Positions 1 through 64,000 of a DNA stretch of 64,000 bases are shown one piece after another (the first letter of the stretch is position 1; every line of letters starts with the position of its first letter). Made by a program: the position numbers and the translations under genes. The stretch lies in the NCBI GenBank assembly GCA_903925975.1, contig CAIYHG010000149.1, forward strand, positions 1-64,000, read 5' to 3'. This DNA comes from an uncultured Acidobacteriia bacterium. Its GTDB lineage: Bacteria > Acidobacteriota > Terriglobia > Bryobacterales > Bryobacteraceae. A model generated the notes under the pieces. The model was not told where the DNA came from and did not search any database. It worked only from the letters and a program-made list of their open reading frames with translations.

Positions 1-116
1 AGCCCGCCTCCCGACAAATGCAGAACCTCGCTCGCTCCAGTTGGCAGCCCAATTAGCCGCCGAATCCCCGAGCAATCGCAGAAACGCTGGTGCATGCCGC
101 CGCTCGGCTGAGTTCC

Positions 117-150
117 CTCGCGCTTACGGACGGATTACGGTCCGTGCGAG
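117..150. terminator. Imperfect hairpin upstream of aroB
   Basis: Two stem blocks can pair: CTCGC (117-121) with GCGAG (146-150), and ACGGAC (126-131) with GTCCGT (140-145), with a small bulge and an 8-nt loop. No T-run follows. It may end the gene to the left of the window or belong to the aroB leader. I see no gene in the first 199 bases. Confidence 0.25.
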
Positions 151-199
151 GCTTCACCAACCGTCCCGGCCGGCACGATTCGCGTGGTACAAATTGCGT

Positions 200-1273
200 A
201 TGCCGTCTTTTCGCGTGGAGACGCCCCATAACCCATATTCCGTAGTCGTCCAGCGCGGCGTCGGCGGACGCTTGGCGGAGAATCTTCCGCGGGCCGAGCG
301 CAAAGTGTTCGTGGTTTCCACGAAGGACGTATGGGCATGCCAGGGCGGCTATTTCACGGAGGGCATGGCTGGGGCTGCGTTCGAACACATCTGGCTGCCC
401 AGCGGCGAAGACCATAAACGCCTGGAGTTCATTGAGAGCGCCGCGGAACAAATGGTGCGCCTCGGCGGGGACCGTTCCAGCCTGATCGTGGCGTTCGGCG
501 GCGGCATCGTGACCGATATGGCGGGCTTCCTCGCTGCCGTCTTCATGCGCGGAATCCCCGTAGTGCACGTTCCCACAACGTTGCTGGCGCAGGTGGATGC
601 GGCGATAGGCGGCAAGACCGGCGTCAATCTGACGGTGGGCAAGAACCTGATCGGCAGCTTTCACCAGCCGCTAGGCGTTTACATTGACCCCGCTTTCCTT
701 GGCACTCTTCCCGAACGCGAATACCGCGCGGGCCTGTTTGAGGCGCTGAAGGCAGGCGCCATCCGGAGCGCCGAGCTGTTCCATTTCTTCGTTGAGAATC
801 GCGAAGCGATACTGGCGCGGGAAGCCGGCGCCGTGGATCGCGTGATCGCCGAAGCCGTGCGCATTAAGGCCGAGGTGGTTTCGCTCGATGAATTGGAATC
901 CGATCTCCGCCGCATCCTCAACTTCGGACATACGTTCGGACACGCGCTCGAAGCGGAGACGGACTATGCGCGCCTGCTTCACGGCGAAGCGGTGAGTTTC
1001 GGAATGCGCGCGGCAACTCGGCTGGCCGAAATTACCGGCTGCATTTCAGGCGCCGACGCGGCGTTGATGCTCGGAACCATTGAGGCCTACGGACCCATTC
1101 CGGCCCTTGACGGCGTCTCGGCGGAGAACCTGCTGGCGCGCCTGGCGCACGACAAGAAGACGGTGCGGGGCAACGTGCATTTCGTGCTGCCCTGTGGCAT
1201 CGGCGAGGCGCGGGTAGTCTCGGGGCTCGAGCCGGCCGCCGTGCTCGAAGCCATTCGGTTCGCTCTGGCATGA
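200..1273 (+). CDS. aroB: 3-dehydroquinate synthase
   Basis: It converts DAHP to 3-dehydroquinate, the second step of the shikimate pathway, in the cytoplasm. The NAD-binding and phosphate-loop region GGGIVTDMAGF is near residues 100-110, followed by VPTTLLAQVDAAIGGKTGVN to about 143. The expected zinc ligands are present: Glu181 in LFEALKAG, His244/His248 in NFGHTFGHALE and His261 in LHGEAVSFGM. The 357-residue length fits the family. The frame stays open upstream to position 41, but that extension is low-quality sequence and ATG 200 (MPSFRVETP) gives the family N-terminus. The stop overlaps the menG/ubiE start by 4 bases, so the two are probably translationally coupled. Confidence 0.95.
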   Translation: MPSFRVETPHNPYSVVVQRGVGGRLAENLPRAERKVFVVSTKDVWACQGGYFTEGMAGAAFEHIWLPSGEDHKRLEFIESAAEQMVRLGGDRSSLIVAFGGGIVTDMAGFLAAVFMRGIPVVHVPTTLLAQVDAAIGGKTGVNLTVGKNLIGSFHQPLGVYIDPAFLGTLPEREYRAGLFEALKAGAIRSAELFHFFVENREAILAREAGAVDRVIAEAVRIKAEVVSLDELESDLRRILNFGHTFGHALEAETDYARLLHGEAVSFGMRAATRLAEITGCISGADAALMLGTIEAYGPIPALDGVSAENLLARLAHDKKTVRGNVHFVLPCGIGEARVVSGLEPAAVLEAIRFALA

Positions 1274-2007
1274 AGGGCACTACTCCACTCGGCGCCGCCG
1301 GCGAGAAAGAGACCGCGCTGTGGGTGCGGCAGATGTTCTCGCGCGTGGCCCACCGTTATGACCTGGCGAACCACCTGCTTTCGTTCAATATTGACAGGGG
1401 CTGGCGCTCACGCGTGGTGCGGCGCGCCGCCGCCGCGCTCGGGCGGCCCGACGCGCGCGTGCTGGATATTTGCTGCGGAACCGGCGACCTGACGCTGGCC
1501 CTGGCGGCGAACCGCCCCGCAAACGCCGCCCCCATTCTCGGTTCCGATTTCTGCCATCCGATGCTCACGGCGGCCGGCGCGAAGATCGCGCGCGGGCATG
1601 CGCGGGCGGCGCTGTTCGAAGCCGACGCGCTGAACCTGCCGATCGCTTCCGGCTCTCTCGACGCCCTCACCGTGGCGTTTGGCTTCCGCAACCTGGCCAA
1701 TTACGATGCGGGCCTCCGCGAAATGCGGCGCGTCCTGCGGCCCGGGGGCATGGCGATCATTCTGGAATTCTCGCAGCCGCCCAACCGCGCCTTCGCGGCC
1801 CTGTACAGTTTCTACTCGCGGCGGATATTGCCCTGGATCGGCGGCGCGATTTCCGGTTCCCGCGAGGCATACGCCTACCTGCCCGAATCCGTGCGGAAGT
1901 TTCCCGGTCCCGAGGAACTGGCCAATCGCATGCGCGCGGCGGGCTTCGCGAACGCGAGTTTCGAGCGATTGACCGGCGGGATTGTGGCCCTACACGTGGG
2001 CAGCTAG
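1270..2007 (+). CDS. ubiE: Demethylmenaquinone / 2-methoxy-benzoquinol C-methyltransferase
   Basis: This SAM-dependent enzyme does the C-methylation step of menaquinone (MenG) or ubiquinone synthesis. At 245 residues it is the usual length. It shows the family signature YDLANHLLSFNIDRGWR at 30-46, SAM motif I VLDICCGTGD at 64-73, and the C-terminal signature AFGFRNLANYDAGLREMRRV near 138-157. Acidobacteria use menaquinone, so menG is the better functional name if the lineage is right (inference). Its start overlaps the aroB stop by 4 bases. Its TAG stop shares a CTAG (2004-2007) with the stop of the convergent DUF2103 gene, so the two 3' ends overlap. Confidence 0.92.
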   Translation: MKGTTPLGAAGEKETALWVRQMFSRVAHRYDLANHLLSFNIDRGWRSRVVRRAAAALGRPDARVLDICCGTGDLTLALAANRPANAAPILGSDFCHPMLTAAGAKIARGHARAALFEADALNLPIASGSLDALTVAFGFRNLANYDAGLREMRRVLRPGGMAIILEFSQPPNRAFAALYSFYSRRILPWIGGAISGSREAYAYLPESVRKFPGPEELANRMRAAGFANASFERLTGGIVALHVGS

Positions 2008-2306
2008 GCGGGGTCCGCTCCCGCGCGCTTCAGGGCCGATTCCAGTTCCTCTTTCCCCATATCCGTGCTGACGAACAGCTCCTGCCGCGCCCCGGCGCTC
2101 AAGGCAATCGCTTTCCATCCGTTCTGCGTCGGAACGGTCACCCGAGCCCGCACGCGTCCCTTAGCGTCGCGAACAGGCTTGATCACGCCCGGGATTACGG
2201 ACCGGATGTGTGGGTTCGCCGCGAGGAGTTCTTCCAGAATCTCCCGAACGCCGTCGATAATGCTGTGCTCGATCTTGAGCCTGTCCTTGGCCGTACGCAG
2301 ACGCAT
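2004..2306 (-). CDS. Small DUF2103-like protein
   Basis: This 100-residue basic protein starts MRLRTAKDRLKIEHSIIDGV and contains HIRSVIPGVIKPV. The His-Ser-Ile-Ile...Ser-Ile-Ile-Pro-Gly pattern resembles DUF2103, small proteins sometimes described as metal-binding. I see no signal peptide or membrane segment and no cysteines. It directly follows pcm (which ends at 2307) with no gap, so the two are probably co-transcribed. Its function is unknown, and the family assignment comes from memory of the motif only. Confidence 0.7.
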   Translation of the reverse strand: MRLRTAKDRLKIEHSIIDGVREILEELLAANPHIRSVIPGVIKPVRDAKGRVRARVTVPTQNGWKAIALSAGARQELFVSTDMGKEELESALKRAGADPA

Positions 2307-2954
2307 CTATCCCCAACCTCCGCCGCCCCGCAGCGGCACGAAACGGCACAGCGCGGCCGTTCGCGAAACAATCGCCCCATCGCGCTTCGCCACAACAAGC
2401 AGCTCCTGATCGCTCAACGGGCCCACCGGGATTACCAGCCGGCCCGGGTCCTTGAGTTGGTCAAGCAACTGCGGCGGAAGTTCGGGCGCGCCGGCCGCCA
2501 CTGAAATGGCATCGTAGGGCGCCAGTTCCGAATAGCCCAGAGAGGCATCGCCGGTGATGACCACGGCGTTTTCGCAGCAGCCCAGGCGGCTCAAATTCTC
2601 ACCAGCGGATTCCGCCAACCCGGGAACGATTTCGACCGCGATCACGCGCGCGGCCAGTTGACTCAACACGGCCGCGGCGTAGCCGCTGCCCGCCCCAATT
2701 TCGAGAACGTCTTCGCCGCCTGAGAGTTCCAGTTCCTGCGCCATCAAGGCGGTCATGTAAGGCTGCGAGATCGTCTGCCCGAAGCCGATGGGTATCGGCC
2801 GGTCTTCGTACGCCGAGGCTCTCTCCGCGGCCGGGATGAATTCTTCGCGCGGGATGCGCGCCATCGCCTGAAGCACGCGCTCGTCCCGAATGCCTCGCCC
2901 GCGCAGTTGCCGCTCCACCATCCTCCGGCGCTGCTCGGCCCAATGCGAAAACAT
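2307..2954 (-). CDS. pcm: Protein-L-isoaspartate O-methyltransferase
   Basis: It methylates the alpha-carboxyl of L-isoaspartyl residues to start repair of aged proteins. The 215-residue protein has the PCMT hallmarks: RIPREEFIP near 33-41, IGFGQTISQPYMTA at 56-69 (the isoaspartate-binding stretch), SAM motif I VLEIGAGSGYAAAVL at 83-97, and a C-terminal core ending LCRFVPLRGGGGWG. The start ATG lies 41 bases from the divergently read isocitrate dehydrogenase start, so the promoters face each other in a very short gap. It probably heads a two-gene unit with the DUF2103 protein. Confidence 0.95.
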   Translation of the reverse strand: MFSHWAEQRRRMVERQLRGRGIRDERVLQAMARIPREEFIPAAERASAYEDRPIPIGFGQTISQPYMTALMAQELELSGGEDVLEIGAGSGYAAAVLSQLAARVIAVEIVPGLAESAGENLSRLGCCENAVVITGDASLGYSELAPYDAISVAAGAPELPPQLLDQLKDPGRLVIPVGPLSDQELLVVAKRDGAIVSRTAALCRFVPLRGGGGWG

Positions 2955-2982
2955 GTGAAGCTCAGCCCTATAATCTCAACTC

Positions 2983-2988
2983 TATAAT
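2983..2988 (+). promoter_or_regulatory. -10 box TATAAT of isocitrate dehydrogenase
   Basis: A perfect TATAAT ends 7 bases before ATG 2996, which puts transcription start at or next to the start codon. A second TATAAT lies at 2969-2974. No Shine-Dalgarno sequence is present, consistent with a leaderless mRNA. Confidence 0.6.
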
Positions 2989-2995
2989 AGCGGTG

Positions 2996-4003
2996 ATGAC
3001 ACATCTGGTAACGCTCATTCCCGGGGACGGCATCGGCCCCGAAGTCGCCGAGGCAACTGTGCGCGCGGTAGAGGCCGCCGGAGTGAGCATCGAATGGGAG
3101 CGAGTCGAAGCCGGTGAGAGGGCGCTCGCCACGCTGGGCCATCTGATACCCGACGACGTTTACGCGTCGATTGAAGCCACTCACGTGGGCTTGAAGGGCC
3201 CCACCGCCACCCCCATCGCTGGCGGCCACCGGAGCATCAACGTCGCGCTGCGCAAGAGATTCGGCCTATACGTGAACTTCCGGCCGGTCCGCATGCTGGC
3301 AGGGCTGAAAACACGGTATCAGGATGCCGCGATCAACCTGGCCATCTTTCGCGAAAACACGGAGGATCTCTATTCCGGGCTGGAACATGAAATCGTTCCG
3401 GGCGTGGTTGAGAGCCTCAAAATCATCACGCAACATGCCTCCACGCGAATCGCGCGCGCCGCGTTCGAATACGCGCGCCGCGAAAATCGCGCCAAAATAG
3501 TCGCCATCCACAAGGCGAATATCATGAAGCTGAGCGACGGCCTGTTCCTGAAATGCTGCCGCGAAATAGCTTCGCACTATCCTGAGGTGCAGTATTCCGA
3601 GTTGATCGTGGATAACGCGTGCATGCAATTGGTGATGCGCCCCGAAACCTTTGACCTGTTGCTGCTGCCCAACCTGTATGGCGATATCATTTCCGACCTC
3701 ACGGCGGGGCTGGTGGGCGGGCTGGGGATCGTTCCCGGAGCGAACCTCGGAGACCACCACGCCATCTTCGAAGCGGTCCACGGCACGGCGCCGGATATCG
3801 CCGGCAAGAACATGGCCAACCCGACGGCGCTGATGCAATCGGCCGCACTGATGCTGGCCCACCTCGGGGAGCGCGAAGCGTCGGCGCGGTTGCAGAACGC
3901 CATCGAAGCGGCCTACGCCAACCGCGACTCCCTCACCGGGGACGTGGGGGGCAGCGCCACGACGACCCAGTTCACCGACGCCGTAATTCGGCGCATGAAG
4001 TAG
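2996..4003 (+). CDS. NAD-dependent isocitrate dehydrogenase
   Basis: This beta-decarboxylating dehydrogenase (isocitrate to 2-oxoglutarate, TCA cycle) has 335 residues. The N-terminal LIPGDGIGPEV, the substrate-binding FRENTEDLYSGLEH (about 118-131), NLYGDIISDLTAGLVGG (about 226-242) and HGTAPDIAGKNMANPT (about 263-278) are clear. The DI after HGTAP stands where NADP-dependent enzymes have KY, so NAD is the likely cofactor; RENTEDLYSG favours isocitrate over isopropylmalate. I chose ATG 2996 over GTG 2993 because a TATAAT box ends 7 bases before it. The gene ends in Met-Lys-stop inside a perfect palindrome shared with the convergent gene. Confidence 0.88.
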   Translation: MTHLVTLIPGDGIGPEVAEATVRAVEAAGVSIEWERVEAGERALATLGHLIPDDVYASIEATHVGLKGPTATPIAGGHRSINVALRKRFGLYVNFRPVRMLAGLKTRYQDAAINLAIFRENTEDLYSGLEHEIVPGVVESLKIITQHASTRIARAAFEYARRENRAKIVAIHKANIMKLSDGLFLKCCREIASHYPEVQYSELIVDNACMQLVMRPETFDLLLLPNLYGDIISDLTAGLVGGLGIVPGANLGDHHAIFEAVHGTAPDIAGKNMANPTALMQSAALMLAHLGEREASARLQNAIEAAYANRDSLTGDVGGSATTTQFTDAVIRRMK

Positions 4004-4023
4004 CGGCGCGCCGCTACTTCATG
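3994..4023. terminator. Perfect 30-bp palindrome at a convergent gene junction
   Basis: CATGAAGTAGCGGCG (3994-4008) is followed directly by its exact reverse complement (4009-4023). It contains the last Met and Lys codons and the TAG stop of both convergent genes. It probably acts as a bidirectional terminator or mRNA 3'-end hairpin, although there is no T-run. Confidence 0.6.
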
Positions 4024-6308
4024 ATCTGAAACAAGTTGCTATAGTCGTCCGTCCAAAGCCGGGTCTTGCGCGCCGGCGATATCTTGGACGAGTTGTCCGT
4101 AATGGACTGCGGAAATCCCCACGCCGGCTCGACTACCAATACCCAACTGGCGGCGAAGACGTTGGACGCGGGCTGGTCCTCCGTATCCACCATACGGCAC
4201 ATCTTCCCCAGAGCCTCGCTCTCTTCGTAAACGACCGGGGCCAGATCGAGAAACCGGTTCGAGATGTGCACAGCGAGTATCCCGCCCCGCTTGAGATGCC
4301 GGAAGTAGAGCTGCATTGCCTCACGGGTCAGCAGGTGTATCGGGATGGAGTCGCTCGAGAACGCGTCCACCGCAAGCACATCGAAGTTCTCGGGCTGCTC
4401 GCGCTCGAGCGAAAGCCGAGCGTCGCCCATGGCCACATCATGAGGGGCTTTGCAGTCCGCCAGGAACGTGAATTGCGGCGCCTGGCCCTTCTCCGGCTCG
4501 CTCATTCGCAGCACCAGCGGGTTGATTTCGTAGAAGCGGTAGTAATCCCCGGCGCGGCCGTAGGACGCCAGCGTTCCCGTGCCCAGGCCGATGACGCCGA
4601 CCCGAATGGGCCCCGTCTTCTGCTTGGCGCGGATGGCCAGACCTACCCCCGTATCGGGACCGTAGTACGTTGTGGGCCAGTTGCGGCGCTCCGCGTTCAG
4701 CATTTGCTCGCCGTGGTTGATGGTGCCGTTGGTTAGCGTTCGCGTGGCGTCGGGGTCTGCCTCGGTGCCGGCGTCGCCGACCTTCAGCCCGCCATAGAAA
4801 TTGCGGACCATCAGGCGGTAATTGGCGGTGGACTCCCGTGTTTCGTATCCGATGTAGGCGCCCAGCGCGAGTACGATAATTTCGCACCCGATGGCCAGCC
4901 ACGAAGTCCAGCGCCGCGCCCACGCAAAACGGATATCGCCCCGCAGCAGCGCCGCGGCAGCCAGCGACGTGAGCAACAGTATGATCCCCAGCGCGTAGGA
5001 ATCGAAACCAACCACCGTCTCCGAGCCGTTCCATACCAGGCCGACGACGGCGTGCGCCGCCTCGGTAAACGCCAGCCGATGGAAGTAGGCCCAGAACCCG
5101 CCGAACGTCATCGCCGTCACGCCTGCCAGAAAGATGGGAGCCGGGAGGATGTCATGCACCCAGTCCGGATCGGGATAGGTCCGGAGTAGGATTATGGCGA
5201 GGGCGGCGCAGGCCACCAACCCGATCGAGAGCTCGTAATGCCCGTTCGTCACCTGGGGCGCCACTACGCCCACCAGCAGGCCGCCCAATGCGCCTCCAAT
5301 CGAAATCATCAGGAAGAAGTGCGTCAGATAGCGAGGATGCGGCTTCAGCCTGGCAAGCTCGCCATGGCAAACCATGCAGCAGGTGAACAGGCCCATCAGG
5401 AAGAGCGGCAGGCCGATCTTGATCGGCAGATTTCCGGAACTATCGGAAAACATGGAATACGCCATGCTGCCGATGCCGACCGCCAGCAGCTGCAGGTAAG
5501 GGTTGCGCCGGTACCAGCCGCTGCTTTCGAAGCAGAGAATGAACGAGAGCAGGTACACGCTCAGAGGCAGCACCCAGAGGAACGGAATGGCGGCGACATT
5601 CTGCGAAAGATGGCTCGTGATCGCCAGAAGCAGCACGGACGCGCACGCCGGCAGCACGATCCACAAGGCATACAGCCGCGGGCCGGGTTTTTCCACGGGT
5701 TCGCTCTCCACCGCGACGTCCAGCTCAGGCGCGTTGCCGGAGCGCAGCGCGGCATACCCGCACAGCAGGATGAAGGCCCCATACGCAATCGACCAGATGG
5801 TGGACTGCTGATGGTTGGAGAACCGGGGCTCGAACAGGACGGGGTAGCTCAGCAGCGCGAACATGGACCCGGCGTTCGACAGCGCATACAGCCGGTAGGG
5901 CATCGCGCCCTTGAAGCGCCGCGCGTACCAGGCCTGAAGCAGCGGACCCGTCGTCGAGAGCAGGAAGTACGGCAGACCGACGGTGATGGCGAGCAGGCCG
6001 ATAATCTTCAGCATGGGCGCATCGGGCCCCGAGGGCTTCCAGTTCGCGCCGGGATAGATCGGCAAAGCGAGCGCGCTCACCACCAGCAGCGCGATATGCG
6101 TGATGGCCTGCATTCGCGGCCGCAAGTAGCGCACCACCATGTGGGAGTAGAAGTACCCCAGCAGCAGAACCAGCTGGAAGAAGAGCATGCACGTGGTCCA
6201 TACGGCGGCCGAGCCTCCGAACCACGGAAGGATGATCTTTGCGATCACCGGCTGCACCTGGAAAAGCAAAAAGGCGCTGGTCAGTATCGTCAATGCGTAA
6301 AGAAGCAT
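4014..6308 (-). CDS. Membrane protein with C-terminal spermidine-synthase-like domain
   Basis: This 764-residue protein has two parts. Residues 1 to about 500 hold many hydrophobic helices (starting LLYALTILTSAFLLFQVQPV). The last roughly 200 residues form a soluble spermidine-synthase-type SAM-binding fold, with VIGLGTGTLASYG (about 575-587), an acidic YEINPLV, a GDAR loop and VDAFSSDSIPIHLLT. Proteins of this build are usually annotated as fused MFS/spermidine synthase; the true product is not established and it may not make spermidine. There is no partner polyamine gene nearby. No -10 box sits close to the start, unlike several neighbours. It is convergent with isocitrate dehydrogenase, with 10 bases between the stops. 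Confidence 0.8.
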   Translation of the reverse strand: MLLYALTILTSAFLLFQVQPVIAKIILPWFGGSAAVWTTCMLFFQLVLLLGYFYSHMVVRYLRPRMQAITHIALLVVSALALPIYPGANWKPSGPDAPMLKIIGLLAITVGLPYFLLSTTGPLLQAWYARRFKGAMPYRLYALSNAGSMFALLSYPVLFEPRFSNHQQSTIWSIAYGAFILLCGYAALRSGNAPELDVAVESEPVEKPGPRLYALWIVLPACASVLLLAITSHLSQNVAAIPFLWVLPLSVYLLSFILCFESSGWYRRNPYLQLLAVGIGSMAYSMFSDSSGNLPIKIGLPLFLMGLFTCCMVCHGELARLKPHPRYLTHFFLMISIGGALGGLLVGVVAPQVTNGHYELSIGLVACAALAIILLRTYPDPDWVHDILPAPIFLAGVTAMTFGGFWAYFHRLAFTEAAHAVVGLVWNGSETVVGFDSYALGIILLLTSLAAAALLRGDIRFAWARRWTSWLAIGCEIIVLALGAYIGYETRESTANYRLMVRNFYGGLKVGDAGTEADPDATRTLTNGTINHGEQMLNAERRNWPTTYYGPDTGVGLAIRAKQKTGPIRVGVIGLGTGTLASYGRAGDYYRFYEINPLVLRMSEPEKGQAPQFTFLADCKAPHDVAMGDARLSLEREQPENFDVLAVDAFSSDSIPIHLLTREAMQLYFRHLKRGGILAVHISNRFLDLAPVVYEESEALGKMCRMVDTEDQPASNVFAASWVLVVEPAWGFPQSITDNSSKISPARKTRLWTDDYSNLFQIMK

Positions 6309-6347
6309 TCTTGAATTCCCCGCGGAAGGCGGATCGCCCTCCGGCTA

Positions 6348-6527
6348 CTATCTATAGGCGGCCACTCCGGTGACCCTCTCGCCGATGATCAAGGCCTGGA
6401 TGTGGTCCGTGCCTTCGTACGTCTTGATAATTTCCAGGTTAAGGAGGTGACGCATGAGCCGCACCATTAACTCTTCTTCACCTGGAAGTGAGTCAACGCA
6501 GAAATAATCCACGGCACGGAAAGGCAT
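6348..6527 (-). pseudogene. Internally deleted acyl-CoA (glutaryl-CoA type) dehydrogenase remnant
   Basis: A short open frame of 59 codons starts at ATG 6527 and ends at TAG 6348. Its first 23 residues (MPFRAVDYFCVDSLPGEEEL followed by MVR) resemble the N-terminus of glutaryl-CoA-type acyl-CoA dehydrogenases. Its last 35 or so residues (including NLEIIKTYEGTDHIQALIIG and ending VTGVAAYR) resemble their extreme C-terminus. The roughly 330 residues between, with the FAD and substrate sites, are missing, yet the frame is intact. I read this as an in-frame internal deletion. An enzyme of this length cannot work. Confidence 0.7.
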
Positions 6528-6598
6528 CTGCTAGTCCCTCTATTTGAACACGGATTTCGGCGGTCCAAAAGGCCTTCAAGCCCCCTTTCGCCTCACGG

Positions 6599-6604
6599 TA
6601 TGAT
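6599..6604 (+). promoter_or_regulatory. -10 box TATGAT of rpiB
   Basis: TATGAT ends 9 bases before the rpiB ATG at 6614. No Shine-Dalgarno sequence lies between, so the transcript would carry a leader of at most about 3 nt. Confidence 0.5.
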
Positions 6605-6613
6605 GGTCTTTCT

Positions 6614-7066
6614 ATGAAGATTGCCGTCGCGTGCGACCACGCCGGTTTCCCGCTGAAAGCCAGCATCATGGAGCAACTCCGCGCTCTCGGCCACGAGGTC
6701 TGCGATCTCGGAACCGATTCCACCGCCCCGGTGGACTACCCCGATTACGCGCGCGCCGTGGCTCTAGCCATCCGCGAAGCCCGCGCCGAACGCGCCGTGC
6801 TGATTTGCGGCAGCGGGGCGGGCGCCTGCGTGGCGGCCAACAAGTTCCGCGGCATCCGCGCCGCAACGTGCCACGATACGTTCTCCGCTCACCAATCCGT
6901 GGAGGATGACGACGTGAACGTCCTCTGCCTGGGCGGGCGCATCGTCGGGTCGTCGCTCGCGGGCGAATTGACGCGCACGTTCGTCAATGCCCGGTTCTCG
7001 AACGCGGAGAGCCACCGCAACCGCGTAGCCAAGATCACCGGCTTCGAAGACGACTTCAACAAGTAG
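6614..7066 (+). CDS. rpiB: Ribose-5-phosphate isomerase B / LacAB-family sugar-phosphate isomerase
   Basis: It interconverts ribose-5-phosphate and ribulose-5-phosphate. The 150-residue protein starts MKIAVACDHAGFPLK and has LGTDSTAPVDYPDYA near 37-51, the anion-hole region ICGSGAGACVAANKFRGIRA (about 64-83, with the candidate catalytic Cys) and CLGGRIVG. The usual ReHNdaNvL segment reads VEDDDVNVLCLGG here, so this is a divergent subgroup and another aldose-phosphate substrate is possible. It is monocistronic, follows a dehydrogenase relic, and is followed by a hairpin-rich repeat. Confidence 0.85.
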   Translation: MKIAVACDHAGFPLKASIMEQLRALGHEVCDLGTDSTAPVDYPDYARAVALAIREARAERAVLICGSGAGACVAANKFRGIRAATCHDTFSAHQSVEDDDVNVLCLGGRIVGSSLAGELTRTFVNARFSNAESHRNRVAKITGFEDDFNK

Positions 7067-7118
7067 CGCGGCCCCGGCTTTCCCCTCGCCTCCGGTTGAG
7101 CCCGGGTCTGTTGGCCGT

Positions 7119-7181
7119 TGTGGGGCGGCCACTCTTGGCTGCGAACCCGCTCTCCAGCGGGTTCCCCGGCCGTCAGGCCGG
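7119..7181. repeat. TGTGGGGC-type dispersed hairpin repeat
   Basis: The element starts TGTGGGGCGGCCACTCTTGG, then has a perfect 9-bp stem GAACCCGCT (7143-7151) / AGCGGGTTC (7156-7164) with loop CTCC, then CCGGCC/GGCCGG (7166-7171/7176-7181) with loop GTCA. A reverse-complement relative lies at 16812-16853 with a different stem but the same GCTCTC..AGC loop. It may also terminate rpiB. Confidence 0.55.
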
Positions 7182-7232
7182 CGTCCCGTCACCGCTTGGC
7201 GCCACCGCCCAGTTAACCAAATAGTATTCGGT

Positions 7233-7331
7233 CTAACCAGCAGCCCGCGGCAAGACTTCCCGTAGTATCCGCTCGGCCAGCGTGTCCTCCGCAGTTTCCA
7301 GTTCGTAGGTCGACTGGAGGTTCATCCACAT
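7233..7331 (-). pseudogene. C-terminal remnant of a HigA-type antitoxin
   Basis: Read from 7331 to TAG 7233, the sequence encodes MWMNLQSTYELETAEDTLAE and ends LREVLPRAAG. The W-M-N-L-Q-x-x-Y-E-L-E pattern is typical of the end of HigA-family XRE antitoxins. The helix-turn-helix part is absent: upstream the sequence changes at once to short ACAACACGGGA repeats. No HigB toxin is visible next to it. Confidence 0.55.
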
Positions 7332-7338
7332 CTAACAA

Positions 7339-7369
7339 CACGAACAACACGGGACAACAACACGGGACA
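7339..7369. repeat. Short tandem ACAACACGGGAC repeat at a breakpoint
   Basis: Two near-identical copies of ACAACACGGGAC lie in tandem, followed by AGTCACC. On the other strand this reads GGTGACTGTCCCGTGTTGTT. It marks the point where the HigA remnant loses its 5' part. The origin is unknown; it could be a mobile-element scar. Confidence 0.4.
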
Positions 7370-7439
7370 GTCACCAAGTGCACGATTCTTCCTGCCTCAT
7401 ACAGTTCGCGCTCGCACTGGTCTGCGGCCGACAGCAACC

Positions 7440-7742
7440 TTATCTTCCGGATTCGAAAGTCAGCCTCAATCCCATTGCTTTGGCGACGGCGACAAGCGTG
7501 GAAAACCGGGGATTGCCGCGCGGCGAGAGCGCCCGATAAAGGCTCTCGCGCTCGATACCGGCGGTCTTGGCCACTTTAGCAAGGCCGCGGGCTTCCGCCA
7601 CGCGGCGCAACGCGACCAGCAGCACACGGGGTTCCGACTCGTCTTCCATCGCCGCTCTCAGGTATTCCGCGGCGAAATCCGGGTTCTCGCGTAATTCCCG
7701 GGCCATGGATTCGTCATGCGAGACGCTGGCCTTGTCTTTCAT
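7440..7742 (-). CDS. Addiction-module antidote protein (HI1420-like XRE antitoxin)
   Basis: This 100-residue protein starts MKDKASVSHDESMARELREN, continues DFAAEYLRAAMED and has a helix-turn-helix near 50-95 (GLAKVAKTAGIERESLYRAL, then GNPRFSTLVAVAKAMGLRL). This is the layout of the putative antidote family that pairs with HI1419/Gp49-like RelE-fold toxins. Its start overlaps the stop of a toxin gene reduced to its last 20 codons (7739-7801), the normal toxin-then-antitoxin order. The antitoxin is therefore an orphan: intact, but probably without a living partner here. Confidence 0.75.
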   Translation of the reverse strand: MKDKASVSHDESMARELRENPDFAAEYLRAAMEDESEPRVLLVALRRVAEARGLAKVAKTAGIERESLYRALSPRGNPRFSTLVAVAKAMGLRLTFESGR

Positions 7743-7801
7743 TTGCTTCGTGTCCTTTCCTTGAAGTCTTCCAGGTACTCGATCACGACGACGACTGTAA
7801 C
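7739..7801 (-). pseudogene. 3' remnant of a Gp49/HI1419-like toxin gene
   Basis: The frame overlapping the antitoxin start (TGA inside ATGA) reads back through IEYLEDFKERTRSK-stop, which resembles the C-terminal helix of HI1419-like toxins, to an in-frame TAA at 7802-7804. Only about 15 residues look like toxin, so the catalytic part is gone. Confidence 0.5.
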
Positions 7802-7804
7802 TTA

Positions 7805-8414
7805 TAAGTCACACAGGCGCAAGCGGACTCCAGTCCAACCGTCGTGCAATGCGAAAACCGGGGGACCGCACGTAACCCTTGCATGGCGCCGCGCCTAACT
7901 ACTCGCGAGGTCCAGGAGTTTTCGCCTGAGCGGAGGCAATCACAGCCCTCTTGCCTCGTCTCAGCAATAACTTAGCCATGGCACTTACTGCCCTGCATGC
8001 TAGAGTGAAGCCGGATGGTGGCATGCGCGCCGCCGGAATGCCGCATGTGAGCGCGCGGCCGGATTGGCTTCGTTCCCTCCGCGCGTGAAATCTCCCCAAC
8101 GCTGGCTCTGCGGGACGCGCGGCCTCTCACGCCGCCCCGGGGGTTCGCCTGAATTTGGGTTCGTTTGCTCAAAGGCTACACAGGTCCGTGCGGCCTTTTC
8201 AGCAGCTTACAGCCGCTGAATGGGTTCGTTTCGTATTTTGTGTTCGGCTGCGAAATGGGTTTGTTCTGCTCGATGAAACTACGGAAAGAGGGGTTGATAT
8301 GCGAAGAGGATGGTTGCTTCCCCCACCCACTTTGGGGGAAGTGGTGGCCGGGGCAAAAGGGGGTCAGACGAAGTCCTTCAACTGTGAGGCGCTTTCAATA
8401 AGTAGCGCGGCCCA
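7805..8414. other. Gene-free spacer with short repeats
   Basis: About 600 bases hold no convincing gene. Open frames here are short and of low quality. I see three copies of a motif whose reverse strand reads AAC[A/G]AACCCA[T/A]TT (8152-8166, 8218-8231, 8253-8266), and an 8-bp inverted repeat CTTCCCCC/GGGGGAAG at 8317-8324/8334-8341. Together with the toxin-antitoxin relics this looks like decayed accessory DNA. Confidence 0.5.
8152..8266 (-). repeat. Three copies of an AAC[A/G]AACCCA[T/A]TT motif
   Basis: On the minus strand the motif occurs at 8266-8253, 8231-8218 and 8166-8152, so starts are about 35 and 66 bases apart. One frame reads N-K-P-I, then E-T-N-P-F, then K-R-T-Q, with a stop between. 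It looks like a degenerate interspersed repeat, not a protein. Confidence 0.35.
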
Positions 8415-9248
8415 TCAGTGCGTCATGGCGTAGACCGTGTAATCCACGCCGATGCGAATGCCTAGGGCGGAGAACTTCTGCGGGTAGTCGGGATTATCGG
8501 CATGCTCCCAGGAATCGCCAAGATCCATGTTGTGGCAGATGGCTACCATGATGCGGCCGCGGTCGTCGTAGATGCCCCGCCAGTGCGGAACCGTGCCGTC
8601 TTTCTCGTAAATCCGGTGGCTGAGAACGTATTGATCCCCCGGCACTTGATAGCGGTCGTCCAGGTCGTAGACCGAATGGAAGATGGCGTCGTCTTTGGGG
8701 ATGTCGGTGATCGGCCGTCCGGGGATGACTTTGGACATTGTGCGCGTGAAGATTTCCCACTCCTGGGAGCCGTGGAAATCGTCGCACATGAAGAACCCGC
8801 CGCGGTCAAGGAACTCGCGGAATTTCGCGATCTGCGAATCCGTCAGCTCCCAGTGGCCTGTTTCCACCGCGTACAGCCAGGGGTAGTTGAATACGTCGTC
8901 GTCGGCATCGAGATTGATGGGCTGCTCCACCGACTTCGCGTCGATCCTGGTTAGCCTGCGAATGGCGCCGGCAAGGTGCCGGTCCGAGCGGGGATAGTCG
9001 ATGGTCCAGTTGGTGCGCCCTTCGCGCCAGTCGAACTGCGGCCAGTACTGCCAGTCGATGGGCACATGGTAGGTGGGATACATCAGGCGGGCGAAGGTCC
9101 ACTCGCCGGGTTCCCGCCAGTCCGGCGGACGGGGGAACGAAGAGTACTCGAACGCGGGATACTCGCGGAAGGGATCCTGGAACGCGTAGAGCGACCAACC
9201 CAGAACGACCGCCCCCACGGAAACCCCCAGGATTCTACCAACGCGCAT
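8415..9248 (-). CDS. DUF4159 domain protein, membrane-anchored or exported
   Basis: This 277-residue protein begins with a short hydrophobic segment (VGRILGVSVGAVVLGWSLYA), a likely signal anchor. The rest matches DUF4159: FTFARLMYP-like FARLMYPTY, DYPRSDRHLAGAIRRLTRI, FLDRGGFFMCDDFHGSQEW (about 155-173) and DIPKDDAIFHSVYDLDDRYQ. The fold is class I glutamine-amidotransferase-like and its function is not known. In many genomes DUF4159 proteins sit beside MoxR/DUF58/VWA gene sets, but here it stands alone, reading away from pheS. A TATACT box ends 8 bases before its ATG. Confidence 0.8.
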   Translation of the reverse strand: MRVGRILGVSVGAVVLGWSLYAFQDPFREYPAFEYSSFPRPPDWREPGEWTFARLMYPTYHVPIDWQYWPQFDWREGRTNWTIDYPRSDRHLAGAIRRLTRIDAKSVEQPINLDADDDVFNYPWLYAVETGHWELTDSQIAKFREFLDRGGFFMCDDFHGSQEWEIFTRTMSKVIPGRPITDIPKDDAIFHSVYDLDDRYQVPGDQYVLSHRIYEKDGTVPHWRGIYDDRGRIMVAICHNMDLGDSWEHADNPDYPQKFSALGIRIGVDYTVYAMTH

Positions 9249-9256
9249 CTAGTCTC

Positions 9257-9262
9257 AGTATA
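9257..9262 (-). promoter_or_regulatory. -10 box TATACT of the DUF4159 gene
   Basis: Read on the minus strand, TATACT is followed by 8 bases (GAGACTAG) and then ATG 9248. There is no ribosome-binding site, which suggests a leaderless transcript. Confidence 0.55.
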
Positions 9263-9303
9263 TGGGATGGCCCCCGGAGGCTCGCGCGCGGGCGGTCCAC
9301 TGC

Positions 9304-9309
9304 TAAAAT
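9304..9309 (+). promoter_or_regulatory. Possible -10 box TAAAAT of pheS
   Basis: TAAAAT overlaps an upstream in-frame ATG at 9308. If it is the promoter, the messenger would start near 9316, which favours the ATG at 9326 as the pheS start. I see no T-box or attenuator hairpin in front of pheS. Confidence 0.4.
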
Positions 9310-9325
9310 GAGAGATTCCATTCCA

Positions 9326-10348
9326 ATGCTCGAACAATCCATACAGGAACTGGAGTCCGGTTCTCAGCGGCGCATCCAATCCGCGAGCTCCCTCGAAGAA
9401 CTGGAAGCCGTGCGCGTCGAGGTGCTGGGACGCAAGGGCGCGCTCGACCAGTTCTTCAAACAGATGGGCAAACTGCCCCCGGACGAACGCTCACGCGCCG
9501 GCAAGATTCTGAATAGCTGCAAGCAGGCGCTGGAAGGCGCCCTGGAGGCCCGCAAGCAGGCCTTCGCCGACGCGGCGCTGCGGGCCAAACTCGACCGGGA
9601 ATGGCTCGATCTGACGCTGCCCGCCCCCGGTCCGCGGCGCGGGCATCTGCATCCCATTACGCGCATCCAGCGCGAACTCGAAGAACTGTTCGCGTCGCTC
9701 GGTTTCACGGTGCTCGACGGCCCCGAGGTGGAAACCGAGTGGCGCAATTTCGATGCGTTGAACATCCCGCTCGACCATCCGGCGCGCGATATGCAGGATA
9801 CGTTCTGGCTGGATGGAGGCAACCTGCTGCGCACGCACACGTCTCCGGTGCAGGTGCGCGGGATGGAACGGCTGGGGCCGCCGCTGCGCATGATTGCGCC
9901 CGGCCGCGTGTTCCGCAACGAAAGCGTGGACGCCAGCCACGAGCACACCTTCTATCAGCTCGAAGGCATGATGATCGATCGCGACGTCTCCGTGGCGCAC
10001 CTGCTTTACTTCATGAAGACGCTGCTGACGGCGATCTTCAAGCGCGACGTTACCGTGCGGCTGCGGCCGGGCTATTTTCCGTTTGTCGAGCCGGGTTTCG
10101 AACTCGATATCAAGTGCCTGATTTGCGGCGGCGCGGGCTGCCCTGTGTGCAAGCAGGGTGGCTGGGTGGAACTGCTGCCTTGCGGCCTGGTGAATCCCAA
10201 TGTTCTGCGGATGAGCGGCATCGATCCGGAGGAATGGAACGGCTTCGCGTTCGGCCTGGGCCTGACGCGCCTGGTGATGATGCGCTACGCCATCGACGAT
10301 ATCCGCCAATTGCAGGGCGGAGACGTGCGGTTCCTGGAACAATTCTAG
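9326..10348 (+). CDS. pheS: Phenylalanyl-tRNA synthetase alpha subunit
   Basis: This is the catalytic subunit of the alpha2-beta2 enzyme that charges tRNA-Phe. From ATG 9326 (MLEQSIQELES) it has 340 residues; an upstream ATG at 9308 would add six. An N-terminal coiled-coil arm (about 1-85) precedes the class II core: HPITRIQRELEELFASLGF, motif 2 FRNESVDASHEHTFYQLEG and motif 3 GLGLTRLVMMRYAIDDIRQL near the C-terminus. It also has a CLICGGAGCPVCKQGG cysteine cluster, seen in many bacterial PheS proteins. pheT follows 51 bases downstream and is almost certainly co-transcribed. Confidence 0.95.
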   Translation: MLEQSIQELESGSQRRIQSASSLEELEAVRVEVLGRKGALDQFFKQMGKLPPDERSRAGKILNSCKQALEGALEARKQAFADAALRAKLDREWLDLTLPAPGPRRGHLHPITRIQRELEELFASLGFTVLDGPEVETEWRNFDALNIPLDHPARDMQDTFWLDGGNLLRTHTSPVQVRGMERLGPPLRMIAPGRVFRNESVDASHEHTFYQLEGMMIDRDVSVAHLLYFMKTLLTAIFKRDVTVRLRPGYFPFVEPGFELDIKCLICGGAGCPVCKQGGWVELLPCGLVNPNVLRMSGIDPEEWNGFAFGLGLTRLVMMRYAIDDIRQLQGGDVRFLEQF

Positions 10349-10399
10349 TGCCATGCGCCGCAAGCTGTTTTGCGCGGCGCGGCATTCTTTGAGGCTACC

Positions 10400-12709
10400 T
10401 TGAAGTTCTCGTATAACTGGATTCGCGAATTGGTGGAGGGCCTGGACGCGGCGCCCGGGCCGCTTGAGAAGCTCATCACCATGAAGACCGCCGAGTGCGA
10501 GGGAATCGAGCGCGCGGGCGATTTGCTGGAGCGCGCCTGCGCGGCCCGCGTGGACACCGTGGAGCCACTGCCCGGCGGCCACAACGTGGTGGCCGTGGTG
10601 GATGCCGGGCGCTACGGCCGGAAGACCGTGGTCTGCGGCGCTCCGAATTGCCGCCCGGGATTGATCACCGCCTACGTGCCGGTGGGCAAGAAGGTGGTCG
10701 GCGGCGTCGAAAGCGACGGCATGCTGGCCAGCGGCGCCGAACTAGGCATCAATCGCGATCACTCGGGCGTTATCGAGCTCGATTCGCAGGTCGGCGCGCC
10801 CCTTCCCGGGTGCGTGCCCGATAGCGTCATCGAGATCGACAACAAATCCATCACGCACCGCCCCGACCTGTGGGGGCACTACGGCATGGCCCGCGAAGTG
10901 GCGGCGATTTCCGGCCGCCGCCTGAAGGACCCGGTGGATATGAGCCTGCTGCCGCAAGGCCCGGGCGCAATCAAGGTGGAGGTGGAGGATTTCGCGTTGT
11001 GCCCGCGATACAGCGCGCTGGTGATTGAAAACATCGAAGTGCGGCCTTCGCCCCTGTGGCTGCAGGCGCGGCTGACCGCCATCGGCTTGAACCCGATCAA
11101 CAACATCGTTGACATGACGAATTACATCATGGCGGAGATCTCCCAGCCGATGCACGCCTTCGACGCGGCTCTGCTGCGTGGGGATACGATCTTCGTCCGC
11201 CGCGCGAAGCCGGGCGAGCAGTTTCATGCGCTCAATGAAGAGCATTACGAACTTGGCCCCACGAACGTCGTGATCGCCGATGCGGGCGGCCCCGTGGCGC
11301 TGGGCGGCGTGATCGGCGGCATGGAGAGCGCCATCAGCGACGGCACTACCAAGATTGTGCTCGAAAGCGCCAACTTCCAGGCCTCTTCGATCCGCATGAC
11401 CTCATCCGGAATCAAGCTGCGCACCGACGCTTCCATGCGCTTCGAAAAGGCGCAGGACCCGGCCAACACGGTCCGCGGGCTGGCGCGCGCCATCGAACTG
11501 CTGCGCGAGATCTCGCCCGGCATGCGCATCGTGGGCGGCGTGGCGGACGCGGCGAAGGCTATCCCCGCCCCTGCCCCGATCCCCCTGCCGCTGGACTGGC
11601 TGGAGCGCAAACTCGGCCGCGCCATGGCGCCCGCCGAAGTTCGCCGCATTCTCGAAAGCCTCGAATTCGAAGTGAAGGACGCCGGACGCCACACGTTCTC
11701 GGTGACTCCGCCTTCGTGGCGCGCCACGAAGGATGTCTCCATCAAAGACGATCTGGTGGAAGAAGTCGGCCGGATGATCGGCTACGATTCGATTGATCCC
11801 AAGGCCCCGCTCATCCCTTCGGTGGTTCCACCGGGCAACCCGGAGCGGAAGTTTCAGCACGAACTCCGCGACCTGTTCGTGGACCTGGGCTTCACCGAGG
11901 TCTACAACTACTCGTTCACCAGCGAAGAGGCAGTGCGCGCCTTCGGCCTGGACGCCGGCGCGCACATGCGCGTGGCCAACCCCATTGCCTCGGACCAGGA
12001 ACTGATGCGGGCCTCCCTGCTGCCGGGGTTGTGGAAGAACGTCGCGGAAAACGCCAAGCACCGCGAGTCTTTCCGCATCTTCGAAATTGGGTACGAGATT
12101 CACAAGCGCTCCGCCGAACTGCCGGACGAGATTCCGCACGCCGTTGCCGCGATTTATGACCGCAACGGTGATGGCGCGGCGGGCCTTTTCGAGATCAAAC
12201 GCGTGGTGGAATGCCTGCTTCCCGGGGCGGAGGTTTGCCCGGCGGAAGCGCGGCCGTTTGAGCACCCCGCGCGCTCGGCGGATATCCTCTGGCGCGGCGA
12301 GACGGCCGGCCGCATGTTTGAGCTGCATCCGCGTCTGGTCGAATCCGGGCGCGCCGCGATTCTCGACCTGGATCTGCGCACCGTGCGCCGGCTATCGGTG
12401 GCCGACTTCAAGTACGCGCCGATTCGCCGCTACCCTTCGAGCGCGTTCGATCTCTCGGTGATCACGGGCCTCCGGGAGCAAGCCGGGAAACTCGAAGCGA
12501 GCCTGGCTTCATTCGCCGGACCGCTGCTCGAATCGGTACAGTTCGTCCGCCAATACTCTGGGCCGCCGCTTGAGGAAGGGCGCAAGAGCGTCTCCTTCCG
12601 CCTGACGGTGGGTTCCCCGGAACGCACGCTCTCATCTGAAGAAGTGGGTGACATCCGGGCGCGCATCATCGAAGGCATGCGCGGCTTGGGCTACGATCTT
12701 CGCGTCTGA
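10400..12709 (+). CDS. pheT: Phenylalanyl-tRNA synthetase beta subunit
   Basis: The beta subunit supplies the editing site and tRNA contacts. I start it at TTG 10400, which gives the family N-terminus MKFSYNWIRELVEG and has a TGAGG sequence 6 bases upstream; the frame is open to TTG 10370. An EMAP-type tRNA-binding domain lies near 45-145, then the B3/B4 editing region (NKSITHRPDLWGHYGMAREV), the B5 domain (residues 400-480), a class II-like core (ELRDLFVDLGFTEVYNYSF) and a C-terminal ferredoxin-like anticodon-binding domain ending GLGYDLRV. The 769-residue length is normal. A GCGGGC/GCCCGC hairpin follows. Confidence 0.93.
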   Translation: MKFSYNWIRELVEGLDAAPGPLEKLITMKTAECEGIERAGDLLERACAARVDTVEPLPGGHNVVAVVDAGRYGRKTVVCGAPNCRPGLITAYVPVGKKVVGGVESDGMLASGAELGINRDHSGVIELDSQVGAPLPGCVPDSVIEIDNKSITHRPDLWGHYGMAREVAAISGRRLKDPVDMSLLPQGPGAIKVEVEDFALCPRYSALVIENIEVRPSPLWLQARLTAIGLNPINNIVDMTNYIMAEISQPMHAFDAALLRGDTIFVRRAKPGEQFHALNEEHYELGPTNVVIADAGGPVALGGVIGGMESAISDGTTKIVLESANFQASSIRMTSSGIKLRTDASMRFEKAQDPANTVRGLARAIELLREISPGMRIVGGVADAAKAIPAPAPIPLPLDWLERKLGRAMAPAEVRRILESLEFEVKDAGRHTFSVTPPSWRATKDVSIKDDLVEEVGRMIGYDSIDPKAPLIPSVVPPGNPERKFQHELRDLFVDLGFTEVYNYSFTSEEAVRAFGLDAGAHMRVANPIASDQELMRASLLPGLWKNVAENAKHRESFRIFEIGYEIHKRSAELPDEIPHAVAAIYDRNGDGAAGLFEIKRVVECLLPGAEVCPAEARPFEHPARSADILWRGETAGRMFELHPRLVESGRAAILDLDLRTVRRLSVADFKYAPIRRYPSSAFDLSVITGLREQAGKLEASLASFAGPLLESVQFVRQYSGPPLEEGRKSVSFRLTVGSPERTLSSEEVGDIRARIIEGMRGLGYDLRV

Positions 12710-12724
12710 AGCAAGGCCGCGGTT

Positions 12725-12740
12725 GCGGGCCAACGCCCGC
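12725..12740. terminator. Hairpin after pheT
   Basis: GCGGGC (12725-12730) and GCCCGC (12735-12740) form a 6-bp stem with loop CAAC shortly after the pheT stop. There is no T-run, so this is at best a weak terminator. The 169-base gap to comEC shows no gene. Confidence 0.35.
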
Positions 12741-12864
12741 CTTGCTCTTGGTTGCGGCGAGGATATTTTCATATTTGCCGAAGGGAATACGAGAAGCTAA
12801 GTTTCGAGTCTCGTCAACGCCCCGGCCCCCGCGGGATGCCGCCCGAAGCCGCTCCGATATTCGC

Positions 12865-12870
12865 TACACT
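12865..12870 (+). promoter_or_regulatory. -10 box TACACT of comEC
   Basis: TACACT ends 8 bases before GTG 12879. This supports that GTG as the start and a leaderless transcript. Confidence 0.5.
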
Positions 12871-12878
12871 GCGTTTTC

Positions 12879-15416
12879 GTGCGAGACCCCCTAGTGGTTC
12901 CGGCGGCCGCTGTTGCCGCGGGCATTCTGATCTTTCGCTTCGTTCCGTTCGCACGCCTGGAACTCGCCTGCGCTTTCGCGGCTTTCTTCGTTTTGGGGAT
13001 CGTCGCGATGCGATGGGGGTCGCGTATCCTGGCAGGCGCATGCTGCTGCCTCGGGTTCGTCTGCGCCGGATGTCTTGCTGCCCTGGTTCACGTTCCCGGC
13101 CCGGCGCCCGAACTGAACGTGGAAGGGCGTGAGATCGCGATTCTGGCGGGATGCGTTGTCGAGCCGCCGGCCGTCTCCGGGGAGCGCGAGCGTTTCGTTC
13201 TTGAACTCGAGCCCGGCGCGCGGGCGCAAGTTACCCTCTACACACGGAGCGGCGAAACTCTGCCGGCCCTGAGCTACGGCCAGCGCATCGAAATGGACGC
13301 CCGCATCCGAAAGCCGCGCAATTTCGGCAACCCGGGCGCATTCGATTACGAGCGCTACCTCGCCCGCCAGAATGTCTACTGGACGGCTTCGGGCGCGGCC
13401 GGCACGTTGCGGGTTTTAGGCGGCACGTGCGGCTCGGCATTCCAACGCTTCGCCATGAACCTGCGCTCCGCGGCGCTCGGCCGGATCGAGCGCCTCTACC
13501 CCGGCAATCCCTACAACGTAGGAATGATGCAGGCCATTCTTTTTGGCCAATCCTACCAACTGCAGCGGATCTGGACCGAGGATTACCGTTCCACCGGAAC
13601 CTTCCACGCCCTGGTAATTTCCGGAACGCACGTGGCAGTGCTTGCGGCGTTCTTCCTGTTCCTGCTGCGCATTTGTTTCATTCCCGAAGGCGCCGCGCTG
13701 GTTGCGACGGCGGTGGCGGCGTGGCTCTATGCGCTGGTGACCGGCTGGCAGACGCCGTGCGTGCGGTCAGCGGCGGGGCTATCGCTGTTCATCATCGGCG
13801 GCTGGTTCTACCGGGAACGCCGGGTGATGAACCTGCTGGCAGCGGTCGCGCTGGGCTTCCTTGTCCTTGACCCCGATCAACTCTTCGACGCCAGTTTTCA
13901 GCTCACGTTTCTCGCGGTCGGGTTCCTGGCTGTCTTCGCGGTACCGTTGCTTCGGGCTACTTCCGCCCCGCTCGGGAAAGGTCTGCGCGATCTCGGCGAT
14001 ACCGGCCGCGACCCGCGCCTTCCGCCGCGAGTAGCGCAATTCCGGGTGGAACTGCGGCTGCTGGCGGAAACCCTGCATCGGGTTTTCCGCGCCCCGCTGC
14101 CCGTGGCCCGGGTGGCCGTGGCCGTGCCGGCGCGGCTGATCTTCTTCGTCTACGAAGTAGTGGTGTCTTCCGCGGCGGTCCAGATCGGCTTGACGCTGCC
14201 GATGGCGGTCTACTTTCACCGCGTGGGAATCTCCGGCCTTTCGGCGAATGCGGTGGTGGTGCCGCTCCTGAGCATCGTAATTCCGGCCGGCTTCGTCGCG
14301 GTCTGCACGGGATGGACCGGGGCGGCGCAATTCGCGGGGGCGTTGCTTTGGATGTCGCGACAGGTGGTCCAGTGGCATGCGAACTTGGAGCCGCAGTGGC
14401 GGATACCCACGCCTCCCTTATGGCTGGGAGTGGCTGTCTCGGCTGCCCTGATTGCTATCGCGCTCGCGCGCGGCCGCCTCCGCATCGCCGCGGGCGCCAT
14501 CGCCGCGGCCCTGCTCACGCTTGTTTTGTGGAGCCCCTTCCCCGCCGATCAGCGCCCCGGCGAATTGGAAATGACGGCGATTGACGTGGGCCAGGGCGAC
14601 AGCATCTTCCTCGCGCTTCCCGGCGGAGGCCGCGTCCTGGTGGATGGCGGGGGCATTCCGTCCCTCGGCGGGATGCAGCGTTCGCGAATGGAGATCGGCG
14701 AGGACGTGGTTGCGCCGTATCTGCTGGGCCGCGGCATCCGGTCTCTGGACGTGATTGTCTCCACGCACGCGCACGAAGATCATTCGGGCGGCCTGGCGGC
14801 GCTGATCGCCGATTTCCATCCCCGTGAATTGTGGACGGGCGTGATGCCCGAATCCCCCGCCTGGAAGGCCGTTCGCGAAGCGGCGCAGAGGAACGGCGTT
14901 CGAATTATCCCCATGCTCGCGCCCCGCCATTTCGAGTTGAGCGGCGCCCAATTTGAGATCTTGGCGCCGCTTCCCGGCTACGTACCCTCGAAGGCGCCGG
15001 CCAACAACGATTCTCTGGTGATGCGCGTCAGCTATGGCCGCCGCGCGTTCCTACTCACCGGCGATATCGAGCGGCAGATTGAGGCCCAACTGATAGACGA
15101 TCCGGCTTCGCTCCGCGCTGATGCACTGAAAGTTCCCCACCACGGCAGCCAAACCTCAAGCACGGAGGCGTTCCTGGACGCCGTAGGCCCGCAGTTCGCG
15201 ATGATTTCCGCCGGCTTTGAGAACAGCTACGGCAACCCCCACAAGCAGACGTTGGCCAGGCTCCAGGCGCGCGGCGCCATGACCATGCGAACCGACCTCG
15301 ACGGCCTGATCACGGCCCGCACCGACGGAACCCGGCTCTTCATCGAAACCAACCGCTGGGCTAATCTGGCGGCCGGCGGCGGGACCTCAACGCAGCCGGC
15401 CTTCGAACCCTGGTAG
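12879..15416 (+). CDS. comEC: ComEC/Rec2 DNA-uptake channel
   Basis: This inner-membrane protein carries single-stranded DNA into the cell during natural transformation. The 845-residue protein has the full three-part build: an N-terminal hydrophobic and OB-like region (to about 210), a multi-helix competence domain (MQAILFGQSYQLQRIW, then FHALVISGTHVAVLAAF), and a C-terminal metallo-beta-lactamase-like domain with IDVGQGDSIFLALPGGGRV, VSTHAHEDHSGGLAAL and LKVPHHGSQTSSTEAFLDAV. The HxHxDH motif is intact, consistent with nuclease activity. No other competence genes are nearby. GTG 12879 is favoured by the TACACT box 8 bases upstream. A GC hairpin at 15417-15431 follows. Confidence 0.92.
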   Translation: MRDPLVVPAAAVAAGILIFRFVPFARLELACAFAAFFVLGIVAMRWGSRILAGACCCLGFVCAGCLAALVHVPGPAPELNVEGREIAILAGCVVEPPAVSGERERFVLELEPGARAQVTLYTRSGETLPALSYGQRIEMDARIRKPRNFGNPGAFDYERYLARQNVYWTASGAAGTLRVLGGTCGSAFQRFAMNLRSAALGRIERLYPGNPYNVGMMQAILFGQSYQLQRIWTEDYRSTGTFHALVISGTHVAVLAAFFLFLLRICFIPEGAALVATAVAAWLYALVTGWQTPCVRSAAGLSLFIIGGWFYRERRVMNLLAAVALGFLVLDPDQLFDASFQLTFLAVGFLAVFAVPLLRATSAPLGKGLRDLGDTGRDPRLPPRVAQFRVELRLLAETLHRVFRAPLPVARVAVAVPARLIFFVYEVVVSSAAVQIGLTLPMAVYFHRVGISGLSANAVVVPLLSIVIPAGFVAVCTGWTGAAQFAGALLWMSRQVVQWHANLEPQWRIPTPPLWLGVAVSAALIAIALARGRLRIAAGAIAAALLTLVLWSPFPADQRPGELEMTAIDVGQGDSIFLALPGGGRVLVDGGGIPSLGGMQRSRMEIGEDVVAPYLLGRGIRSLDVIVSTHAHEDHSGGLAALIADFHPRELWTGVMPESPAWKAVREAAQRNGVRIIPMLAPRHFELSGAQFEILAPLPGYVPSKAPANNDSLVMRVSYGRRAFLLTGDIERQIEAQLIDDPASLRADALKVPHHGSQTSSTEAFLDAVGPQFAMISAGFENSYGNPHKQTLARLQARGAMTMRTDLDGLITARTDGTRLFIETNRWANLAAGGGTSTQPAFEPW

Positions 15417-15431
15417 GCGGGCGCCGCCCGC
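15417..15431. terminator. Hairpin after comEC
   Basis: GCGGGC (15417-15422) and GCCCGC (15426-15431) form a 6-bp stem with a 3-nt loop right after the comEC stop. No T-run follows. Confidence 0.35.
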
Positions 15432-15472
15432 ACGCTTGCTTTAGAACCCGTTTCTGCTGCATCTTTGAAGTG

Positions 15473-15790
15473 ATGCCCGTTTCCATGGAATTTCTGCGCG
15501 GCGTCCTCGGTTTGATCGGCGTCGGGTGCGCCTACATGGCCGGACGCTCCGCGGTCGCGGTTAGCCGCGGCTGGCAAAAGAAGAAGAGCCTGTACGGCTG
15601 GGTCATACGTACGTTGGCGTGCCTGGTTGCGGTGGCGCTGCCGGGCGTGCGCACGCGCGAGCCCGTCGATATCACCGACATCATCGTTTGGGCGCTCGCC
15701 GCGGGCGCGTTTGCCGCCGCATACGCGATCACCGGCCGCGAGCGGAAGGCGGAAGACCTCACCCATACGATCTTTCCGGACGAAGAATAG
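15473..15790 (+). CDS. Small two-segment membrane protein, unknown
   Basis: This 105-residue protein (from ATG 15473; GTG 15470 and ATG 15485 are alternatives) has a glycine-rich hydrophobic helix near residues 9-25 (LRGVLGLIGVGCAYMAG), a basic stretch RGWQKKKSLYGWVIR, a second hydrophobic segment and a third near 70-86 (IIVWALAAGAFAAAYAI). It ends in an acidic tail. I recognise no family. It lies 26 bases upstream of the PfkB kinase gene in the same direction, but that gene appears to have its own -10 box. Confidence 0.65.
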   Translation: MPVSMEFLRGVLGLIGVGCAYMAGRSAVAVSRGWQKKKSLYGWVIRTLACLVAVALPGVRTREPVDITDIIVWALAAGAFAAAYAITGRERKAEDLTHTIFPDEE

Positions 15791-15801
15791 CGGCTGGTTG
15801 T

Positions 15802-15807
15802 TAAAAT
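15802..15807 (+). promoter_or_regulatory. -10 box TAAAAT of the PfkB kinase gene
   Basis: TAAAAT ends 9 bases before ATG 15817, with no Shine-Dalgarno sequence between. Confidence 0.45.
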
Positions 15808-15816
15808 CATCCTTAC

Positions 15817-16737
15817 ATGTCACTAGTCGTTGTTGGATCCGTCGCATATGACGGCGTGGAAACGCCGCACGGCAAGGTGGACCGCATGCTCGGCGGCGCC
15901 GCCACCTACATCTCGCTGGCCGCGAGCTATTTCACGCCGGTGAAGATAGTGGCCGTGGTGGGAGACGATTTCGCGCAGGCGGATGTGGATCTGCTGGCGT
16001 CGCGTTCGATTGACCTTTCCGGCCTGGAGCGCATCCCGGGAGGGAAGACGTTCTTCTGGTCGGGAGTCTACTCGGCGGATATGAACGACCGCACTACGTT
16101 GCGGACCGACCTCAACGTTTTCGCCGACTTCAATCCCAAGCTGCCGCCCTCCTACCGCTCCGAGCCTTTCCTTCTCTTGGGGAACATCCAGCCGGCGCTG
16201 CAAAGGAGCGTGCGCGCGCAGATGACGGGCGTGAAGTTCACCGGCGGCGACACGATGAACCTGTGGATCGACATCGCCCGCCCGGAACTGCTGGACGCCA
16301 TTCGCGAATGGGATTTTCTGCTGATCAACGATAGCGAAGCGCACTTGCTTTCGGGCGAGAAGAATCTTCGTCGCGCGGCCGCCAAGATCCTTGAAATGGG
16401 GCCCACGGCGCTAGTGATCAAGCGGGGCGAATACGGCGCTGTGCTGTTCAGTAAGGGAAGCCATTTCGTTGCCCCGGGATACCTGCTGGAAGAAGTGTTC
16501 GACCCCACCGGCGCGGGCGATTGTTTCGCCGGCGGCTTCTTCGGATATCTCGCGGGAAAGGGCATTGAGCCCAAGAGCGGTTCCATCGATTTCGCGGAAA
16601 TGCGCCGCGCCGTTATTTACGGCTCGGTGATGGGAAGCTTCTGTTGCGAGAAGTTCGGAGTGGATCGCTTCCGCGACCTCACCAGGGAGGAAATTGAGGC
16701 GCGCTACCGTGAGTTCCAGGCGTGCACCGCGTTTTAG
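15817..16737 (+). CDS. PfkB/ribokinase-family sugar or nucleoside kinase
   Basis: This 306-residue cytoplasmic kinase shows the PfkB fold: an N-terminal VVGSVAYDGVETPHGKVDRM, the GGAATYISLAASYF motif with VAVVGDDF (about 25-50), and the catalytic signature DPTGAGDCFAGGFFGYLAG (about 229-247), with the general-base Asp in GAGD. The family phosphorylates sugars, nucleosides or fructose-6-phosphate; the substrate cannot be told from sequence here. It is followed by a long hairpin repeat (16758-16853), so it is probably the last gene of its transcript. Confidence 0.85.
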   Translation: MSLVVVGSVAYDGVETPHGKVDRMLGGAATYISLAASYFTPVKIVAVVGDDFAQADVDLLASRSIDLSGLERIPGGKTFFWSGVYSADMNDRTTLRTDLNVFADFNPKLPPSYRSEPFLLLGNIQPALQRSVRAQMTGVKFTGGDTMNLWIDIARPELLDAIREWDFLLINDSEAHLLSGEKNLRRAAAKILEMGPTALVIKRGEYGAVLFSKGSHFVAPGYLLEEVFDPTGAGDCFAGGFFGYLAGKGIEPKSGSIDFAEMRRAVIYGSVMGSFCCEKFGVDRFRDLTREEIEARYREFQACTAF

Positions 16738-16757
16738 CGGCGTAGGTTCTGAATCGT

Positions 16758-16853
16758 GCCTGCCTTGTGAGGCAGGCAATCTTGCCTGCGGCCGCATTCG
16801 GCGGCGAAGAACGCCTGCTGAGAGCAGGCGGCAGCCAGGATTGGCCGCCCCAC
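16758..16853. repeat. Modular hairpin repeat, GCCCCAC-ended
   Basis: Two 8-bp perfect stems occur: GCCTGCCT/AGGCAGGC (16758-16765/16770-16777, loop TGTG) and CGCCTGCT/AGCAGGCG (16812-16819/16823-16830, loop GAG). Then comes CAGCCAGGATTGGCCGCCCC, ending GCCCCAC. The right part is the reverse complement of the element at 7119-7164 with compensatory stem changes. Confidence 0.55.
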
Positions 16854-16855
16854 TT

Positions 16856-16861
16856 TACGGT
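16856..16861 (+). promoter_or_regulatory. Possible -10 box TACGGT of the glycosyltransferase gene
   Basis: TACGGT ends 8 bases before TTG 16870. It is a weak match, but the spacing equals that seen at several other genes here. Confidence 0.3.
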
Positions 16862-16869
16862 CAATCGGC

Positions 16870-18474
16870 TTGACGCACTACACTAGCTACCGGGACGCGG
16901 TTCCGTCCGAGACGAACGGCATGGCGAAGCGCCGTCCCGTTTTCCTCGCGGCGGTCGCTCTGGCAGCCTGGAGCGCGGCGGCCATCTGGTACTTCTATTC
17001 CAACGGCTGGCTGGCTTACTATGGCGACGCCGAAGCGCATCTGAACATCGCGCGCCGCCTGGTGGACGCCAACACGCCCCTTTCGGTGCGAATCGGGGTG
17101 GTTTGGCTGCCTCTGCCCCACGTCCTGATGGCGCCGTTCGCGCGCATCGACGCCTTGTGGCTCAACGGACTGGCGGGAGCGCTGCCCACTGGCGCCTGCT
17201 TCGTGGTGGCGGGAACGTTTCTGTTCGCGGCTGCCCGGCGGGCCTTCCGGTCGCAGGCCGCCGGCGTCACTGCCGCCGCGCTGTTCGCCCTCAATCCGAA
17301 CCTCATGTACGTTCAGTCCACAGCGATGACGGAAGCCGTCTTTTCCGCGGCGTTGTGCGGCTTGCTCTACTTCACCGTGCGCTTCCGGGAGACGCAAAGT
17401 TGGGGCGCGCTGACGGGAGCCGCTCTGGCCGCCGCCGCGGGAGCGATGACGCGCTACGAGGGTTGGTTCGTGCTCCCCTTCGCCGCCCTATACCTCTTCT
17501 TCGCCGCGAAACAACGGCGCATGGCCGTTGTGGCGATCTTCTCGGCGATTGCCGGCGCCGGCCCGCTGTGGTGGCTGGCGCATCACTGGTGGGTGGCTGG
17601 CGACGCGCTGGATTTCTACCGCGGACCTTACTCGGCCCACACGATCCAAGCGGGAAAGCCGTATCCCGGCAAGGGCGATTGGTATTTGGCCGGGTTATAC
17701 TACGGCGTCGCGCTGCGGCTGTGCGTTGGGCTCGGTCTTGCCTGCGTGGCCATCGCGGGCGCCGTAGCCGCGTTGGCGCGCCGGGTGTTTTGGCCGCTAG
17801 CGCTGCTCGCGCTCCCCTGTATTTTCTATGTTTGGAGCGTGCACGGTTCCGACACTCCGATCTATGTGCCGGAACTGTGGCCGTACACGTTTTACAACAG
17901 CAGGTATGGTCTGGCGGCCCTCCCGTTCTGCGCATTCGCCGCGGCCGCGCTTGCTCCCGCCGCGCCGAAGCGGGCGCGCCTAATGGTTGCGGCGGCGCTT
18001 ATTGCGGCCGGGTCCGGTTGGTGGGCCCTCCACCCCGGCCCCGATCATTGGATCACGTGGACGGAATCGCGCGTAAATTCCGAAGCGCGCCGCGCCTGGA
18101 TCGATGGAGCCGCTGCCTATCTGGGCCCCCGCTACGTTCGCGGCTCCGGAATCGTGAGTTCGTTTGGCGATCTCACCGGCATTTATCGGAAAATGGGTAT
18201 TCCGCTGCGCGAAGTGACCACGGGCGAGGACGGCCCGATCTGGCTCTCGCAATTGAGCCGGCCGGACCTGTTTCTATGGGAGGAATGGGCCGTGGCGGCG
18301 GAGGGCGACCCGGTGGACCGCGCCGTACAACGCGCCTCATCCTACGGGGTCCGTTACCGGCTGGAGATGAGTATCGCGATTGATCGCGAGCGGCCGATTC
18401 GAATCTACAGGCGGGTGGGCGGCCCGCATGGAAAGCCGCCGCTCGCGGAAGGAGTTGTTCATGGTAATGCATGA
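16870..18474 (+). CDS. Multi-pass membrane glycosyltransferase-like protein (PMT/ArnT superfamily)
   Basis: This protein of up to 534 residues is mostly hydrophobic helices. After the first helix ([20 protein letters not shown]) comes [14 protein letters not shown] with an acidic D-x-E pair, as in the first periplasmic loop of lipid-phosphate-sugar-dependent glycosyltransferases of the GT-C class. The last 130 residues form a soluble domain. Donor and acceptor are unknown. The start is ambiguous: TTG 16870 has a TACGGT box 8 bases upstream, whereas ATG 16921 ([10 protein letters not shown]) gives a cleaner membrane start. The 3' end overlaps the ybjQ gene by 14 bases. Confidence 0.75.
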
Positions 18475-18799
18475 AAACATCACGACGGCATTCGAGCTCC
18501 CGGGCGTCCGGGTTGCGCGCAATCTGGGCGTAGTCCGGGGCATTGTGGTGCGGTCCCGTTCCATCTTCGGTACGATCGGCGCGGGGCTGCAAACCATCGT
18601 GGGAGGCAACATCTCGCTCTTCACGAATCTCTGCGAGAAGACCCGTGAGGACGCGTTCGAACTCATGGTGAAGCACGCTTCCGAACTTGGCGCCAATGCC
18701 ATCGTCGGCGCGCGCTACGACGCCACCGAGATCATGAACGGCGTCACGGAAGTGCTCGCCTATGGGACGGCGGTGATCGTGGAGCCGCTTGCGAAATGA
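18461..18799 (+). CDS. YbjQ/UPF0145 heavy-metal-binding-like protein
   Basis: This 112-residue protein belongs to the YbjQ family, which forms small pentameric beta barrels of unknown function. Family features are [20 protein letters not shown], the segment [16 protein letters not shown] and [10 protein letters not shown] at the end. AAGGAG (about 18449-18454) lies at good distance before ATG 18461, so I do not use the upstream in-frame codons. It overlaps the membrane glycosyltransferase gene by 14 bases upstream and the dapF homologue by 4 bases downstream, so the three probably form an operon. Confidence 0.85.
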
Positions 18800-19590
18800 A
18801 GATTCCCTTTACGAAAGCTCACGGCGCGAAGAACGATTTCCTTTTGACGTGGGAGGGGGAAGCTCCGGGCGGCGACCGCGCCGCGCTGGCGCGCGCGATT
18901 TGCGACCGCCACACGGGAGTGGGCGCCGACGGCTGGATGCTGGTTTCGCTCCCCTCGCACGCAGAGGCCGACGGCGCCATCCAGCTATATAACTCCGATG
19001 GCAGCACAGCCGAGATTTCCGGAAACGGAACACGCTGCGCCGCGGCGTTCCTCCTGCGGCACGGCTACGGAACGGGAGTGGTGCGAGTGCGAACCGGCGC
19101 GGGGCTCAAGCGCCTGACGCTCCTCAAGCACGCCGATTTGGAGTACGAGTTCGAAATGGATATGGGCCTCCCCGAGGTGCGGGCGGAGCGCTTCGACCTG
19201 CCGCTCTCTTCCGGGCCGCGCGACGTGACCTTGCTTTGGGTGGGCAATCCGCAGTGCGCAATTCCGGTGGCCGATTTCGATTTCGACTGGCGCTCGATGG
19301 GCGCCGAGATCGAATCGCACCCCCAGTTCCCCAACCGCACCAACGTCTCCTTCGTCCGGCCGGCCGGAGAGCACACTATAGAGGCACGATTCTACGAACG
19401 GGGCGCCGGCGAAACCATGAGCTCCGGAACGGGTTCCACTGGCGCGGCCGCTATGGCCGTGTTGCGCGGCATGGCCAAGTCTCCCGTCCGAGTGCTCACT
19501 CCGGCAGGTCCGATCGACCTGCGGCTGGAAGGCAGCGCCTATCTGACGGGCCCGGCCGCGCTCATAGCCGACGGCGTATTTCTGCTATAA
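18796..19590 (+). CDS. dapF: Diaminopimelate epimerase homologue lacking both catalytic cysteines
   Basis: DapF normally converts LL- to meso-diaminopimelate with a thiol pair (Cys73 and Cys217 in the Haemophilus enzyme). This 264-residue protein keeps the fold markers: [42 protein letters not shown] and [20 protein letters not shown]. The residue before GNG, normally the first catalytic Cys, is Ser75, and the residue before GTG, normally the second, is Ser211. I checked both codons (TCC and TCC). Cys81 of GTRC is the non-catalytic family cysteine. It may be a true epimerase with altered chemistry or may have another substrate. The start overlaps ybjQ by 4 bases. Confidence 0.8.
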
Positions 19591-19599
19591 GGGAAGATC

Positions 19600-20925
19600 A
19601 TGAATAAATCTCAATCATCGTCACCGACGACCGCGAAGTTGCTTGCCGACAAGATCGGCTCCCATACGGCCCATGTGGGCATCGTGGGGCTCGGATACGT
19701 CGGTCTGCCGCTTGCGGTGGAGTTTGCCAGGGCCGGCTTCCAGGTCACTGGAATCGACGTGAGCGAGAGTAAGGTGAAGCGGGTAAACGCCGGTGATTCC
19801 TATGTGGGGGACGTGCCCAGTTCCGTCTTGGCGCCCCTTGTGGAGTCAGGCAAACTGCGCGCCACATGCGACTTTTCGGCTGTATCCGAGCTCGATACGA
19901 TCAATATCTGCGTGCCCACGCCGCTGCGCAAGACTAAAGATCCTGACATGAGCTACATCATTGCCTCCTGTCAGGAAATTGGGCGGTATTTGCATTCGGG
20001 CATGCTGATCATTCTGGAGTCTACAACCTATCCCGGCACAACGGACGAAGTGCTCCTGCCCATGTTCTCCAAGCCCGGGCTACAGGCGGGCCAGGATTTC
20101 TTCTTGTGCTTTTCGCCCGAGCGCGTGGACCCCGGGAATCCGACATACCAGACTATCAATATCCCGAAAGTGGTCGGCGGCTGCACGCCCGAGTGCACGG
20201 AGATGGGCCGGCTGTTCTACTCTCAGGCGCTCCAGCACGTTGTCCCGGTGAGCTCGACGCAGGTCGCGGAAATGGTGAAACTGCTCGAGAACACGTTCCG
20301 CATGATCAATATCGGCCTGGTGAACGAAATGGCGATGATGTGCGACCGCATGGGTATCAATATGTGGGAAGTGATTGATGCGGCCGCCACAAAGCCCTTC
20401 GGCTTCATGCCCTTCTACCCTGGCCCTGGCTTGGGCGGCCACTGCATCCCGATTGACCCGTTCTATCTTTCCTGGAAAACCAGACAGGCGGGTATCGAGG
20501 CTCGGTTTATCGAATTGGCGGGATACATCAACGGCCAGATGCCGCATTTTGTGATCGACAAGATTCAGAATGCGCTGAACGACGCAGGCAAGCCGCTCAT
20601 GGGCTCCCGCGTGCACGTCATGGGAGTTGCGTACAAACGCGATATCGAGGATATGCGCGAGTCGCCCGCCCTCGATATCATGTTGCTGCTCAGGAAGCGG
20701 GGGGCTGTGGTCTCCTATAGCGACCCCCACGTTCACGACCTTACTCGCGAGGGGCTGAACATTCAGGCTTCCCCCGAAGCGACTGCGTCCGAAGCCGATT
20801 GCGCCGTTATCGTTACCGACCATTCGGCCTTCGACTACGAAGCGCTGGTTGAGCGGGCGCCGCTCATTGTGGATTCGCGGAACGCTCTGAAGGGCTTCCA
20901 TTCGCCGAAGATCGTCCGTCTATAG
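19600..20925 (+). CDS. UDP-N-acetylhexosamine 6-dehydrogenase (WbpA/WecC-like)
   Basis: This NAD-dependent, four-electron enzyme oxidises the C6 of a UDP-N-acetylhexosamine to a uronic acid for surface polysaccharide. In 441 residues it has the N-terminal Rossmann motif VGIVGLGYVGLPLAVEFARA (26-45), the PTPLRKTKDPDMSYI loop near 106-120, and the catalytic Cys282 in GPGLGGHCIPIDPFYLSW. The C-terminal UDP-binding domain includes VMGVAYKRDIEDMRESPALD. GLGGHCIPIDPFYL is typical of the UDP-GlcNAc/ManNAc branch, not of UDP-glucose dehydrogenase. It follows dapF by 9 bases. No other polysaccharide genes are adjacent. Confidence 0.88.
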   Translation: MNKSQSSSPTTAKLLADKIGSHTAHVGIVGLGYVGLPLAVEFARAGFQVTGIDVSESKVKRVNAGDSYVGDVPSSVLAPLVESGKLRATCDFSAVSELDTINICVPTPLRKTKDPDMSYIIASCQEIGRYLHSGMLIILESTTYPGTTDEVLLPMFSKPGLQAGQDFFLCFSPERVDPGNPTYQTINIPKVVGGCTPECTEMGRLFYSQALQHVVPVSSTQVAEMVKLLENTFRMINIGLVNEMAMMCDRMGINMWEVIDAAATKPFGFMPFYPGPGLGGHCIPIDPFYLSWKTRQAGIEARFIELAGYINGQMPHFVIDKIQNALNDAGKPLMGSRVHVMGVAYKRDIEDMRESPALDIMLLLRKRGAVVSYSDPHVHDLTREGLNIQASPEATASEADCAVIVTDHSAFDYEALVERAPLIVDSRNALKGFHSPKIVRL

Positions 20926-20948
20926 GCCGCTGTTCGAGGGAAAACGAT

Positions 20949-20974
20949 GCGCCTGAGGGCTTTACCTCAGGCGC
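20949..20974. terminator. Perfect 10-bp hairpin
   Basis: GCGCCTGAGG (20949-20958) and CCTCAGGCGC (20965-20974) pair perfectly around GCTTTA. On the minus strand it is followed by ATCGTTTT, so it could end transcripts from either side. The gap 20975-21189 shows nothing else I recognise. Confidence 0.6.
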
Positions 20975-21189
20975 AGTTCTCCATCGCGTCGGCGCATCTT
21001 TCTTATTTTCTTGAGTTTGTATGCCGATTGGGTTTGGGCTGCCTTCGGTGTCCGGTCCCTTGTGCCCGCGCGCAGGCTCAGCGTGTTAGATTCGGATGGC
21101 GGGAGCTATGCGGTCGGGTCCGGACAAGCGCCCGTTACAGGGGCGCGGCAGAGCAGTTGAACCAAGAAAAGCGCTTATCTGCTTGGATT

Positions 21190-21639
21190 CTAAGAAGCTA
21201 CGCGGAGGGCGCTATATCTGCGGCTGGCGCGAACGCCAATCAGTTCGGCGATCTTCTCGAGCAGGGCGGGCAGGTTCTCGGTCCGAATCGCCATGTGACG
21301 CCGGCTGCGATCTTTGGGCAGCGCGACTACCGGAAGGTCAGACGTAATCAGCGCCGTCGCCGGGGCATAATCCTTCAACCGCGCGTAGGCCAGAACGTGG
21401 CGTCCCGTTTCGGGCGCACCCAGAGGACCCTCACAAAGCACCAGTTCGTATTCGCACGTGTCCAGCTTGGTGAGAGCCTGAGACAGCGTCGATGCAACGG
21501 AAACCGCGTACCCGCCGGCTTCAAGAATGGTCTGAAGCGCCAACCGGGGAGCAAGATCGCTGTGAACCAGCAAAACGCGAGCCAAGTTCAGGCGGCGGCT
21601 GGCAGCGTATCTGATCGGACGTCTAAGAGTGCGTCGCAT
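21190..21639 (-). CDS. Stand-alone receiver-like domain with altered phosphosite
   Basis: This 149-residue protein is a single CheY-like alpha/beta domain: ARVLLVHSDLAPRLALQTIL (helix and acidic pocket), SVASTLSQALTKLDTCEYEL, VLCEGPLG where the phosphoacceptor Asp is expected, and ATALITSDLP for the Thr/Ser strand. The position of the usual D-x-P-M-P aspartate reads C-E-G-P-L, so Glu or no phosphorylation is expected. There is no output domain and no kinase next to it. An arginine-rich N-terminus precedes the domain. A TACAGT box ends 8 bases before ATG 21639. Confidence 0.7.
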   Translation of the reverse strand: MRRTLRRPIRYAASRRLNLARVLLVHSDLAPRLALQTILEAGGYAVSVASTLSQALTKLDTCEYELVLCEGPLGAPETGRHVLAYARLKDYAPATALITSDLPVVALPKDRSRRHMAIRTENLPALLEKIAELIGVRASRRYSALRVAS

Positions 21640-21647
21640 CAAGCTTC

Positions 21648-21653
21648 ACTGTA
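21648..21653 (-). promoter_or_regulatory. -10 box TACAGT of the receiver-like gene
   Basis: On the minus strand TACAGT is followed by 8 bases (GAAGCTTG) and ATG 21639. It fits the leaderless spacing seen elsewhere in the window. Confidence 0.45.
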
Positions 21654-21926
21654 ACCGAACTTGGAATTTTTTCACCCCAGCAATTTAGGGCTATTGGAGC
21701 GATTGCACGCATTTTCTACCAAAAACAGGATTTCACCTTAATCGCTTAATTCTAAATATCTTAGTGGATCAAAATATGCCAATTCAGCTCAGAGACGCTT
21801 TCCCTAGCTCCGATGGATATGTGATTTTTAATGTTTCTTTACGATGGCCCTTTGGGGGCCGCCCACAGCTTGGAGCCTGGGATTTAACGGACGGCTGAAT
21901 CGGGAAGAAACCCGAGAAGCCCTCGC
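21654..21926. other. AT-rich intergenic island
   Basis: The stretch 21655-21850 is clearly richer in A and T than its surroundings (for example CTTAATCGCTTAATTCTAAA). I see no gene, repeat or strong hairpin in it. It may be a promoter and regulatory region, or a small foreign insertion. Confidence 0.35.
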
Positions 21927-22724
21927 CTAGCCCACGCTGCGGATCAGGTATTCCTCGAACGAAAGGCCCACGACCCGGACTACATCCCGGCGTACTTCGA
22001 GACAGCTCAGAGAAGCCACGTACTCGCCCGGCCTGGCGAACCAGTCCACAACTGCCTGTGCCGGGATAGCCCCCGCCACTTCCGCGACGGTGATCGGCCC
22101 GCCCTCGGTGACGGCCTCCGGCCCCTGCCAGGGCTGCCGTACGGTGAGGCCGCTCGACGCCAGAAACTCGGCTATGGAGGACGCGGCCCGGAAAGCTGCC
22201 GAGCCCACCTCCCCCGGCTCCGTGGCCAACCCCAGCCAATCGCAAACCAACCGATAGGTGAAACCCCATAAAGGGCCTCTATTCAGTGGGATGCCAGGAA
22301 AGAGCAGTTCCGGCGGCATGCCGGGAATCGGCAGAAAGCGATGGCGGCTCCGGTCGCGGAGCAGGGCGATGGGTATCCACACCGCCTCGGCCGTTTCCGC
22401 CTCATCGGGGACGACGGGCAGTTCGCTATCGGTGCGGAAGAAGAATGGAGTGACCGGGACATAGGCCGCCCCCCGGCGTCTGGCGAACCGCGACGGCCAT
22501 TCCGCCACCATGTCGTCTGGCCTGAGGTGGACGCCGCATTCCTCAGCCAACTCGCGAAGCGCGGTTTCGAGCAGGTTCAAGTCGGAGGGTTCCCACCTTC
22601 CCCCGGGAAAGGACCAGTGCCCCGACCACGAATCATCGGCGCGTTCCGCGCGCCGCATCAGCAGAACCGAACCGTCTGGTCCGCCCGCGGAGACAATCGC
22701 TACTGCCGCATCGATTTCGGCCAC
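21927..22724 (-). CDS. NUDIX hydrolase, CoA-pyrophosphatase-like
   Basis: This 265-residue protein has an N-terminal NUDIX domain with [13 protein letters not shown] then [15 protein letters not shown] (about 33-64). The REx2EE core is intact, and the [11 protein letters not shown] lead-in resembles NudL-type CoA pyrophosphohydrolases. A second half (about 150-265) is not typical for NudL; it ends [15 protein letters not shown]. The substrate is uncertain: CoA derivatives are possible, or another nucleoside diphosphate linked to X. It starts at a GTG with AAGGAG directly upstream and is divergent from purQ. Confidence 0.75.
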
Positions 22725-22808
22725 TCCTTATATGATGCACCGCCGCGCCGCCATTTCGCCGCCGATCGCTTTGCCAAGGTTTGCGGCTCCCCGAGACGCA
22801 CTCCCTGA

Positions 22809-22814
22809 TAAAAT
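22809..22814 (+). promoter_or_regulatory. Possible -10 box TAAAAT of the pur operon
   Basis: TAAAAT lies 28 bases before the purQ ATG, giving a normal short leader instead of a leaderless messenger. I see no purine riboswitch. Confidence 0.35.
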
Positions 22815-22842
22815 AGAACTTAGCCTCCCCAATACATCCATC

Positions 22843-23511
22843 ATGAAATTCGGCGTCATTGTTTTTCCCGGCAGCAATTGCGATCACGATGCGTTTTACG
22901 CCGCTGGTAATAACCTGGGCGAAAAAGCGGAATACATCTGGCACGATTCGGCCACTCTGGGCGACGTGGACGCAGTGATCCTGCCCGGCGGATTCTCCTA
23001 CGGCGATTACCTCCGCTGCGGCGCAATCGCCAAGTTCTCGCGCGTAATGAACGCGGTGCGCAACTTCGCGCGGGATGGCGGCCTGGTTTTGGGCGTGTGC
23101 AACGGCTTTCAGATCCTGGTGGAAGCCGGGCTGCTGCCGGGCGCGCTGATCCGTAACCGGGGCCTGAAGTTCATCTGCCGCGAGGTCGCGCTGCGCACCG
23201 AAACCGCCGACTCGCCGTTCACCTGCGCCGGCGCGAAGGGCGAAATCCTGCGCATGCCCATCGCCCACGGCGAAGGCTGCTACATCGCCGACCCCCGCAC
23301 GCTCGACGAACTGGAGGCCGAGGATCGCGTCGCCTTCCGCTACGTAAACAATCCCAACGGATCGCTGCGCGACATCGCCGGCATTTTGAGCAAGGAACGC
23401 AACGTCATGGGCATGATGCCTCACCCGGAACGCGCCACCGAGGCGCTGATGGGCTCCTCCGATGGACTCGTGGTATTGAAGTCGATGCTGCAGGCGGCGG
23501 TGCGGGCATGA
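22843..23511 (+). CDS. purQ: Phosphoribosylformylglycinamidine synthase, glutaminase subunit
   Basis: PurQ supplies ammonia from glutamine to PurL in purine synthesis. From ATG 22843 it has 222 residues: [16 protein letters not shown], the oxyanion loop [16 protein letters not shown], the nucleophile Cys in [18 protein letters not shown] and the His-Glu of [18 protein letters not shown] near the end. The frame is open upstream to 22510, but that part is antisense to the NUDIX gene. Its stop overlaps the purL start by 4 bases. In Bacillus-type operons purS precedes purQ; here no purS-sized gene is present. Confidence 0.95.
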
Positions 23512-25745
23512 GCGCGGCCGCGATCACGCCGGAGATCATCGCCCAACATCAGTTGACGCCGGGCGAATATCAGAAGATCGTCAGCATTCTCGGCCGCGAA
23601 CCGAACTATACGGAGCTGGGCATCTTCTCGGTGATGTGGAGCGAGCACTGCTCGTACAAGAGCTCGCGCGTGCATTTGAAGAAACTGCCCACTCGCGGCA
23701 AGCTGGTGGTGCAGGGGCCGGGCGAAAACGCCGGGATCATCGATATCGGCGGCGGCTACGTGATCGCCTTCAAGATCGAATCGCACAACCACCCCAGCTT
23801 CATCGAGCCGTTCCAGGGCGCGGCCACGGGCGTGGGCGGCATTCTGCGCGACATTTTTACAATGGGGGCGCGGCCCATCGCGGTGCTTGACTCGCTGCGT
23901 TTCGGCCGTTTGGACGATCCGCAAACCGGCGCTCGCAACCGGCGCATTCTCTCCGGCGTGGTCGCCGGCATCGCGCACTACGGCAACTGCTTCGGCGTGC
24001 CCACCGTAGGCGGCGAGTGCATTTTCGACCCCTGTTACGACGGCAATAATCTGGTGAACGTCTTCGCGCTCGGCATCTGCCGTAAGGAAGACGTGTTCTA
24101 CGCCAAGGCGGCGGGCATTGGCAACCCCGTGATCTACGTGGGCGCGCGCACGGGCCGCGACGGCATTCACGGCGCCTCCATGGCCAGCGCCGAGTTCACC
24201 GAAGAGGCCAAGCAGAAGCGGCCCAACGTTCAGGTGGGCGACCCCTTCATGGAAAAGTTGCTCCTCGAAGCCTGTCTGGAAGCCATGCAGACCGGCGCCA
24301 TCGTGGGCATTCAGGATATGGGCGCGGCCGGGCTCACCTGCTCCACCTGCGAGATGGGCAGCCGCGGCGAAGTCGGCATCGAGATCGAACTCGACCGCGT
24401 TCCGCAGCGCGCCACGGGCATGACGCCCTACGAAATCATGCTTTCGGAATCCCAGGAACGCATGTTGCTGGTGGCCGATAAAGGCCGGGAAGAGGAAGTC
24501 TTCCGCGTGTTCCGCAAATGGGGGCTCGAAGCCGTCGAAATTGGCGTGGTCACCGGAGACGGAAAGCTGCGCGTGAGGCATCACGGCGAAGTGGTCGCCG
24601 AAATTCCCAACCGGGAACTCGCCGACGAAGCTCCGCTCTACGACCGCCCGCATACCCGGCCGCTGAAGCCCGCCGGAGAGACACCGGCATTGCCGGCCGC
24701 GTCCACGGCTCAAGACTCGCTGCCTGCGCTGCTGAAGTCGCTCGATCTCTGCTCCAAGCGCTGGATCTGGGAGCAGTACGATTATCAGGTTCGCACCAAC
24801 ACCGTGGCCGGACCCGAGCGCGCCGATGCAGCGATACTGCGCATCAAGGAAACCGGCTCGTCGATCGCGATGGCTCTGGACGGCAACCAGCGCTATTGCT
24901 TCCTCGATCCCCGCGAAGGCGCCAAACTCGCGGTCGCCGAGTGCTGCCGCAACCTCGCTACGGTGGGCGCGCTGCCGGTGGCCGCTACCAATTGCCTGAA
25001 CTTCGGCAATCCCGAGCGGCCGGAAATCATGGCGCAGCTTGTTGAGGCCATCGAGGGCATGTCCGACGCGTGCCGGTTCTTCGATACGCCGATCACCGGC
25101 GGCAACGTCAGCCTGTACAACGAGACCCTGGGAGAGGGCGTTCACCCCACGCCGGTGCTGGGCATCGTCGGCCTCATGAAGACCGCCGCGCCCGTCACGA
25201 TCCCCTTCAAGAACGCCGGCCGCAGCGTAATTCTGCTGGGCGGAACCGGCAGCGCATCGCCCGCCGAAATGGGCGGCACGCAATACGCCAACGTGCTTCT
25301 GGGCGGGCTCTGGGGCGTCCCCCCGGCGCTCGATATGGAGCGCGAGAAGCGCGTGCAGGACGCCATACGCGAAATCGTCGCCGAAGGGCTTGCCGAATCC
25401 GCGCATGACTTGAGCGACGGCGGCTTTGCGGTGGCGCTGGCCGAGTGTTCGTTCGGCCCCGCGGAAATCGGCGCGCAGGTGGATCTGGATTCAGACTTGG
25501 CCCCGGATGCGCTCTGCTTCCACGAAGGGCCATCGAGAATTGTGATTTCGAGCGCCAATGCCGCGGCAGTTGCCGCAATAGCCCTTAAGCACGGGGTGGA
25601 AGCGCCGGTGGTGGGCGTTACAATCGAGAAGGAAATCGAGATCCGGCAAAGAGGGGAACGGCTGGGCGGCTGGGAAGTTTCCGCCCTGCGGGCCGCTTTT
25701 GAGAGATCACTGGAGTCATATGTCCAATCCACGGGCGCGGAGTAG
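23508..25745 (+). CDS. purL: Phosphoribosylformylglycinamidine synthase, small-type catalytic subunit
   Basis: PurL turns FGAR into FGAM with ATP and ammonia from PurQ. At 745 residues it is the short bacterial form, which in known systems needs PurS as third subunit. Features: [20 protein letters not shown] near 30-50, [40 protein letters not shown] and [20 protein letters not shown]. It shows the two AIRS-like halves joined by a linker (about 365-405) of low conservation. Its start overlaps purQ by 4 bases, and its last 26 bases overlap purF. Confidence 0.95.
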
Positions 25746-27168
25746 GGGACTGCGCGACGACAAGTTCCACGAGGAATGCGGCGTGGTCGCCGTTTACGGC
25801 CACCCGGAAGCCTCGAAACTGGCGTACCTGGGCCTCTACGCCTTGCAGCACCGGGGGCAGGAGAGCGCGGGCATTTGCACCAGCGATGGCCACACGGTCT
25901 ATTGCCGCAAGTCCATGGGGCACGTCGCGGATATCTTCACGAAGCCCGTTCTGGCGGAACTGCTGGGCGATAAGGCCATCGGACATACGCGCTACTCCAC
26001 CGCGGGCGATACCGCCCTCGCCAACGCCCAGCCGTTCGCCGTGAACTGCAATAAGGGCAGCGTCGCCGTGGCCCACAACGGCAACATCACTAACGCCGCC
26101 GAGCTGCGCCGCGATCTCGAGCGCACCGGCTCCATATTCCAGTCCAATAGCGACACCGAAACGGTTCTGCACCTGGTTGCCCGGTCTTCCGAGCGCACGC
26201 TCGCCGGAGCGCTGCGCGATGCGTTGCTGCAATTGGAAGGCGCTTTCTCCCTGGTGTTTCTGGCGCAGGACCGCATGATCGTGGCGCGCGACCCGAACGG
26301 CTTCCGGCCGCTCGCCATCGGCGAAATGGAAATCTCGGGCGGCCGAAAGTGCTACGTCGCGGCGTCAGAGACTTGCGCATTCGACCTGATCAGCGCCACC
26401 TACGTGAACGATGTGGAGCCGGGCGAGATGGTGATCGTAGGGCCCGAAGGCGTCACGCGCGAGCGCTTCGCCCCGGCCCAGCCGCGCGCGCAGTGCGTCT
26501 TCGAGCACGTCTACTTTGCGCGCCCGGATTCGATGGTCTTCGGCCGCTCGGTGCAGGAGTCGCGTGAGAACCTGGGCCGCCTGCTGGCGCATGAGAACCC
26601 GGTGCCCGCTGATATCGTGGTCCCCGTGCCGGATTCCGGCGTGGCTGCCGCGCTGGGCTACGCGTCCGAATCGGGCATCCCGTTCCGCCACGCGCTTATC
26701 CGCAATCATTACGTAGGCCGCACGTTCATCGAGCCTTCGCAGGCCATCCGCGATTTCGGCGTCAAGCTGAAGCTCAATCCCGTGCGTTCGCTGCTGCAAG
26801 GCAAGAGCGTGATTCTGGTGGACGATTCGATCGTCCGAGGCACCACCAGCCGGAAGATCGTCCGCATGGTGCGTCAGGCCGGCGCCCGCGAAGTGCATCT
26901 GCGCATCTCCTGCCCGCCCACGATTTCGCCCTGCTTCTACGGCGTGGATACGCCGACGAAAGGCGAGCTGATCGCCTCCAGCCACACCGTGGAGGAGATC
27001 CGCCGGTTCGTGGAAGCCGATACGCTCGGTTATCTCTCCGTCGGGTCGCTCCGAAAAGCCGTGGGCGACGACCAGCGTCACGAATATTGCTACGCCTGTT
27101 ACACTGGCGACTATCCGACGGAGCTTATCAACATCGAAGAACTGATGGCCGGTCGGAAACGGGGCTAG
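25720..27168 (+). CDS. purF: Amidophosphoribosyltransferase
   Basis: PurF makes phosphoribosylamine from PRPP and glutamine, the first purine step. From ATG 25720 the protein has 482 residues; the frame opens at TTG 25699, but [19 protein letters not shown] looks like the propeptide cut off before Cys20 (CGVVAVYGH), the N-terminal nucleophile. The PRPP loop [20 protein letters not shown] is near 365-384. Cysteines in [12 protein letters not shown] and [10 protein letters not shown] suggest the Bacillus-type form with a 4Fe-4S cluster. It overlaps the end of purL by 26 bases, completing a purQLF operon. Confidence 0.95.
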
Positions 27169-27178
27169 GGCCGCGTTT

Positions 27179-27205
27179 GGTGGGGCATGCTTGAGCTTGC
27201 CCGTC
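27179..27205. repeat. Short TGGGGC-type element between purF and hutH
   Basis: GGTGGGGCATGCTTGAGCTT is followed by GCCCGTCCAC. GGGCA and TGCCC can pair. It begins with the same GTGGGGC as the larger hairpin repeats, so it may be a short member of that family. Confidence 0.3.
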
Positions 27206-27216
27206 CACGTTTGCAT

Positions 27217-28716
27217 ATGACTATCGAACTTGATGGCGCCAGCCTGACGGTTTCGCAGGTCCACGAAGCCGCCCACTCACTTGGCCAAGCCGCACTTTCC
27301 CATAAAGCAGTTCGCAAGATGGAAGCCTCGCGCGCGCTAGTGGAGCGCTTGGCCGCGGGCGATGCGCCGATCTACGCCGTGAACACCGGCGTGGGCCTGC
27401 TTGCGGACGTCCGCATTCCGCGCGAGGAACTGGACCAGCTTCAGCGCAACGTGGTGCGTTCTCACGCGGCGGGAGTGGGCGAGCCGCTGGCGCGTGAAGT
27501 GGTCCGCGCCATGATGCTGATTCGCGCCAACACGCTCGCCATGGGACTCTCTGGCATCCGCCCCATAGTGGCCGAACGGCTGTGCGACCTGCTCAATCGG
27601 GGCGTGACCCCAGTGGTTCCGTCTCAAGGAAGCGTGGGCGCGTCGGGCGACCTCGCCCCTCTGGCGCACATCGCTCTGGTTCTGATCGGCGAAGGCGAAG
27701 CCGAATTTGGCGGCCAAGTCCTGCCGGGACTCGAAGCTCTCCTATGCGCCGGCATCGAGCCGCTCGTATTGCATCCCAAGGAAGGCATCAGCCTTATCAA
27801 CGGCACGCAGGCCATGTTGGCCATCGGCTGCCTGGAGCTTGAAGCCGCGGCAACGCTGGCCGATGCCGCCGACGTGTTGTGCGCCATGACGCTCGACGCG
27901 CTGCGCGGCACCCCGCGCGCGTTTGACGAGCGCATCCACGTCGCCCGCCCGCATCCCGGGCAGATCGAAAGCGCCGCGCGGCTGCGACGTTTGCTCGAAG
28001 GCAGCGAAATCCGACAGTCGCACATCACCTGCCGCAGGGTGCAGGACGCTTACTCGCTGCGCTGCGCGCCGCAGGTCCACGGCGCCGTGCGCGACGCCCT
28101 CGCGGAAGCGCGCCGCGTATTCTCGATTGAGTTGAACTCGGCCACCGACAACCCGCTGGTTTTTGGGGACGAGATTCTCTCCGGCGGCAACTTCCACGGC
28201 GAACCGCTGGCGTTCCAGTTGGATTTTCTGGCCGTCGCCCTCTCGGCGCTGGCCAACATCTCGGAGCGCCGGGTGGATCGCCTGGTGAACCCCGCGCTCA
28301 ACGAGCACCTCCCGCCTTTCCTTGCAGGCAACCCCGGCATCGAATCCGGCCTCATGATGGCGCAGGTGACCGCGGCCAGTCTGGTGGCCGAGAACCGCGT
28401 GCTGGCCCACCCGGCTTCGACGGGCTCCATCACCACCAGCGGCAACCGCGAAGACTTCGTGAGTATGGGGATGACGTCGGCGGTGAAGCTACAGCGCGTG
28501 GTACGAAACACCCGCGCCGTCCTGGCGATTGAGTGCCTCGCAGCCTGCCGGGCGCTCGACCTGCTGGCCCCGTTAACTTCGAGCCCACCGATTGAAGAAG
28601 TCCGCACGCGCGTCCGCCCGGTATCACCGCCGATTGAGGGAGACAGGCCATTCTACCGGGATATCGCGGCTATTGACGGGCTAATTGCGGCGGGCGGACT
28701 GAGAGTGCTGAACTAA
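27217..28716 (+). CDS. hutH: Histidine ammonia-lyase
   Basis: It deaminates histidine to urocanate. From ATG 27217 (MTIELDGASLTVSQV) it has 499 residues; an upstream ATG at 27187 would add ten. The MIO cofactor forms from Ala142-Ser143-Gly144 in GSVGASGDLAPLAH. Tyr53 in YAVNTGVG, the segment SATDNPLVFGDEILSGGNFH and SGNREDFVSMG are conserved active-site parts. Phenylalanine or tyrosine lyases share the motif, but the overall form is HutH-like. No hutU, hutI or hutG is adjacent; the gene sits 48 bases behind purF and may be read with it. Confidence 0.88.
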   Translation: MTIELDGASLTVSQVHEAAHSLGQAALSHKAVRKMEASRALVERLAAGDAPIYAVNTGVGLLADVRIPREELDQLQRNVVRSHAAGVGEPLAREVVRAMMLIRANTLAMGLSGIRPIVAERLCDLLNRGVTPVVPSQGSVGASGDLAPLAHIALVLIGEGEAEFGGQVLPGLEALLCAGIEPLVLHPKEGISLINGTQAMLAIGCLELEAAATLADAADVLCAMTLDALRGTPRAFDERIHVARPHPGQIESAARLRRLLEGSEIRQSHITCRRVQDAYSLRCAPQVHGAVRDALAEARRVFSIELNSATDNPLVFGDEILSGGNFHGEPLAFQLDFLAVALSALANISERRVDRLVNPALNEHLPPFLAGNPGIESGLMMAQVTAASLVAENRVLAHPASTGSITTSGNREDFVSMGMTSAVKLQRVVRNTRAVLAIECLAACRALDLLAPLTSSPPIEEVRTRVRPVSPPIEGDRPFYRDIAAIDGLIAAGGLRVLN

Positions 28717-28742
28717 CAATCCGGCTCCGCCGCGGGCAGCGA

Positions 28743-29468
28743 TTATTTGATGAGCTGCTTGGCTTCCTCGACTTGGGCGGTCGTACCGCGCACCGCTATG
28801 ACCCTGGCATGCATCACCGGAAAGAGTCGCACAATCTTCGTCTCGGTACGGATCTGATTAACGGCTATTCGAACCTTTTCGGGCGTCCAGGAGGCTGGAA
28901 ACTCCATGACCCGCATCAGCCCCGGGTCATTACCTGGGATCCGATATTCCGCCGAGCTTGGGTTGTGTTCCGGTGTGTCCAGCGCATTCAGTAGCCACTC
29001 GGATGCCGCATCCTGGTCCAAGGTCCCGCGGAGAACAATGACTGGAGATAACGCGGAGGGGAAGATCCGTTGAGTCCCCGCTAAAGTCCGCACCGCGTTG
29101 ACGATTTCCTGCGCGCCCTGCGGCGTCGTAGTGCTCTGCAGAAAGAAGACGCGAACGGCGAACTGGTCACCCAGGCGCGGGTCTTGATATTGAGAAAAGG
29201 TCGTCCGCTGGCCACTCGGATTCTGCAGTGCATTCACGATCCATTCCGCGGCCGCGATCTGGTCGGCGCCTCCGGTTAATTCGAGCGATCGCGAGGCAAG
29301 GTCACTCTTGATCTGCGGAATACCGGTGATCGTACGAACCATGTTGGTGATTTCAGTCAAGCCCTCCTGGGATTCGACTCGGGGTACTCGAATGGTACGT
29401 TGAGTATTCGGAGTCTGCGCAAGCACTACGGTAGCGAAGAGAACAGCGGCAGTAGCTCTGAACAACAT
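28743..29468 (-). CDS. Secreted protein with three secretin-N-like repeats
   Basis: This 241-residue protein has a signal peptide (MLFRATAAVLFATVVLAQ). Three repeats follow: residues 35-83 (ITNMVRTITGIPQIKSDLAS, ending ADQIAAAEWIVNAL), 115-165 (IVNAVRTLAGTQRIFPSALS, ending DQDAASEWLLNALD) and 196-241 (VNQIRTETKIVRLFPVMHAR, ending VEEAKQLIK). Each has the N-x-[IV]-R-T ... [IV]-x-[VL]-[RT]-G ... AAxEW pattern of the small domains preceding secretin pores. No pore domain follows. GGAGGTG lies just before ATG 29468. It may bind a secretin or the cell wall; function unknown. Confidence 0.7.
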   Translation of the reverse strand: MLFRATAAVLFATVVLAQTPNTQRTIRVPRVESQEGLTEITNMVRTITGIPQIKSDLASRSLELTGGADQIAAAEWIVNALQNPSGQRTTFSQYQDPRLGDQFAVRVFFLQSTTTPQGAQEIVNAVRTLAGTQRIFPSALSPVIVLRGTLDQDAASEWLLNALDTPEHNPSSAEYRIPGNDPGLMRVMEFPASWTPEKVRIAVNQIRTETKIVRLFPVMHARVIAVRGTTAQVEEAKQLIK

Positions 29469-29593
29469 AAACACCTCCGTAATCCTGGACGTGATCGAAC
29501 TCCAGAACGTGCAGTGAGAGTGTCTTCGCGCCCTAACCGGCGACTACGGCCTTGGGATCGTTGAGGCCCATCCACGCGTTGCGGCTTCGCAGC

Positions 29594-30082
29594 TCAGCGC
29601 TCGCGTATCTCGAATACGCCACCGTCCGCTTCTTCAATCGAAATAATGAGGCTCTTGCGGTCTTGAAGCTTCGCTTCGGAGATCTCGATTCGCGCGGCCG
29701 CCATGCGGTCCCACGTGGCGCGAGCGGGAACGTTGTCGCGCGAGAGCAGCGTCGGGTTGTAGATCTGCCCCAGAATCGGCATGACCTCGAACAGGCCCTT
29801 GGTGTCCACTTGCGAGAGAACCTGGCCGTCGAGACGGTCGCCGTTCTTCTCCTCGCAGTAGACCTTCACCTGGCCCACTACGGCGACGTAGCTGGACGTG
29901 TTCGTAAAGCGGAAGTCGATGGCGGCAAGCGCGGCGTTGTCGTCAAGCGGCGCCGTGCGGACCTTGAGAAACTGGCCCGGAAGATCCAGGTGCGCGCCGC
30001 GCTGCATGTACAGCACCCCGGCGACAGCGGCAATCACGCAGACCACGCCGATGGCCCAGGAGATCAGCAGGTTCTTACTCAT
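29594..30082 (-). CDS. Membrane-anchored protein of unknown function
   Basis: This 162-residue protein has one N-terminal membrane helix (LLISWAIGVVCVIAAVAGVL, about 5-24) and an outer domain rich in beta strands: AALAAIDFRFTNTSSYVAVV, then GQVKVYCEEKNGDRLDGQVL and ARIEISEAKLQDRKSLIISI. The domain looks like a fibronectin/FxLYD-type beta sandwich (inference). I recognise no family. Its ATG is 8 bases from the divergent macro-domain gene, so the promoters of both must lie inside each other's coding sequence. Confidence 0.6.
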   Translation of the reverse strand: MSKNLLISWAIGVVCVIAAVAGVLYMQRGAHLDLPGQFLKVRTAPLDDNAALAAIDFRFTNTSSYVAVVGQVKVYCEEKNGDRLDGQVLSQVDTKGLFEVMPILGQIYNPTLLSRDNVPARATWDRMAAARIEISEAKLQDRKSLIISIEEADGGVFEIRER

Positions 30083-30090
30083 GTAATGTA

Positions 30091-30657
30091 ATGAATAGCA
30101 TGGAGTGGACCATCCAGGCGGGCCGCACCGTCGAAATTCGCGAGGGCGATATCACCCGCGTTGCCGCAGATGCCATCGTAAACGCCGCCAACTCGGGCCT
30201 GGTGGGCGGCGGAGGCGTGGACGGCGCCATTCACCGCGCCGGAGGACCTTCGATCATGCGCGAACTCGACGGCATCCGCGCGCGCATCGGGCGCTGCCCC
30301 ACCGGCGGCGCTGTTGCCACGGCCGCCGGAGCGCTCCCGGCGAAGTACGTGTTCCATGCCGTAGGTCCCGTCTATCGCGATGGCGCGCACGGCGAGCCCG
30401 AACTGCTGGCGTCGTGTTACCGCAAGTGCCTGCGACTGGCCGAGGAGCGCGGCGTCCGCACCATCAGCTTCCCCGCCATCAGCGCCGGAATCTACGGTTA
30501 CCCCATCCGCGACGCAGCCGCCGTTGCGCTTCGCGAGGTGGCGGCGCATCTGGGGAACCCGGCCAACAGCGTGGAGCGCGCCATCTTCGTGCTCTTCGGT
30601 GACAGCGCTTTCGAGGCTTATCTCGCGGTGTGGAGGACGCTGCGCGCGGCGAAGTAA
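30091..30657 (+). CDS. Macro-domain protein, O-acetyl-ADP-ribose deacetylase-like
   Basis: MacroD-type hydrolases remove ADP-ribose from proteins or cleave O-acetyl-ADP-ribose. The 188-residue protein has REGDITRVAADAIVNAANSG (about 17-36), GGGGVDGAIHRAGG, CPTGGAVATAAGALPAKYVF and the phosphate loop SFPAISAGIYGYPIRDAA (about 130-147). The key Asn and Asp of MacroD proteins (AANS, GVDGAIH) are present. A second ATG at 30100 is an alternative start. No partner ADP-ribosyltransferase or sirtuin is next to it, so a DarTG-type toxin system is not supported. Confidence 0.88.
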   Translation: MNSMEWTIQAGRTVEIREGDITRVAADAIVNAANSGLVGGGGVDGAIHRAGGPSIMRELDGIRARIGRCPTGGAVATAAGALPAKYVFHAVGPVYRDGAHGEPELLASCYRKCLRLAEERGVRTISFPAISAGIYGYPIRDAAAVALREVAAHLGNPANSVERAIFVLFGDSAFEAYLAVWRTLRAAK

Positions 30658-30661
30658 CTAA

Positions 30662-30718
30662 AGTCGCGACGAATCGCGACTCAGCGCGCTCGAAAGTGCG
30701 CGCCACAAACGCTTGTGG
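30662..30718. terminator. Three consecutive hairpins between convergent genes
   Basis: AGTCGCGA/TCGCGACT (30662-30669/30674-30681, loop CGAA), GCGCGCT/AGTGCGC (30684-30690/30695-30701, loop CGAA, one G-U pair) and CCACAA/TTGTGG (30703-30708/30713-30718, loop ACGC) fill the 68-base gap between the macro-domain gene and the S41 protease gene. They probably form a bidirectional terminator. Confidence 0.6.
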
Positions 30719-30725
30719 CAAGTCG

Positions 30726-32357
<1,632 letters not shown>

Positions 32358-32447
32358 CCACTGACCTCAGGCCTCGAAATGCATTTCCCGCTCCATTAGA
32401 CGCGACACGAGGGCAGTTGGCTACCGAAAAAGGTCGCGGAACGCCCG

Positions 32448-32873
32448 TTACTCCGCGGGGGCTGGAGGAGCCGCCTGGCGGTGTATCGCGTCCAGAACCC
32501 CATTGATGAACTGAACGGAGTCTTCGCTTGAGAACTTCCGCGCCAGCTCCAGCGCTTCGTCGATGGCTACTGCCGCGGGGGTGCCGGCGTACAGAATCTC
32601 ATACGCGGCCAAGCGGAGGATGTTCCGGTCCACCGCCGGCATCCGCTCCATGCGCCAATGTTCGGCGTGCTTGACGATGCGCTCATCGATCTCCGGCATG
32701 CGGGCAACCGCTCCGCAAACCAGTTCGGAGACAAACGCTTCCCGCTCGGGCCGCTCCTCGCTGTAGAGGGTGGCGTAGTAAGCCTCGATGGCGTCTTCCA
32801 CCGGCTGCCTGCAGGAATCCCAGAGGAAGAGAATCTGCAACGCGCGCTGCCTGGACTTGCGGCGTGAGGGCAT
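32448..32873 (-). CDS. nusB: Transcription antitermination factor NusB
   Basis: NusB binds boxA RNA with S10 and helps antitermination of rRNA operons. The 141-residue protein has SRQRALQILFLWDSC at the start, IVKHAEHWRMERMPAVDRNI near 64-83, LRLAAYEILYAGTPAAVAID and FSSEDSVQFINGVLDAIH, all standard for the helical NusB fold. Its ATG touches the last base of ribH (32873), so the two share a transcript; ribH-nusB order is common in bacteria. Confidence 0.93.
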   Translation of the reverse strand: MPSRRKSRQRALQILFLWDSCRQPVEDAIEAYYATLYSEERPEREAFVSELVCGAVARMPEIDERIVKHAEHWRMERMPAVDRNILRLAAYEILYAGTPAAVAIDEALELARKFSSEDSVQFINGVLDAIHRQAAPPAPAE

Positions 32874-33349
32874 TACTTGTCCTGGCGCAGCGAGCGCAGC
32901 AGGTTGGCCATCTCGATGGCCGACATGGCGGCATCGAAGCCCTTATTGCCGCCTTTGGCTCCGGCGCGGTCGATGGCTTGCTCCAGAGTGTTCGTGGTGA
33001 GCACGCCAAAAGCCACGGGTACGCCGGTTTCATAGGACGCGTGAGCCACGCCCTTGGCTGCTTCCGCGGCGACGTAATCGAAATGCGGCGTCTCTCCGCG
33101 AATGACGGCGCTCAGACAAATTACCGCGTCGTAGCGGTGGGCTCGCGCGAGCTCCGCCGCGACCATCGGCACCTCCCAGGAGCCCGGGACCTTGATGACG
33201 TCGATCAGGTCCTGATCGGCCCCGGTACGCGTCAGCGCGTCCATGGCGCCGCCGAGCAGCCGCTCGGTAATGAAGCTGTTGAACCGGCTGATCACAATCG
33301 CAATGCGCAGACCGGCAGCCGAAAGCTGACCTTCGAATACTTTGGACAT
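32873..33349 (-). CDS. ribH: 6,7-dimethyl-8-ribityllumazine synthase
   Basis: RibH makes the lumazine precursor of riboflavin and assembles as pentamers or 60-mers. The 158-residue protein has [20 protein letters not shown] near 17-36, [20 protein letters not shown] near 49-68, and [20 protein letters not shown] with the catalytic His of the ETPHFD loop. It ends with [20 protein letters not shown], as expected. It lies 3 bases downstream of the crotonase gene and abuts nusB, forming a crotonase-ribH-nusB unit. Other rib genes are not in the window. Confidence 0.94.
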
Positions 33350-33352
33350 GTT

Positions 33353-34138
33353 CTACTTTCCCGTAAAGGCAGGGCGTCTCTTTTCGAGGAATGCCCGCGT
33401 GCCTTCACTGCAATCTTCGGTAGCCGCGCAAACCGCGAAGGCGGCGGCTTCATAACTCAAACCGGACTCAAGGCCCATATCGAGCCCGGCATCCACGGAC
33501 CTGAGCGCCATTTCGAGCGCAACCGGCGCGTTGGCCAAAACTTTGCCCAGCCAGGCGCGCGAAAAACTCAGCAGTTCGGCCTGCGGCACCACGGCATTCA
33601 CGAGGCCGATGCGATAGGCCTCCTCCGCTTTGATGGGTTCGCCCGAGAGCAGAAGCTCAAGAGCGCGCCCGCGGCCTACCAGGCGCGGCAGACGCTGCGT
33701 CCCGCCGTACCCCGGAACTATGCCCAGCTTCGCCTCGGGCTGCCCGAACTCGGCGTTATCCGAGGCGAACCGCACCGCGCAAGACATAGCCAATTCCATG
33801 CCGCCCCCAAGAGCGTAGCCATTCACGGCGGCGACCACTGGCTTCGAGAGGGTTTCGATCAGCCGGAATACCGCCTGCCCCTCGCGAGCGAAACGCTGCG
33901 CCTTCGCCGGCGAAAGGGCGGCCAGTTCGCCGATATCGGCCCCCGCCACGAACGCTTTCTCCCCGGCTCCCGTCAGGATCGCTGCCCTGATTTCGGGCTC
34001 ATGCTCCACCTGCTCAAAGGCCTCCCGCAACTCGCGAACGATATCCGTAGAAAGCGCGTTGCGCTTCTCCGGGCGGTTCACGGTCACAAGGGCTATGCCC
34101 GAGGCATCCGCCTCAAACCGGATGTAACTATAGGGCAT
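33353..34138 (-). CDS. Enoyl-CoA hydratase (crotonase family)
   Basis: It is likely to hydrate 2-enoyl-CoA in fatty acid or amino acid breakdown. The 261-residue protein has the CoA-binding KRNALS (about 25-30), oxyanion-hole strands KAFVAGADIGEL and ALGGGMELAMSC, and both catalytic glutamates: Glu115 in GGGMELA and Glu135 in FGQPEAKLGIVPGYGGTQRL. With both acids present, hydratase activity is more likely than isomerase alone. The exact chain-length range cannot be told. A TACACT box ends 8 bases before the ATG, and ribH follows after 3 bases. Confidence 0.88.
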   Translation of the reverse strand: MPYSYIRFEADASGIALVTVNRPEKRNALSTDIVRELREAFEQVEHEPEIRAAILTGAGEKAFVAGADIGELAALSPAKAQRFAREGQAVFRLIETLSKPVVAAVNGYALGGGMELAMSCAVRFASDNAEFGQPEAKLGIVPGYGGTQRLPRLVGRGRALELLLSGEPIKAEEAYRIGLVNAVVPQAELLSFSRAWLGKVLANAPVALEMALRSVDAGLDMGLESGLSYEAAAFAVCAATEDCSEGTRAFLEKRRPAFTGK

Positions 34139-34146
34139 TAGGAATC

Positions 34147-34152
34147 AGTGTA
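34147..34152 (-). promoter_or_regulatory. -10 box TACACT of the crotonase operon
   Basis: On the minus strand TACACT is followed by GATTCCTA and ATG 34138, a spacing of 8. It would drive a leaderless crotonase-ribH-nusB messenger. Confidence 0.55.
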
Positions 34153-34259
34153 ACACCCGGCCCCAGTGGCTTAATTTGGCGGTTCGCGGTCCATTTGCGG
34201 GGTTTTCCGCTCGATTCGCGGCGACGCTCGCGAAAGCAAACCCGGCGGACGGGCCGCGG

Positions 34260-34664
34260 CTATGCAGCTCTCTGTTTCAGGTACTCGGCAAAGCGGCGGT
34301 CGGGCCCTACGATATGCTGCCTGGTCCAGGCTTCCACGAATGCGGAGAAGGCTCCACATGCCTTGATGGCGCCGGATTCCAGTTCGCCGCGGACTTCCCG
34401 GATTTGTCCCAGCAGCCGGTTATGCTCCAGCGCATGGGGGCCCTGTTCGGCATACTCGTTTGAGCGCATCATCTCCTCTTCGGAGGCGAAATGAGCCTCA
34501 ACCAAATCGATCAGGTCGTCCAGGAGCTTCCGCAGTTCGATTTTCGGCCGGCCGCTTTCGACAGCCACCCGCAGCCATCGGACGGCCTGGAGGACGTCCC
34601 CGTGCTCGCGATCCACCCGCGGGATCGAAAGCGACAGTTCTTTGTCCAAAGCCGGGGTCACCAT
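34260..34664 (-). CDS. Bacteriohemerythrin
   Basis: This is a four-helix oxygen-carrying or oxygen-sensing di-iron protein of 134 residues. All the ligands can be placed: His21 (DREHGDVL), His58 and Glu62 (EAHFASEEEMM), His77 and His81 (HALEHNRLL), His117 and Asp122 (RQHIVGPDRRF). There is no signalling domain attached, so storage, delivery or detoxification of oxygen is most likely. TAAGAT ends 6 bases before the ATG. It stands alone, divergent from lepA. Confidence 0.9.
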   Translation of the reverse strand: MVTPALDKELSLSIPRVDREHGDVLQAVRWLRVAVESGRPKIELRKLLDDLIDLVEAHFASEEEMMRSNEYAEQGPHALEHNRLLGQIREVRGELESGAIKACGAFSAFVEAWTRQHIVGPDRRFAEYLKQRAA

Positions 34665-34802
34665 AGCATCATCTTAGAAACCCGGGCCGCTCCCGCCAAT
34701 ACTGCCCTTGGTTAGGAAAGCGGCCCGGAATGGACGGCCGATCACATTGGAATCCTCAAGCTCCGGCCATATGGGATAATCGGACGAGTACCCCCACATC
34801 GC

Positions 34803-36617
34803 ATGGACCGCGAATTTATCCGGAATTTCTCCATAATTGCGCATATCGATCACGGCAAATCGACCCTTGCCGACCGCCTGCTCGAAACCACCGGCGCGCT
34901 ATCCCATCGCGAAATGATGGAACAGGTTCTGGACTCGATGGACCTGGAGCGCGAACGGGGCATCACCATCAAAGCGCATGCCGTACGGCTGAACTACCGC
35001 GCCGATGACGGGATTGATTATCAGTTGAACCTAATCGATACGCCGGGCCACGTGGATTTCTCCTACGAAGTCTCGCGCAGCCTTCAGGCCTGCGAAAGCG
35101 CGCTGCTGGTGGTGGACGCCTCGCAGGGCGTGGAAGCGCAGACGCTCGCCAATACCTACCTGGCGCTGCACCATAACCTGGAAATTCTTCCTGTAATCAA
35201 TAAGATTGACCTGCCGGCCGCGGAACCCGAGCGCATCCGGGAGCAGATTGAAAGCGTCATCGGCCTGGACGCGAGCGGCGCGCTCCTGGTGAGCGCCAAG
35301 CAGGGCACCGGCGTGCATGAAGTGCTGGAGGCGATTGTCCACCTGACGCCGCCGCCCAAAGGTTCGCCCGATACGCCGCTGCGGGCGCTGATCTTCGATT
35401 CGTGGTTTGACCCATACCGCGGCGTGATCATTCTGGCCCGCGTGGTGGACGGACGGCTCCGCAAGGGGCAGCGCATCAAGCTTTGGGCCAAGGGCCAAAC
35501 CTTCGAGGTGGAAGGGTTGGGCTACCAGGCGCCTAAGGCGACGGCGTGCGACGAGCTTTCGGCGGGCGAAGTGGGCTTCCTGTTCGCGGGAATCAAGACG
35601 GTTTCCGACGCCCAGATAGGCGACACCATCACCGACGCCACGAACCCGGCTTCGGAAGCGCTGCCGGGATTCGAAGAGATCAAGCCGATGGTATTCGCCG
35701 GATTGTATCCGGTGGAATCCCACGAACACGGGTTGCTGCGCGACGCGCTCGAAAAGCTGCGCCTCAACGACAGCGCCTTCAGCTTCGAACCGGAGAACTC
35801 GGTGGCGCTGGGCTTCGGGTTCCGCTGCGGCTTTCTCGGGCTGCTGCACCTGGAGATCGTGCAGGAGCGGCTGGAGCGGGAATTCAATATCGACCTGATT
35901 ACTACCGCCCCGAGCGTGCGCTACCGGATCACGACCACGGCCGGAGAGGTAGTCGAAATCGACAACCCGACCAAGTTCCCGGACCCCTCCCTGATCGAGC
36001 AGATCGACGAACCGATCATCGACGCCACGGTGATTACGCGCGAGGAATACCTGGGGGGAGTGCTGAAGCTGCTCGAAGATAAACGCGGCATTCAGAAGAA
36101 GTTCGAACACCTCGGGGGCGGGCGCGTGATGCTGCTGTACGAACTGCCGCTGAACGAAATCGTGCTCGATTTCTACGACCGGCTGAAATCCGTTTCGCGC
36201 GGCTACGCTTCGCTCGATTACCACCTTGCGGGCTACCGCGTTTCCTCGCTGGTGAAGCTGGACGTGCTGGTGGCGGGCGATCCCGTGGATGCGCTCACCA
36301 TCATCGTTCACAAGGAATTTGCCGCCGAGCGCGGCAGAGACCTGATTTCGCGCTTGCGCAAGCTGATTCCGCGGCAGATGTTCGAAGTCCCCTTGCAGGC
36401 GGCCATCGGCAACCGCATACTGGCGCGCGAAACCATTTCGCCTCTGCGCAAGAACGTGCTGGCCAAGTGCTACGGCGGAGACATCAGCCGCAAGCGCAAG
36501 CTGCTCGAAAAGCAAAAGGAAGGCAAGAAGCGCATGAAGCGCGTGGGGCGCGTAGAGATTCCGCAGGAAGCGTTTCTGTCCGTACTCAAGGTCGGTCAGT
36601 CGGACGAAATCGAATAG
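34803..36617 (+). CDS. lepA: Elongation factor 4
   Basis: LepA is a GTPase that acts on the ribosome, notably in 30S biogenesis and back-translocation. The 604-residue protein has G1 [19 protein letters not shown] near 13-31, G3 [13 protein letters not shown]4 [10 protein letters not shown]-Tu-like domain II, EF-G-like domains III and V, and the LepA-specific C-terminal domain ending [20 protein letters not shown]. No -10 box is close; GATAAT lies 22 bases upstream of the ATG. It is convergent with the ROK kinase gene. Confidence 0.97.
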
Positions 36618-36642
36618 TCCGCAGCCGTTATTCCGCAGTTCC

Positions 36643-36670
36643 GTGGGGCATGGCCGCGGGGCGCACCCCG
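36643..36670. repeat. GTGGGGC-type element between lepA and the ROK gene
   Basis: GTGGGGCATGGCCGCGGGGC is followed by GCACCCCG, and CGGGG can pair with CCCCG. It starts with the same GTGGGGC as the dispersed hairpin repeats and lies between two convergent genes. Confidence 0.3.
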
Positions 36671-37603
36671 TTACCGCCCCTCACCCCAGGCCAGATATGC
36701 CGCGCCGTATAATCCGGCTTCGTTATCCAGCAGAGCCGGGGCTATGCGCGTCTCGTCTCTGGTGGCGCGGTAGGTGAACGAGCGGCGTTCGAGAGTATGC
36801 ATCATCGCGGGCGCGAAGAAATGCCACGCCGGCAGCATGCCGCCGCTCAGAAGATACAGCGGGAAATTGAACGTATTCACGAGCGTAGCCAGCGCCGCGC
36901 CCAGCGACTCGCCCACGATCCGCCAGATTTCGCGCGCCTTCTCGCCAGCCGGGCTGTCGGTGAGGGCCAGGTCGTGTACGTCCTCCGCGCTCAACTCGTC
37001 GCCCAGTTGCAGCAGGCGGGCCATCGCCGAGACAGCGGTGGCGGAAGCGTACCTTTCGAGACAGCCCCGGTTTCCGCAGCCGCACGGATTTCCGCCCGGA
37101 ACCACGGTGATGTGTCCCAGTTCGCCGGCCATCCCCACGTAGCCGCGCAACACCCGGCCGCCGCAGATGATCCCGCCGCCGATGCCGGTGCCGAGCGTCA
37201 GCAGCACCAGGTCATCCACCTCTCGTCCCGCGCCGAACCACTTTTCGCCAAGGGCCGCCGCGTTGGCGTTGTTCTCCAGAATCACGGGCGCTCCGAGGCG
37301 GCGGATAATTTCATCCTGTATCGGGAAATTCTCCAGATACGGCAGGTGATTGCAGTTGGTAATGAAGCCGTCCCTGATGCGAATAAACCCCGGCGCGCTG
37401 ACGCCCACGCCCGCCAGGCCGGCCGCGCCGTGCAGCGCCCGCAGGGTCTCAATCGCCGCAACCATATCGCCGAGGACCGCCTCACGCCCTTCCGTGAAGT
37501 TGGTGCGGCCTTCCACTTTGTCGAGCATTCGGCCGGAAGCGTCCACCGCGGCAGCGCGCAGGTTCGTTCCGCCCAGGTCGACTCCGATTGAATATGTGGC
37601 CAT
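36671..37603 (-). CDS. ROK-family sugar kinase (glucokinase-like)
   Basis: This ATP-dependent sugar kinase of 310 residues has the N-terminal phosphate loop GVDLGGTNLRAAAVDASG, a second ATP motif LTLGTGIGGGIICGGRVLRG (about 131-150), the sugar-contact segment ENNANAAALGEKWFGAG and the ROK zinc motif CGCGNRGCLERYAS. There is no N-terminal DNA-binding domain, so it is an enzyme, not a ROK repressor. Glucose is the likely substrate, but other hexoses are possible. A TATGAT box ends 8 bases before the ATG. Confidence 0.88.
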   Translation of the reverse strand: MATYSIGVDLGGTNLRAAAVDASGRMLDKVEGRTNFTEGREAVLGDMVAAIETLRALHGAAGLAGVGVSAPGFIRIRDGFITNCNHLPYLENFPIQDEIIRRLGAPVILENNANAAALGEKWFGAGREVDDLVLLTLGTGIGGGIICGGRVLRGYVGMAGELGHITVVPGGNPCGCGNRGCLERYASATAVSAMARLLQLGDELSAEDVHDLALTDSPAGEKAREIWRIVGESLGAALATLVNTFNFPLYLLSGGMLPAWHFFAPAMMHTLERRSFTYRATRDETRIAPALLDNEAGLYGAAYLAWGEGR

Positions 37604-37611
37604 GCAACGGA

Positions 37612-37617
37612 ATCATA
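37612..37617 (-). promoter_or_regulatory. -10 box TATGAT of the ROK kinase gene
   Basis: On the minus strand TATGAT is followed by TCCGTTGC and ATG 37603, a spacing of 8 with no ribosome-binding site. Confidence 0.55.
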
Positions 37618-37681
37618 GCACCGCGGGAAATTAGGGCAAGCGAAATCGACCAGGCTCACGCCTTCGCGGTACTAGCCGGGG

Positions 37682-39421
37682 CTACTCCCACTCGATGGTG
37701 CCCGGCGGTTTGTGAGTGAGGTCGAGGAACACGCCCGCGACGCCATCCACCTGCATGAGTTCCGCCTGCATCTGTTCGAGCAACCCGGCGTCGATCGCAA
37801 CCGACCGCGCGGTCATGCCGTCCACCGAATCCACGGGCCGCAGCACGATGGAGTCGGGCCAGGCGGGCCCGCAGCCCAGCGGAATCAGAATCACCGGGAA
37901 CTGCCAAACCTTGTTGTCGTATCCGCTCTGGTGAGAGAGCCGGCGCACGATGGCGTCCGCGCGCCGCAGCCGGTCCAGCCGGGCCGAAGTGAGCGAACAG
38001 GCGCTGACCTGCATACTTGCGAGTGGCTCCCGCGTCTGAACTGCGGCAATCACGCGGTTCACGGAAGAGAAACGGTTGATCAGGTAGGTAGCGCGGTCGT
38101 GGTCCGCGGTATCGATGGCCAGCACGGGCGCATAGCTGCGCGAGTCGCCCTGCACGCCCACCGAATTCACGGGAATGATGAAGCCCTCCTCGGCGACCCG
38201 CACAGGCGCATCGAACTCGGAGCACAGGCAGCGGATGGCAAGGCCCGGACCCGGGAAGGGATGGCGCTCGATCAGTTCCGCTGGTAGGCCCAACTCGCGC
38301 CCGACTTCGCGCACTTCATCCTTATAGAAGGATTTCAGCGGCTCGATGATCCGCCCGCTCTCAATCAGCTTGCGGATGCCCTCCACGCGGTTGTGATGCG
38401 TCTTGATGACGGCGGCGTTGGCCGTGCCGCCGGATTCGATCGTATCCGGATAGATGGTGCCCTGCCCGAGAATCCAGCGCTCGTCGGCCAAATGGCGCTC
38501 TTGGGCGATGCGCTCCTGAATGCCCACGAACGCTTCGCCGATGATGCGGCGCTTCTGCTCGGGGTCGGTCGCGCCCGCCAAAGCGCCCAGGAACAGTTCC
38601 CCCGCCTCTTCCACGGCGACGCCGGGCAGGCGGCGGACGAAATCGGTTTCGCCCTCGCGCATCAGGCCCGTATCCACATAGACGCCGCGCACGCGGTCTT
38701 CTCCCAGCGCGCGGATGCAGAGGGCGAAGGCCACGCTCGAATCCACGCCTCCGCTGACGAAGAAGAACACGTTGCGGTTGCCCGCAGCCTCGCGAATTTC
38801 CTGCTCCAGCATGGGCACGCGGTGGCGCGGGTCCCAATCCTGCCGGCACCCGCAGACGCCGAAAACGAAGTTGGAGAGGTATTCCCTGCCGCGCGTAGTG
38901 TGTACCACTTCGGGGTGAAACTGGAGGCCGTAGAGCCGCTTTGCGGGGGCGGCGATAGCCGCAATGGCGCAGGTTTCCGTTGAGCCCACCGCGGTGAAGC
39001 CTTCGGGAACTTCCGCCACCACGTCGCGATGGCTCATCCACACCTGCTGCCGCCCGGCCAGGCCGGAAAACAGGGGGTCGGCCGCCTCGGCCAGATCCAA
39101 CGTGGCGAAGCCGTATTCGCCCTTGTCGCCCTTGCGCACCTTGCCGCCGAGCAGGTATGCCATGAGCTGCTGGCCGTAGCAGATTCCCAGCACGGCTTTG
39201 CCGGAAGCGAAGATGGCGGGGTCCACGGTGGGGCTGCCGGGGTCGTAAACGCTGTTCGGCCCCCCGGAGATGATGATGCCGCGCGCCTCGGCCAACTCCG
39301 CGGCGGGAGCGTCGCTCGGGCGCACCTCTGCGTAGACGCCCAGATCGCGAACCTTCCGGGCAATCAGGTGGCAATACTGCCCACCGGCGTCAAGAACAAG
39401 AATTTGCGGAGTGGGATTCAA
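37682..39421 (-). CDS. guaA: GMP synthetase with eukaryote-like C-terminal insertion
   Basis: GuaA aminates XMP to GMP. The class I amidotransferase half has LGICYGQQLMAYLLGG and QFHPEVVHT; the synthetase half has the PP-loop SGGVDSSVAFAL. The protein is 579 residues, against about 525 for the usual bacterial form. After PFPGPGLAIR comes IPVNSVGVQGDSRSYAPVLA, then a linker, then LRRADAIVRRLSHQSGYDNK and QFPVILIPL, before the shared ending THKPPGTIEWE. That order matches the human-type enzyme with its expanded dimerisation region, not the E. coli type. The start is TTG 39421. It is divergent from leuA. Confidence 0.93.
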   Translation of the reverse strand: MNPTPQILVLDAGGQYCHLIARKVRDLGVYAEVRPSDAPAAELAEARGIIISGGPNSVYDPGSPTVDPAIFASGKAVLGICYGQQLMAYLLGGKVRKGDKGEYGFATLDLAEAADPLFSGLAGRQQVWMSHRDVVAEVPEGFTAVGSTETCAIAAIAAPAKRLYGLQFHPEVVHTTRGREYLSNFVFGVCGCRQDWDPRHRVPMLEQEIREAAGNRNVFFFVSGGVDSSVAFALCIRALGEDRVRGVYVDTGLMREGETDFVRRLPGVAVEEAGELFLGALAGATDPEQKRRIIGEAFVGIQERIAQERHLADERWILGQGTIYPDTIESGGTANAAVIKTHHNRVEGIRKLIESGRIIEPLKSFYKDEVREVGRELGLPAELIERHPFPGPGLAIRCLCSEFDAPVRVAEEGFIIPVNSVGVQGDSRSYAPVLAIDTADHDRATYLINRFSSVNRVIAAVQTREPLASMQVSACSLTSARLDRLRRADAIVRRLSHQSGYDNKVWQFPVILIPLGCGPAWPDSIVLRPVDSVDGMTARSVAIDAGLLEQMQAELMQVDGVAGVFLDLTHKPPGTIEWE

Positions 39422-39520
39422 ACTCCGATGTTAGCGCGGACCAAGGGGTTCCCCAAAGCCCAGTCTTCAGCCCGCCCCCAGGATTTCACCCGAGCCGCCT
39501 CTGCGTGTTATCCATGTAAC

Positions 39521-41071
39521 ATGCCCGAAAGAGTTGCTGTTTTCGATACCACTCTGCGCGACGGCGAGCAGGCAGCCGGCACCCGCCTAGGCAGCAAGGA
39601 GAAACTGCACATCGCCGCCCAGTTAGCCCGGCTCGGAGTGGACGTGATTGAGGCGGGGTACCCTAACTCCTCCCCGGAAGATTTCGAGGCCGTACGCCTG
39701 GTGTCGCGCGAGATCGAAGGCCCGGCCATTTGCGCTCTGTCGCGGGCCGTGCCTTCCGATATCGAGTCTTGCGGGAAGGCCTTGGCCAAAGCCAAGCGGC
39801 CCCGCATCCATACGGGCATCGGCGCCTCCGACGTGCATATCCTCGGCAAGTTTCGGGACGAGAAATACGGGCGCACGCTCGAAGAAAAGCGCGAACACAT
39901 CCTCCAGATGGCCGTAGACGCTGTGAAACTGGCCCGGCAATTCGTGGGAGAGGTCGAGTTTTACGCGGAAGACGCCGGACGTTCCGAACCGGCCTATCTG
40001 TTCCGCATGATCGAGGCGGTGATCGCCGCCGGGGCAACCGTGGTCAACATCCCGGACACCACCGGCTACACCGTTCCCGAACAGTACGGCGCCTTGATCC
40101 GCTCGCTCTGCCAGAACGTGCCCAACATCAAGCAGGCCACGATCAGCGTGCATTGCCACGATGACCTCGGAATGGCCGTCGCCAACACCCTGGCGGGCGT
40201 GCGCAACGGCGCGCGGCAGGTGGAAGGCACCATCAACGGAATCGGCGAGCGCGCCGGCAACGCCGCCCTCGAAGAGGTCGTGATGGCGCTGCGGACCCGC
40301 GCCGATTATTTCGGCGTTAAGACCGGCATCGATTCCCGCGAACTGTACCGTACCAGCAGGATGGTGGCTGACCTTCTCGGCATGGCCGTGCCTCCGAACA
40401 AGGCCATCGTGGGCCGCAATGCGTTTTCGCATAGCTCGGGCATTCACGTGGACGGTTTCCTGAAAGAGCGCGAGACCTACGAAATCCTGCGGCCCGAGGA
40501 CGTGGGCATCGAAGAAAGCCGCGTGGTTCTGACCGCGCGCACCGGCCGCGCGGGGCTTCGCGACCGTCTTGGCAAGCTCGGCTTCAAGCTTTCCAAGGAC
40601 GAGTTGGATCAGGCCTATCAACGCTTCCTCAAGCTGGCCGACAAGAAGCAGGAGGTTTTCGACGAAGACCTGGTCTCCATCGTCCACACCGACGTGTGGG
40701 CGCCGCCGGAACTCTACAAGCTCGAATACCTGCAAATCTACAGCGGCACTTCTTCTATCCCCACCGCAACAGTGAAGGTGAAAGTGGGCGAGCTGACTCA
40801 CGCCGGTTCGGCAATCGGGGACGGCCCGGTAGACGCCACCTGCAAAGCCATATCCAGCGTAACGAAGACATCCGCGAAGATGTTGCGCTACGAAATCCGC
40901 GCCGTAACGGGCGGCGCCGAGGCCATGGGCGAAGTCACGGTGCAATTAGAGGATGCCGGCCGCCGCGTGCTGGGCCGCTCCGTTTCCACCGACGTAATCG
41001 AAGCCAGCGCCCGCGCGTATCTGGATGGGTTGAACAAGTTGGCCAACATTCACGCCGCTACGGGAGCATAG
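39521..41071 (+). CDS. leuA: 2-isopropylmalate synthase
   Basis: LeuA joins acetyl-CoA and 2-oxoisovalerate, the committed leucine step. From ATG 39521 it has 516 residues; the open frame further upstream is antisense to guaA and not used. The DRE-TIM barrel shows FDTTLRDGEQAAGTRL (about 7-22), VHCHDDLGMAVANTL and the flexible RNAFSHSSGIHVDGFL. The C-terminal regulatory domain (about 390-510) contains TATVKVKVGELTHAGSAIGD, as in leucine-inhibited enzymes. The usual partners leuB, leuC and leuD are not adjacent. A TGTGGGGC repeat follows. Confidence 0.93.
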   Translation: MPERVAVFDTTLRDGEQAAGTRLGSKEKLHIAAQLARLGVDVIEAGYPNSSPEDFEAVRLVSREIEGPAICALSRAVPSDIESCGKALAKAKRPRIHTGIGASDVHILGKFRDEKYGRTLEEKREHILQMAVDAVKLARQFVGEVEFYAEDAGRSEPAYLFRMIEAVIAAGATVVNIPDTTGYTVPEQYGALIRSLCQNVPNIKQATISVHCHDDLGMAVANTLAGVRNGARQVEGTINGIGERAGNAALEEVVMALRTRADYFGVKTGIDSRELYRTSRMVADLLGMAVPPNKAIVGRNAFSHSSGIHVDGFLKERETYEILRPEDVGIEESRVVLTARTGRAGLRDRLGKLGFKLSKDELDQAYQRFLKLADKKQEVFDEDLVSIVHTDVWAPPELYKLEYLQIYSGTSSIPTATVKVKVGELTHAGSAIGDGPVDATCKAISSVTKTSAKMLRYEIRAVTGGAEAMGEVTVQLEDAGRRVLGRSVSTDVIEASARAYLDGLNKLANIHAATGA

Positions 41072-41111
41072 CAAGGCGCTTCTCGGCTTAACGGAACCCG
41101 CTCCGCGAGCC

Positions 41112-41230
41112 TGTGGGGCAGGCCCCCCGGTGCGTACCGATCCCCTGATCGGCGCCGATTCGGGCCTTCCACGCCGCCTCGGGTTTGCCCGGACCGGGGG
41201 GCCGGCGCGGGCGAGGGCGCCCGCCCCACA
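41112..41230. repeat. 119-bp element bounded by TGTGGGGC / GCCCCACA
   Basis: The gap between the convergent leuA and YdjC-like genes holds an element that begins TGTGGGGC (41112-41119) and ends with its exact reverse complement GCCCCACA (41223-41230). Inside are CCGATC-CCCT-GATCGG and GGACCGGGGGGCCGGCGCGG. The right half resembles 42942-42981. No gene is present. Confidence 0.55.
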
Positions 41231-41252
41231 ATGTGCCAGCGCTGCAATACAT

Positions 41253-42449
41253 CTAGCCGCGCATGTACAGATCGCTGCCGATCACTTTCAGGTGGTCCTG
41301 ATAGTCGCTCCTGCCGTACATAGCATCGCGGAAACTGACCAGTTCGATGCGGTTCTGTTTGATCCAGTTCTTCAACCTCGGATCGCACATGGCCGCGACG
41401 TCCTGTGTCCGGCCGACGACGAACTGCTGGGCGCGGGGGCGGTTGGCGCGCTCACCCAGGCGATAGGTGTAGTAATCCACGTACCCCGGGTGCCAGGCCT
41501 GCGCGAAGACGTAGTCCGGCGGATAATCCAGTATGCCGACGCGGTCTTCCGTATAGAACAGGACCGGGTCGTAGAATTGCTCGACCTTCCCGATGGAATC
41601 GGTCAAGAGGTCGATGTAAGCGAACGTGCCCGCCGGCATGATGATCTTGCGGGCTGCGAATTGCGGATCGGGACCCTGGCCGCCGGCCGGGGGTTGAGGC
41701 GGGGCCTGGGCCGGCGCGTTGGGAGCGCCGCCCCGCCCGGCTGCGGGGGCTGCTGGAGCGCCCGCCGGAGCCGCGCCCGGAAGGTTGTAATACTTCGCCC
41801 ATTCCTCTCCGGCCGCCTTGGCATCGCGGATGCGCTGATTATACTTGTCTGAATAGGCCTTCGTTTTCGCGTTCGGCGGAGCGTTGACCGTGAAATTGCC
41901 AATGAGGCCGAATTGTTCCGACACCTGCGCCATAGCCCTGCCCCAGGGAGCCGTGCCCCTGCCGCCACCGCCGGTATCCGGAGCTTTGCCCAATATCTTG
42001 ACGCATCTCTCCATCTGAGCGCGCAGTTCCAGCAGAGCTTCTTCGAACACGACGTCTTGCGCCTGGCTCAGATCCGTTCTGAACCTTCCTGCAAACTCGC
42101 CGCTCTTCTCGATGAGGGAGGGAACGCGCTTGGGGTCGGCCACCGGCGCGCCCCACATATGCGTGTGCCAGCCGACGGAGAGCCACGGGAACTTGGTCAG
42201 GCGCTCCAGGGCGTCTTCAGTGCCCGGGCTATCCAGCATAACGTCAGCCGCTGTTACCACGCCGTTCTCAATCGCCTCGAAACTTCCGATGTTGCAGAAC
42301 TTGGACATGCCGATGTCGTCCGCCCGGACGACCATCTTCCGGTTCACTTTCGCCGTTCCCTGAGCCGCTAGCGGCAGCGCATTAAGCAGGGCGATGCCGG
42401 CGGCGCCGGCGGCAGCGGTTTGAATGAATGCTCTACGGTCCGTTGTCAT
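41253..42449 (-). CDS. Tat-exported YdjC/ChbG-like polysaccharide deacetylase
   Basis: This 398-residue protein starts MTTDRRAFIQTAAAGAAGIA, a Tat signal (DRRAF) with a cleavage site near AAQG. The body matches the YdjC/ChbG TIM-barrel family: VVRADDIGMSKFCNIGSFEA with the metal-binding DD, VMLDSPGT, and GWHTHMWG with an HxH pair. A roughly 50-residue insert rich in Pro, Ala, Gly and Gln (about 227-277) splits the domain. It probably removes acetyl groups from a sugar polymer outside the cell. AAAGGA lies 6 bases before ATG 42449. A strong hairpin at 42494-42532 separates it from a TonB-receptor relic upstream. Confidence 0.78.
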   Translation of the reverse strand: MTTDRRAFIQTAAAGAAGIALLNALPLAAQGTAKVNRKMVVRADDIGMSKFCNIGSFEAIENGVVTAADVMLDSPGTEDALERLTKFPWLSVGWHTHMWGAPVADPKRVPSLIEKSGEFAGRFRTDLSQAQDVVFEEALLELRAQMERCVKILGKAPDTGGGGRGTAPWGRAMAQVSEQFGLIGNFTVNAPPNAKTKAYSDKYNQRIRDAKAAGEEWAKYYNLPGAAPAGAPAAPAAGRGGAPNAPAQAPPQPPAGGQGPDPQFAARKIIMPAGTFAYIDLLTDSIGKVEQFYDPVLFYTEDRVGILDYPPDYVFAQAWHPGYVDYYTYRLGERANRPRAQQFVVGRTQDVAAMCDPRLKNWIKQNRIELVSFRDAMYGRSDYQDHLKVIGSDLYMRG

Positions 42450-42493
42450 CTGATTTCCTTTCGTTTCAGTGCCGCAATACAAAGGGAAAGATC

Positions 42494-42532
42494 CGCCGGG
42501 CGGCTCTCCGCGGTCTATTGAGCCGCCCGGCG
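42494..42532 (-). terminator. 13-bp hairpin terminator
   Basis: CGCCGGGCGGCTC (42494-42506) and GAGCCGCCCGGCG (42520-42532) pair perfectly. The hairpin lies 71 bases downstream of the relic's stop codon and before the YdjC-like gene, so it probably ended the lost gene's transcript. Confidence 0.65.
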
Positions 42533-42603
42533 TTCGATCTTCATCCGCACAGTTGTTCGCGACCGGCGCCGAAACAACGTGCGCAGCGATGTCTTATTCC
42601 GCT

Positions 42604-42762
42604 TTAGAACTCAATCCGCAGCGTCGTCGAAATCACGCGCGCGGGCAAGGTCGACGTGTACTGCCCATACTGAGTGTTCAGGTTGGTCGCCCCGGAAAGG
42701 CTCATGGTAGCGCCGATCACAGAGCGAAGCATCACGAGGAGAACGATCTCGGGCGGTAAACA
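42604..42762 (-). pseudogene. Possible C-terminal remnant of a TonB-dependent receptor-like protein
   Basis: The minus-strand frame that ends at TAA 42604 reads MSLSGATNLNTQYGQYTSTL and then PARVISTTLRIEF. The pattern N-x-x-x-x-x-G-x-x-T-x-x-x-x-x-R-V-[IV]-x-x-x-L-[RK]-x-x-F with a terminal aromatic resembles the last beta strands of TonB-dependent, CarboxypepD_reg-type receptors, common in Acidobacteria. The frame is closed by TAG at 42763-42765, and upstream sequence shows no more of it. Confidence 0.4.
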
Positions 42763-42765
42763 CTA

Positions 42766-42986
42766 TCTGCGCGAGTTAGCCGCGCCCCTGACTGGGCCTC
42801 TTGGGCCTTCGAACGACGAATCCATTCAGTGATCTGGGAGCGGATCGGAAAGCGTTGGCGACAGGCCCGAGGCGTTGCATGAGAACCGCGCCGGCTTTGC
42901 GCAAGCCTCCGCGAAGTTCGCGGGCCTGTTCGGGCTTGGCCGGACCAGGGGGTCCGGCGCGGACGAGGGCGTCGGCCCCACTTGGT
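42766..42986. other. Gene-free spacer with a GCCCCAC-ended repeat
   Basis: I see no gene here. The part 42942-42981 (CGGACCAGGGGGTCCGGCGC, ending GGCCCCAC) closely matches the right half of the element at 41188-41229, so it is a second, partial copy of that repeat. The rest shows nothing recognisable. Confidence 0.45.
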
Positions 42987-44270
42987 TTACCCGCGCTTCT
43001 TCTTATAGCTCCGCGCTAACTCCATGTAGACGCCTAAGTCGCGGTCGAGGTCCGATTGCGTGCCGTCGAAGTAGAAGTTTCTGATGGGGATGCCGCCTAA
43101 GTCGCGGCTGATGCGCGGGTAGATGGCTTCGCAGACGATGCCGTTCATGCACGTGAAGGGGCTGATATCGATGATGCCGGCGGCGCCCTTCCTGGCCAGA
43201 TAGACCACCTTGCCTACGTTCAGCACCATTTCGCCGAACGCGCCCTCGCGCGGCAGATACGGGCGCGCGCAATCGAGAATCTCGTAGATATCGGGTTCCT
43301 CGCGGCCTTTGAAGTCTTCGGCGAGCGCCTCGATCAGCACGTGCTCGTCGTGCTTCTGCACGCGTTGGCGTACCCAGTTGCCTAGCGCTTCCAGGGTCCA
43401 GATGCGGCCCGCCAGCTTGAGTTTACGGAAATGCTCGGAGTTGGTATACCAGATCCACTCGACGATATCTGAGAGCCACCCCTCGGCTCCGTAGCCTTCC
43501 AGACGGCGGACCAGGTCTTCATTCGAAAACGTGTTCAGGCGGCAGAAGATTTCGCCCACGATGCCAATTACCGGGAGCCCGCCGGGTTTGGTTCCCAGCT
43601 TCCGGAAGCGGTCGCGGCCCCGAATAATCGCTTCGCGGAGCGCGTGCAGCTGCGCACCGGGGTCGGTGGATGTGGTTTCGATGGTTTTGCAGACGTCATC
43701 GAGCGATTGTTCGTAAATGCCATCGGCGTCGCCCGGCGCGGCCTCGTACGGGCGGTGAATCAGCAGCAGCTTTTGCAGCAGGTCGGCTGCGAGCAGGGCG
43801 CGCCAGCCGGTGCGCACGAACGGCTTCGAAAGCGTCCCCAACCCTCCGTAGGCGTTCTTACTGGTAGGCGAGAGTATTTCCACCCCGGCGTGCCCGGTAG
43901 TATCGAGCACGTGCCGCAGATACGGCGCGTATTGGCCGAAACGGCAAGGGCCTTCGGCGGTGGGCATGAACAGGGCCACGCGGGAGGAATCCGTGCCCGG
44001 CGTTTCGAGCAGGCGCATGAAATCGCCCACGGTGACCTTGGCTGGATAGCATTCGTCGCCCGAAGTATACTTGGCGCCGAGTTCGCGGGTTCGGTCGTCG
44101 GAGGGCGGCGTCGGTTCCGCATCCAATCCGATGGCGCGGAAAGCGGACGCGAACGCCCGCGCGCTGCCGTAAGCCATCGGAGGAATGTAGATGCGCTTGC
44201 TCTTTAGTGGATGGTCGGCTGCCCCGGCCGCGGTGTTTGCGGGGGCGGCTCCGTCGACGATTGGTAACAT
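42987..44270 (-). CDS. HgdB/BcrC-like C-terminal component of an acyl-CoA dehydratase-activase-type system
   Basis: This 427-residue protein matches the last third of large activase-related proteins. It has KRIYIPPMAYGSARAFASAF (about 24-43), SGDECYPAKVTVGDFMRLLE (with Cys), MPTAEGPCRFGQYAPYLRHV (with Cys) and DISPFTCMNGIVCEAIYPRI (two Cys) near the C-terminus. These cysteines could bind an iron-sulphur cluster. Its first 67 bases overlap the end of the 1,021-residue activase gene in another frame, so it is translationally coupled to it. AAAGGGA precedes the ATG at modest distance. The reaction is unknown; ATP-driven low-potential electron transfer is the family theme. Confidence 0.75.
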   Translation of the reverse strand: MLPIVDGAAPANTAAGAADHPLKSKRIYIPPMAYGSARAFASAFRAIGLDAEPTPPSDDRTRELGAKYTSGDECYPAKVTVGDFMRLLETPGTDSSRVALFMPTAEGPCRFGQYAPYLRHVLDTTGHAGVEILSPTSKNAYGGLGTLSKPFVRTGWRALLAADLLQKLLLIHRPYEAAPGDADGIYEQSLDDVCKTIETTSTDPGAQLHALREAIIRGRDRFRKLGTKPGGLPVIGIVGEIFCRLNTFSNEDLVRRLEGYGAEGWLSDIVEWIWYTNSEHFRKLKLAGRIWTLEALGNWVRQRVQKHDEHVLIEALAEDFKGREEPDIYEILDCARPYLPREGAFGEMVLNVGKVVYLARKGAAGIIDISPFTCMNGIVCEAIYPRISRDLGGIPIRNFYFDGTQSDLDRDLGVYMELARSYKKKRG

Positions 44271-47269
44271 CGCAGGATCCCTTTACTGTCCAGATACGCT
44301 TCGCAGCGAGTCATATACCCGGCATCGTTGCCGTGCCCGTCGAATTGCAGAATCAGCAACGGCGCCCCGGCTGCCTCGCGGGCAAAGTGCTTGATGTAGG
44401 AATCTGGCCCGCACTTGAAGTTGGTGATGTAGATCAGGTGCAGATTGGGGCGTGCGGCCGCTTCCTGGGCCGCGCGCAATATCTTGCGGCCCGAAATCCA
44501 GAACATGTTCGAGTACGCGTCGCCGATCTCCTCCCGGCCGGTCACCAGGAAATCGAGCGGTATCACGTTGGCGCCGTAGCGGTGGCGCAACTTCTTGGGC
44601 ACGTCGCAGTTCACGCCGCGGTCATAAATATTGTAGCTGCGGCCAGCCAGAATCAGCCCCGGTTCGCCCGTTTGGTCGAGGATGGCGAGGGCGCGGCGTC
44701 CGGCATCGAGAAGCTTGGCCTGGAAGTCGCGCTGCGCGGCGAACGCGGCATCTACCGCGCGGTCGCTCGCGCGCTGCGTCACGCCGATGCGGCGCATGGT
44801 TTCGCCGAGCGATTTCTTGATCTGCGCCGGCCCGAGGTGGAAGTGCAGCGTCGGGATCAGGAAGCGGCTTTCGTGCTGCTCCAGGCCCGGCGCGGCGCGC
44901 AGAACCCACGGCAGCGTCTGGTTCCACGGGCAATAGTGGGGCGCGCTGGCTGACGCCTCTCCCTCCGCGTCCACCAGGTTGGGGACGAGCACGTAATCCA
45001 CGCCCGATTCCACCAGCGACAGCACGTGCCCGTGCGCCACCTGTATCGGATAGCAGGGCTGGGCCACGGCCATTTCAATTCCCGCGGCGGAAATGCGGGG
45101 ATCGGTGACGGGCGAAAGTACGGTTTCAATGCCCACTTCCGCGAAATACGCCCGCCAGAACGGCAGTTGATCGAGCATCGCCATCGCGCGCGGCAACCCT
45201 ACGCGGATCGCGCTGCCCTTGGGGTTCGGCAGGGCTTCGATCAGGCTTTCGCGGTAAGCGAACAGGTCTTCGATTACCGGCTTGCGGCCCGTCGCGGAAG
45301 GCTTGCGGAACTTATCGGAGCACTTATCGCCCCAATAGCTCTTCTGCCCCTCGATGACGAACTCCTTCATGTCGCAGAGGTTCGTGCACGCTTTGCAGAC
45401 GAAATCGCGCGTGGTGAGGTTCAGTTGGTGCAGATCGTAGCCGCGGAAGCGCGACTTCCCGCCGGTAGCCTGATGCCACTGCCGCGCAATCAGAGCCATG
45501 CCGATAGCGCCCATCACGCCGTTATAGGGCGGGACGGTGATCTTCTTTCCCAGAATGCTGGCGAACGCTGCCGTGACCGCGTCGTTATACGCCGTGCCGC
45601 CCTGGAAGTAGATTACGTTTCCGATCTTGCGCCCGCGCACCACGCGATTGAGATAGTTCAGCGCGATGGAGTAGGCCAAGCCCGCCACGAGGCTGGGAAC
45701 CGTTTCGCCCTTGTGCAGCCATCCGGTGACGTCGCGCTCCATGAAGACGGTGCAGCGCTCGCCCAAGCGCGTTGGGCTTGCGGCCGAGAGCGCCAGGTTG
45801 GCGAACTCGCCCTTGATGCTGATGCCCAATTTTTCCGCCTGCTCTTCGAGGAACGAACCCGTGCCCGCGGCGCATGCCTCGTTCATGGCGAAATCCGTTA
45901 CCACGCCGTTCTCGATGGAGATGAACTTCGAATCCTGGCCGCCGATTTCGAAAATCGTATCCACAGGTTCGCCGCCGAGGGTGCTGCTGATGTGAATGGC
46001 GCCGGTCTTGTGGGCCGTGATTTCGTCGTTGACTGCGTCGGCTCCCACAAACTCGGCGATCAGTTCCCTGCCCGAGCCTGTGGTGCCCACCCCGCGAATT
46101 TCGAGGCGATCTCCCCAAAGTTGCTCAAGCTCGGCCAAGCCCTGCTGCACGGCTTCGATGGGCCGCCCCGCCGTGCGCAGGTAAATGTCGTGGATCACCA
46201 CGCCGAACTCATCGATGGCCACCACGTTCGTGGAGACGGAGCCGATATCGAGTCCCAGGTATGCGGGTATGCGCTGCCCGGGGGCGCCTGGAGAGTACAG
46301 GCCGACGCGCTCACGCAACTGAACCACGTTGTTCGAGGAGAGCGGGTTCGTATCCTGCACGCTGGCGTCGGCTTCGTGCTGGCGCAGGCGGTGAATTTCC
46401 AGAATGGAGCGTTTGCGAGGCTCCTCGGCCTCCAGGATGGCCGAACCGATGGCGCCCGCCCAAGCGTATTCCGCCGGTACGAAAAGGCCGTCCTCGGAAA
46501 GATTGAATGCCTCACGCAAGGCGCGGGTAACGCCTTCGTTCTGCGATACGGCCCCAATCAACGCCACCGGCGCTTCGACGGGCCGCCCCTTCACAATGGA
46601 GCCCTTGAAGTTGCGCGCCACGGCGTCGCAAAGCCCGCGCAGAATCTCCGACGGCGAGTAGCCCTTCTGCTGCGCGTGGATCATGTCGCTCTTGGCGAAG
46701 ACCGAGCATCGCCCGGCGATCCGCGCGGCGCAACTGGCCCCGCACACTAGTTCTCCGACCTCTTCCACCGAGTACTGCATGCGCAGCGCCTGCTGGTCGA
46801 GGAACGACCCGGTACCCGCGGCGCATTCGCCCGAGCGGTCGTAATCCACGATGCTCGAGCCTTCCAGGCGAATGTACTTCGAGGCTTCGCCGCCGATCTC
46901 GAACACCGTGCGCGCGTGCGGGTACATTTCGCCGATGGTGCGCGCGATGGCCTTGAACTCGTTTTCGTAAAACAGGCCCAATACTTTGGCGATGGTCCGG
47001 CTGCCCGAACCGGTGACGCGGATTCCCTCCACCCGGTCTTCGGGCACGATTTGATGAAACTCGTGCAGCAGATCGTAGGCGGATTGGATGGGGCTGCCGG
47101 AAATCCGGCGGTAAGAAGACAGAACCAGCGGCGCGCCGTGGAGTTCGGACATGCGGAACTGGGAGCCCTCCACGCACAGTGGGGCTAAAGCCTGACGGTC
47201 CTTGGGTTTACCCAATGCGGCCAGTTTGATACTGATGGCTCCGATGTCCAAACCTAAGTTGATGCCCAT
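44204..47269 (-). CDS. Double-domain BcrAD/BadFG-type ATPase with DUF2229 (activase-related)
   Basis: This 1,021-residue protein (from ATG 47269) holds two ASKHA ATPase domains in tandem. The first starts MGINLGLDIGAISIKLAALG and has CAAGTGSFLDQQALRM; the second (about 330-600) has YLGLDIGSVSTNVVAIDEFG and CAAGTGSFLEEQAEKLG. Each CAAGTGSF cysteine is the usual cluster ligand between subunits. A DUF2229-like part follows, with CKACTNLCDMKEF (CxxCxxxC) and VAQPCYPIQVAHGH. Activases of this class drive single electrons at very low potential by ATP hydrolysis. The partner domain is encoded by the overlapping gene downstream. Confidence 0.82.
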   Translation of the reverse strand: MGINLGLDIGAISIKLAALGKPKDRQALAPLCVEGSQFRMSELHGAPLVLSSYRRISGSPIQSAYDLLHEFHQIVPEDRVEGIRVTGSGSRTIAKVLGLFYENEFKAIARTIGEMYPHARTVFEIGGEASKYIRLEGSSIVDYDRSGECAAGTGSFLDQQALRMQYSVEEVGELVCGASCAARIAGRCSVFAKSDMIHAQQKGYSPSEILRGLCDAVARNFKGSIVKGRPVEAPVALIGAVSQNEGVTRALREAFNLSEDGLFVPAEYAWAGAIGSAILEAEEPRKRSILEIHRLRQHEADASVQDTNPLSSNNVVQLRERVGLYSPGAPGQRIPAYLGLDIGSVSTNVVAIDEFGVVIHDIYLRTAGRPIEAVQQGLAELEQLWGDRLEIRGVGTTGSGRELIAEFVGADAVNDEITAHKTGAIHISSTLGGEPVDTIFEIGGQDSKFISIENGVVTDFAMNEACAAGTGSFLEEQAEKLGISIKGEFANLALSAASPTRLGERCTVFMERDVTGWLHKGETVPSLVAGLAYSIALNYLNRVVRGRKIGNVIYFQGGTAYNDAVTAAFASILGKKITVPPYNGVMGAIGMALIARQWHQATGGKSRFRGYDLHQLNLTTRDFVCKACTNLCDMKEFVIEGQKSYWGDKCSDKFRKPSATGRKPVIEDLFAYRESLIEALPNPKGSAIRVGLPRAMAMLDQLPFWRAYFAEVGIETVLSPVTDPRISAAGIEMAVAQPCYPIQVAHGHVLSLVESGVDYVLVPNLVDAEGEASASAPHYCPWNQTLPWVLRAAPGLEQHESRFLIPTLHFHLGPAQIKKSLGETMRRIGVTQRASDRAVDAAFAAQRDFQAKLLDAGRRALAILDQTGEPGLILAGRSYNIYDRGVNCDVPKKLRHRYGANVIPLDFLVTGREEIGDAYSNMFWISGRKILRAAQEAAARPNLHLIYITNFKCGPDSYIKHFAREAAGAPLLILQFDGHGNDAGYMTRCEAYLDSKGILRCYQSSTEPPPQTPRPGQPTIH

Positions 47270-47472
47270 AATGATGGTCTTACGCTTCCCCACAGTTTGC
47301 GGCCATTCGGCCCGGAATTCAATGAAACAGGCCTGAAATGGCTTTTTCCGGCCCTGACAGGCGACGGAACGCGGTTGAGCGGAGCCGGCCCTGGGTGGGC
47401 CGGTTCGCCCGGAACTGCTGTGGATTGAGTGGATTTGCTGGTATCCGGCTAGAATCGGATCAGGGAGGAATC

Positions 47473-48519
47473 ATGAGCCGCTGCCAAGGCTACGCCGCCC
47501 GGGAAGCGCGAGGCGCACTGGCGCCGTTCCTGTTCGACCGCCGCGATCCGGGGCCCACGGACGTTGCGATCGAAATTCTATACTGCGGCATCTGCCACAC
47601 CGACATTCATAAGGTGACCAACGAGTGGGGGCACACCAATTTCCCCATCGTGCCCGGCCACGAGGTGATCGGGCGGGTTTCCGCCGTTGGCTCGGAGGTC
47701 AGGCGGTTCGCGAAGGGCGATCTCGCGGGCGTCGGCTGCATCGTCGATTCCTGCCGCGTCTGCCCGGCGTGCCTCGATGGGGAGCAGCAGTTTTGTGAAA
47801 AGGGCGTGATCTACGCCGATAACTGCCCCGACCGCCACCTGGGCGGGTTCACCCGCGGAGGCTACTCCAGGCACACCGTGGTGGATGAAGCCTATGTCCT
47901 GAAGGTGTCGCCTAAGGTGGACCTGGCCGGCACGGCTCCGCTCCTTTGCGCCGGGATCACGACGTACTCGCCTCTGCGCCGCTTCCGCGTTGGGCCCGGC
48001 CAGAAGGTCGGCATTGTGGGCCTGGGCGGCCTGGGCCACATGGCCCTGAAGTTCGCGCGCTCGTTCGGGGCGCACGTTACTTTATTCACCGGCTCACCGG
48101 GCAAGAAGGAAGACGCTTTCCGCCTCGGCGCCGACGAAGTGATCGTCTCGAGCGACGCGAACGCCATGAGCTCGCAGTGGAGCAGCTTCGATCTGATAGT
48201 CGATGCCGTCTCGGCTCCGCACGACGTCAACCTCTATCTGACGATGCTCAAGCGCGGCGGCAACATGGTGCTGCTGGGCGTGCCGCCGGAAGTCAGCATG
48301 CACCCGCATTCGCTCATTCGCGGCCGCCGTTCGCTATCCGGTTCGCTGATCGGGGGCATCCCGGAAACGCAGGAGATGCTGGATTACTGCGCCGAGCACG
48401 GCATCACGGCCGACGTCGAAGTGATTCCGATTCAGCAGGTGAACGAAGCCTACGAGCGCACGCTGAAGGCGGACGTGAAATACCGTTTCGTGATCGACAT
48501 GGCGTCTCTGGGCGGGTAG
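47473..48519 (+). CDS. Zinc-dependent alcohol dehydrogenase, YahK/cinnamyl type
   Basis: This NADP-preferring aldehyde/alcohol dehydrogenase of 348 residues has ILYCGICHTDIHKVTNEWG with catalytic-zinc Cys and His, FPIVPGHEVIGRVSAVG with the second His-Glu, the structural-zinc cysteines in CIVDSCRVCPACLDGEQQFC, and the nucleotide motif VGIVGLGGLGHMALKFARS (about 176-194). The sequence matches the medium-chain class that reduces aromatic and aliphatic aldehydes. GGAGGA lies 4 bases before ATG 47473, the strongest ribosome-binding site in the area, and TAGAAT at 47450-47455 is a likely -10 box. Confidence 0.9.
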   Translation: MSRCQGYAAREARGALAPFLFDRRDPGPTDVAIEILYCGICHTDIHKVTNEWGHTNFPIVPGHEVIGRVSAVGSEVRRFAKGDLAGVGCIVDSCRVCPACLDGEQQFCEKGVIYADNCPDRHLGGFTRGGYSRHTVVDEAYVLKVSPKVDLAGTAPLLCAGITTYSPLRRFRVGPGQKVGIVGLGGLGHMALKFARSFGAHVTLFTGSPGKKEDAFRLGADEVIVSSDANAMSSQWSSFDLIVDAVSAPHDVNLYLTMLKRGGNMVLLGVPPEVSMHPHSLIRGRRSLSGSLIGGIPETQEMLDYCAEHGITADVEVIPIQQVNEAYERTLKADVKYRFVIDMASLGG

Positions 48520-48634
48520 AGGCTCCGGGTGTCACGGTTGGGGTGGCTTTCCTTTGACGCGGAGATGGGATGAGAGGACCGCTCCATCCGCGAAGGCCGG
48601 CTCATAAACCCGAGCCATCCGCAAAACGCTGGTG

Positions 48635-48640
48635 TATATT
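48635..48640 (+). promoter_or_regulatory. -10 box TATATT of the nfeD gene
   Basis: TATATT ends 9 bases before TTG 48650. This supports that non-ATG start and a near-leaderless messenger for the nfeD-slipin-SPOR unit. Confidence 0.45.
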
Positions 48641-48649
48641 TAGGTTAGC

Positions 48650-49933
48650 TTGCGACAGATCGCGGTTCTAACCGTCGCGCTCGCGCTCGCGAACGCCGTG
48701 CCGGCCGCCGAAAAGGCGGTTACGGTGGACGTGGACGGGATGGTGCACCCCATCACCGTCGATATCGTCCGAAGCGCCATAGCACGCGCGCGCCAGGAGC
48801 GCGCCGCCGTGCTCATCGTTCGCCTGAACACGCCCGGCGGCCTGATGGACGCCATGCGCGAAACCATCCAGGAAATCGTCTCTTCCCCGGTCCCGGTAAT
48901 CACGTACGTCGCCCCAAGCGGCGGACGCGCGGCTTCAGCGGGCTTCTTCATCCTGGAGGCGGGCGATATTGCGGCCATGGCTCCGGGCACCAATACGGGA
49001 GCGGCGCACCCGGTCGCCCTCACGGGCGAGATGGATGCCGTCATGAAGGCCAAGGTCGAAAACGACGCGGCGGCCTACCTGCGCAGCATCAGTTCCAAAC
49101 GCGGCCGCAATAGCGCCCTGGCCGAAACCGCCGTGCGCGAGAGCAAGTCATTCACCGAGCGCGAAGCCCTCGACCAGAAACTCATCGACCTGGTCGCCGC
49201 GAATGAAACGGCACTGCTCCAGGCAATCGACGGCCGCACGGTCACGCGCTTCGATGGCAGCGCGCAAACCCTGCGCACGGCCGGAGCCGAGGTCGAGGCG
49301 TACCAGCGAACGCCGCGGCAGAAGATCGTCTCCGCAATTGCCGATCCGAACATTGCGCTCATCCTGCTGGTGGTCGGCGCGCTTTGCATCTACGTCGAAT
49401 TCACTACGCCGGGCTTGATCGCGCCCGGAGTCGTGGGCGCCATTCTGCTGTTGCTGGGGCTCTCCGCCCTTTCGGTGCTGCCCATCAATTGGCTCGGCGC
49501 GTCGCTGCTCGTGCTTGCGTTTGTATTATTCGCGCTCGAAGCCAAGCTCACTTCGCACGGGGTCCTCGCCGTGGGCGGCGCGGCCGCGATGATTTTGGGC
49601 TCGGTGATGCTGGTGAGCAGCCCGCTTCCCGAAATGCGCGTGCGGTGGAGCACGGCGATTGCGCTAGCGTTGCCGTTTTCCGCAATCACGGCGCTGTTGC
49701 TCTCGCTGGCCGTGCGGGCGCGGCGCGCGAAAGTGGAAACGGGCAGAGAGGGCATGATCGGCGAAGTGGGCTCGGCCATCACCGAACTCGCTCCGGCCGG
49801 AAGAGTATTCGTTCATGGCGAGTCTTGGGAAGCCGTTTCGGTCCGGCCCGCTGCGGCGGGAACGCGCGTCCGCGTAACCGCGATTCATAACCTGAAGTTG
49901 ACCGTCGAACCCGAGGATGGAAAAGGAGAGTGA
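48650..49933 (+). CDS. NfeD-family membrane-bound serine protease
   Basis: NfeD proteins pair a ClpP-fold serine protease with a membrane part and an OB domain. The 427-residue protein has a signal peptide ([16 protein letters not shown]), then [20 protein letters not shown], the nucleophile Ser96 in [12 protein letters not shown], and Lys133/Lys135 in [16 protein letters not shown], near where the PH1510 catalytic Lys is expected. Four or so membrane helices span about 235-350, and a soluble domain at the end ([17 protein letters not shown]) fits the NfeD OB fold. One base separates it from the slipin gene, its usual partner. The start is TTG. Confidence 0.88.
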
Positions 49934-49934
49934 A

Positions 49935-50726
49935 ATGGAATCGTCGAGCCTGCTCACGGTGGTAGTTATCGGGATCATCGTTATCTACCTGCTGAACTCT
50001 ATCAAGATCCTGCCGGAGTACGAGCGCGGCGTGATCTTCCGCCTGGGCCGGCTGCTCGATCAGCCGAAGGGACCGGGCATCATCCTTGTGTTTGCGCCGA
50101 TCGACCGCATTGTGCGTGTTTCGCTGCGCGTCGATACGCTCGAAGTCCCGCCGCAGGACCTGGTGACGCGCGACAACGTCACCGTCAAGGTGAACGCGGT
50201 GATCTATTTCCGCGTGATTGAGCCCCGGCTGGCGGTGGTGGAAGTGGCGAACTTCCTCTACGCCACGTCGCAGCTTGCGCAGACCACGCTGCGCAGCGTG
50301 CTCGGCGAGGCGGAACTCGATGAACTGCTGAGCCAGCGCGAGAAGCTCAACGTGCGCCTGCAAGCCATCCTCGACGCGCACACCGCGCCCTGGGGCGTGA
50401 AAGTGACCATGGTGGAAGTGAAGCAGGTGGATCTGCCGGAACAGATGATACGCGCCATCGCCAAGCAGGCCGAGGCCGAGCGCGAGCGGCGCGCGAAGAT
50501 CATCCACGCCGAGGGCGAATACACCGCCGCAGAAAAGATGGCCATGGCCGCCGAGGTGCTTCAGAAACAGCCCGCCGCGATTCAGCTGCGCTATCTGCAA
50601 ACGCTGGTGGAAATCGGCGCCAATAACAACACCACCATCGTCTTCCCCCTGCCGCTCGATATAATTGCATCTTTAGGGCGCGCGCTGGACCGCGCCGGGA
50701 AAGACGATACTCCTAGCAAGTCATGA
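49935..50726 (+). CDS. Slipin (stomatin-like SPFH protein)
   Basis: This membrane-anchored scaffold of the prohibitin-homology superfamily has 263 residues. A hydrophobic segment ([17 protein letters not shown]) is followed by the SPFH domain: [60 protein letters not shown], then a coiled-coil region [20 protein letters not shown]. Stomatin is a known substrate and partner of NfeD-type proteases. I use ATG 49935, which has AAGGAG just upstream, not ATG 49917, which lies within the end of nfeD. Its stop overlaps the SPOR gene by 4 bases. Confidence 0.9.
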
Positions 50727-51340
50727 AGAATAACGAAACCGGCGAGTACGAACTGGTTGTGGGCAACCGGCAGTTGTTGAGCGGCTTCTTTGTCGTAGTG
50801 CTGCTTTGCGCCGTCGCGTTCGCGATGGGTTACGTTGTGGGGCAGAACTCGCCCCGCTCCGCGAAACAGACGGAGATGGCGGCGCAACCTGGGGCCGCTC
50901 AGGAGGCCCGTCCGGCCGCCGTGCCGCCGGCCGCCCCGGCGGACGCTGCAGCCGCGCCCCCCACCGCGGGCGAAAATCAGGGCGACGCGGCCGCTCAGCC
51001 GGCCGAAGCGCCCCCGCAACCGGTGACCCAACCGGCCATGGATACGCGCGCCGCCCCGGCGGTTTCCACTCCGGCGCCCGCTCAAGCTCCCGCCCCGGCG
51101 CCTGTTGCCGCGGCTGACGCCGCTGCCGGCTCATACTGGCAGGTTGGGGCGTGGAAACAAGCAGCGGACGCGCAGGCGCTCCTCATGACTCTGCGCGACG
51201 GAGGCATGCCCGCCGCGTTGCGCACCGGCCCCGATAACCTGATCCGGTTGGTGGTGGGCCCTTACTCCGATACGCAGACCATGGGACGCGCCAAGACGGA
51301 GTTGGAGACGCGCTTCGGCCTGCACCCGATCCGAAAGTAG
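50723..51340 (+). CDS. SPOR-domain envelope protein
   Basis: SPOR domains bind denuded peptidoglycan at division sites. The 205-residue protein has a cytoplasmic head, one membrane helix ([20 protein letters not shown], about 18-37), a long Ala/Pro-rich linker (about 50-128) and a C-terminal SPOR domain: [20 protein letters not shown] and [20 protein letters not shown]. The build is that of FtsN-like or DedD-like proteins, but a division role is only inferred. It overlaps the slipin gene by 4 bases and the lipA start follows after 1 base. Confidence 0.85.
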
Positions 51341-51341
51341 C

Positions 51342-52253
51342 GTGGAAGGACCCCTCGTACAACTCGGCGTCCCTCGCGCCCGGCTACCTGAATGGGCCCG
51401 GAAGAGCCCCACGCATTTCGAATCCCTGAATCAGCTCAAGCGGGGATTGCGGGCGCGCAACCTGCATACGGTTTGCGAATCCGCGCGTTGCCCCAACATC
51501 CACGAATGTTTTCATCGCGGCGCCGCCACGTTTATGATCCTGGGCAACTGGTGTACGCGCGGCTGCGGCTTCTGCTCGGTGCCGAAGGGCGATCCGGCGA
51601 AGCGCGATATGCGCCTCGACCCCGCCGAACCCGCCAATGTCGCCGCCATGGCGGCTGCGATGGAACTCCGCTACGTGGTCATCACCAGCGTGAACCGCGA
51701 CGACCTGGATGACGGCGGCTCCGGCCATTTCGCCCAGACCGTGCGCGAAGTGCTGCGCGCCGTTCCCAACGCTAAAGTCGAGGTGCTCACGCCGGATTTT
51801 AGGGGCGATTTCGAAGCGGTGGACCGCGTGCTCACAGCCGGGCCGCACGTCTTCAATCACAACGTGGAGACGGCCCCGCGCCTCTACCGCCGCGTGCGCC
51901 CGCAGGCCGATTACAGGCAGTCGCTCGATGTCTTGCGGTTCGCCGCGCGGCATTACTCGGGCGCGGTGGTCAAATCCGGATTCATGGTCGGCTTGGGCGA
52001 AACCGACGACGAAGTCCGCGCCGTGCTCGCCGATCTCCGCTCCGTGGGAACGCGAATCGCCACAATCGGCCAGTATCTGCAGCCCACCCGCCGCAACCTG
52101 CCCGTGGCCGTGTACATAGAGCCCGAGCGGTTCGAGGCGTATCGCGAGTATGGCCTCTCGCTCGGATTCAACGCCGTATTCAGCGGGCCGCTGGTCCGCA
52201 GCTCTTACATGGCCGACGCGGTGAGCGCCGAGGCCCGGCGGTCGCAGTGCTGA
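51342..52253 (+). CDS. lipA: Lipoyl synthase
   Basis: LipA is a radical-SAM enzyme that inserts two sulphurs into octanoyl groups. The 303-residue protein has the auxiliary-cluster cysteines 45, 50 and 56 in CESARCPNIHEC, the radical-SAM cysteines 71, 75 and 78 in CTRGCGFC, and VEVLTPDFRGD and NHNVETAPRLYRRVRPQADY. The C-terminal RSSYMAD serine, which ligates the auxiliary cluster, is present. The start is GTG 51342, 1 base behind the SPOR gene. Its end overlaps lnt by 7 bases. No lipB is visible. Confidence 0.95.
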   Translation: MEGPLVQLGVPRARLPEWARKSPTHFESLNQLKRGLRARNLHTVCESARCPNIHECFHRGAATFMILGNWCTRGCGFCSVPKGDPAKRDMRLDPAEPANVAAMAAAMELRYVVITSVNRDDLDDGGSGHFAQTVREVLRAVPNAKVEVLTPDFRGDFEAVDRVLTAGPHVFNHNVETAPRLYRRVRPQADYRQSLDVLRFAARHYSGAVVKSGFMVGLGETDDEVRAVLADLRSVGTRIATIGQYLQPTRRNLPVAVYIEPERFEAYREYGLSLGFNAVFSGPLVRSSYMADAVSAEARRSQC

Positions 52254-53701
52254 ATTTCGCTCTGGCGCTTCTTTCGGCCGCGCTGCTGACGCTCTCCTTC
52301 CCGCGTCTCGAAATCGCGTGGCTGGCCCCCGTGGCTCTGGCGCCTCTCTTGATTGCCGCCGCACGCGAACGGCGCCCGCTCCGCCGGTTTCTGTTGGGGT
52401 GGACCTGCGGCGTGGCCTACTGGTTCGGGGTCTGCTATTGGATTCAAAACGTCCTCGCCTTCTACGGCGGGTTGGGCGAGATTGCCGGCTGGGCCGTGTT
52501 CACCCTGTTCGCGGTGGCGAAGGCGCTGCACATGGGCGTGTTCGCGCTGTTTGCGGGAATTTTGATGCGGCGCTGGTGGGCCGTTCCCGCGGTCGCCGCT
52601 CTGTGGGTGGCCATAGAGGTGACTCACGGGCCTCTGGGCTTCGCGTGGCTGGCGCTGGGCAACGCCGGAATCGACATGGCCGTGCCCATGCGCGTCGCGC
52701 AATTCACCGGCGTCTACGGCATCTCGTTCCTGTTTATGATGACGGCCGCCACCCTGGCGCTCGCCGCGCTGCGCCGGCGCCGCCGCGAAATGGCCTGGGT
52801 CCTCGCGCTGCCGCTGTTGTACCTTTTCCCGAAGCTCCCCGCCGAGCGCCCCGGAGCCAGCACGGCGCTGCTGGTTCAACCGAACATCTCGCAGACCGAG
52901 CAGTGGACCTCCGAATCGCTCGATCAAGGCATCCGGCGGCAGATTCTGCTGACACTCCACGGCGCCTCATCGGAGAAGCAACCGCCCGAGATCGTGGCCT
53001 GGCCGGAAGTGCCGATGCCCCTGTATTATCAGGAGGACCCGGCATTCCGCGCCTACGCCGACGAGTTAGCCCGCTCGCTGCACGCCTATTTTCTGGTGGG
53101 CGTGGTGGCGCACGCGCCTTCGGGCGATCCGCTCAATTCGGCCGCGCTGGTGGGGCCGCAAGGCGGCCTGGTCAGCCGGTACGACAAGGTGAACCTGGTG
53201 CCGTTCGGTGAGTTCGTGCCCTGGCCATTCGGATTCGCCAATAAGATCGCCACCGGCATGGGCGATTTCGCCCCCGGCAACCGCGTGGTAGTTTCCGATT
53301 TGGGCGCCGGCCACAAGATCGGTACGTTCATCTGCTACGAATCCGTCTTCCCGAACTTCGTGCGCCAGTTCGCCGCCTCGGGCGCCGGGGTTCTGTTCAA
53401 CATCTCCAATGACGGCTGGTTCGGAAAGACCGCCGCGCGCTGGCAGCACCTCTCCATCGTTCGCATGCGCGCCGCCGAAAACCGCCGCTGGATTCTGCGC
53501 TCCACCAACGACGGCATTACCGGCAGCATTGACTCGGCCGGCCGTCTGCGCCGCGCGCTGCCCCTCTACCTCCCGGCCAGCGCCTCCGTGGGCTTCGACT
53601 ACACCAGCGAGCAGACGTTTTACACGCAACACGGCGATTGGTTCGCCATCGCCTGCGCCACGTTAGCCCTGCTCTGCCTGATTGCCGAGCGCGCCATTTA
53701 G
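52247..53701 (+). CDS. lnt: Apolipoprotein N-acyltransferase
   Basis: Lnt adds the third acyl chain to lipoproteins in the inner membrane. The 484-residue protein has about six N-terminal membrane helices (to about 180) with GPLGFAWLALGNAG. The nitrilase-like domain carries the triad: Glu in AWPEVPMPLYY, Lys in YDKVNLVPFGEFVPW and Cys in TFICYESVFP. NISNDGWFGKTAARWQHL follows, and a last helix lies near the C-terminus. Lnt suggests a diderm envelope. It starts at GTG 52247, overlapping lipA. A GGCCC/GGGCC hairpin at 53769-53781 follows. Confidence 0.94.
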   Translation: MLNFALALLSAALLTLSFPRLEIAWLAPVALAPLLIAAARERRPLRRFLLGWTCGVAYWFGVCYWIQNVLAFYGGLGEIAGWAVFTLFAVAKALHMGVFALFAGILMRRWWAVPAVAALWVAIEVTHGPLGFAWLALGNAGIDMAVPMRVAQFTGVYGISFLFMMTAATLALAALRRRRREMAWVLALPLLYLFPKLPAERPGASTALLVQPNISQTEQWTSESLDQGIRRQILLTLHGASSEKQPPEIVAWPEVPMPLYYQEDPAFRAYADELARSLHAYFLVGVVAHAPSGDPLNSAALVGPQGGLVSRYDKVNLVPFGEFVPWPFGFANKIATGMGDFAPGNRVVVSDLGAGHKIGTFICYESVFPNFVRQFAASGAGVLFNISNDGWFGKTAARWQHLSIVRMRAAENRRWILRSTNDGITGSIDSAGRLRRALPLYLPASASVGFDYTSEQTFYTQHGDWFAIACATLALLCLIAERAI

Positions 53702-53768
53702 TCCCTCAACTGAAAGACGGCAGAATAGGTGGCAATACCACGTCGCCATCCCGAGTTGCGCCCCTAGC

Positions 53769-53781
53769 GGCCCTTCGGGCC
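53769..53781. terminator. Short hairpin between lnt and sppA
   Basis: GGCCC (53769-53773) and GGGCC (53777-53781) pair around TTC. It is short and lacks a T-run. TACTTT (53800-53805) lies 10 bases before the sppA ATG and may be its -10 box. Confidence 0.3.
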
Positions 53782-53815
53782 TATCCCACTGGCCCGTGGT
53801 ACTTTCGGATTAGCT

Positions 53816-55543
53816 ATGTCGAAGTTCCTGATTGGCGTTCTGACCGGCGTAATCCTCGTATTTCTGGTGATTGGCCTGGTCGTCTTCGCGGCGTTTCGTT
53901 ACGGCAACAAGGCTCCCACAATTCCCAACAATTCGGCGCTCGTGGTGCGGCTTCAGGGCGATATTCCCGAGAAGGCGCCCATGGAATTCCCCGCGCTGTT
54001 CGGGGACGACACGGGTAGCGTCACGGTGGCGAATGTGTGGACGGCGCTGCGCAAAGCCGCGGCCGACTCCCGCATCAAAGCTATCGTGCTCGAGCCTGAG
54101 GGCTTGACCGCCGGGTGGGGCAAGCTCGAAGAATTGCGCTCCGATATCGAGCGCTTCCGCAAGAGCGGCAAGCCGGTATTCGCCTACCTGCGGCAGCCCG
54201 GGACCCGCGAATACTACGTGGCGCTGGCGGCGGACCGCATCTATCTGGGTCCGGAAGAGCCGCTAATGCTGAAGGGCCTGCGCGCCGAAACCATGTACTT
54301 CAAGAAGACGCTGGATAAGCTCGGCGTCACCGTGGAGGTGGAACACGCCGGAAAGTACAAGGACTTCGGCGATATGTTCACCCGCGCCGACATGAGCCCG
54401 GAAACCCGCGATGTGCTTACCACCGTGGTGGACGACCTCTACGGCAACCTCGTCAACCGCATTGCAGCCGGCCGCCGCAAGAGCGCCGACGAAGTGCGCG
54501 CCATCATCGATCGCGGCCCGTTCACGGCCACGCAGGCGCGGCAGGCCGGCCTTGTGGATGAACTCCGGTTCGAGGATCAGATGTGGGGCGAACTGGCCAC
54601 GCGGCTCGGCTCGGGGCAGCCGAATAAGGTTTCGCTCGCGGCGTATATCCAAGTTCCGCCGGCGTCGGTCGGATTACAGGGCAAGAGCCGGATCGCGCTG
54701 GTGGTGGGCTCCGGCGATATCGTGAGAGGCAATCCGGGCGACGACGGCTCGGGCGAAACCGGGCTGACGTCATACGGATTCAACAAACTGCTCAACCGCG
54801 TGGCCAACGATGCGGGCATCAAGGGCGTGGTGGTGCGCATCGATTCGCCGGGCGGGGAAGTGACGGCCTCCGACGAGATATGGCGCCAGATGAACCTGTT
54901 GAGTAAGAAGAAGCCCGTGGTGATATCGATGTCGGATACGGCCGCCTCCGGCGGCTATTACATGGCCATGACGGGCGACCCCATCGTGGCCTACCCCGGC
55001 ACGCTGACGGGCTCGATCGGGGTGGTCTTTGGCAAGCCGAATCTGCGCGGCCTCTACGACAAGTTGGGCGTGAGTAAAGAGGCCGTGGAGCGCGGGAAAC
55101 ACTCCGATATCGACTCGGACTACACGCCGCTCACCGCCGAGGAGCGCCAACTGCTGAAAGACGGCATCGACGAAAGCTACCGCGACTTCGTATCCAAGGT
55201 GGCCTCCGCGCGGCACAGGCCCGCGAACGAAATCGAACCCGTGGCGCAGGGCCGGGTCTGGCTCGGCTCGCAGGCGCGGATGCGCGGCCTGGTGGACGAA
55301 CTCGGCGGCCTCGACACCGCATTCGATATGGTCAAGAAGCGCGCCGGCATCCCCGCCGCCGAAGCCGTAACGATTGACGTGCTGCCGGAGCGGACGACGA
55401 TTCTCGACATGATCATGAAGCGCTCGAGCCCCGAGGAAACAATGGCCGCCAAGATGCGCCTACTAATGGGCCGCATGCCCGTTGAAGCCTGGTTGCGCGG
55501 CGGCTACCTGCGGCTGATGCCTTATTGGATCGAAGTGAAGTAG
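53816..55543 (+). CDS. sppA: Signal peptide peptidase SppA, 67K type
   Basis: SppA degrades leftover signal peptides in the membrane. The 575-residue protein has a membrane anchor (LIGVLTGVILVFLVIGLVVF, about 5-24) and two related ClpP-like halves. The catalytic Lys is probably Lys182 in EHAGKYKDFGDMF and the nucleophile is Ser378 in SDTAASGGYYMAMTGD. VVRIDSPGGEVTASDEIWRQ and GRVWLGSQARMRGLVDELGG are typical of the second half. It comes after lnt in the same direction, so proteolysis and lipoprotein genes cluster here with NfeD. Confidence 0.92.
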   Translation: MSKFLIGVLTGVILVFLVIGLVVFAAFRYGNKAPTIPNNSALVVRLQGDIPEKAPMEFPALFGDDTGSVTVANVWTALRKAAADSRIKAIVLEPEGLTAGWGKLEELRSDIERFRKSGKPVFAYLRQPGTREYYVALAADRIYLGPEEPLMLKGLRAETMYFKKTLDKLGVTVEVEHAGKYKDFGDMFTRADMSPETRDVLTTVVDDLYGNLVNRIAAGRRKSADEVRAIIDRGPFTATQARQAGLVDELRFEDQMWGELATRLGSGQPNKVSLAAYIQVPPASVGLQGKSRIALVVGSGDIVRGNPGDDGSGETGLTSYGFNKLLNRVANDAGIKGVVVRIDSPGGEVTASDEIWRQMNLLSKKKPVVISMSDTAASGGYYMAMTGDPIVAYPGTLTGSIGVVFGKPNLRGLYDKLGVSKEAVERGKHSDIDSDYTPLTAEERQLLKDGIDESYRDFVSKVASARHRPANEIEPVAQGRVWLGSQARMRGLVDELGGLDTAFDMVKKRAGIPAAEAVTIDVLPERTTILDMIMKRSSPEETMAAKMRLLMGRMPVEAWLRGGYLRLMPYWIEVK

Positions 55544-55556
55544 CGGGAGCCGCCCT

Positions 55557-55562
55557 TATAAT
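55557..55562 (+). promoter_or_regulatory. -10 box TATAAT of the SDR gene
   Basis: A perfect TATAAT ends 8 bases before ATG 55571. This favours that ATG over the upstream TTG 55562 and implies a leaderless transcript. Confidence 0.6.
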
Positions 55563-55570
55563 TGGACTTC

Positions 55571-56359
55571 ATGAATGAGGTGAGGCCGTTCGCGGGCAAG
55601 ATCGCGATTGTTACCGGGGCCAGCCGGGGCATCGGGCGCGCCATCGCCGTTCGGCTGGCGCGGGATGGGGCGCGCGTGGCGTTATGCGCGCGGGACGCGG
55701 CGGCGCTTGAGGAAGCGCGCGCCGAAATCGAACTCGGCGGGGGCGCGGCGGACGTATTGCCGCTCGACCTTCGCTTGCCGGATGCCCCCGGACGACTGGC
55801 CGCGTTCGCCGTGGAGCGGAACGGGCGCATTGACATGGTGGTGAACAACGCCGGGGCTACACAGCGCGGCGAGTTCGAGGCGCTCACCGACGACGAATGG
55901 ACCGATGGCTTCGCCCTGAAGTTCTTCGGAGCCGTGCGGCTGACTCGCGCCGCGTGGCCTCACTTGAAACTGGCGCGCGGGGCAGTGCTGTTCATTTCTG
56001 GAATCGGCGGGCGGACGCCAGGAGCGCAGTTCGGGATTGGCGGGTCAGTGAACGCCGCGCTTCTGTCTCTGACCAAGTCCTTGGCCGATACCGGCCTGCG
56101 CGACGGTATCCGCGTAAATGCAATTTGCCCCGGGACCATTCGCACCCAGCGCTTTCAGGCGAGGCTGGAGAAACTGGCGGAGGCGAAAAGCATCGGACTG
56201 GCAGCCGCCGAATTGGAGTTTCTGGCGGGCGCGAAGGTGACCCGCATTGGGGAGCCGGAGGATGTAGCAGCGCTGGCGGCCTTTGTACTTGGCCCCGAAG
56301 GAAGCCTGCTGCACGGAGCGATTATCGACCTGGACGCGGGGGCGACTAAGACCGTCTGA
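55571..56359 (+). CDS. Short-chain dehydrogenase/reductase
   Basis: This NAD(P)-dependent oxidoreductase of 262 residues has the classical SDR pattern: IVTGASRGIGRAIAVRLARD near 13-32, NNAGATQRGEFEALTDDEW near 92-110, catalytic-region VLFISGIGGRTPGAQFGIGG, and a PG motif ICPGTIRTQRFQARLEKLAE. The catalytic Tyr of the YxxxK motif seems to be replaced: the sequence there reads FGIGGSVNAALLSLTKSL, with Phe instead of Tyr, and no Lys 4 residues on. A changed or lost activity is possible. The substrate is unknown. Confidence 0.82.
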   Translation: MNEVRPFAGKIAIVTGASRGIGRAIAVRLARDGARVALCARDAAALEEARAEIELGGGAADVLPLDLRLPDAPGRLAAFAVERNGRIDMVVNNAGATQRGEFEALTDDEWTDGFALKFFGAVRLTRAAWPHLKLARGAVLFISGIGGRTPGAQFGIGGSVNAALLSLTKSLADTGLRDGIRVNAICPGTIRTQRFQARLEKLAEAKSIGLAAAELEFLAGAKVTRIGEPEDVAALAAFVLGPEGSLLHGAIIDLDAGATKTV

Positions 56360-56485
56360 CGGCGAGGGCGCCGCTATCAGGCGCGGAAACAGCCTTTCCG
56401 ATGACCGGCGCCCAGCGCCCTATACTTGAGAGAGAGCCTGGTTTCTATCGGCTCGCGCCGCCTACCTGTTGAGGAGTTCATACCC

Positions 56486-57055
56486 GTGTTGATTGATGCG
56501 ATTGACGTGAAACGAAGGACCCGGTTTGAGATTGATAACGCTCCGTACTCCTGCCTCGAAGTGGAAGTGAACACGCCTACCGCGCGGGGCGGGCAGACCC
56601 TGGTGCGCATCAAGATGCGTAACCTGGTCACAAACGCGGTCTTTGAGAGAACCTTCAAGGCGGGCGAGAAGTTCAAAGAGCCGGATCTGCAGACGGTTGC
56701 GGCCTCCTACCTGTATAGCGACGGCGACGGTTCCTACTTCCTGGACCAGGAAAGCTTTGAGACCCTCACACTTGCCGAGGAGGTGATTGGGAACACGCGC
56801 GACTTCCTGGTGGAAGGCGGCATCGTCGATCTGCTCAAGTACAACGGTAATCCCATCGGCTTGGAATTGCCTCCTTTCGTTGAGCTGGCGATTGCCTTCA
56901 CGGAACCGGGCGTGCGTGGCGATTCGTCGAGCGGCAGCGTGACCAAGCCGGCCAAGTTGGAGACCGGTCTCGAAATCCGCGTACCCCTGTTTATTAAGGA
57001 AGGCGAAAAAGTGAGAGTGTCAACGGAGACCCGCGAGTTTGCGGGGCGGGCCTGA
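56486..57055 (+). CDS. Elongation factor P paralogue with EfpL/YeiP-type loop
   Basis: This three-domain translation factor of 189 residues helps ribosomes at proline or other slow motifs. GAGGAG lies 10 bases before GTG 56486, which gives MLIDAIDVKRRTRFEIDNAP, as in the family; the open frame starts earlier but is not supported. The loop that carries the modified Lys34 in E. coli EF-P (PGKGQ) reads TPTARGGQTLVRIKMRNL here, with Arg34. That PTARG loop is what YeiP/EfpL has. The OB domains II and III (ELPPFVELAIAFTEPGVRGD, then KPAKLETGLEIRVPLFIKEG) are normal. No epm or earP modification gene is adjacent. Confidence 0.88.
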   Translation: MLIDAIDVKRRTRFEIDNAPYSCLEVEVNTPTARGGQTLVRIKMRNLVTNAVFERTFKAGEKFKEPDLQTVAASYLYSDGDGSYFLDQESFETLTLAEEVIGNTRDFLVEGGIVDLLKYNGNPIGLELPPFVELAIAFTEPGVRGDSSSGSVTKPAKLETGLEIRVPLFIKEGEKVRVSTETREFAGRA

Positions 57056-57058
57056 CAT

Positions 57059-57100
57059 CGCATCGGGCGAAGTTCATTTGGCCGCAGTGCGCCCGATGCG
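57059..57100. terminator. 11-bp inverted repeat between convergent genes
   Basis: CGCATCGGGCG (57059-57069) and CGCCCGATGCG (57090-57100) pair perfectly around a 20-nt loop, right after the EF-P paralogue's stop and before the end of the SMP-30 gene. Confidence 0.5.
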
Positions 57101-57129
57101 TGGAAGCGACGGGGCGCTGACCTTCGGAC

Positions 57130-58116
57130 CTAGGGCTTCACACCACCCCCTATTGTGCGTACGCGATAGATGCTCGTGCTGGCGGTGATATACAGGGTTT
57201 TGCCGTCGGCGTCACCCCACGCTAGATTGGAGACCCTCTCGGGGACGGGAATTGTTCCCAGGCGCTTTCCCTCGGGTGACAGAATCCAGACGCCGCCCGG
57301 TCCGGAGCCCCAAAGATTGCCCTGCCGGTCTACCTTGATGCCGTCCGGGTGTCCGGCTCCTTCCTCCCCGCCGGCGTCGAAGAGTAGCCTCCCGCGGGTA
57401 ACGGAACCATCGGCCTCGACACTGTAGCGCATCCATTTCGGCGGACGGGAGTTGCTCACGTACAGCGCGGTTTCGTCGGGCGAGAACGCGAGCCCATTGG
57501 GCCTAGGAAGGTCGGAAATCAGTAACTGCAACCGATCCCGCGCCGGGGGATCGCCCGGGCGTTGGTCGCGCGCACCGGGAATTCGATAGACGCCGTTTAC
57601 GTTCTGTTTCTTTTCGGGGTCCGCATCGCTTTGCGTGGGGAGTCCATACGGGGGATCGGTGAAGTAGAGAGAACCATCCGATTTGTAGACCAGATCGTTC
57701 GGACTATTCAGAGGGTTGCCCTCGAACAGGTCCGCGAGGACGGTGATTGGCGCATCGGGGTGAAGCTTTTCGAGCCTCCAGACATTGCGCCGCGCATGTC
57801 CGGCGACGGTCAGGCGGCCCAGCGAATCGAGCGTCATTCCGTTCGAGCCCGGCTCCGGACCGGTGAACGGCGTCCCGCCCTGGTGGCCGCTTGGGTGGAT
57901 GAAGACGCTTGCCTTCTGCCCGGGCGCCCATTGAACGATGTTGTTGGCCGGAATCTCAGCGAACAGCAGCGATTGGGCACGAGTCCAGACGGGACCTTCG
58001 GTCCATTTATCGAAGCCCGTGGCGGCCAGCTCAACACTGGCGCTTGAATCGATTAGTTGATCGAGCGCCGAATCCAGCTTCAGGATATTCCGGGAAGAAT
58101 CGGGCCGGGCCTTCAC
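57130..58116 (-). CDS. SMP-30/gluconolactonase-like protein
   Basis: This six-bladed beta-propeller of 328 residues probably hydrolyses a sugar lactone. Family parts: TGFDKWTEGPVWTRAQSLLF (about 33-52) with the metal-binding Glu, NGMTLDSLGRLTVAGHARR, NSPNDLVYKSDGSLYFTDPP (Asn metal ligand), LPRPNGLAFSPDETALYVSN and GHPDGIKVDRQGNLWGSGPG (Asp ligand). No signal peptide is evident, so it may act in the cytoplasm. It starts at GTG 58116, with a TACACT box 7 bases upstream. Confidence 0.85.
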   Translation of the reverse strand: MKARPDSSRNILKLDSALDQLIDSSASVELAATGFDKWTEGPVWTRAQSLLFAEIPANNIVQWAPGQKASVFIHPSGHQGGTPFTGPEPGSNGMTLDSLGRLTVAGHARRNVWRLEKLHPDAPITVLADLFEGNPLNSPNDLVYKSDGSLYFTDPPYGLPTQSDADPEKKQNVNGVYRIPGARDQRPGDPPARDRLQLLISDLPRPNGLAFSPDETALYVSNSRPPKWMRYSVEADGSVTRGRLLFDAGGEEGAGHPDGIKVDRQGNLWGSGPGGVWILSPEGKRLGTIPVPERVSNLAWGDADGKTLYITASTSIYRVRTIGGGVKP

Positions 58117-58123
58117 GGAGACC

Positions 58124-58129
58124 AGTGTA
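58124..58129 (-). promoter_or_regulatory. -10 box TACACT of the SMP-30 gene
   Basis: On the minus strand TACACT is followed by GGTCTCC and GTG 58116, a spacing of 7. It supports the GTG start and a leaderless messenger. Confidence 0.5.
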
Positions 58130-58203
58130 TACGGAAGAGGCGTCTGGCGGCCTGAAAGCCGGGATGAATCCCGGCTCGGCAGGCCGAGGCCAGCGCGTCC
58201 GGC

Positions 58204-58893
58204 TTACGGTTTGAAGGAGAGTGTGGCTTTCCCGGCGGGGCCGGCGTAAACCAACTGGAGCGAAGAGATGTTCTGGATCTTGCCCCGGTACTGGAAGAAG
58301 AGCGCTCCTGCCTGGGGCAGGGGGCGGTCGCCTTCCGGAAGCGCCACTCGCTGCACGCGCTGGGCCCAGCCGCGCTGCACCGGCACCGGTATCTTGACCT
58401 CAGGTGGCGGCGCGTTGGGGTCGGGCTTCTCTTCCTGGTCGCTGCCGTCGCCGGCGCCGGCGTTCATGCTGGTTTTGGCTTTCTTTGCGGCGGCCACCTT
58501 CTCCGGCGGCTCCCACTCGGGATCTTTCACGTTTGCGCCCACCAGCACGAAAGGCTGGCTGGGAACGGGCTTCTTCCCGTTGATGCCGAGCGAGAAATCA
58601 GCGGAAGATATCGTGGCCCGCGCGCCCGGAGGGCCGTACAGCGCGATTTCAAGCACGATGTACTCATCCGATGTGAGAGGCCCATCCAGGGTGGGAACCG
58701 AATGCCCGCCGAACTCGGCCGCGATGGTCACGGCGCCGGCCTGGCCGGAGGCCTGATAGTCGGACGGGTTCGTTCTGGGCGTCATGCCCTTCGCTTCGGC
58801 CGCCGGGTTCGCGCCCGGGGCGTTTTGCCCTTGCGCGCAGAAACTGGCAGCGGCGGCGAGGGCGCCGATTCTCAACCAACGACAGAGTTGCAT
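58204..58893 (-). CDS. Secreted protein of unknown function
   Basis: This 229-residue protein has a signal peptide (LRIGALAAAASFCAQGQ). The mature part has two beta-rich stretches, about 55-115 (VTIAAEFGGHSVPTLDGPLT, then DEYIVLEIALYGPPGARATI) and 165-229 (VPVQRGWAQRVQRVALPEGD, ending AGKATLSFKP), joined by a linker rich in Lys, Glu, Asp and Pro. I recognise no known domain. It lies 87 bases upstream of the SMP-30 gene on the same strand and may be co-expressed with it. Confidence 0.6.
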   Translation of the reverse strand: MQLCRWLRIGALAAAASFCAQGQNAPGANPAAEAKGMTPRTNPSDYQASGQAGAVTIAAEFGGHSVPTLDGPLTSDEYIVLEIALYGPPGARATISSADFSLGINGKKPVPSQPFVLVGANVKDPEWEPPEKVAAAKKAKTSMNAGAGDGSDQEEKPDPNAPPPEVKIPVPVQRGWAQRVQRVALPEGDRPLPQAGALFFQYRGKIQNISSLQLVYAGPAGKATLSFKP

Positions 58894-59004
58894 TCCAGCT
58901 AAAACGCTATCACAAGGCGGCCCGGTTGGCGAAATCGGCGGACTGCGTTCGGTAGGCGGGTGAAGGATTCCGGCGGATCGAAGAGGGCCGGAGCCTCAAA
59001 CAAG

Positions 59005-59081
59005 TCAGCCTGAACCGCGATTGCTCGAAGCGCTACGCAGTTCAGGCTGATAGAACCGTGCGGACAATATCCCGTTGTCCG
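59005..59081. terminator. Two inverted repeats downstream of the bicupin gene
   Basis: TCAGCCTGAAC/GTTCAGGCTGA (59005-59015/59040-59050, 11 bp, 24-nt loop) and CGGACAA/TTGTCCG (59061-59067/59075-59081, 7 bp, 7-nt loop) lie just beyond the 3' end of the bicupin gene, read on the minus strand. Confidence 0.45.
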
Positions 59082-59089
59082 AGCAGCGG

Positions 59090-60181
59090 CTACTTCAGAG
59101 GCTTGGGATGGATGTCGGCCACCTGTACGGCTGGGAGCGACGCTCCATCGCGGACAATATTGGGGTTGGCTCCCACCCGCGCCCGATTCACGGCGGAAGG
59201 CAGCGGACCGGGGGGTGGCGTGGCGTTGGCCGCGATGCCTCCAGGAGTGCCCACGCCCGTGACCACGCCGGGAGTCTTGGAGCGGTCGCGCGCCATATAC
59301 AGCCACCATTGGCCGGTGGTCTCATTCTGGTTCAAGTTGGAGTGCTCGGTAACTCCGTTCGGCGGGACGCGGTAGCCCGCGCTCTCCGGAATCTTGCGAA
59401 GCTCGCTGCCGATCAGAGACAGATCGGTTCCCGGCGACAGTTTGACCCAGATCTCCTCGAAGCCCGGGGGATGGGTATGCGGCTGGGAGGAAGCCAGCGG
59501 CGACAGCATTACCATCAGGACTCTTTCGCTGTCGAGCATTCCGTCGTTCTTTCCGAAGACGCATTTCGAGAAGTTGTTCCAATGCGCGTTCTCCTCGCAC
59601 CACGGAAGCAGATTGATATCGCGCACGAGGATCTCGCTCTTCGGGGTTCCGGAGGCGGTCCAGGTGAGCATGATCATAGTGAGCGGCTTATCAGAGGTGT
59701 TGGTGAAGCGGTGCGGGGAATTTGGCGGAACCAGGATCGCGACGTTGCCGCGAAGGTCCCACTCCTGCTTGCCGTCATCGAGACGGCCTTCCCCGTCCTT
59801 CACATAGAACAGGAACGAATCGGGCACGTTCACCAGTTGGGTGGCGTTGTGGCCAAGCAGCGTGGCGGTAGACAGATCCTTGCGGTATTCGAGCACGGCC
59901 CCGGCAAGGCCCGGCTCGTAGGGGTTCCCCGCAGTCAGAATCGTCTGAGTGATCAACCCGCCGTGCGAGAAATGCACCGGGGAGTTCACCGGGTATCCGA
60001 TAAACCGGTCAATATCGATTCCATTCTGCTCGTTGTTTCGAGTGTTGACATTTGGCGCCGGGGCTCCAGCGCCACGGCCCGCCTGAGGCGCGGCCGGGGC
60101 CGGCTGCGCCGCTCCGCCGCCTTGCTGAGCGATTGCCGGGCAGACGCACGCCACCACCAATAGACCTAATAGTTTTCTCAT
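59090..60181 (-). CDS. Secreted bicupin-like protein
   Basis: This 363-residue protein has a signal peptide (LLGLLVVACVCPAIAQ), a Gly/Ala/Pro-rich stretch to about residue 45, and two cupin barrels. The first (about 95-160) includes FLFYVKDGEGRLDDGKQEWD and AILVPPNSPHRFTNTSDKPL. The second (about 190-270) includes MVMLSPLASSQPHTHPPGFE and EEIWVKLSPGTDLSLIG, with a metal-binding HxH...E. It could be an extracellular dioxygenase, isomerase or sugar-binding protein; no function can be named. AGGAGAAG directly precedes the ATG, so this gene is classically leadered. Confidence 0.75.
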   Translation of the reverse strand: MRKLLGLLVVACVCPAIAQQGGGAAQPAPAAPQAGRGAGAPAPNVNTRNNEQNGIDIDRFIGYPVNSPVHFSHGGLITQTILTAGNPYEPGLAGAVLEYRKDLSTATLLGHNATQLVNVPDSFLFYVKDGEGRLDDGKQEWDLRGNVAILVPPNSPHRFTNTSDKPLTMIMLTWTASGTPKSEILVRDINLLPWCEENAHWNNFSKCVFGKNDGMLDSERVLMVMLSPLASSQPHTHPPGFEEIWVKLSPGTDLSLIGSELRKIPESAGYRVPPNGVTEHSNLNQNETTGQWWLYMARDRSKTPGVVTGVGTPGGIAANATPPPGPLPSAVNRARVGANPNIVRDGASLPAVQVADIHPKPLK

Positions 60182-60390
60182 CTTCTCCTGGCCATAACTG
60201 GCTCTTTACCTTTCCTGAAAGTCGTTCCTGCAAACATGCTACAGATGTGCTCTGCATGATAGGCTAGCACCACGCTGGCGCCGTGGCGATGCCCAGAGAT
60301 AGACGAGTTGGAAGCCGAGTTAAGAACGGGTTGTCGATCTGGCCGAGCGGTAGAACGAAGGGCGTTTTCGAGGCGCGATAAAGGCGAGCT
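60182..60390. other. Intergenic gap without recognisable gene
   Basis: Between the bicupin gene start and the TPR protein end I see no convincing open frame, repeat or strong hairpin. It presumably holds the bicupin promoter. Confidence 0.4.
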
Positions 60391-62481
60391 TCAGGGCCGC
60401 TCGCGGCCGCTCTGGAGCAGGGACCGGGCGGTTTCGAGATTGGCCCGCGCCTCCTCAAGACCGGGATCGAGGCGGAGGGCCTCAACCAGATGCGGGATGC
60501 CCTCTTCCGGTTGGCCCGTTGCGGCAAGGGCGCTTCCGAGGGCCGCCTGCGCTCTGGCGTCACCGGGCTTAAGCTGGACGGCGCTACGAAACGCGGCGAG
60601 CGCCTCCGGGAACCGCTGCCGGTTCGCCAGCGCCACGCCCAGATTATAGTAAGCCTGGGCGTTGCCCGGTTCGATGCGAATGGCTTCCTGTAACTCCGGG
60701 ATGGCTTCGTCGAAGCGGCCCAGTCCGGCCAGCACGTAGCCTAAGTTGAAATGCCCGCCGGCGTAGCCCGGGCTTAGCCGGATCACTCGCGAAAGGTGCG
60801 CCAGCGCCTCATCGCTTCGCCCTGCCGCCGCCAGAGCACGGCCCAATTGCGATTCCGCGCCGGGGTCTCCAGGCATGAGGCGAACCGCCTCCGTATACTG
60901 GTCTGCCGCCTCACGGAAGCGGCCCAGATCCCACATGGCAGTCGCAAGATTCAGGCGGGCGCCGGCGAGTTGGGGGTTGAGGCGCAGAGCTTCCTGGAAC
61001 TCCGGGACGGCCAAATTCCACTGTTCCCGATCGGCGTAAGAGCTTCCGAGGTTGTTGTGCGCTTCGGCGAAATCCGGCCTGACCCGAATCGCACTTTGAA
61101 ACAGCGCAACGGCCTCGCCCGGACGGCCCGAGTCTTTCAGCGCCAGGCCCAAGCCGTTCGAAGCCACATAGTTCTCATCAGTAACTTCGAGCGCATGCCG
61201 GAACAGGGCGTCTGAGTTACTCCAATAACTCACCTGCGCCCAGGCTGCGCCCGACCAGATTACGCATAACACAACCAGCGCGGCAACTACGGGGCTCTTG
61301 TATTGGGGCCGCTCTCGAGTAAGTTCCTCGGCTCCCCAAACCAGCGCGATGGCCAGCCCCACGAGCGGCAAGTACATGTAGCGGTCGGCTCTTGCCTGCG
61401 AGCCTACCTGGACGAGCCCGATCATCGGGAGCAACGTAACGAAGTACCACAGGAACCCCACGGCGAGGTAGGGCCGTCCGACCGCGTTGCGAAACAGCCA
61501 GATGGATACCGCCAAAATCAGAAGACAGGCCGCAGCGACGTACGGAATATATAGTACCGAAGGGAAGGGATAGAATACCGCCAGATGTACTGGGGCGAAG
61601 AAGGCGGCAACGTATTGGCAGTAGGCGAGCGCGGCGTTTCCGATTCGCGAGGCCAATGGAAATGCGCCCAGGCCGCCCACCGCTCCGCCGCCCCGCTGCG
61701 CGAGGACGGTAATCAGCGAGGCCCCGGCGGACATCAGGAACAAGGGCGCCTTTTCCCACAGGAGGCCGGCAGGCGTGGATGGGAGGCCGTCGGCGCGGGC
61801 GGTGAGACCTTTGATATTCAATCTGCCGAGGGGCCACGCGTCGAGCAAGAGAAGCGCGAGAGGCAGAGTAACCGTGGTGGGCTTGGCCATGAGGCCCAGG
61901 CTGAAACTGAGAAGGACCAGGCCGTAGCGGACGGGCGTGCGTTTCTCAACGTAGGACAAGTAGCGCCAGATTGTCAGAAACCAGAAGCAGGCGCTGAGAA
62001 CGTCTTTTCGCTCCGCAACCCAGGCCACGGATTCCACATGCAGCGGGTGAATCGCGAAGAGGAAGGCCACCGCCGCGCTGCGCCACCGGGCGCCGGTGGC
62101 GCGCCTGAGCACGCCGAACAGCAGCAGGGAACTCAGGGCGTGCAGCAACACATTGACGGCGTGGTGCGGACCTCCGCGGGCGCCGAAGAATTGGCAATCC
62201 AGCATGTGAGAAAGCCAGGTCAACGGGTGCCAGTTCGCGGCATAAGTGGAAGTTGCGGCCCAGGCCAGGCCCGCGGGCGTCAGGCCGGGGAGAACGTGCG
62301 GGTTCTCGGTGACGTAGACCGGGTCGTCGTAGTTGACGAAGCCGTACTGAAAAGTGCGGCCATAGAGGCAAAGAATAGCGGCGAGAATGAACAGGGCCAG
62401 GTAGAGGTCGAGCCGGTCGAAGCGGCCGCGGGGCGGATCGATGGAGGTTGCGACTTTAGGCTGCGATCGTCCTGCGCCCAT
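60391..62481 (-). CDS. TMTC-like membrane protein with C-terminal TPR repeats
   Basis: This 696-residue protein has about ten membrane helices (about 25-435) and then about seven TPR units (about 440-690; for example AYYNLGVALANRQRFPEALA). The membrane part shows FVNYDDPVYVTENPHV with an acidic pair and AIHPLHVESVAWVAERKDVL, the signature of the TMTC/DUF1736 group. In animals TMTC1-4 are O-mannosyltransferases acting on cadherins. A bacterial role in protein O-glycosylation is only inferred. No lipid-sugar synthase is next to it. The ATG has no close -10 box; TATACT lies about 30 bases upstream. Confidence 0.8.
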   Translation of the reverse strand: MGAGRSQPKVATSIDPPRGRFDRLDLYLALFILAAILCLYGRTFQYGFVNYDDPVYVTENPHVLPGLTPAGLAWAATSTYAANWHPLTWLSHMLDCQFFGARGGPHHAVNVLLHALSSLLLFGVLRRATGARWRSAAVAFLFAIHPLHVESVAWVAERKDVLSACFWFLTIWRYLSYVEKRTPVRYGLVLLSFSLGLMAKPTTVTLPLALLLLDAWPLGRLNIKGLTARADGLPSTPAGLLWEKAPLFLMSAGASLITVLAQRGGGAVGGLGAFPLASRIGNAALAYCQYVAAFFAPVHLAVFYPFPSVLYIPYVAAACLLILAVSIWLFRNAVGRPYLAVGFLWYFVTLLPMIGLVQVGSQARADRYMYLPLVGLAIALVWGAEELTRERPQYKSPVVAALVVLCVIWSGAAWAQVSYWSNSDALFRHALEVTDENYVASNGLGLALKDSGRPGEAVALFQSAIRVRPDFAEAHNNLGSSYADREQWNLAVPEFQEALRLNPQLAGARLNLATAMWDLGRFREAADQYTEAVRLMPGDPGAESQLGRALAAAGRSDEALAHLSRVIRLSPGYAGGHFNLGYVLAGLGRFDEAIPELQEAIRIEPGNAQAYYNLGVALANRQRFPEALAAFRSAVQLKPGDARAQAALGSALAATGQPEEGIPHLVEALRLDPGLEEARANLETARSLLQSGRERP

Positions 62482-62560
62482 GCGGGGTTAGCGTACTCCC
62501 AACGGCGCGAGTATAGCATTCGGCAGGGGCTGGCAAACGGTGGAAATGCCGGCGTGAGAG

Positions 62561-62637
62561 TGGTAGGGGCGGCGCGGATCGAACGCGCGACCTACGGCTT
62601 AGAAGGCCGTTGCTCTATCCAACTGAGCTACGCCCCC
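62561..62637 (-). tRNA. tRNA-Arg(TCT)
   Basis: Read on the minus strand it folds as a full cloverleaf: acceptor GGGGGCG/CGCCCCT (one G-U pair), D arm GCTCAGTTGGATAGAGC, anticodon loop CTTCTAA with anticodon TCT (62603-62601), T arm GCGCGTTCGATCCGCGC, discriminator A and an encoded CCA (62563-62561). It decodes AGA/AGG. Confidence 0.97.
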
Positions 62638-62751
62638 ACATTGTTATGTTGCCACAAAACGCGGAGGGATTCGGCAGGGCGGCAACGGCGCGCGCGGAAT
62701 AGAGCGGCCCCGTTCAGGGGGCAAGCCGGTTACCGCTTTGCGGAGTACGGG

Positions 62752-63633
62752 CTAGAAAAGGCGCAGCTTGCGGCCCAGGCGGAACCAGAAGGAGGCGCAC
62801 AGGCGCTTCATTTCGCCGTCGTGGGTTTGGCGGACGTGGCGCCATTGTTCGACGATCTCGCGCACGGCATCGGCGCGGAGCACGGCGGCGCCTTTGCGCG
62901 CGGTCACCGGCAAGGACCAGTTCCCTTCGTGGAAGACGCCGCAGGACGGGTCCTCTTCGGAGTGGAGGCGCACTTCCGTAAACCCGGCCAGCGCCAGGGC
63001 GGATTTCAGGCCGCTCTCGGAGAACTCGCGGAGTTCCAGGGCATTGCCCTCGCATCCGACGTGGAATACGAGGTTTTCGAATACCTGAAGTTCGCCGGAC
63101 CGCGTACGGTTCACCAGCACGGCGCCGCCGCTCAGTTGCGCGAGGCCGAAATCGTTCAGTTCGGGGAAATGCTCGCGGGTGGCCGGGTCGAGCGAATATG
63201 GGACCGTGATCGCCAGGATTCCACCAGGGGCCAGCAGGGCAAAGGCGTTGCGGAAGGCGGCCTCAACTGGGGGGGCGACGTGCTCGAAGACGTCGCTGGC
63301 CAGCAGGAAGTCATACGCGCCGGGGCTTTGGGGCGGGGCGGTGACGTCGAAGCGCGGGTCGCGATCGTAGAACGTGTTGCGGTAGTCGAACTTCTCTGCG
63401 AGGGAGCCCGCATATGCCGCCGCGTCGCTCAGGCCGAGGCCGCGGATGTTCTTGAGGCGCGGGAAATCGGGCAGCGGGAGATTGATGCCGAACAGTTCGA
63501 GGGAAAGGGCGCGCACGAGGCCGCGCACACGCGCGCTTGAGCCGCACGAGGAGCATTTCGCGCCTTCCCGGTCCGGAGACTGGCGCTCGATGCGGTTGCG
63601 GGCGCCGCACACGTTACAGGCGAACTCTATCAA
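62752..63633 (-). CDS. SAM-dependent methyltransferase with N-terminal zinc ribbon
   Basis: This 293-residue protein has a zinc ribbon (Cys6, Cys9, Cys27, Cys30: CNVCG and CSSCGSSARVRG) followed by a class I methyltransferase fold. The usual motif I is weak (NIRGLGLSDAAAYAGSLAEK), while the later part is clear: YDFLLASDVFEHVAPPVEAA and FALLAPGGILAITVPYSLDP. Such proteins are often near glycosylation genes and methylate sugars or lipids, but the substrate is unknown. It starts at TTG 63633 with GAGGAGA just upstream. It is separated from the TMTC-like gene by tRNA-Arg. Confidence 0.75.
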   Translation of the reverse strand: MIEFACNVCGARNRIERQSPDREGAKCSSCGSSARVRGLVRALSLELFGINLPLPDFPRLKNIRGLGLSDAAAYAGSLAEKFDYRNTFYDRDPRFDVTAPPQSPGAYDFLLASDVFEHVAPPVEAAFRNAFALLAPGGILAITVPYSLDPATREHFPELNDFGLAQLSGGAVLVNRTRSGELQVFENLVFHVGCEGNALELREFSESGLKSALALAGFTEVRLHSEEDPSCGVFHEGNWSLPVTARKGAAVLRADAVREIVEQWRHVRQTHDGEMKRLCASFWFRLGRKLRLF

Positions 63634-63793
63634 CGTTTCTCCTCTGGGCCTTGGACTTTAGCCCGATGCCTACAGGATAATTTTAGTTGAGCCGAAACGC
63701 CGCCATTATTATTTACCGGATGGGACCAGGCGCGTTGGGCCCCGGGGCCTAAACGTGGGCAACCGTTCGCAAACGAATACGCGCCACCGCGCC

Positions 63794-64000
63794 ATGAACA
63801 GCCTCCAGAAGGCCGGAAAGGCGCATTCCTCCATGCGGGCCGCCTCGGAGCCGGCGGCGCGGACCTGCCATGCGGCGCTGACGGCGGATTGCCTCGATGT
63901 ATTGCGCAGGCTGCCGGACGGCTCCGTGCAGTTGATTGTTTGCGACCCCCCGTATAACATTCAAGCCGCTCCCTGGGATTCTTTTCCGCGCTATCGCGAA
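63794..64000 (+). CDS. DNA (adenine-N6) methyltransferase, N-terminal fragment
   Basis: The gene runs off the window. From ATG 63794 (in-frame GTG 63755 or ATG 63833 are alternatives) it reads MNSLQKAGKAHSS..., then ADCLDVLRRLPDGSVQLIVC and DPPYNIQAAPWDSFPRYRE. DPPY is catalytic motif IV of N6-adenine methyltransferases. Its place near the N-terminus indicates a beta-class enzyme (order IV-TRD-I), as in CcrM or HinfI. Whether it is part of a restriction-modification system or a solitary regulator cannot be seen here. Confidence 0.75.
   Translation, partial: MNSLQKAGKAHSSMRAASEPAARTCHAALTADCLDVLRRLPDGSVQLIVCDPPYNIQAAPWDSFPRYRE

Follow-up and report, generated by a model that had tools for sequence, protein, structure and literature searches.

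Which reaction is driven by a large activase-type protein that is divided over two overlapping genes in an uncultured acidobacterium of the family Bryobacteraceae, and is the division itself real? The two genes, called A and B here, lie in the 64,000-nucleotide stretch of DNA that we analysed (the window). An earlier note had described them as genes of 1,021 and 427 residues that overlap by 67 bases in different frames, with the break at a linker that is rich in proline and alanine in both frames. The open reading frames and the junction sequence agree with this description on each point. Gene A has an alternative in-frame start, a GTG, upstream at 47293. The pair has the following features:

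44204..47269, minus strand: gene A, PlsA-like, with the domain order Act1-Act2-Red1, 1,021 residues plus stop; 26-28% identity to collinear single-ORF PlsA-type proteins; 42 homologues aligned
46436..47032, minus strand: Act1, the first BcrAD_BadFG ASKHA ATPase domain (the part that matches PF01869, E 3.6e-26), with putative ligands Cys149 and Cys188
45485..46258, minus strand: Act2, the second ASKHA ATPase domain (PF01869, E 5.6e-40; alignment with 1HUX, E 1.4e-25), with Cys466 and Cys506
45320..45397, minus strand: CxxCx3Cx17C motif between Act2 and Red1, formed by Cys625, Cys628, Cys632 and Cys650 of A
44320..45205, minus strand: Red1, reductase half of HgdB/DUF2229 type (PF09989, E 7.4e-53 over 44549-45205), with Cys739, Cys780 and Cys953; domain end estimated
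44278..44284, minus strand: Shine-Dalgarno-like AAAGGGA, 7 nt 5' of the gene B ATG, read from the sequence
44204..44270, minus strand: A/B overlap of 67 bases in different frames; linker and point of fission or fusion
42987..44270, minus strand: gene B, PlsR-like, Red2, 427 residues plus stop, with Cys74, Cys109 and Cys374; AlphaFold pLDDT 89.4; fold matches DCCP, HadBC, BzdNO and MbdON

The neighbours of the pair in the window (GMP synthase, ROK kinase, a YdjC-like protein, alcohol dehydrogenase, NfeD and SPFH) give no functional clue, and neither of the immediate ones, the YdjC-like and zinc alcohol dehydrogenase genes, is a lipid gene. An AAAGG resembling the Shine-Dalgarno-like site of gene B is also present in relatives. 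The codons for a conserved SKG in A coincide with this site; we considered them as a coupling element and do not claim one, since SKG is kept even where the start of B is more distant.

According to Pfam, gene A carries two PF01869 (BcrAD_BadFG) stretches and one DUF2229, and the only match of gene B is a sub-threshold one to DUF2229 (25.3 bits against a cut-off of 29.4). Gene A also matches the NCBIfam acyl-CoA dehydratase activase domain TIGR00241 with 258.7 bits (cut-off 125.4), and Cys466 and Cys506 of Act2 align with Cys127 and Cys166 of HgdC in 1HUX. This curated profile and the two HgdC positions place gene A in the acyl-CoA dehydratase activase family (TIGR00241/PF01869). Exactly 14 cysteines are common to the window pair and seven comparison sequences, namely two in each of Act1 and Act2, three in each of Red1 and Red2, and four in the CxxCx3Cx17C motif; the other cysteines of the window pair vary. 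The Act1 pair is invariant in the 42 aligned rows of A and is also found in PlsA-type proteins; the four-cysteine motif is invariant in the 42 rows and in all eight sequences compared; the three Red1 cysteines are invariant in both the 42-row alignment and the eight-sequence comparison; and gene B has three invariant cysteines among 55 homologues.

By sequence, no true relative of B was found in the PDB with either B alone or a B profile, and fold comparison alone found relatives. Foldseek pairs the AlphaFold model of B with 2-hydroxyisocaproyl-CoA dehydratase, benzoyl-CoA reductases and the double-cubane protein (E 3e-6 to 6e-4, probability 1.00), and VIA-align gives a Z of 12.4-13.3, with an rmsd of 4.4-4.9 over 276-291 residues, against 8-9.7 for unrelated rows. 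For the model of A (pLDDT 84.9), the best Foldseek matches are the activases MbdQ, HadI and HgdC. The profiles and folds thus uphold the earlier suggestion of an ATP-driven system of the activase/dehydratase type, and both parts keep candidate cluster cysteines, as had been proposed; these are the 14 shared with PlsA-type proteins. The accompanying claim that the target is absent from the locus did not hold. Red1, at the end of A, and Red2, which is gene B, are dehydratase/reductase-like halves, so that no separate target is needed.

Proteins with both activase and reductase halves are found elsewhere as single chains. Gene A covers the first two thirds and gene B the last third, end to end and at 22-28% identity, of single-ORF PlsA-type proteins from Listeria, Collinsella, Acetoanaerobium and Haliovirga, which is what had been expected of a fused protein of about 1,450 residues. 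These comparison proteins are annotated as "2-hydroxyacyl-CoA dehydratase", as "acyl-CoA dehydratase activase" or not at all; Listeria is listed among carriers of plasmalogen synthase orthologues (PMC9702350). They have the same layout of two PF01869 stretches and DUF2229, and all 14 cysteines are kept in the four from these named organisms. The names Act1, Act2, Red1 and Red2 come from plasmalogen synthases, which are single-ORF proteins in lactic acid bacteria and are encoded by a plsA-plsR operon in C. perfringens, the first to be characterised, with two ORFs, a short spacer and a length of about 4.3 kb (PMC12838417). The pair thus has the layout of the PlsA/PlsR-Ger family, with a pair of ASKHA activation domains ahead of two HgdB-type reduction domains in one operon, together with full-length collinear similarity and common cluster cysteines.

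The likeness to PlsA/PlsR extends to the order Act1-Act2-Red1-Red2, the total length of about 1,450 residues, all 14 cluster-type cysteines (compared with the Listeria, Collinsella, Acetoanaerobium and Haliovirga homologues) and the two-gene operon form of C. perfringens; E. faecalis, L. cremoris and others have a single-ORF plsA. However, the identity of A/B to the PlsA-type homologues compared is just 22-28%, the genes overlap in the window whereas those of C. perfringens are spaced, and the split A/B genes form a clade of their own that is associated with tetraether synthase (Tes) and whose product is putative. The second relevant comparison is with Ger, which makes alkyl ethers from glycerol ester bonds in E. 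coli (PMC11150832). Two activation domains (BB) are the architecture of the validated Ger proteins of Thermotoga and Desulfatibacillum (PMC13274423, PMC11150832). As described in those publications, the Ger proteins of D. alkenivorans and T. maritima share with A/B the two BcrAD_BadFG domains and the reductase domains, and by analogy ester-to-alkyl-ether chemistry would be expected for A/B. Ger of D. alkenivorans is a single polypeptide of 159 kDa, whereas A/B is split. In the open-access literature we found no report of biochemistry on any member of the split clade.

A search for co-occurring genes, which the earlier note had recommended, revealed a strong association with Tes, called here by the NF045702 equivalog at a cut-off of 450 bits. 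The window's own genome encodes a Tes of 586 bits on a different contig from A/B (G000:C174:23132-24601). In Fisher tests, which treat genomes or genera as independent although they are not fully so and in which kinship is handled by the genus count alone, the 150 genomes of the window's family comprised 36 with both A/B and Tes, 10 with A/B only, 1 with Tes only and 103 with neither (p 2e-24), or 28, 4, 0 and 44 when counted by genus (p 7e-17); the corresponding numbers were 14, 4, 15 and 214 in 247 Acidobacteriota genomes (p 7e-12) and 40, 9, 5 and 144 in 198 genomes of a planctomycete class, with split and fused forms combined (p 1e-27). The two genes are often neighbours. Twenty-eight of 37 split planctomycete B genes lie directly upstream of tes on the same strand, mostly at a distance of 0.4-0.9 kb. 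The gene adjoining B in some Planctomycetota loci encodes a radical SAM protein that scores 480 bits with the Tes profile and matches the GDGT-MAS structure 7TOL (E 1e-102). Tes is directly upstream of A-B in two acidobacterial loci (L119 and L044).

The association has exceptions on both sides. Some genomes (G397, G398 and G399) have A/B without Tes, so A/B is not tied to tetraethers alone and may have a role in ordinary mono- and diether lipids as well. Conversely, the 15 Tes-only acidobacterial genomes lack the split A/B. In six genomes of one acidobacterial family, f4 (G002, G018, G032, G100, G109 and G118), Tes was above the cut-off and no A/B or fused homologue was found; these bacteria may make their ether bonds in a different way, for example with ElbD.

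Together, the architecture, all 14 cysteines and the genomic association point to the PlsA/PlsR-Ger family, that is, to reduction of membrane lipid esters to ethers. The reaction, which had been left open, can in this way be narrowed to a family, and the enzyme activity itself stays putative. We consider it likely that A and B together form a glycerol ester reductase of the PlsA/PlsR-Ger type, as its two subunits, and that this enzyme supplies ether lipids for Tes-type formation of (brGDGT-like) tetraethers. A related scheme exists for the acidobacterium Solibacter usitatus, which makes mono-, di- and tetraethers and has no ElbD, and for which, as a brGDGT producer, the action of PlsAR homologues followed by Tes has already been proposed (PMC10087280). 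The host phylum and the proposed step before Tes are the same in both cases. The Solibacter scheme is based on homologues in a single organism, whereas the present one draws on a split form, co-occurrence over hundreds of genomes and adjacency of B and tes.

Activases hydrolyse ATP to lower the potential of a [4Fe-4S] cluster and pass single electrons to a reductase or dehydratase. In the ester reductase that we propose, Act1 and Act2 would pair within the chain as a pseudo-dimer of ASKHA ATPases, with one [4Fe-4S] cluster bound by four cysteines. ATP-driven low-potential electrons would pass from there into a Red1:Red2 heterodimer, predicted to pair like HadB/HadC and to have a three-cysteine [4Fe-4S] site in each half. 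The substrate of this heterodimer would be a membrane phospholipid, whose acyl ester at sn-1 and/or sn-2 would be reduced to an ether. The product would presumably be an alkyl ether, possibly formed via a vinyl ether, and such ether lipids may be the substrates or partners of a radical SAM enzyme of Tes type, which joins chains to give membrane-spanning, brGDGT-like tetraethers.

One alternative, which we regard as unlikely, is that A/B is a true plasmalogen synthase with PlsA activity, making vinyl ethers and not saturated alkyl ethers. Its architecture is the same as that of PlsA-type proteins, down to the two PF01869 stretches, and Ger and PlsA are inseparable by sequence alone (PMC13274423, PMC11868695). 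However, the strong association with Tes fits alkyl ethers bound for tetraethers, and saturated mono- and diethers are made by Solibacter (PMC10087280). The split clade is also separate from the PlsA-type branch of Bacillota and Coriobacteriia. In an unrooted maximum-likelihood tree of the B region, in which homologues of PlsA type stand for the known family, a branch supported at 97/97 separates the 47 split rows from both the fused acidobacterial relatives and the PlsA-type proteins.

A still less likely identity for A/B is that of a different kind of reductase, either a small-molecule reductase of the double-cubane-cluster type or an acyl-CoA dehydratase that brings its own activase. The fold of B is equally like DCCP and HadBC (VIA Z 12-13), and some A/B genomes are without Tes. 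The wider group of HgdC/HadI with HadBC, class I benzoyl-CoA reductase and DCCP:DCCP-R shares with A/B the ASKHA activase fold, the cluster cysteines and the Red2 fold. However, these systems act on soluble CoA esters or small molecules and keep activase and reductase as separate proteins, whereas the activase of A is fused to Red1, which is the PlsA layout. In the double-cubane-cluster protein, six cysteines in one subunit hold an [Fe8S9] cluster. Each Red half of A/B has just three conserved cysteines, and we rejected membership of B in the DCCP family on this ground (Cys74, Cys109 and Cys374 against the six needed). The HadB/HadC-type fold and the number of three cysteines fit B, with the difference that the activator is not separate. 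The link to Tes in two phyla likewise argues against a function of this kind.

As to the split itself, two separate genes are the usual state in a clade that extends over many phyla. Close relatives of B, defined by at least 45% identity, were found in 18 of 247 Acidobacteriota genomes, including the window's own, and A and B are split in all 18, with A stopping before or just inside B. The earlier note had held that relatives with one fused gene throughout would speak against a real split; the comparison gave the contrary. The junctions vary: the 67-base overlap of the window and spacers of several hundred bases are the extremes in these acidobacteria, and shorter overlaps (about 50 and about 10 bases) and spacers of tens of bases lie between them. 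In 80 further loci from Acidobacteriota, Planctomycetota, Krumholzibacteriota, KSB1, Actinomycetota, Nitrospinota, Eisenbacteria, Calditrichaeota, Poribacteria and others, the genes are split, by different frames or by spacers, wherever both are visible. Fused relatives do exist (L049-L051 and others), but the chance that an assembly or base-calling error broke one fused gene is negligible, given that the same split, with varied overlaps, spacers and B starts, recurs in independent genomes of many phyla and that the split forms are a single clade (97/97). Because the tree is unrooted, it does not give the direction of change, fission or fusion. In one locus (L039), the spacer of about 500 bases between the stop of A and the start of B holds a small ORF that by eye resembles a four-helix bundle (S23-type).

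Several further genes were observed in the window's genome and at related loci. The window's genome encodes a further Tes-like radical SAM protein, of 698 residues (G000:C198; L203:8042-10135, minus strand; 311 bits, below the Tes cut-off), which is 33% identical to the genome's Tes, and Tes-like proteins of 300-350 bits are present in many Acidobacteriota, including genomes without A/B; the L203 protein is possibly a fatty-acid-coupling Mss or a ring synthase. A protein of about 600 residues (L202:2135-3931, plus strand) has a region that is 26-33% identical to residues 40-195 of B; it matches no Pfam or NCBIfam family and is widespread in Acidobacteriota, again including genomes without A/B. 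The genome also encodes a single BcrAD_BadFG-type ATPase of 327 residues (G000:C1; L201:4557-5537, plus strand; 125.8 bits) that has neither DUF2229 nor a reductase domain. Divergently upstream of A, several acidobacterial lineages encode a protein of about 700 residues (L034, L035, L036, L037, L038, L040, L042, L043 and L081). An NtrC/NifA-type sigma-54 activator domain is present in the copy at L037, and the protein may regulate the ether-lipid genes. Six planctomycete loci encode another radical SAM/SPASM protein downstream of B-Tes (L084:4484-6187, plus strand; also L082, L085, L092, L093 and L104); its closest profiles, far below their cut-offs, are NirJ2 and AhbD, and a further lipid-modifying step is possible.

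Branched GDGTs are widely used palaeothermometers, and debate continues over their producers and the enzyme that forms their ether bonds. The proposed reductase follows tetraether synthase through genera of two phyla, often as its neighbour, and is a testable candidate for the ester-to-ether step. What this analysis adds is that the split is conserved in many phyla, that A/B and Tes closely co-occur, and that B and tes adjoin; the biochemical idea had been proposed before. The accessible portions of the open-access literature contained no earlier report of these three features that we could find. The frequent adjacency of B and tes in planctomycetes leads us to suggest, tentatively and with clearly less confidence than the family assignment, that the split clade is a dedicated ester reductase branch that works with Tes and makes sn-1 and sn-2 diether substrates for bacterial tetraethers. 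Assignment to the PlsA/PlsR-Ger family would explain why a soil bacterium has a large protein of activase type but no separate dehydratase, and A/B with tes is a gene pair for screening producers. If the dedicated-branch reading is true, A/B and Tes would be a gene marker of the producers of brGDGT-type lipids in Acidobacteriota and Planctomycetota.
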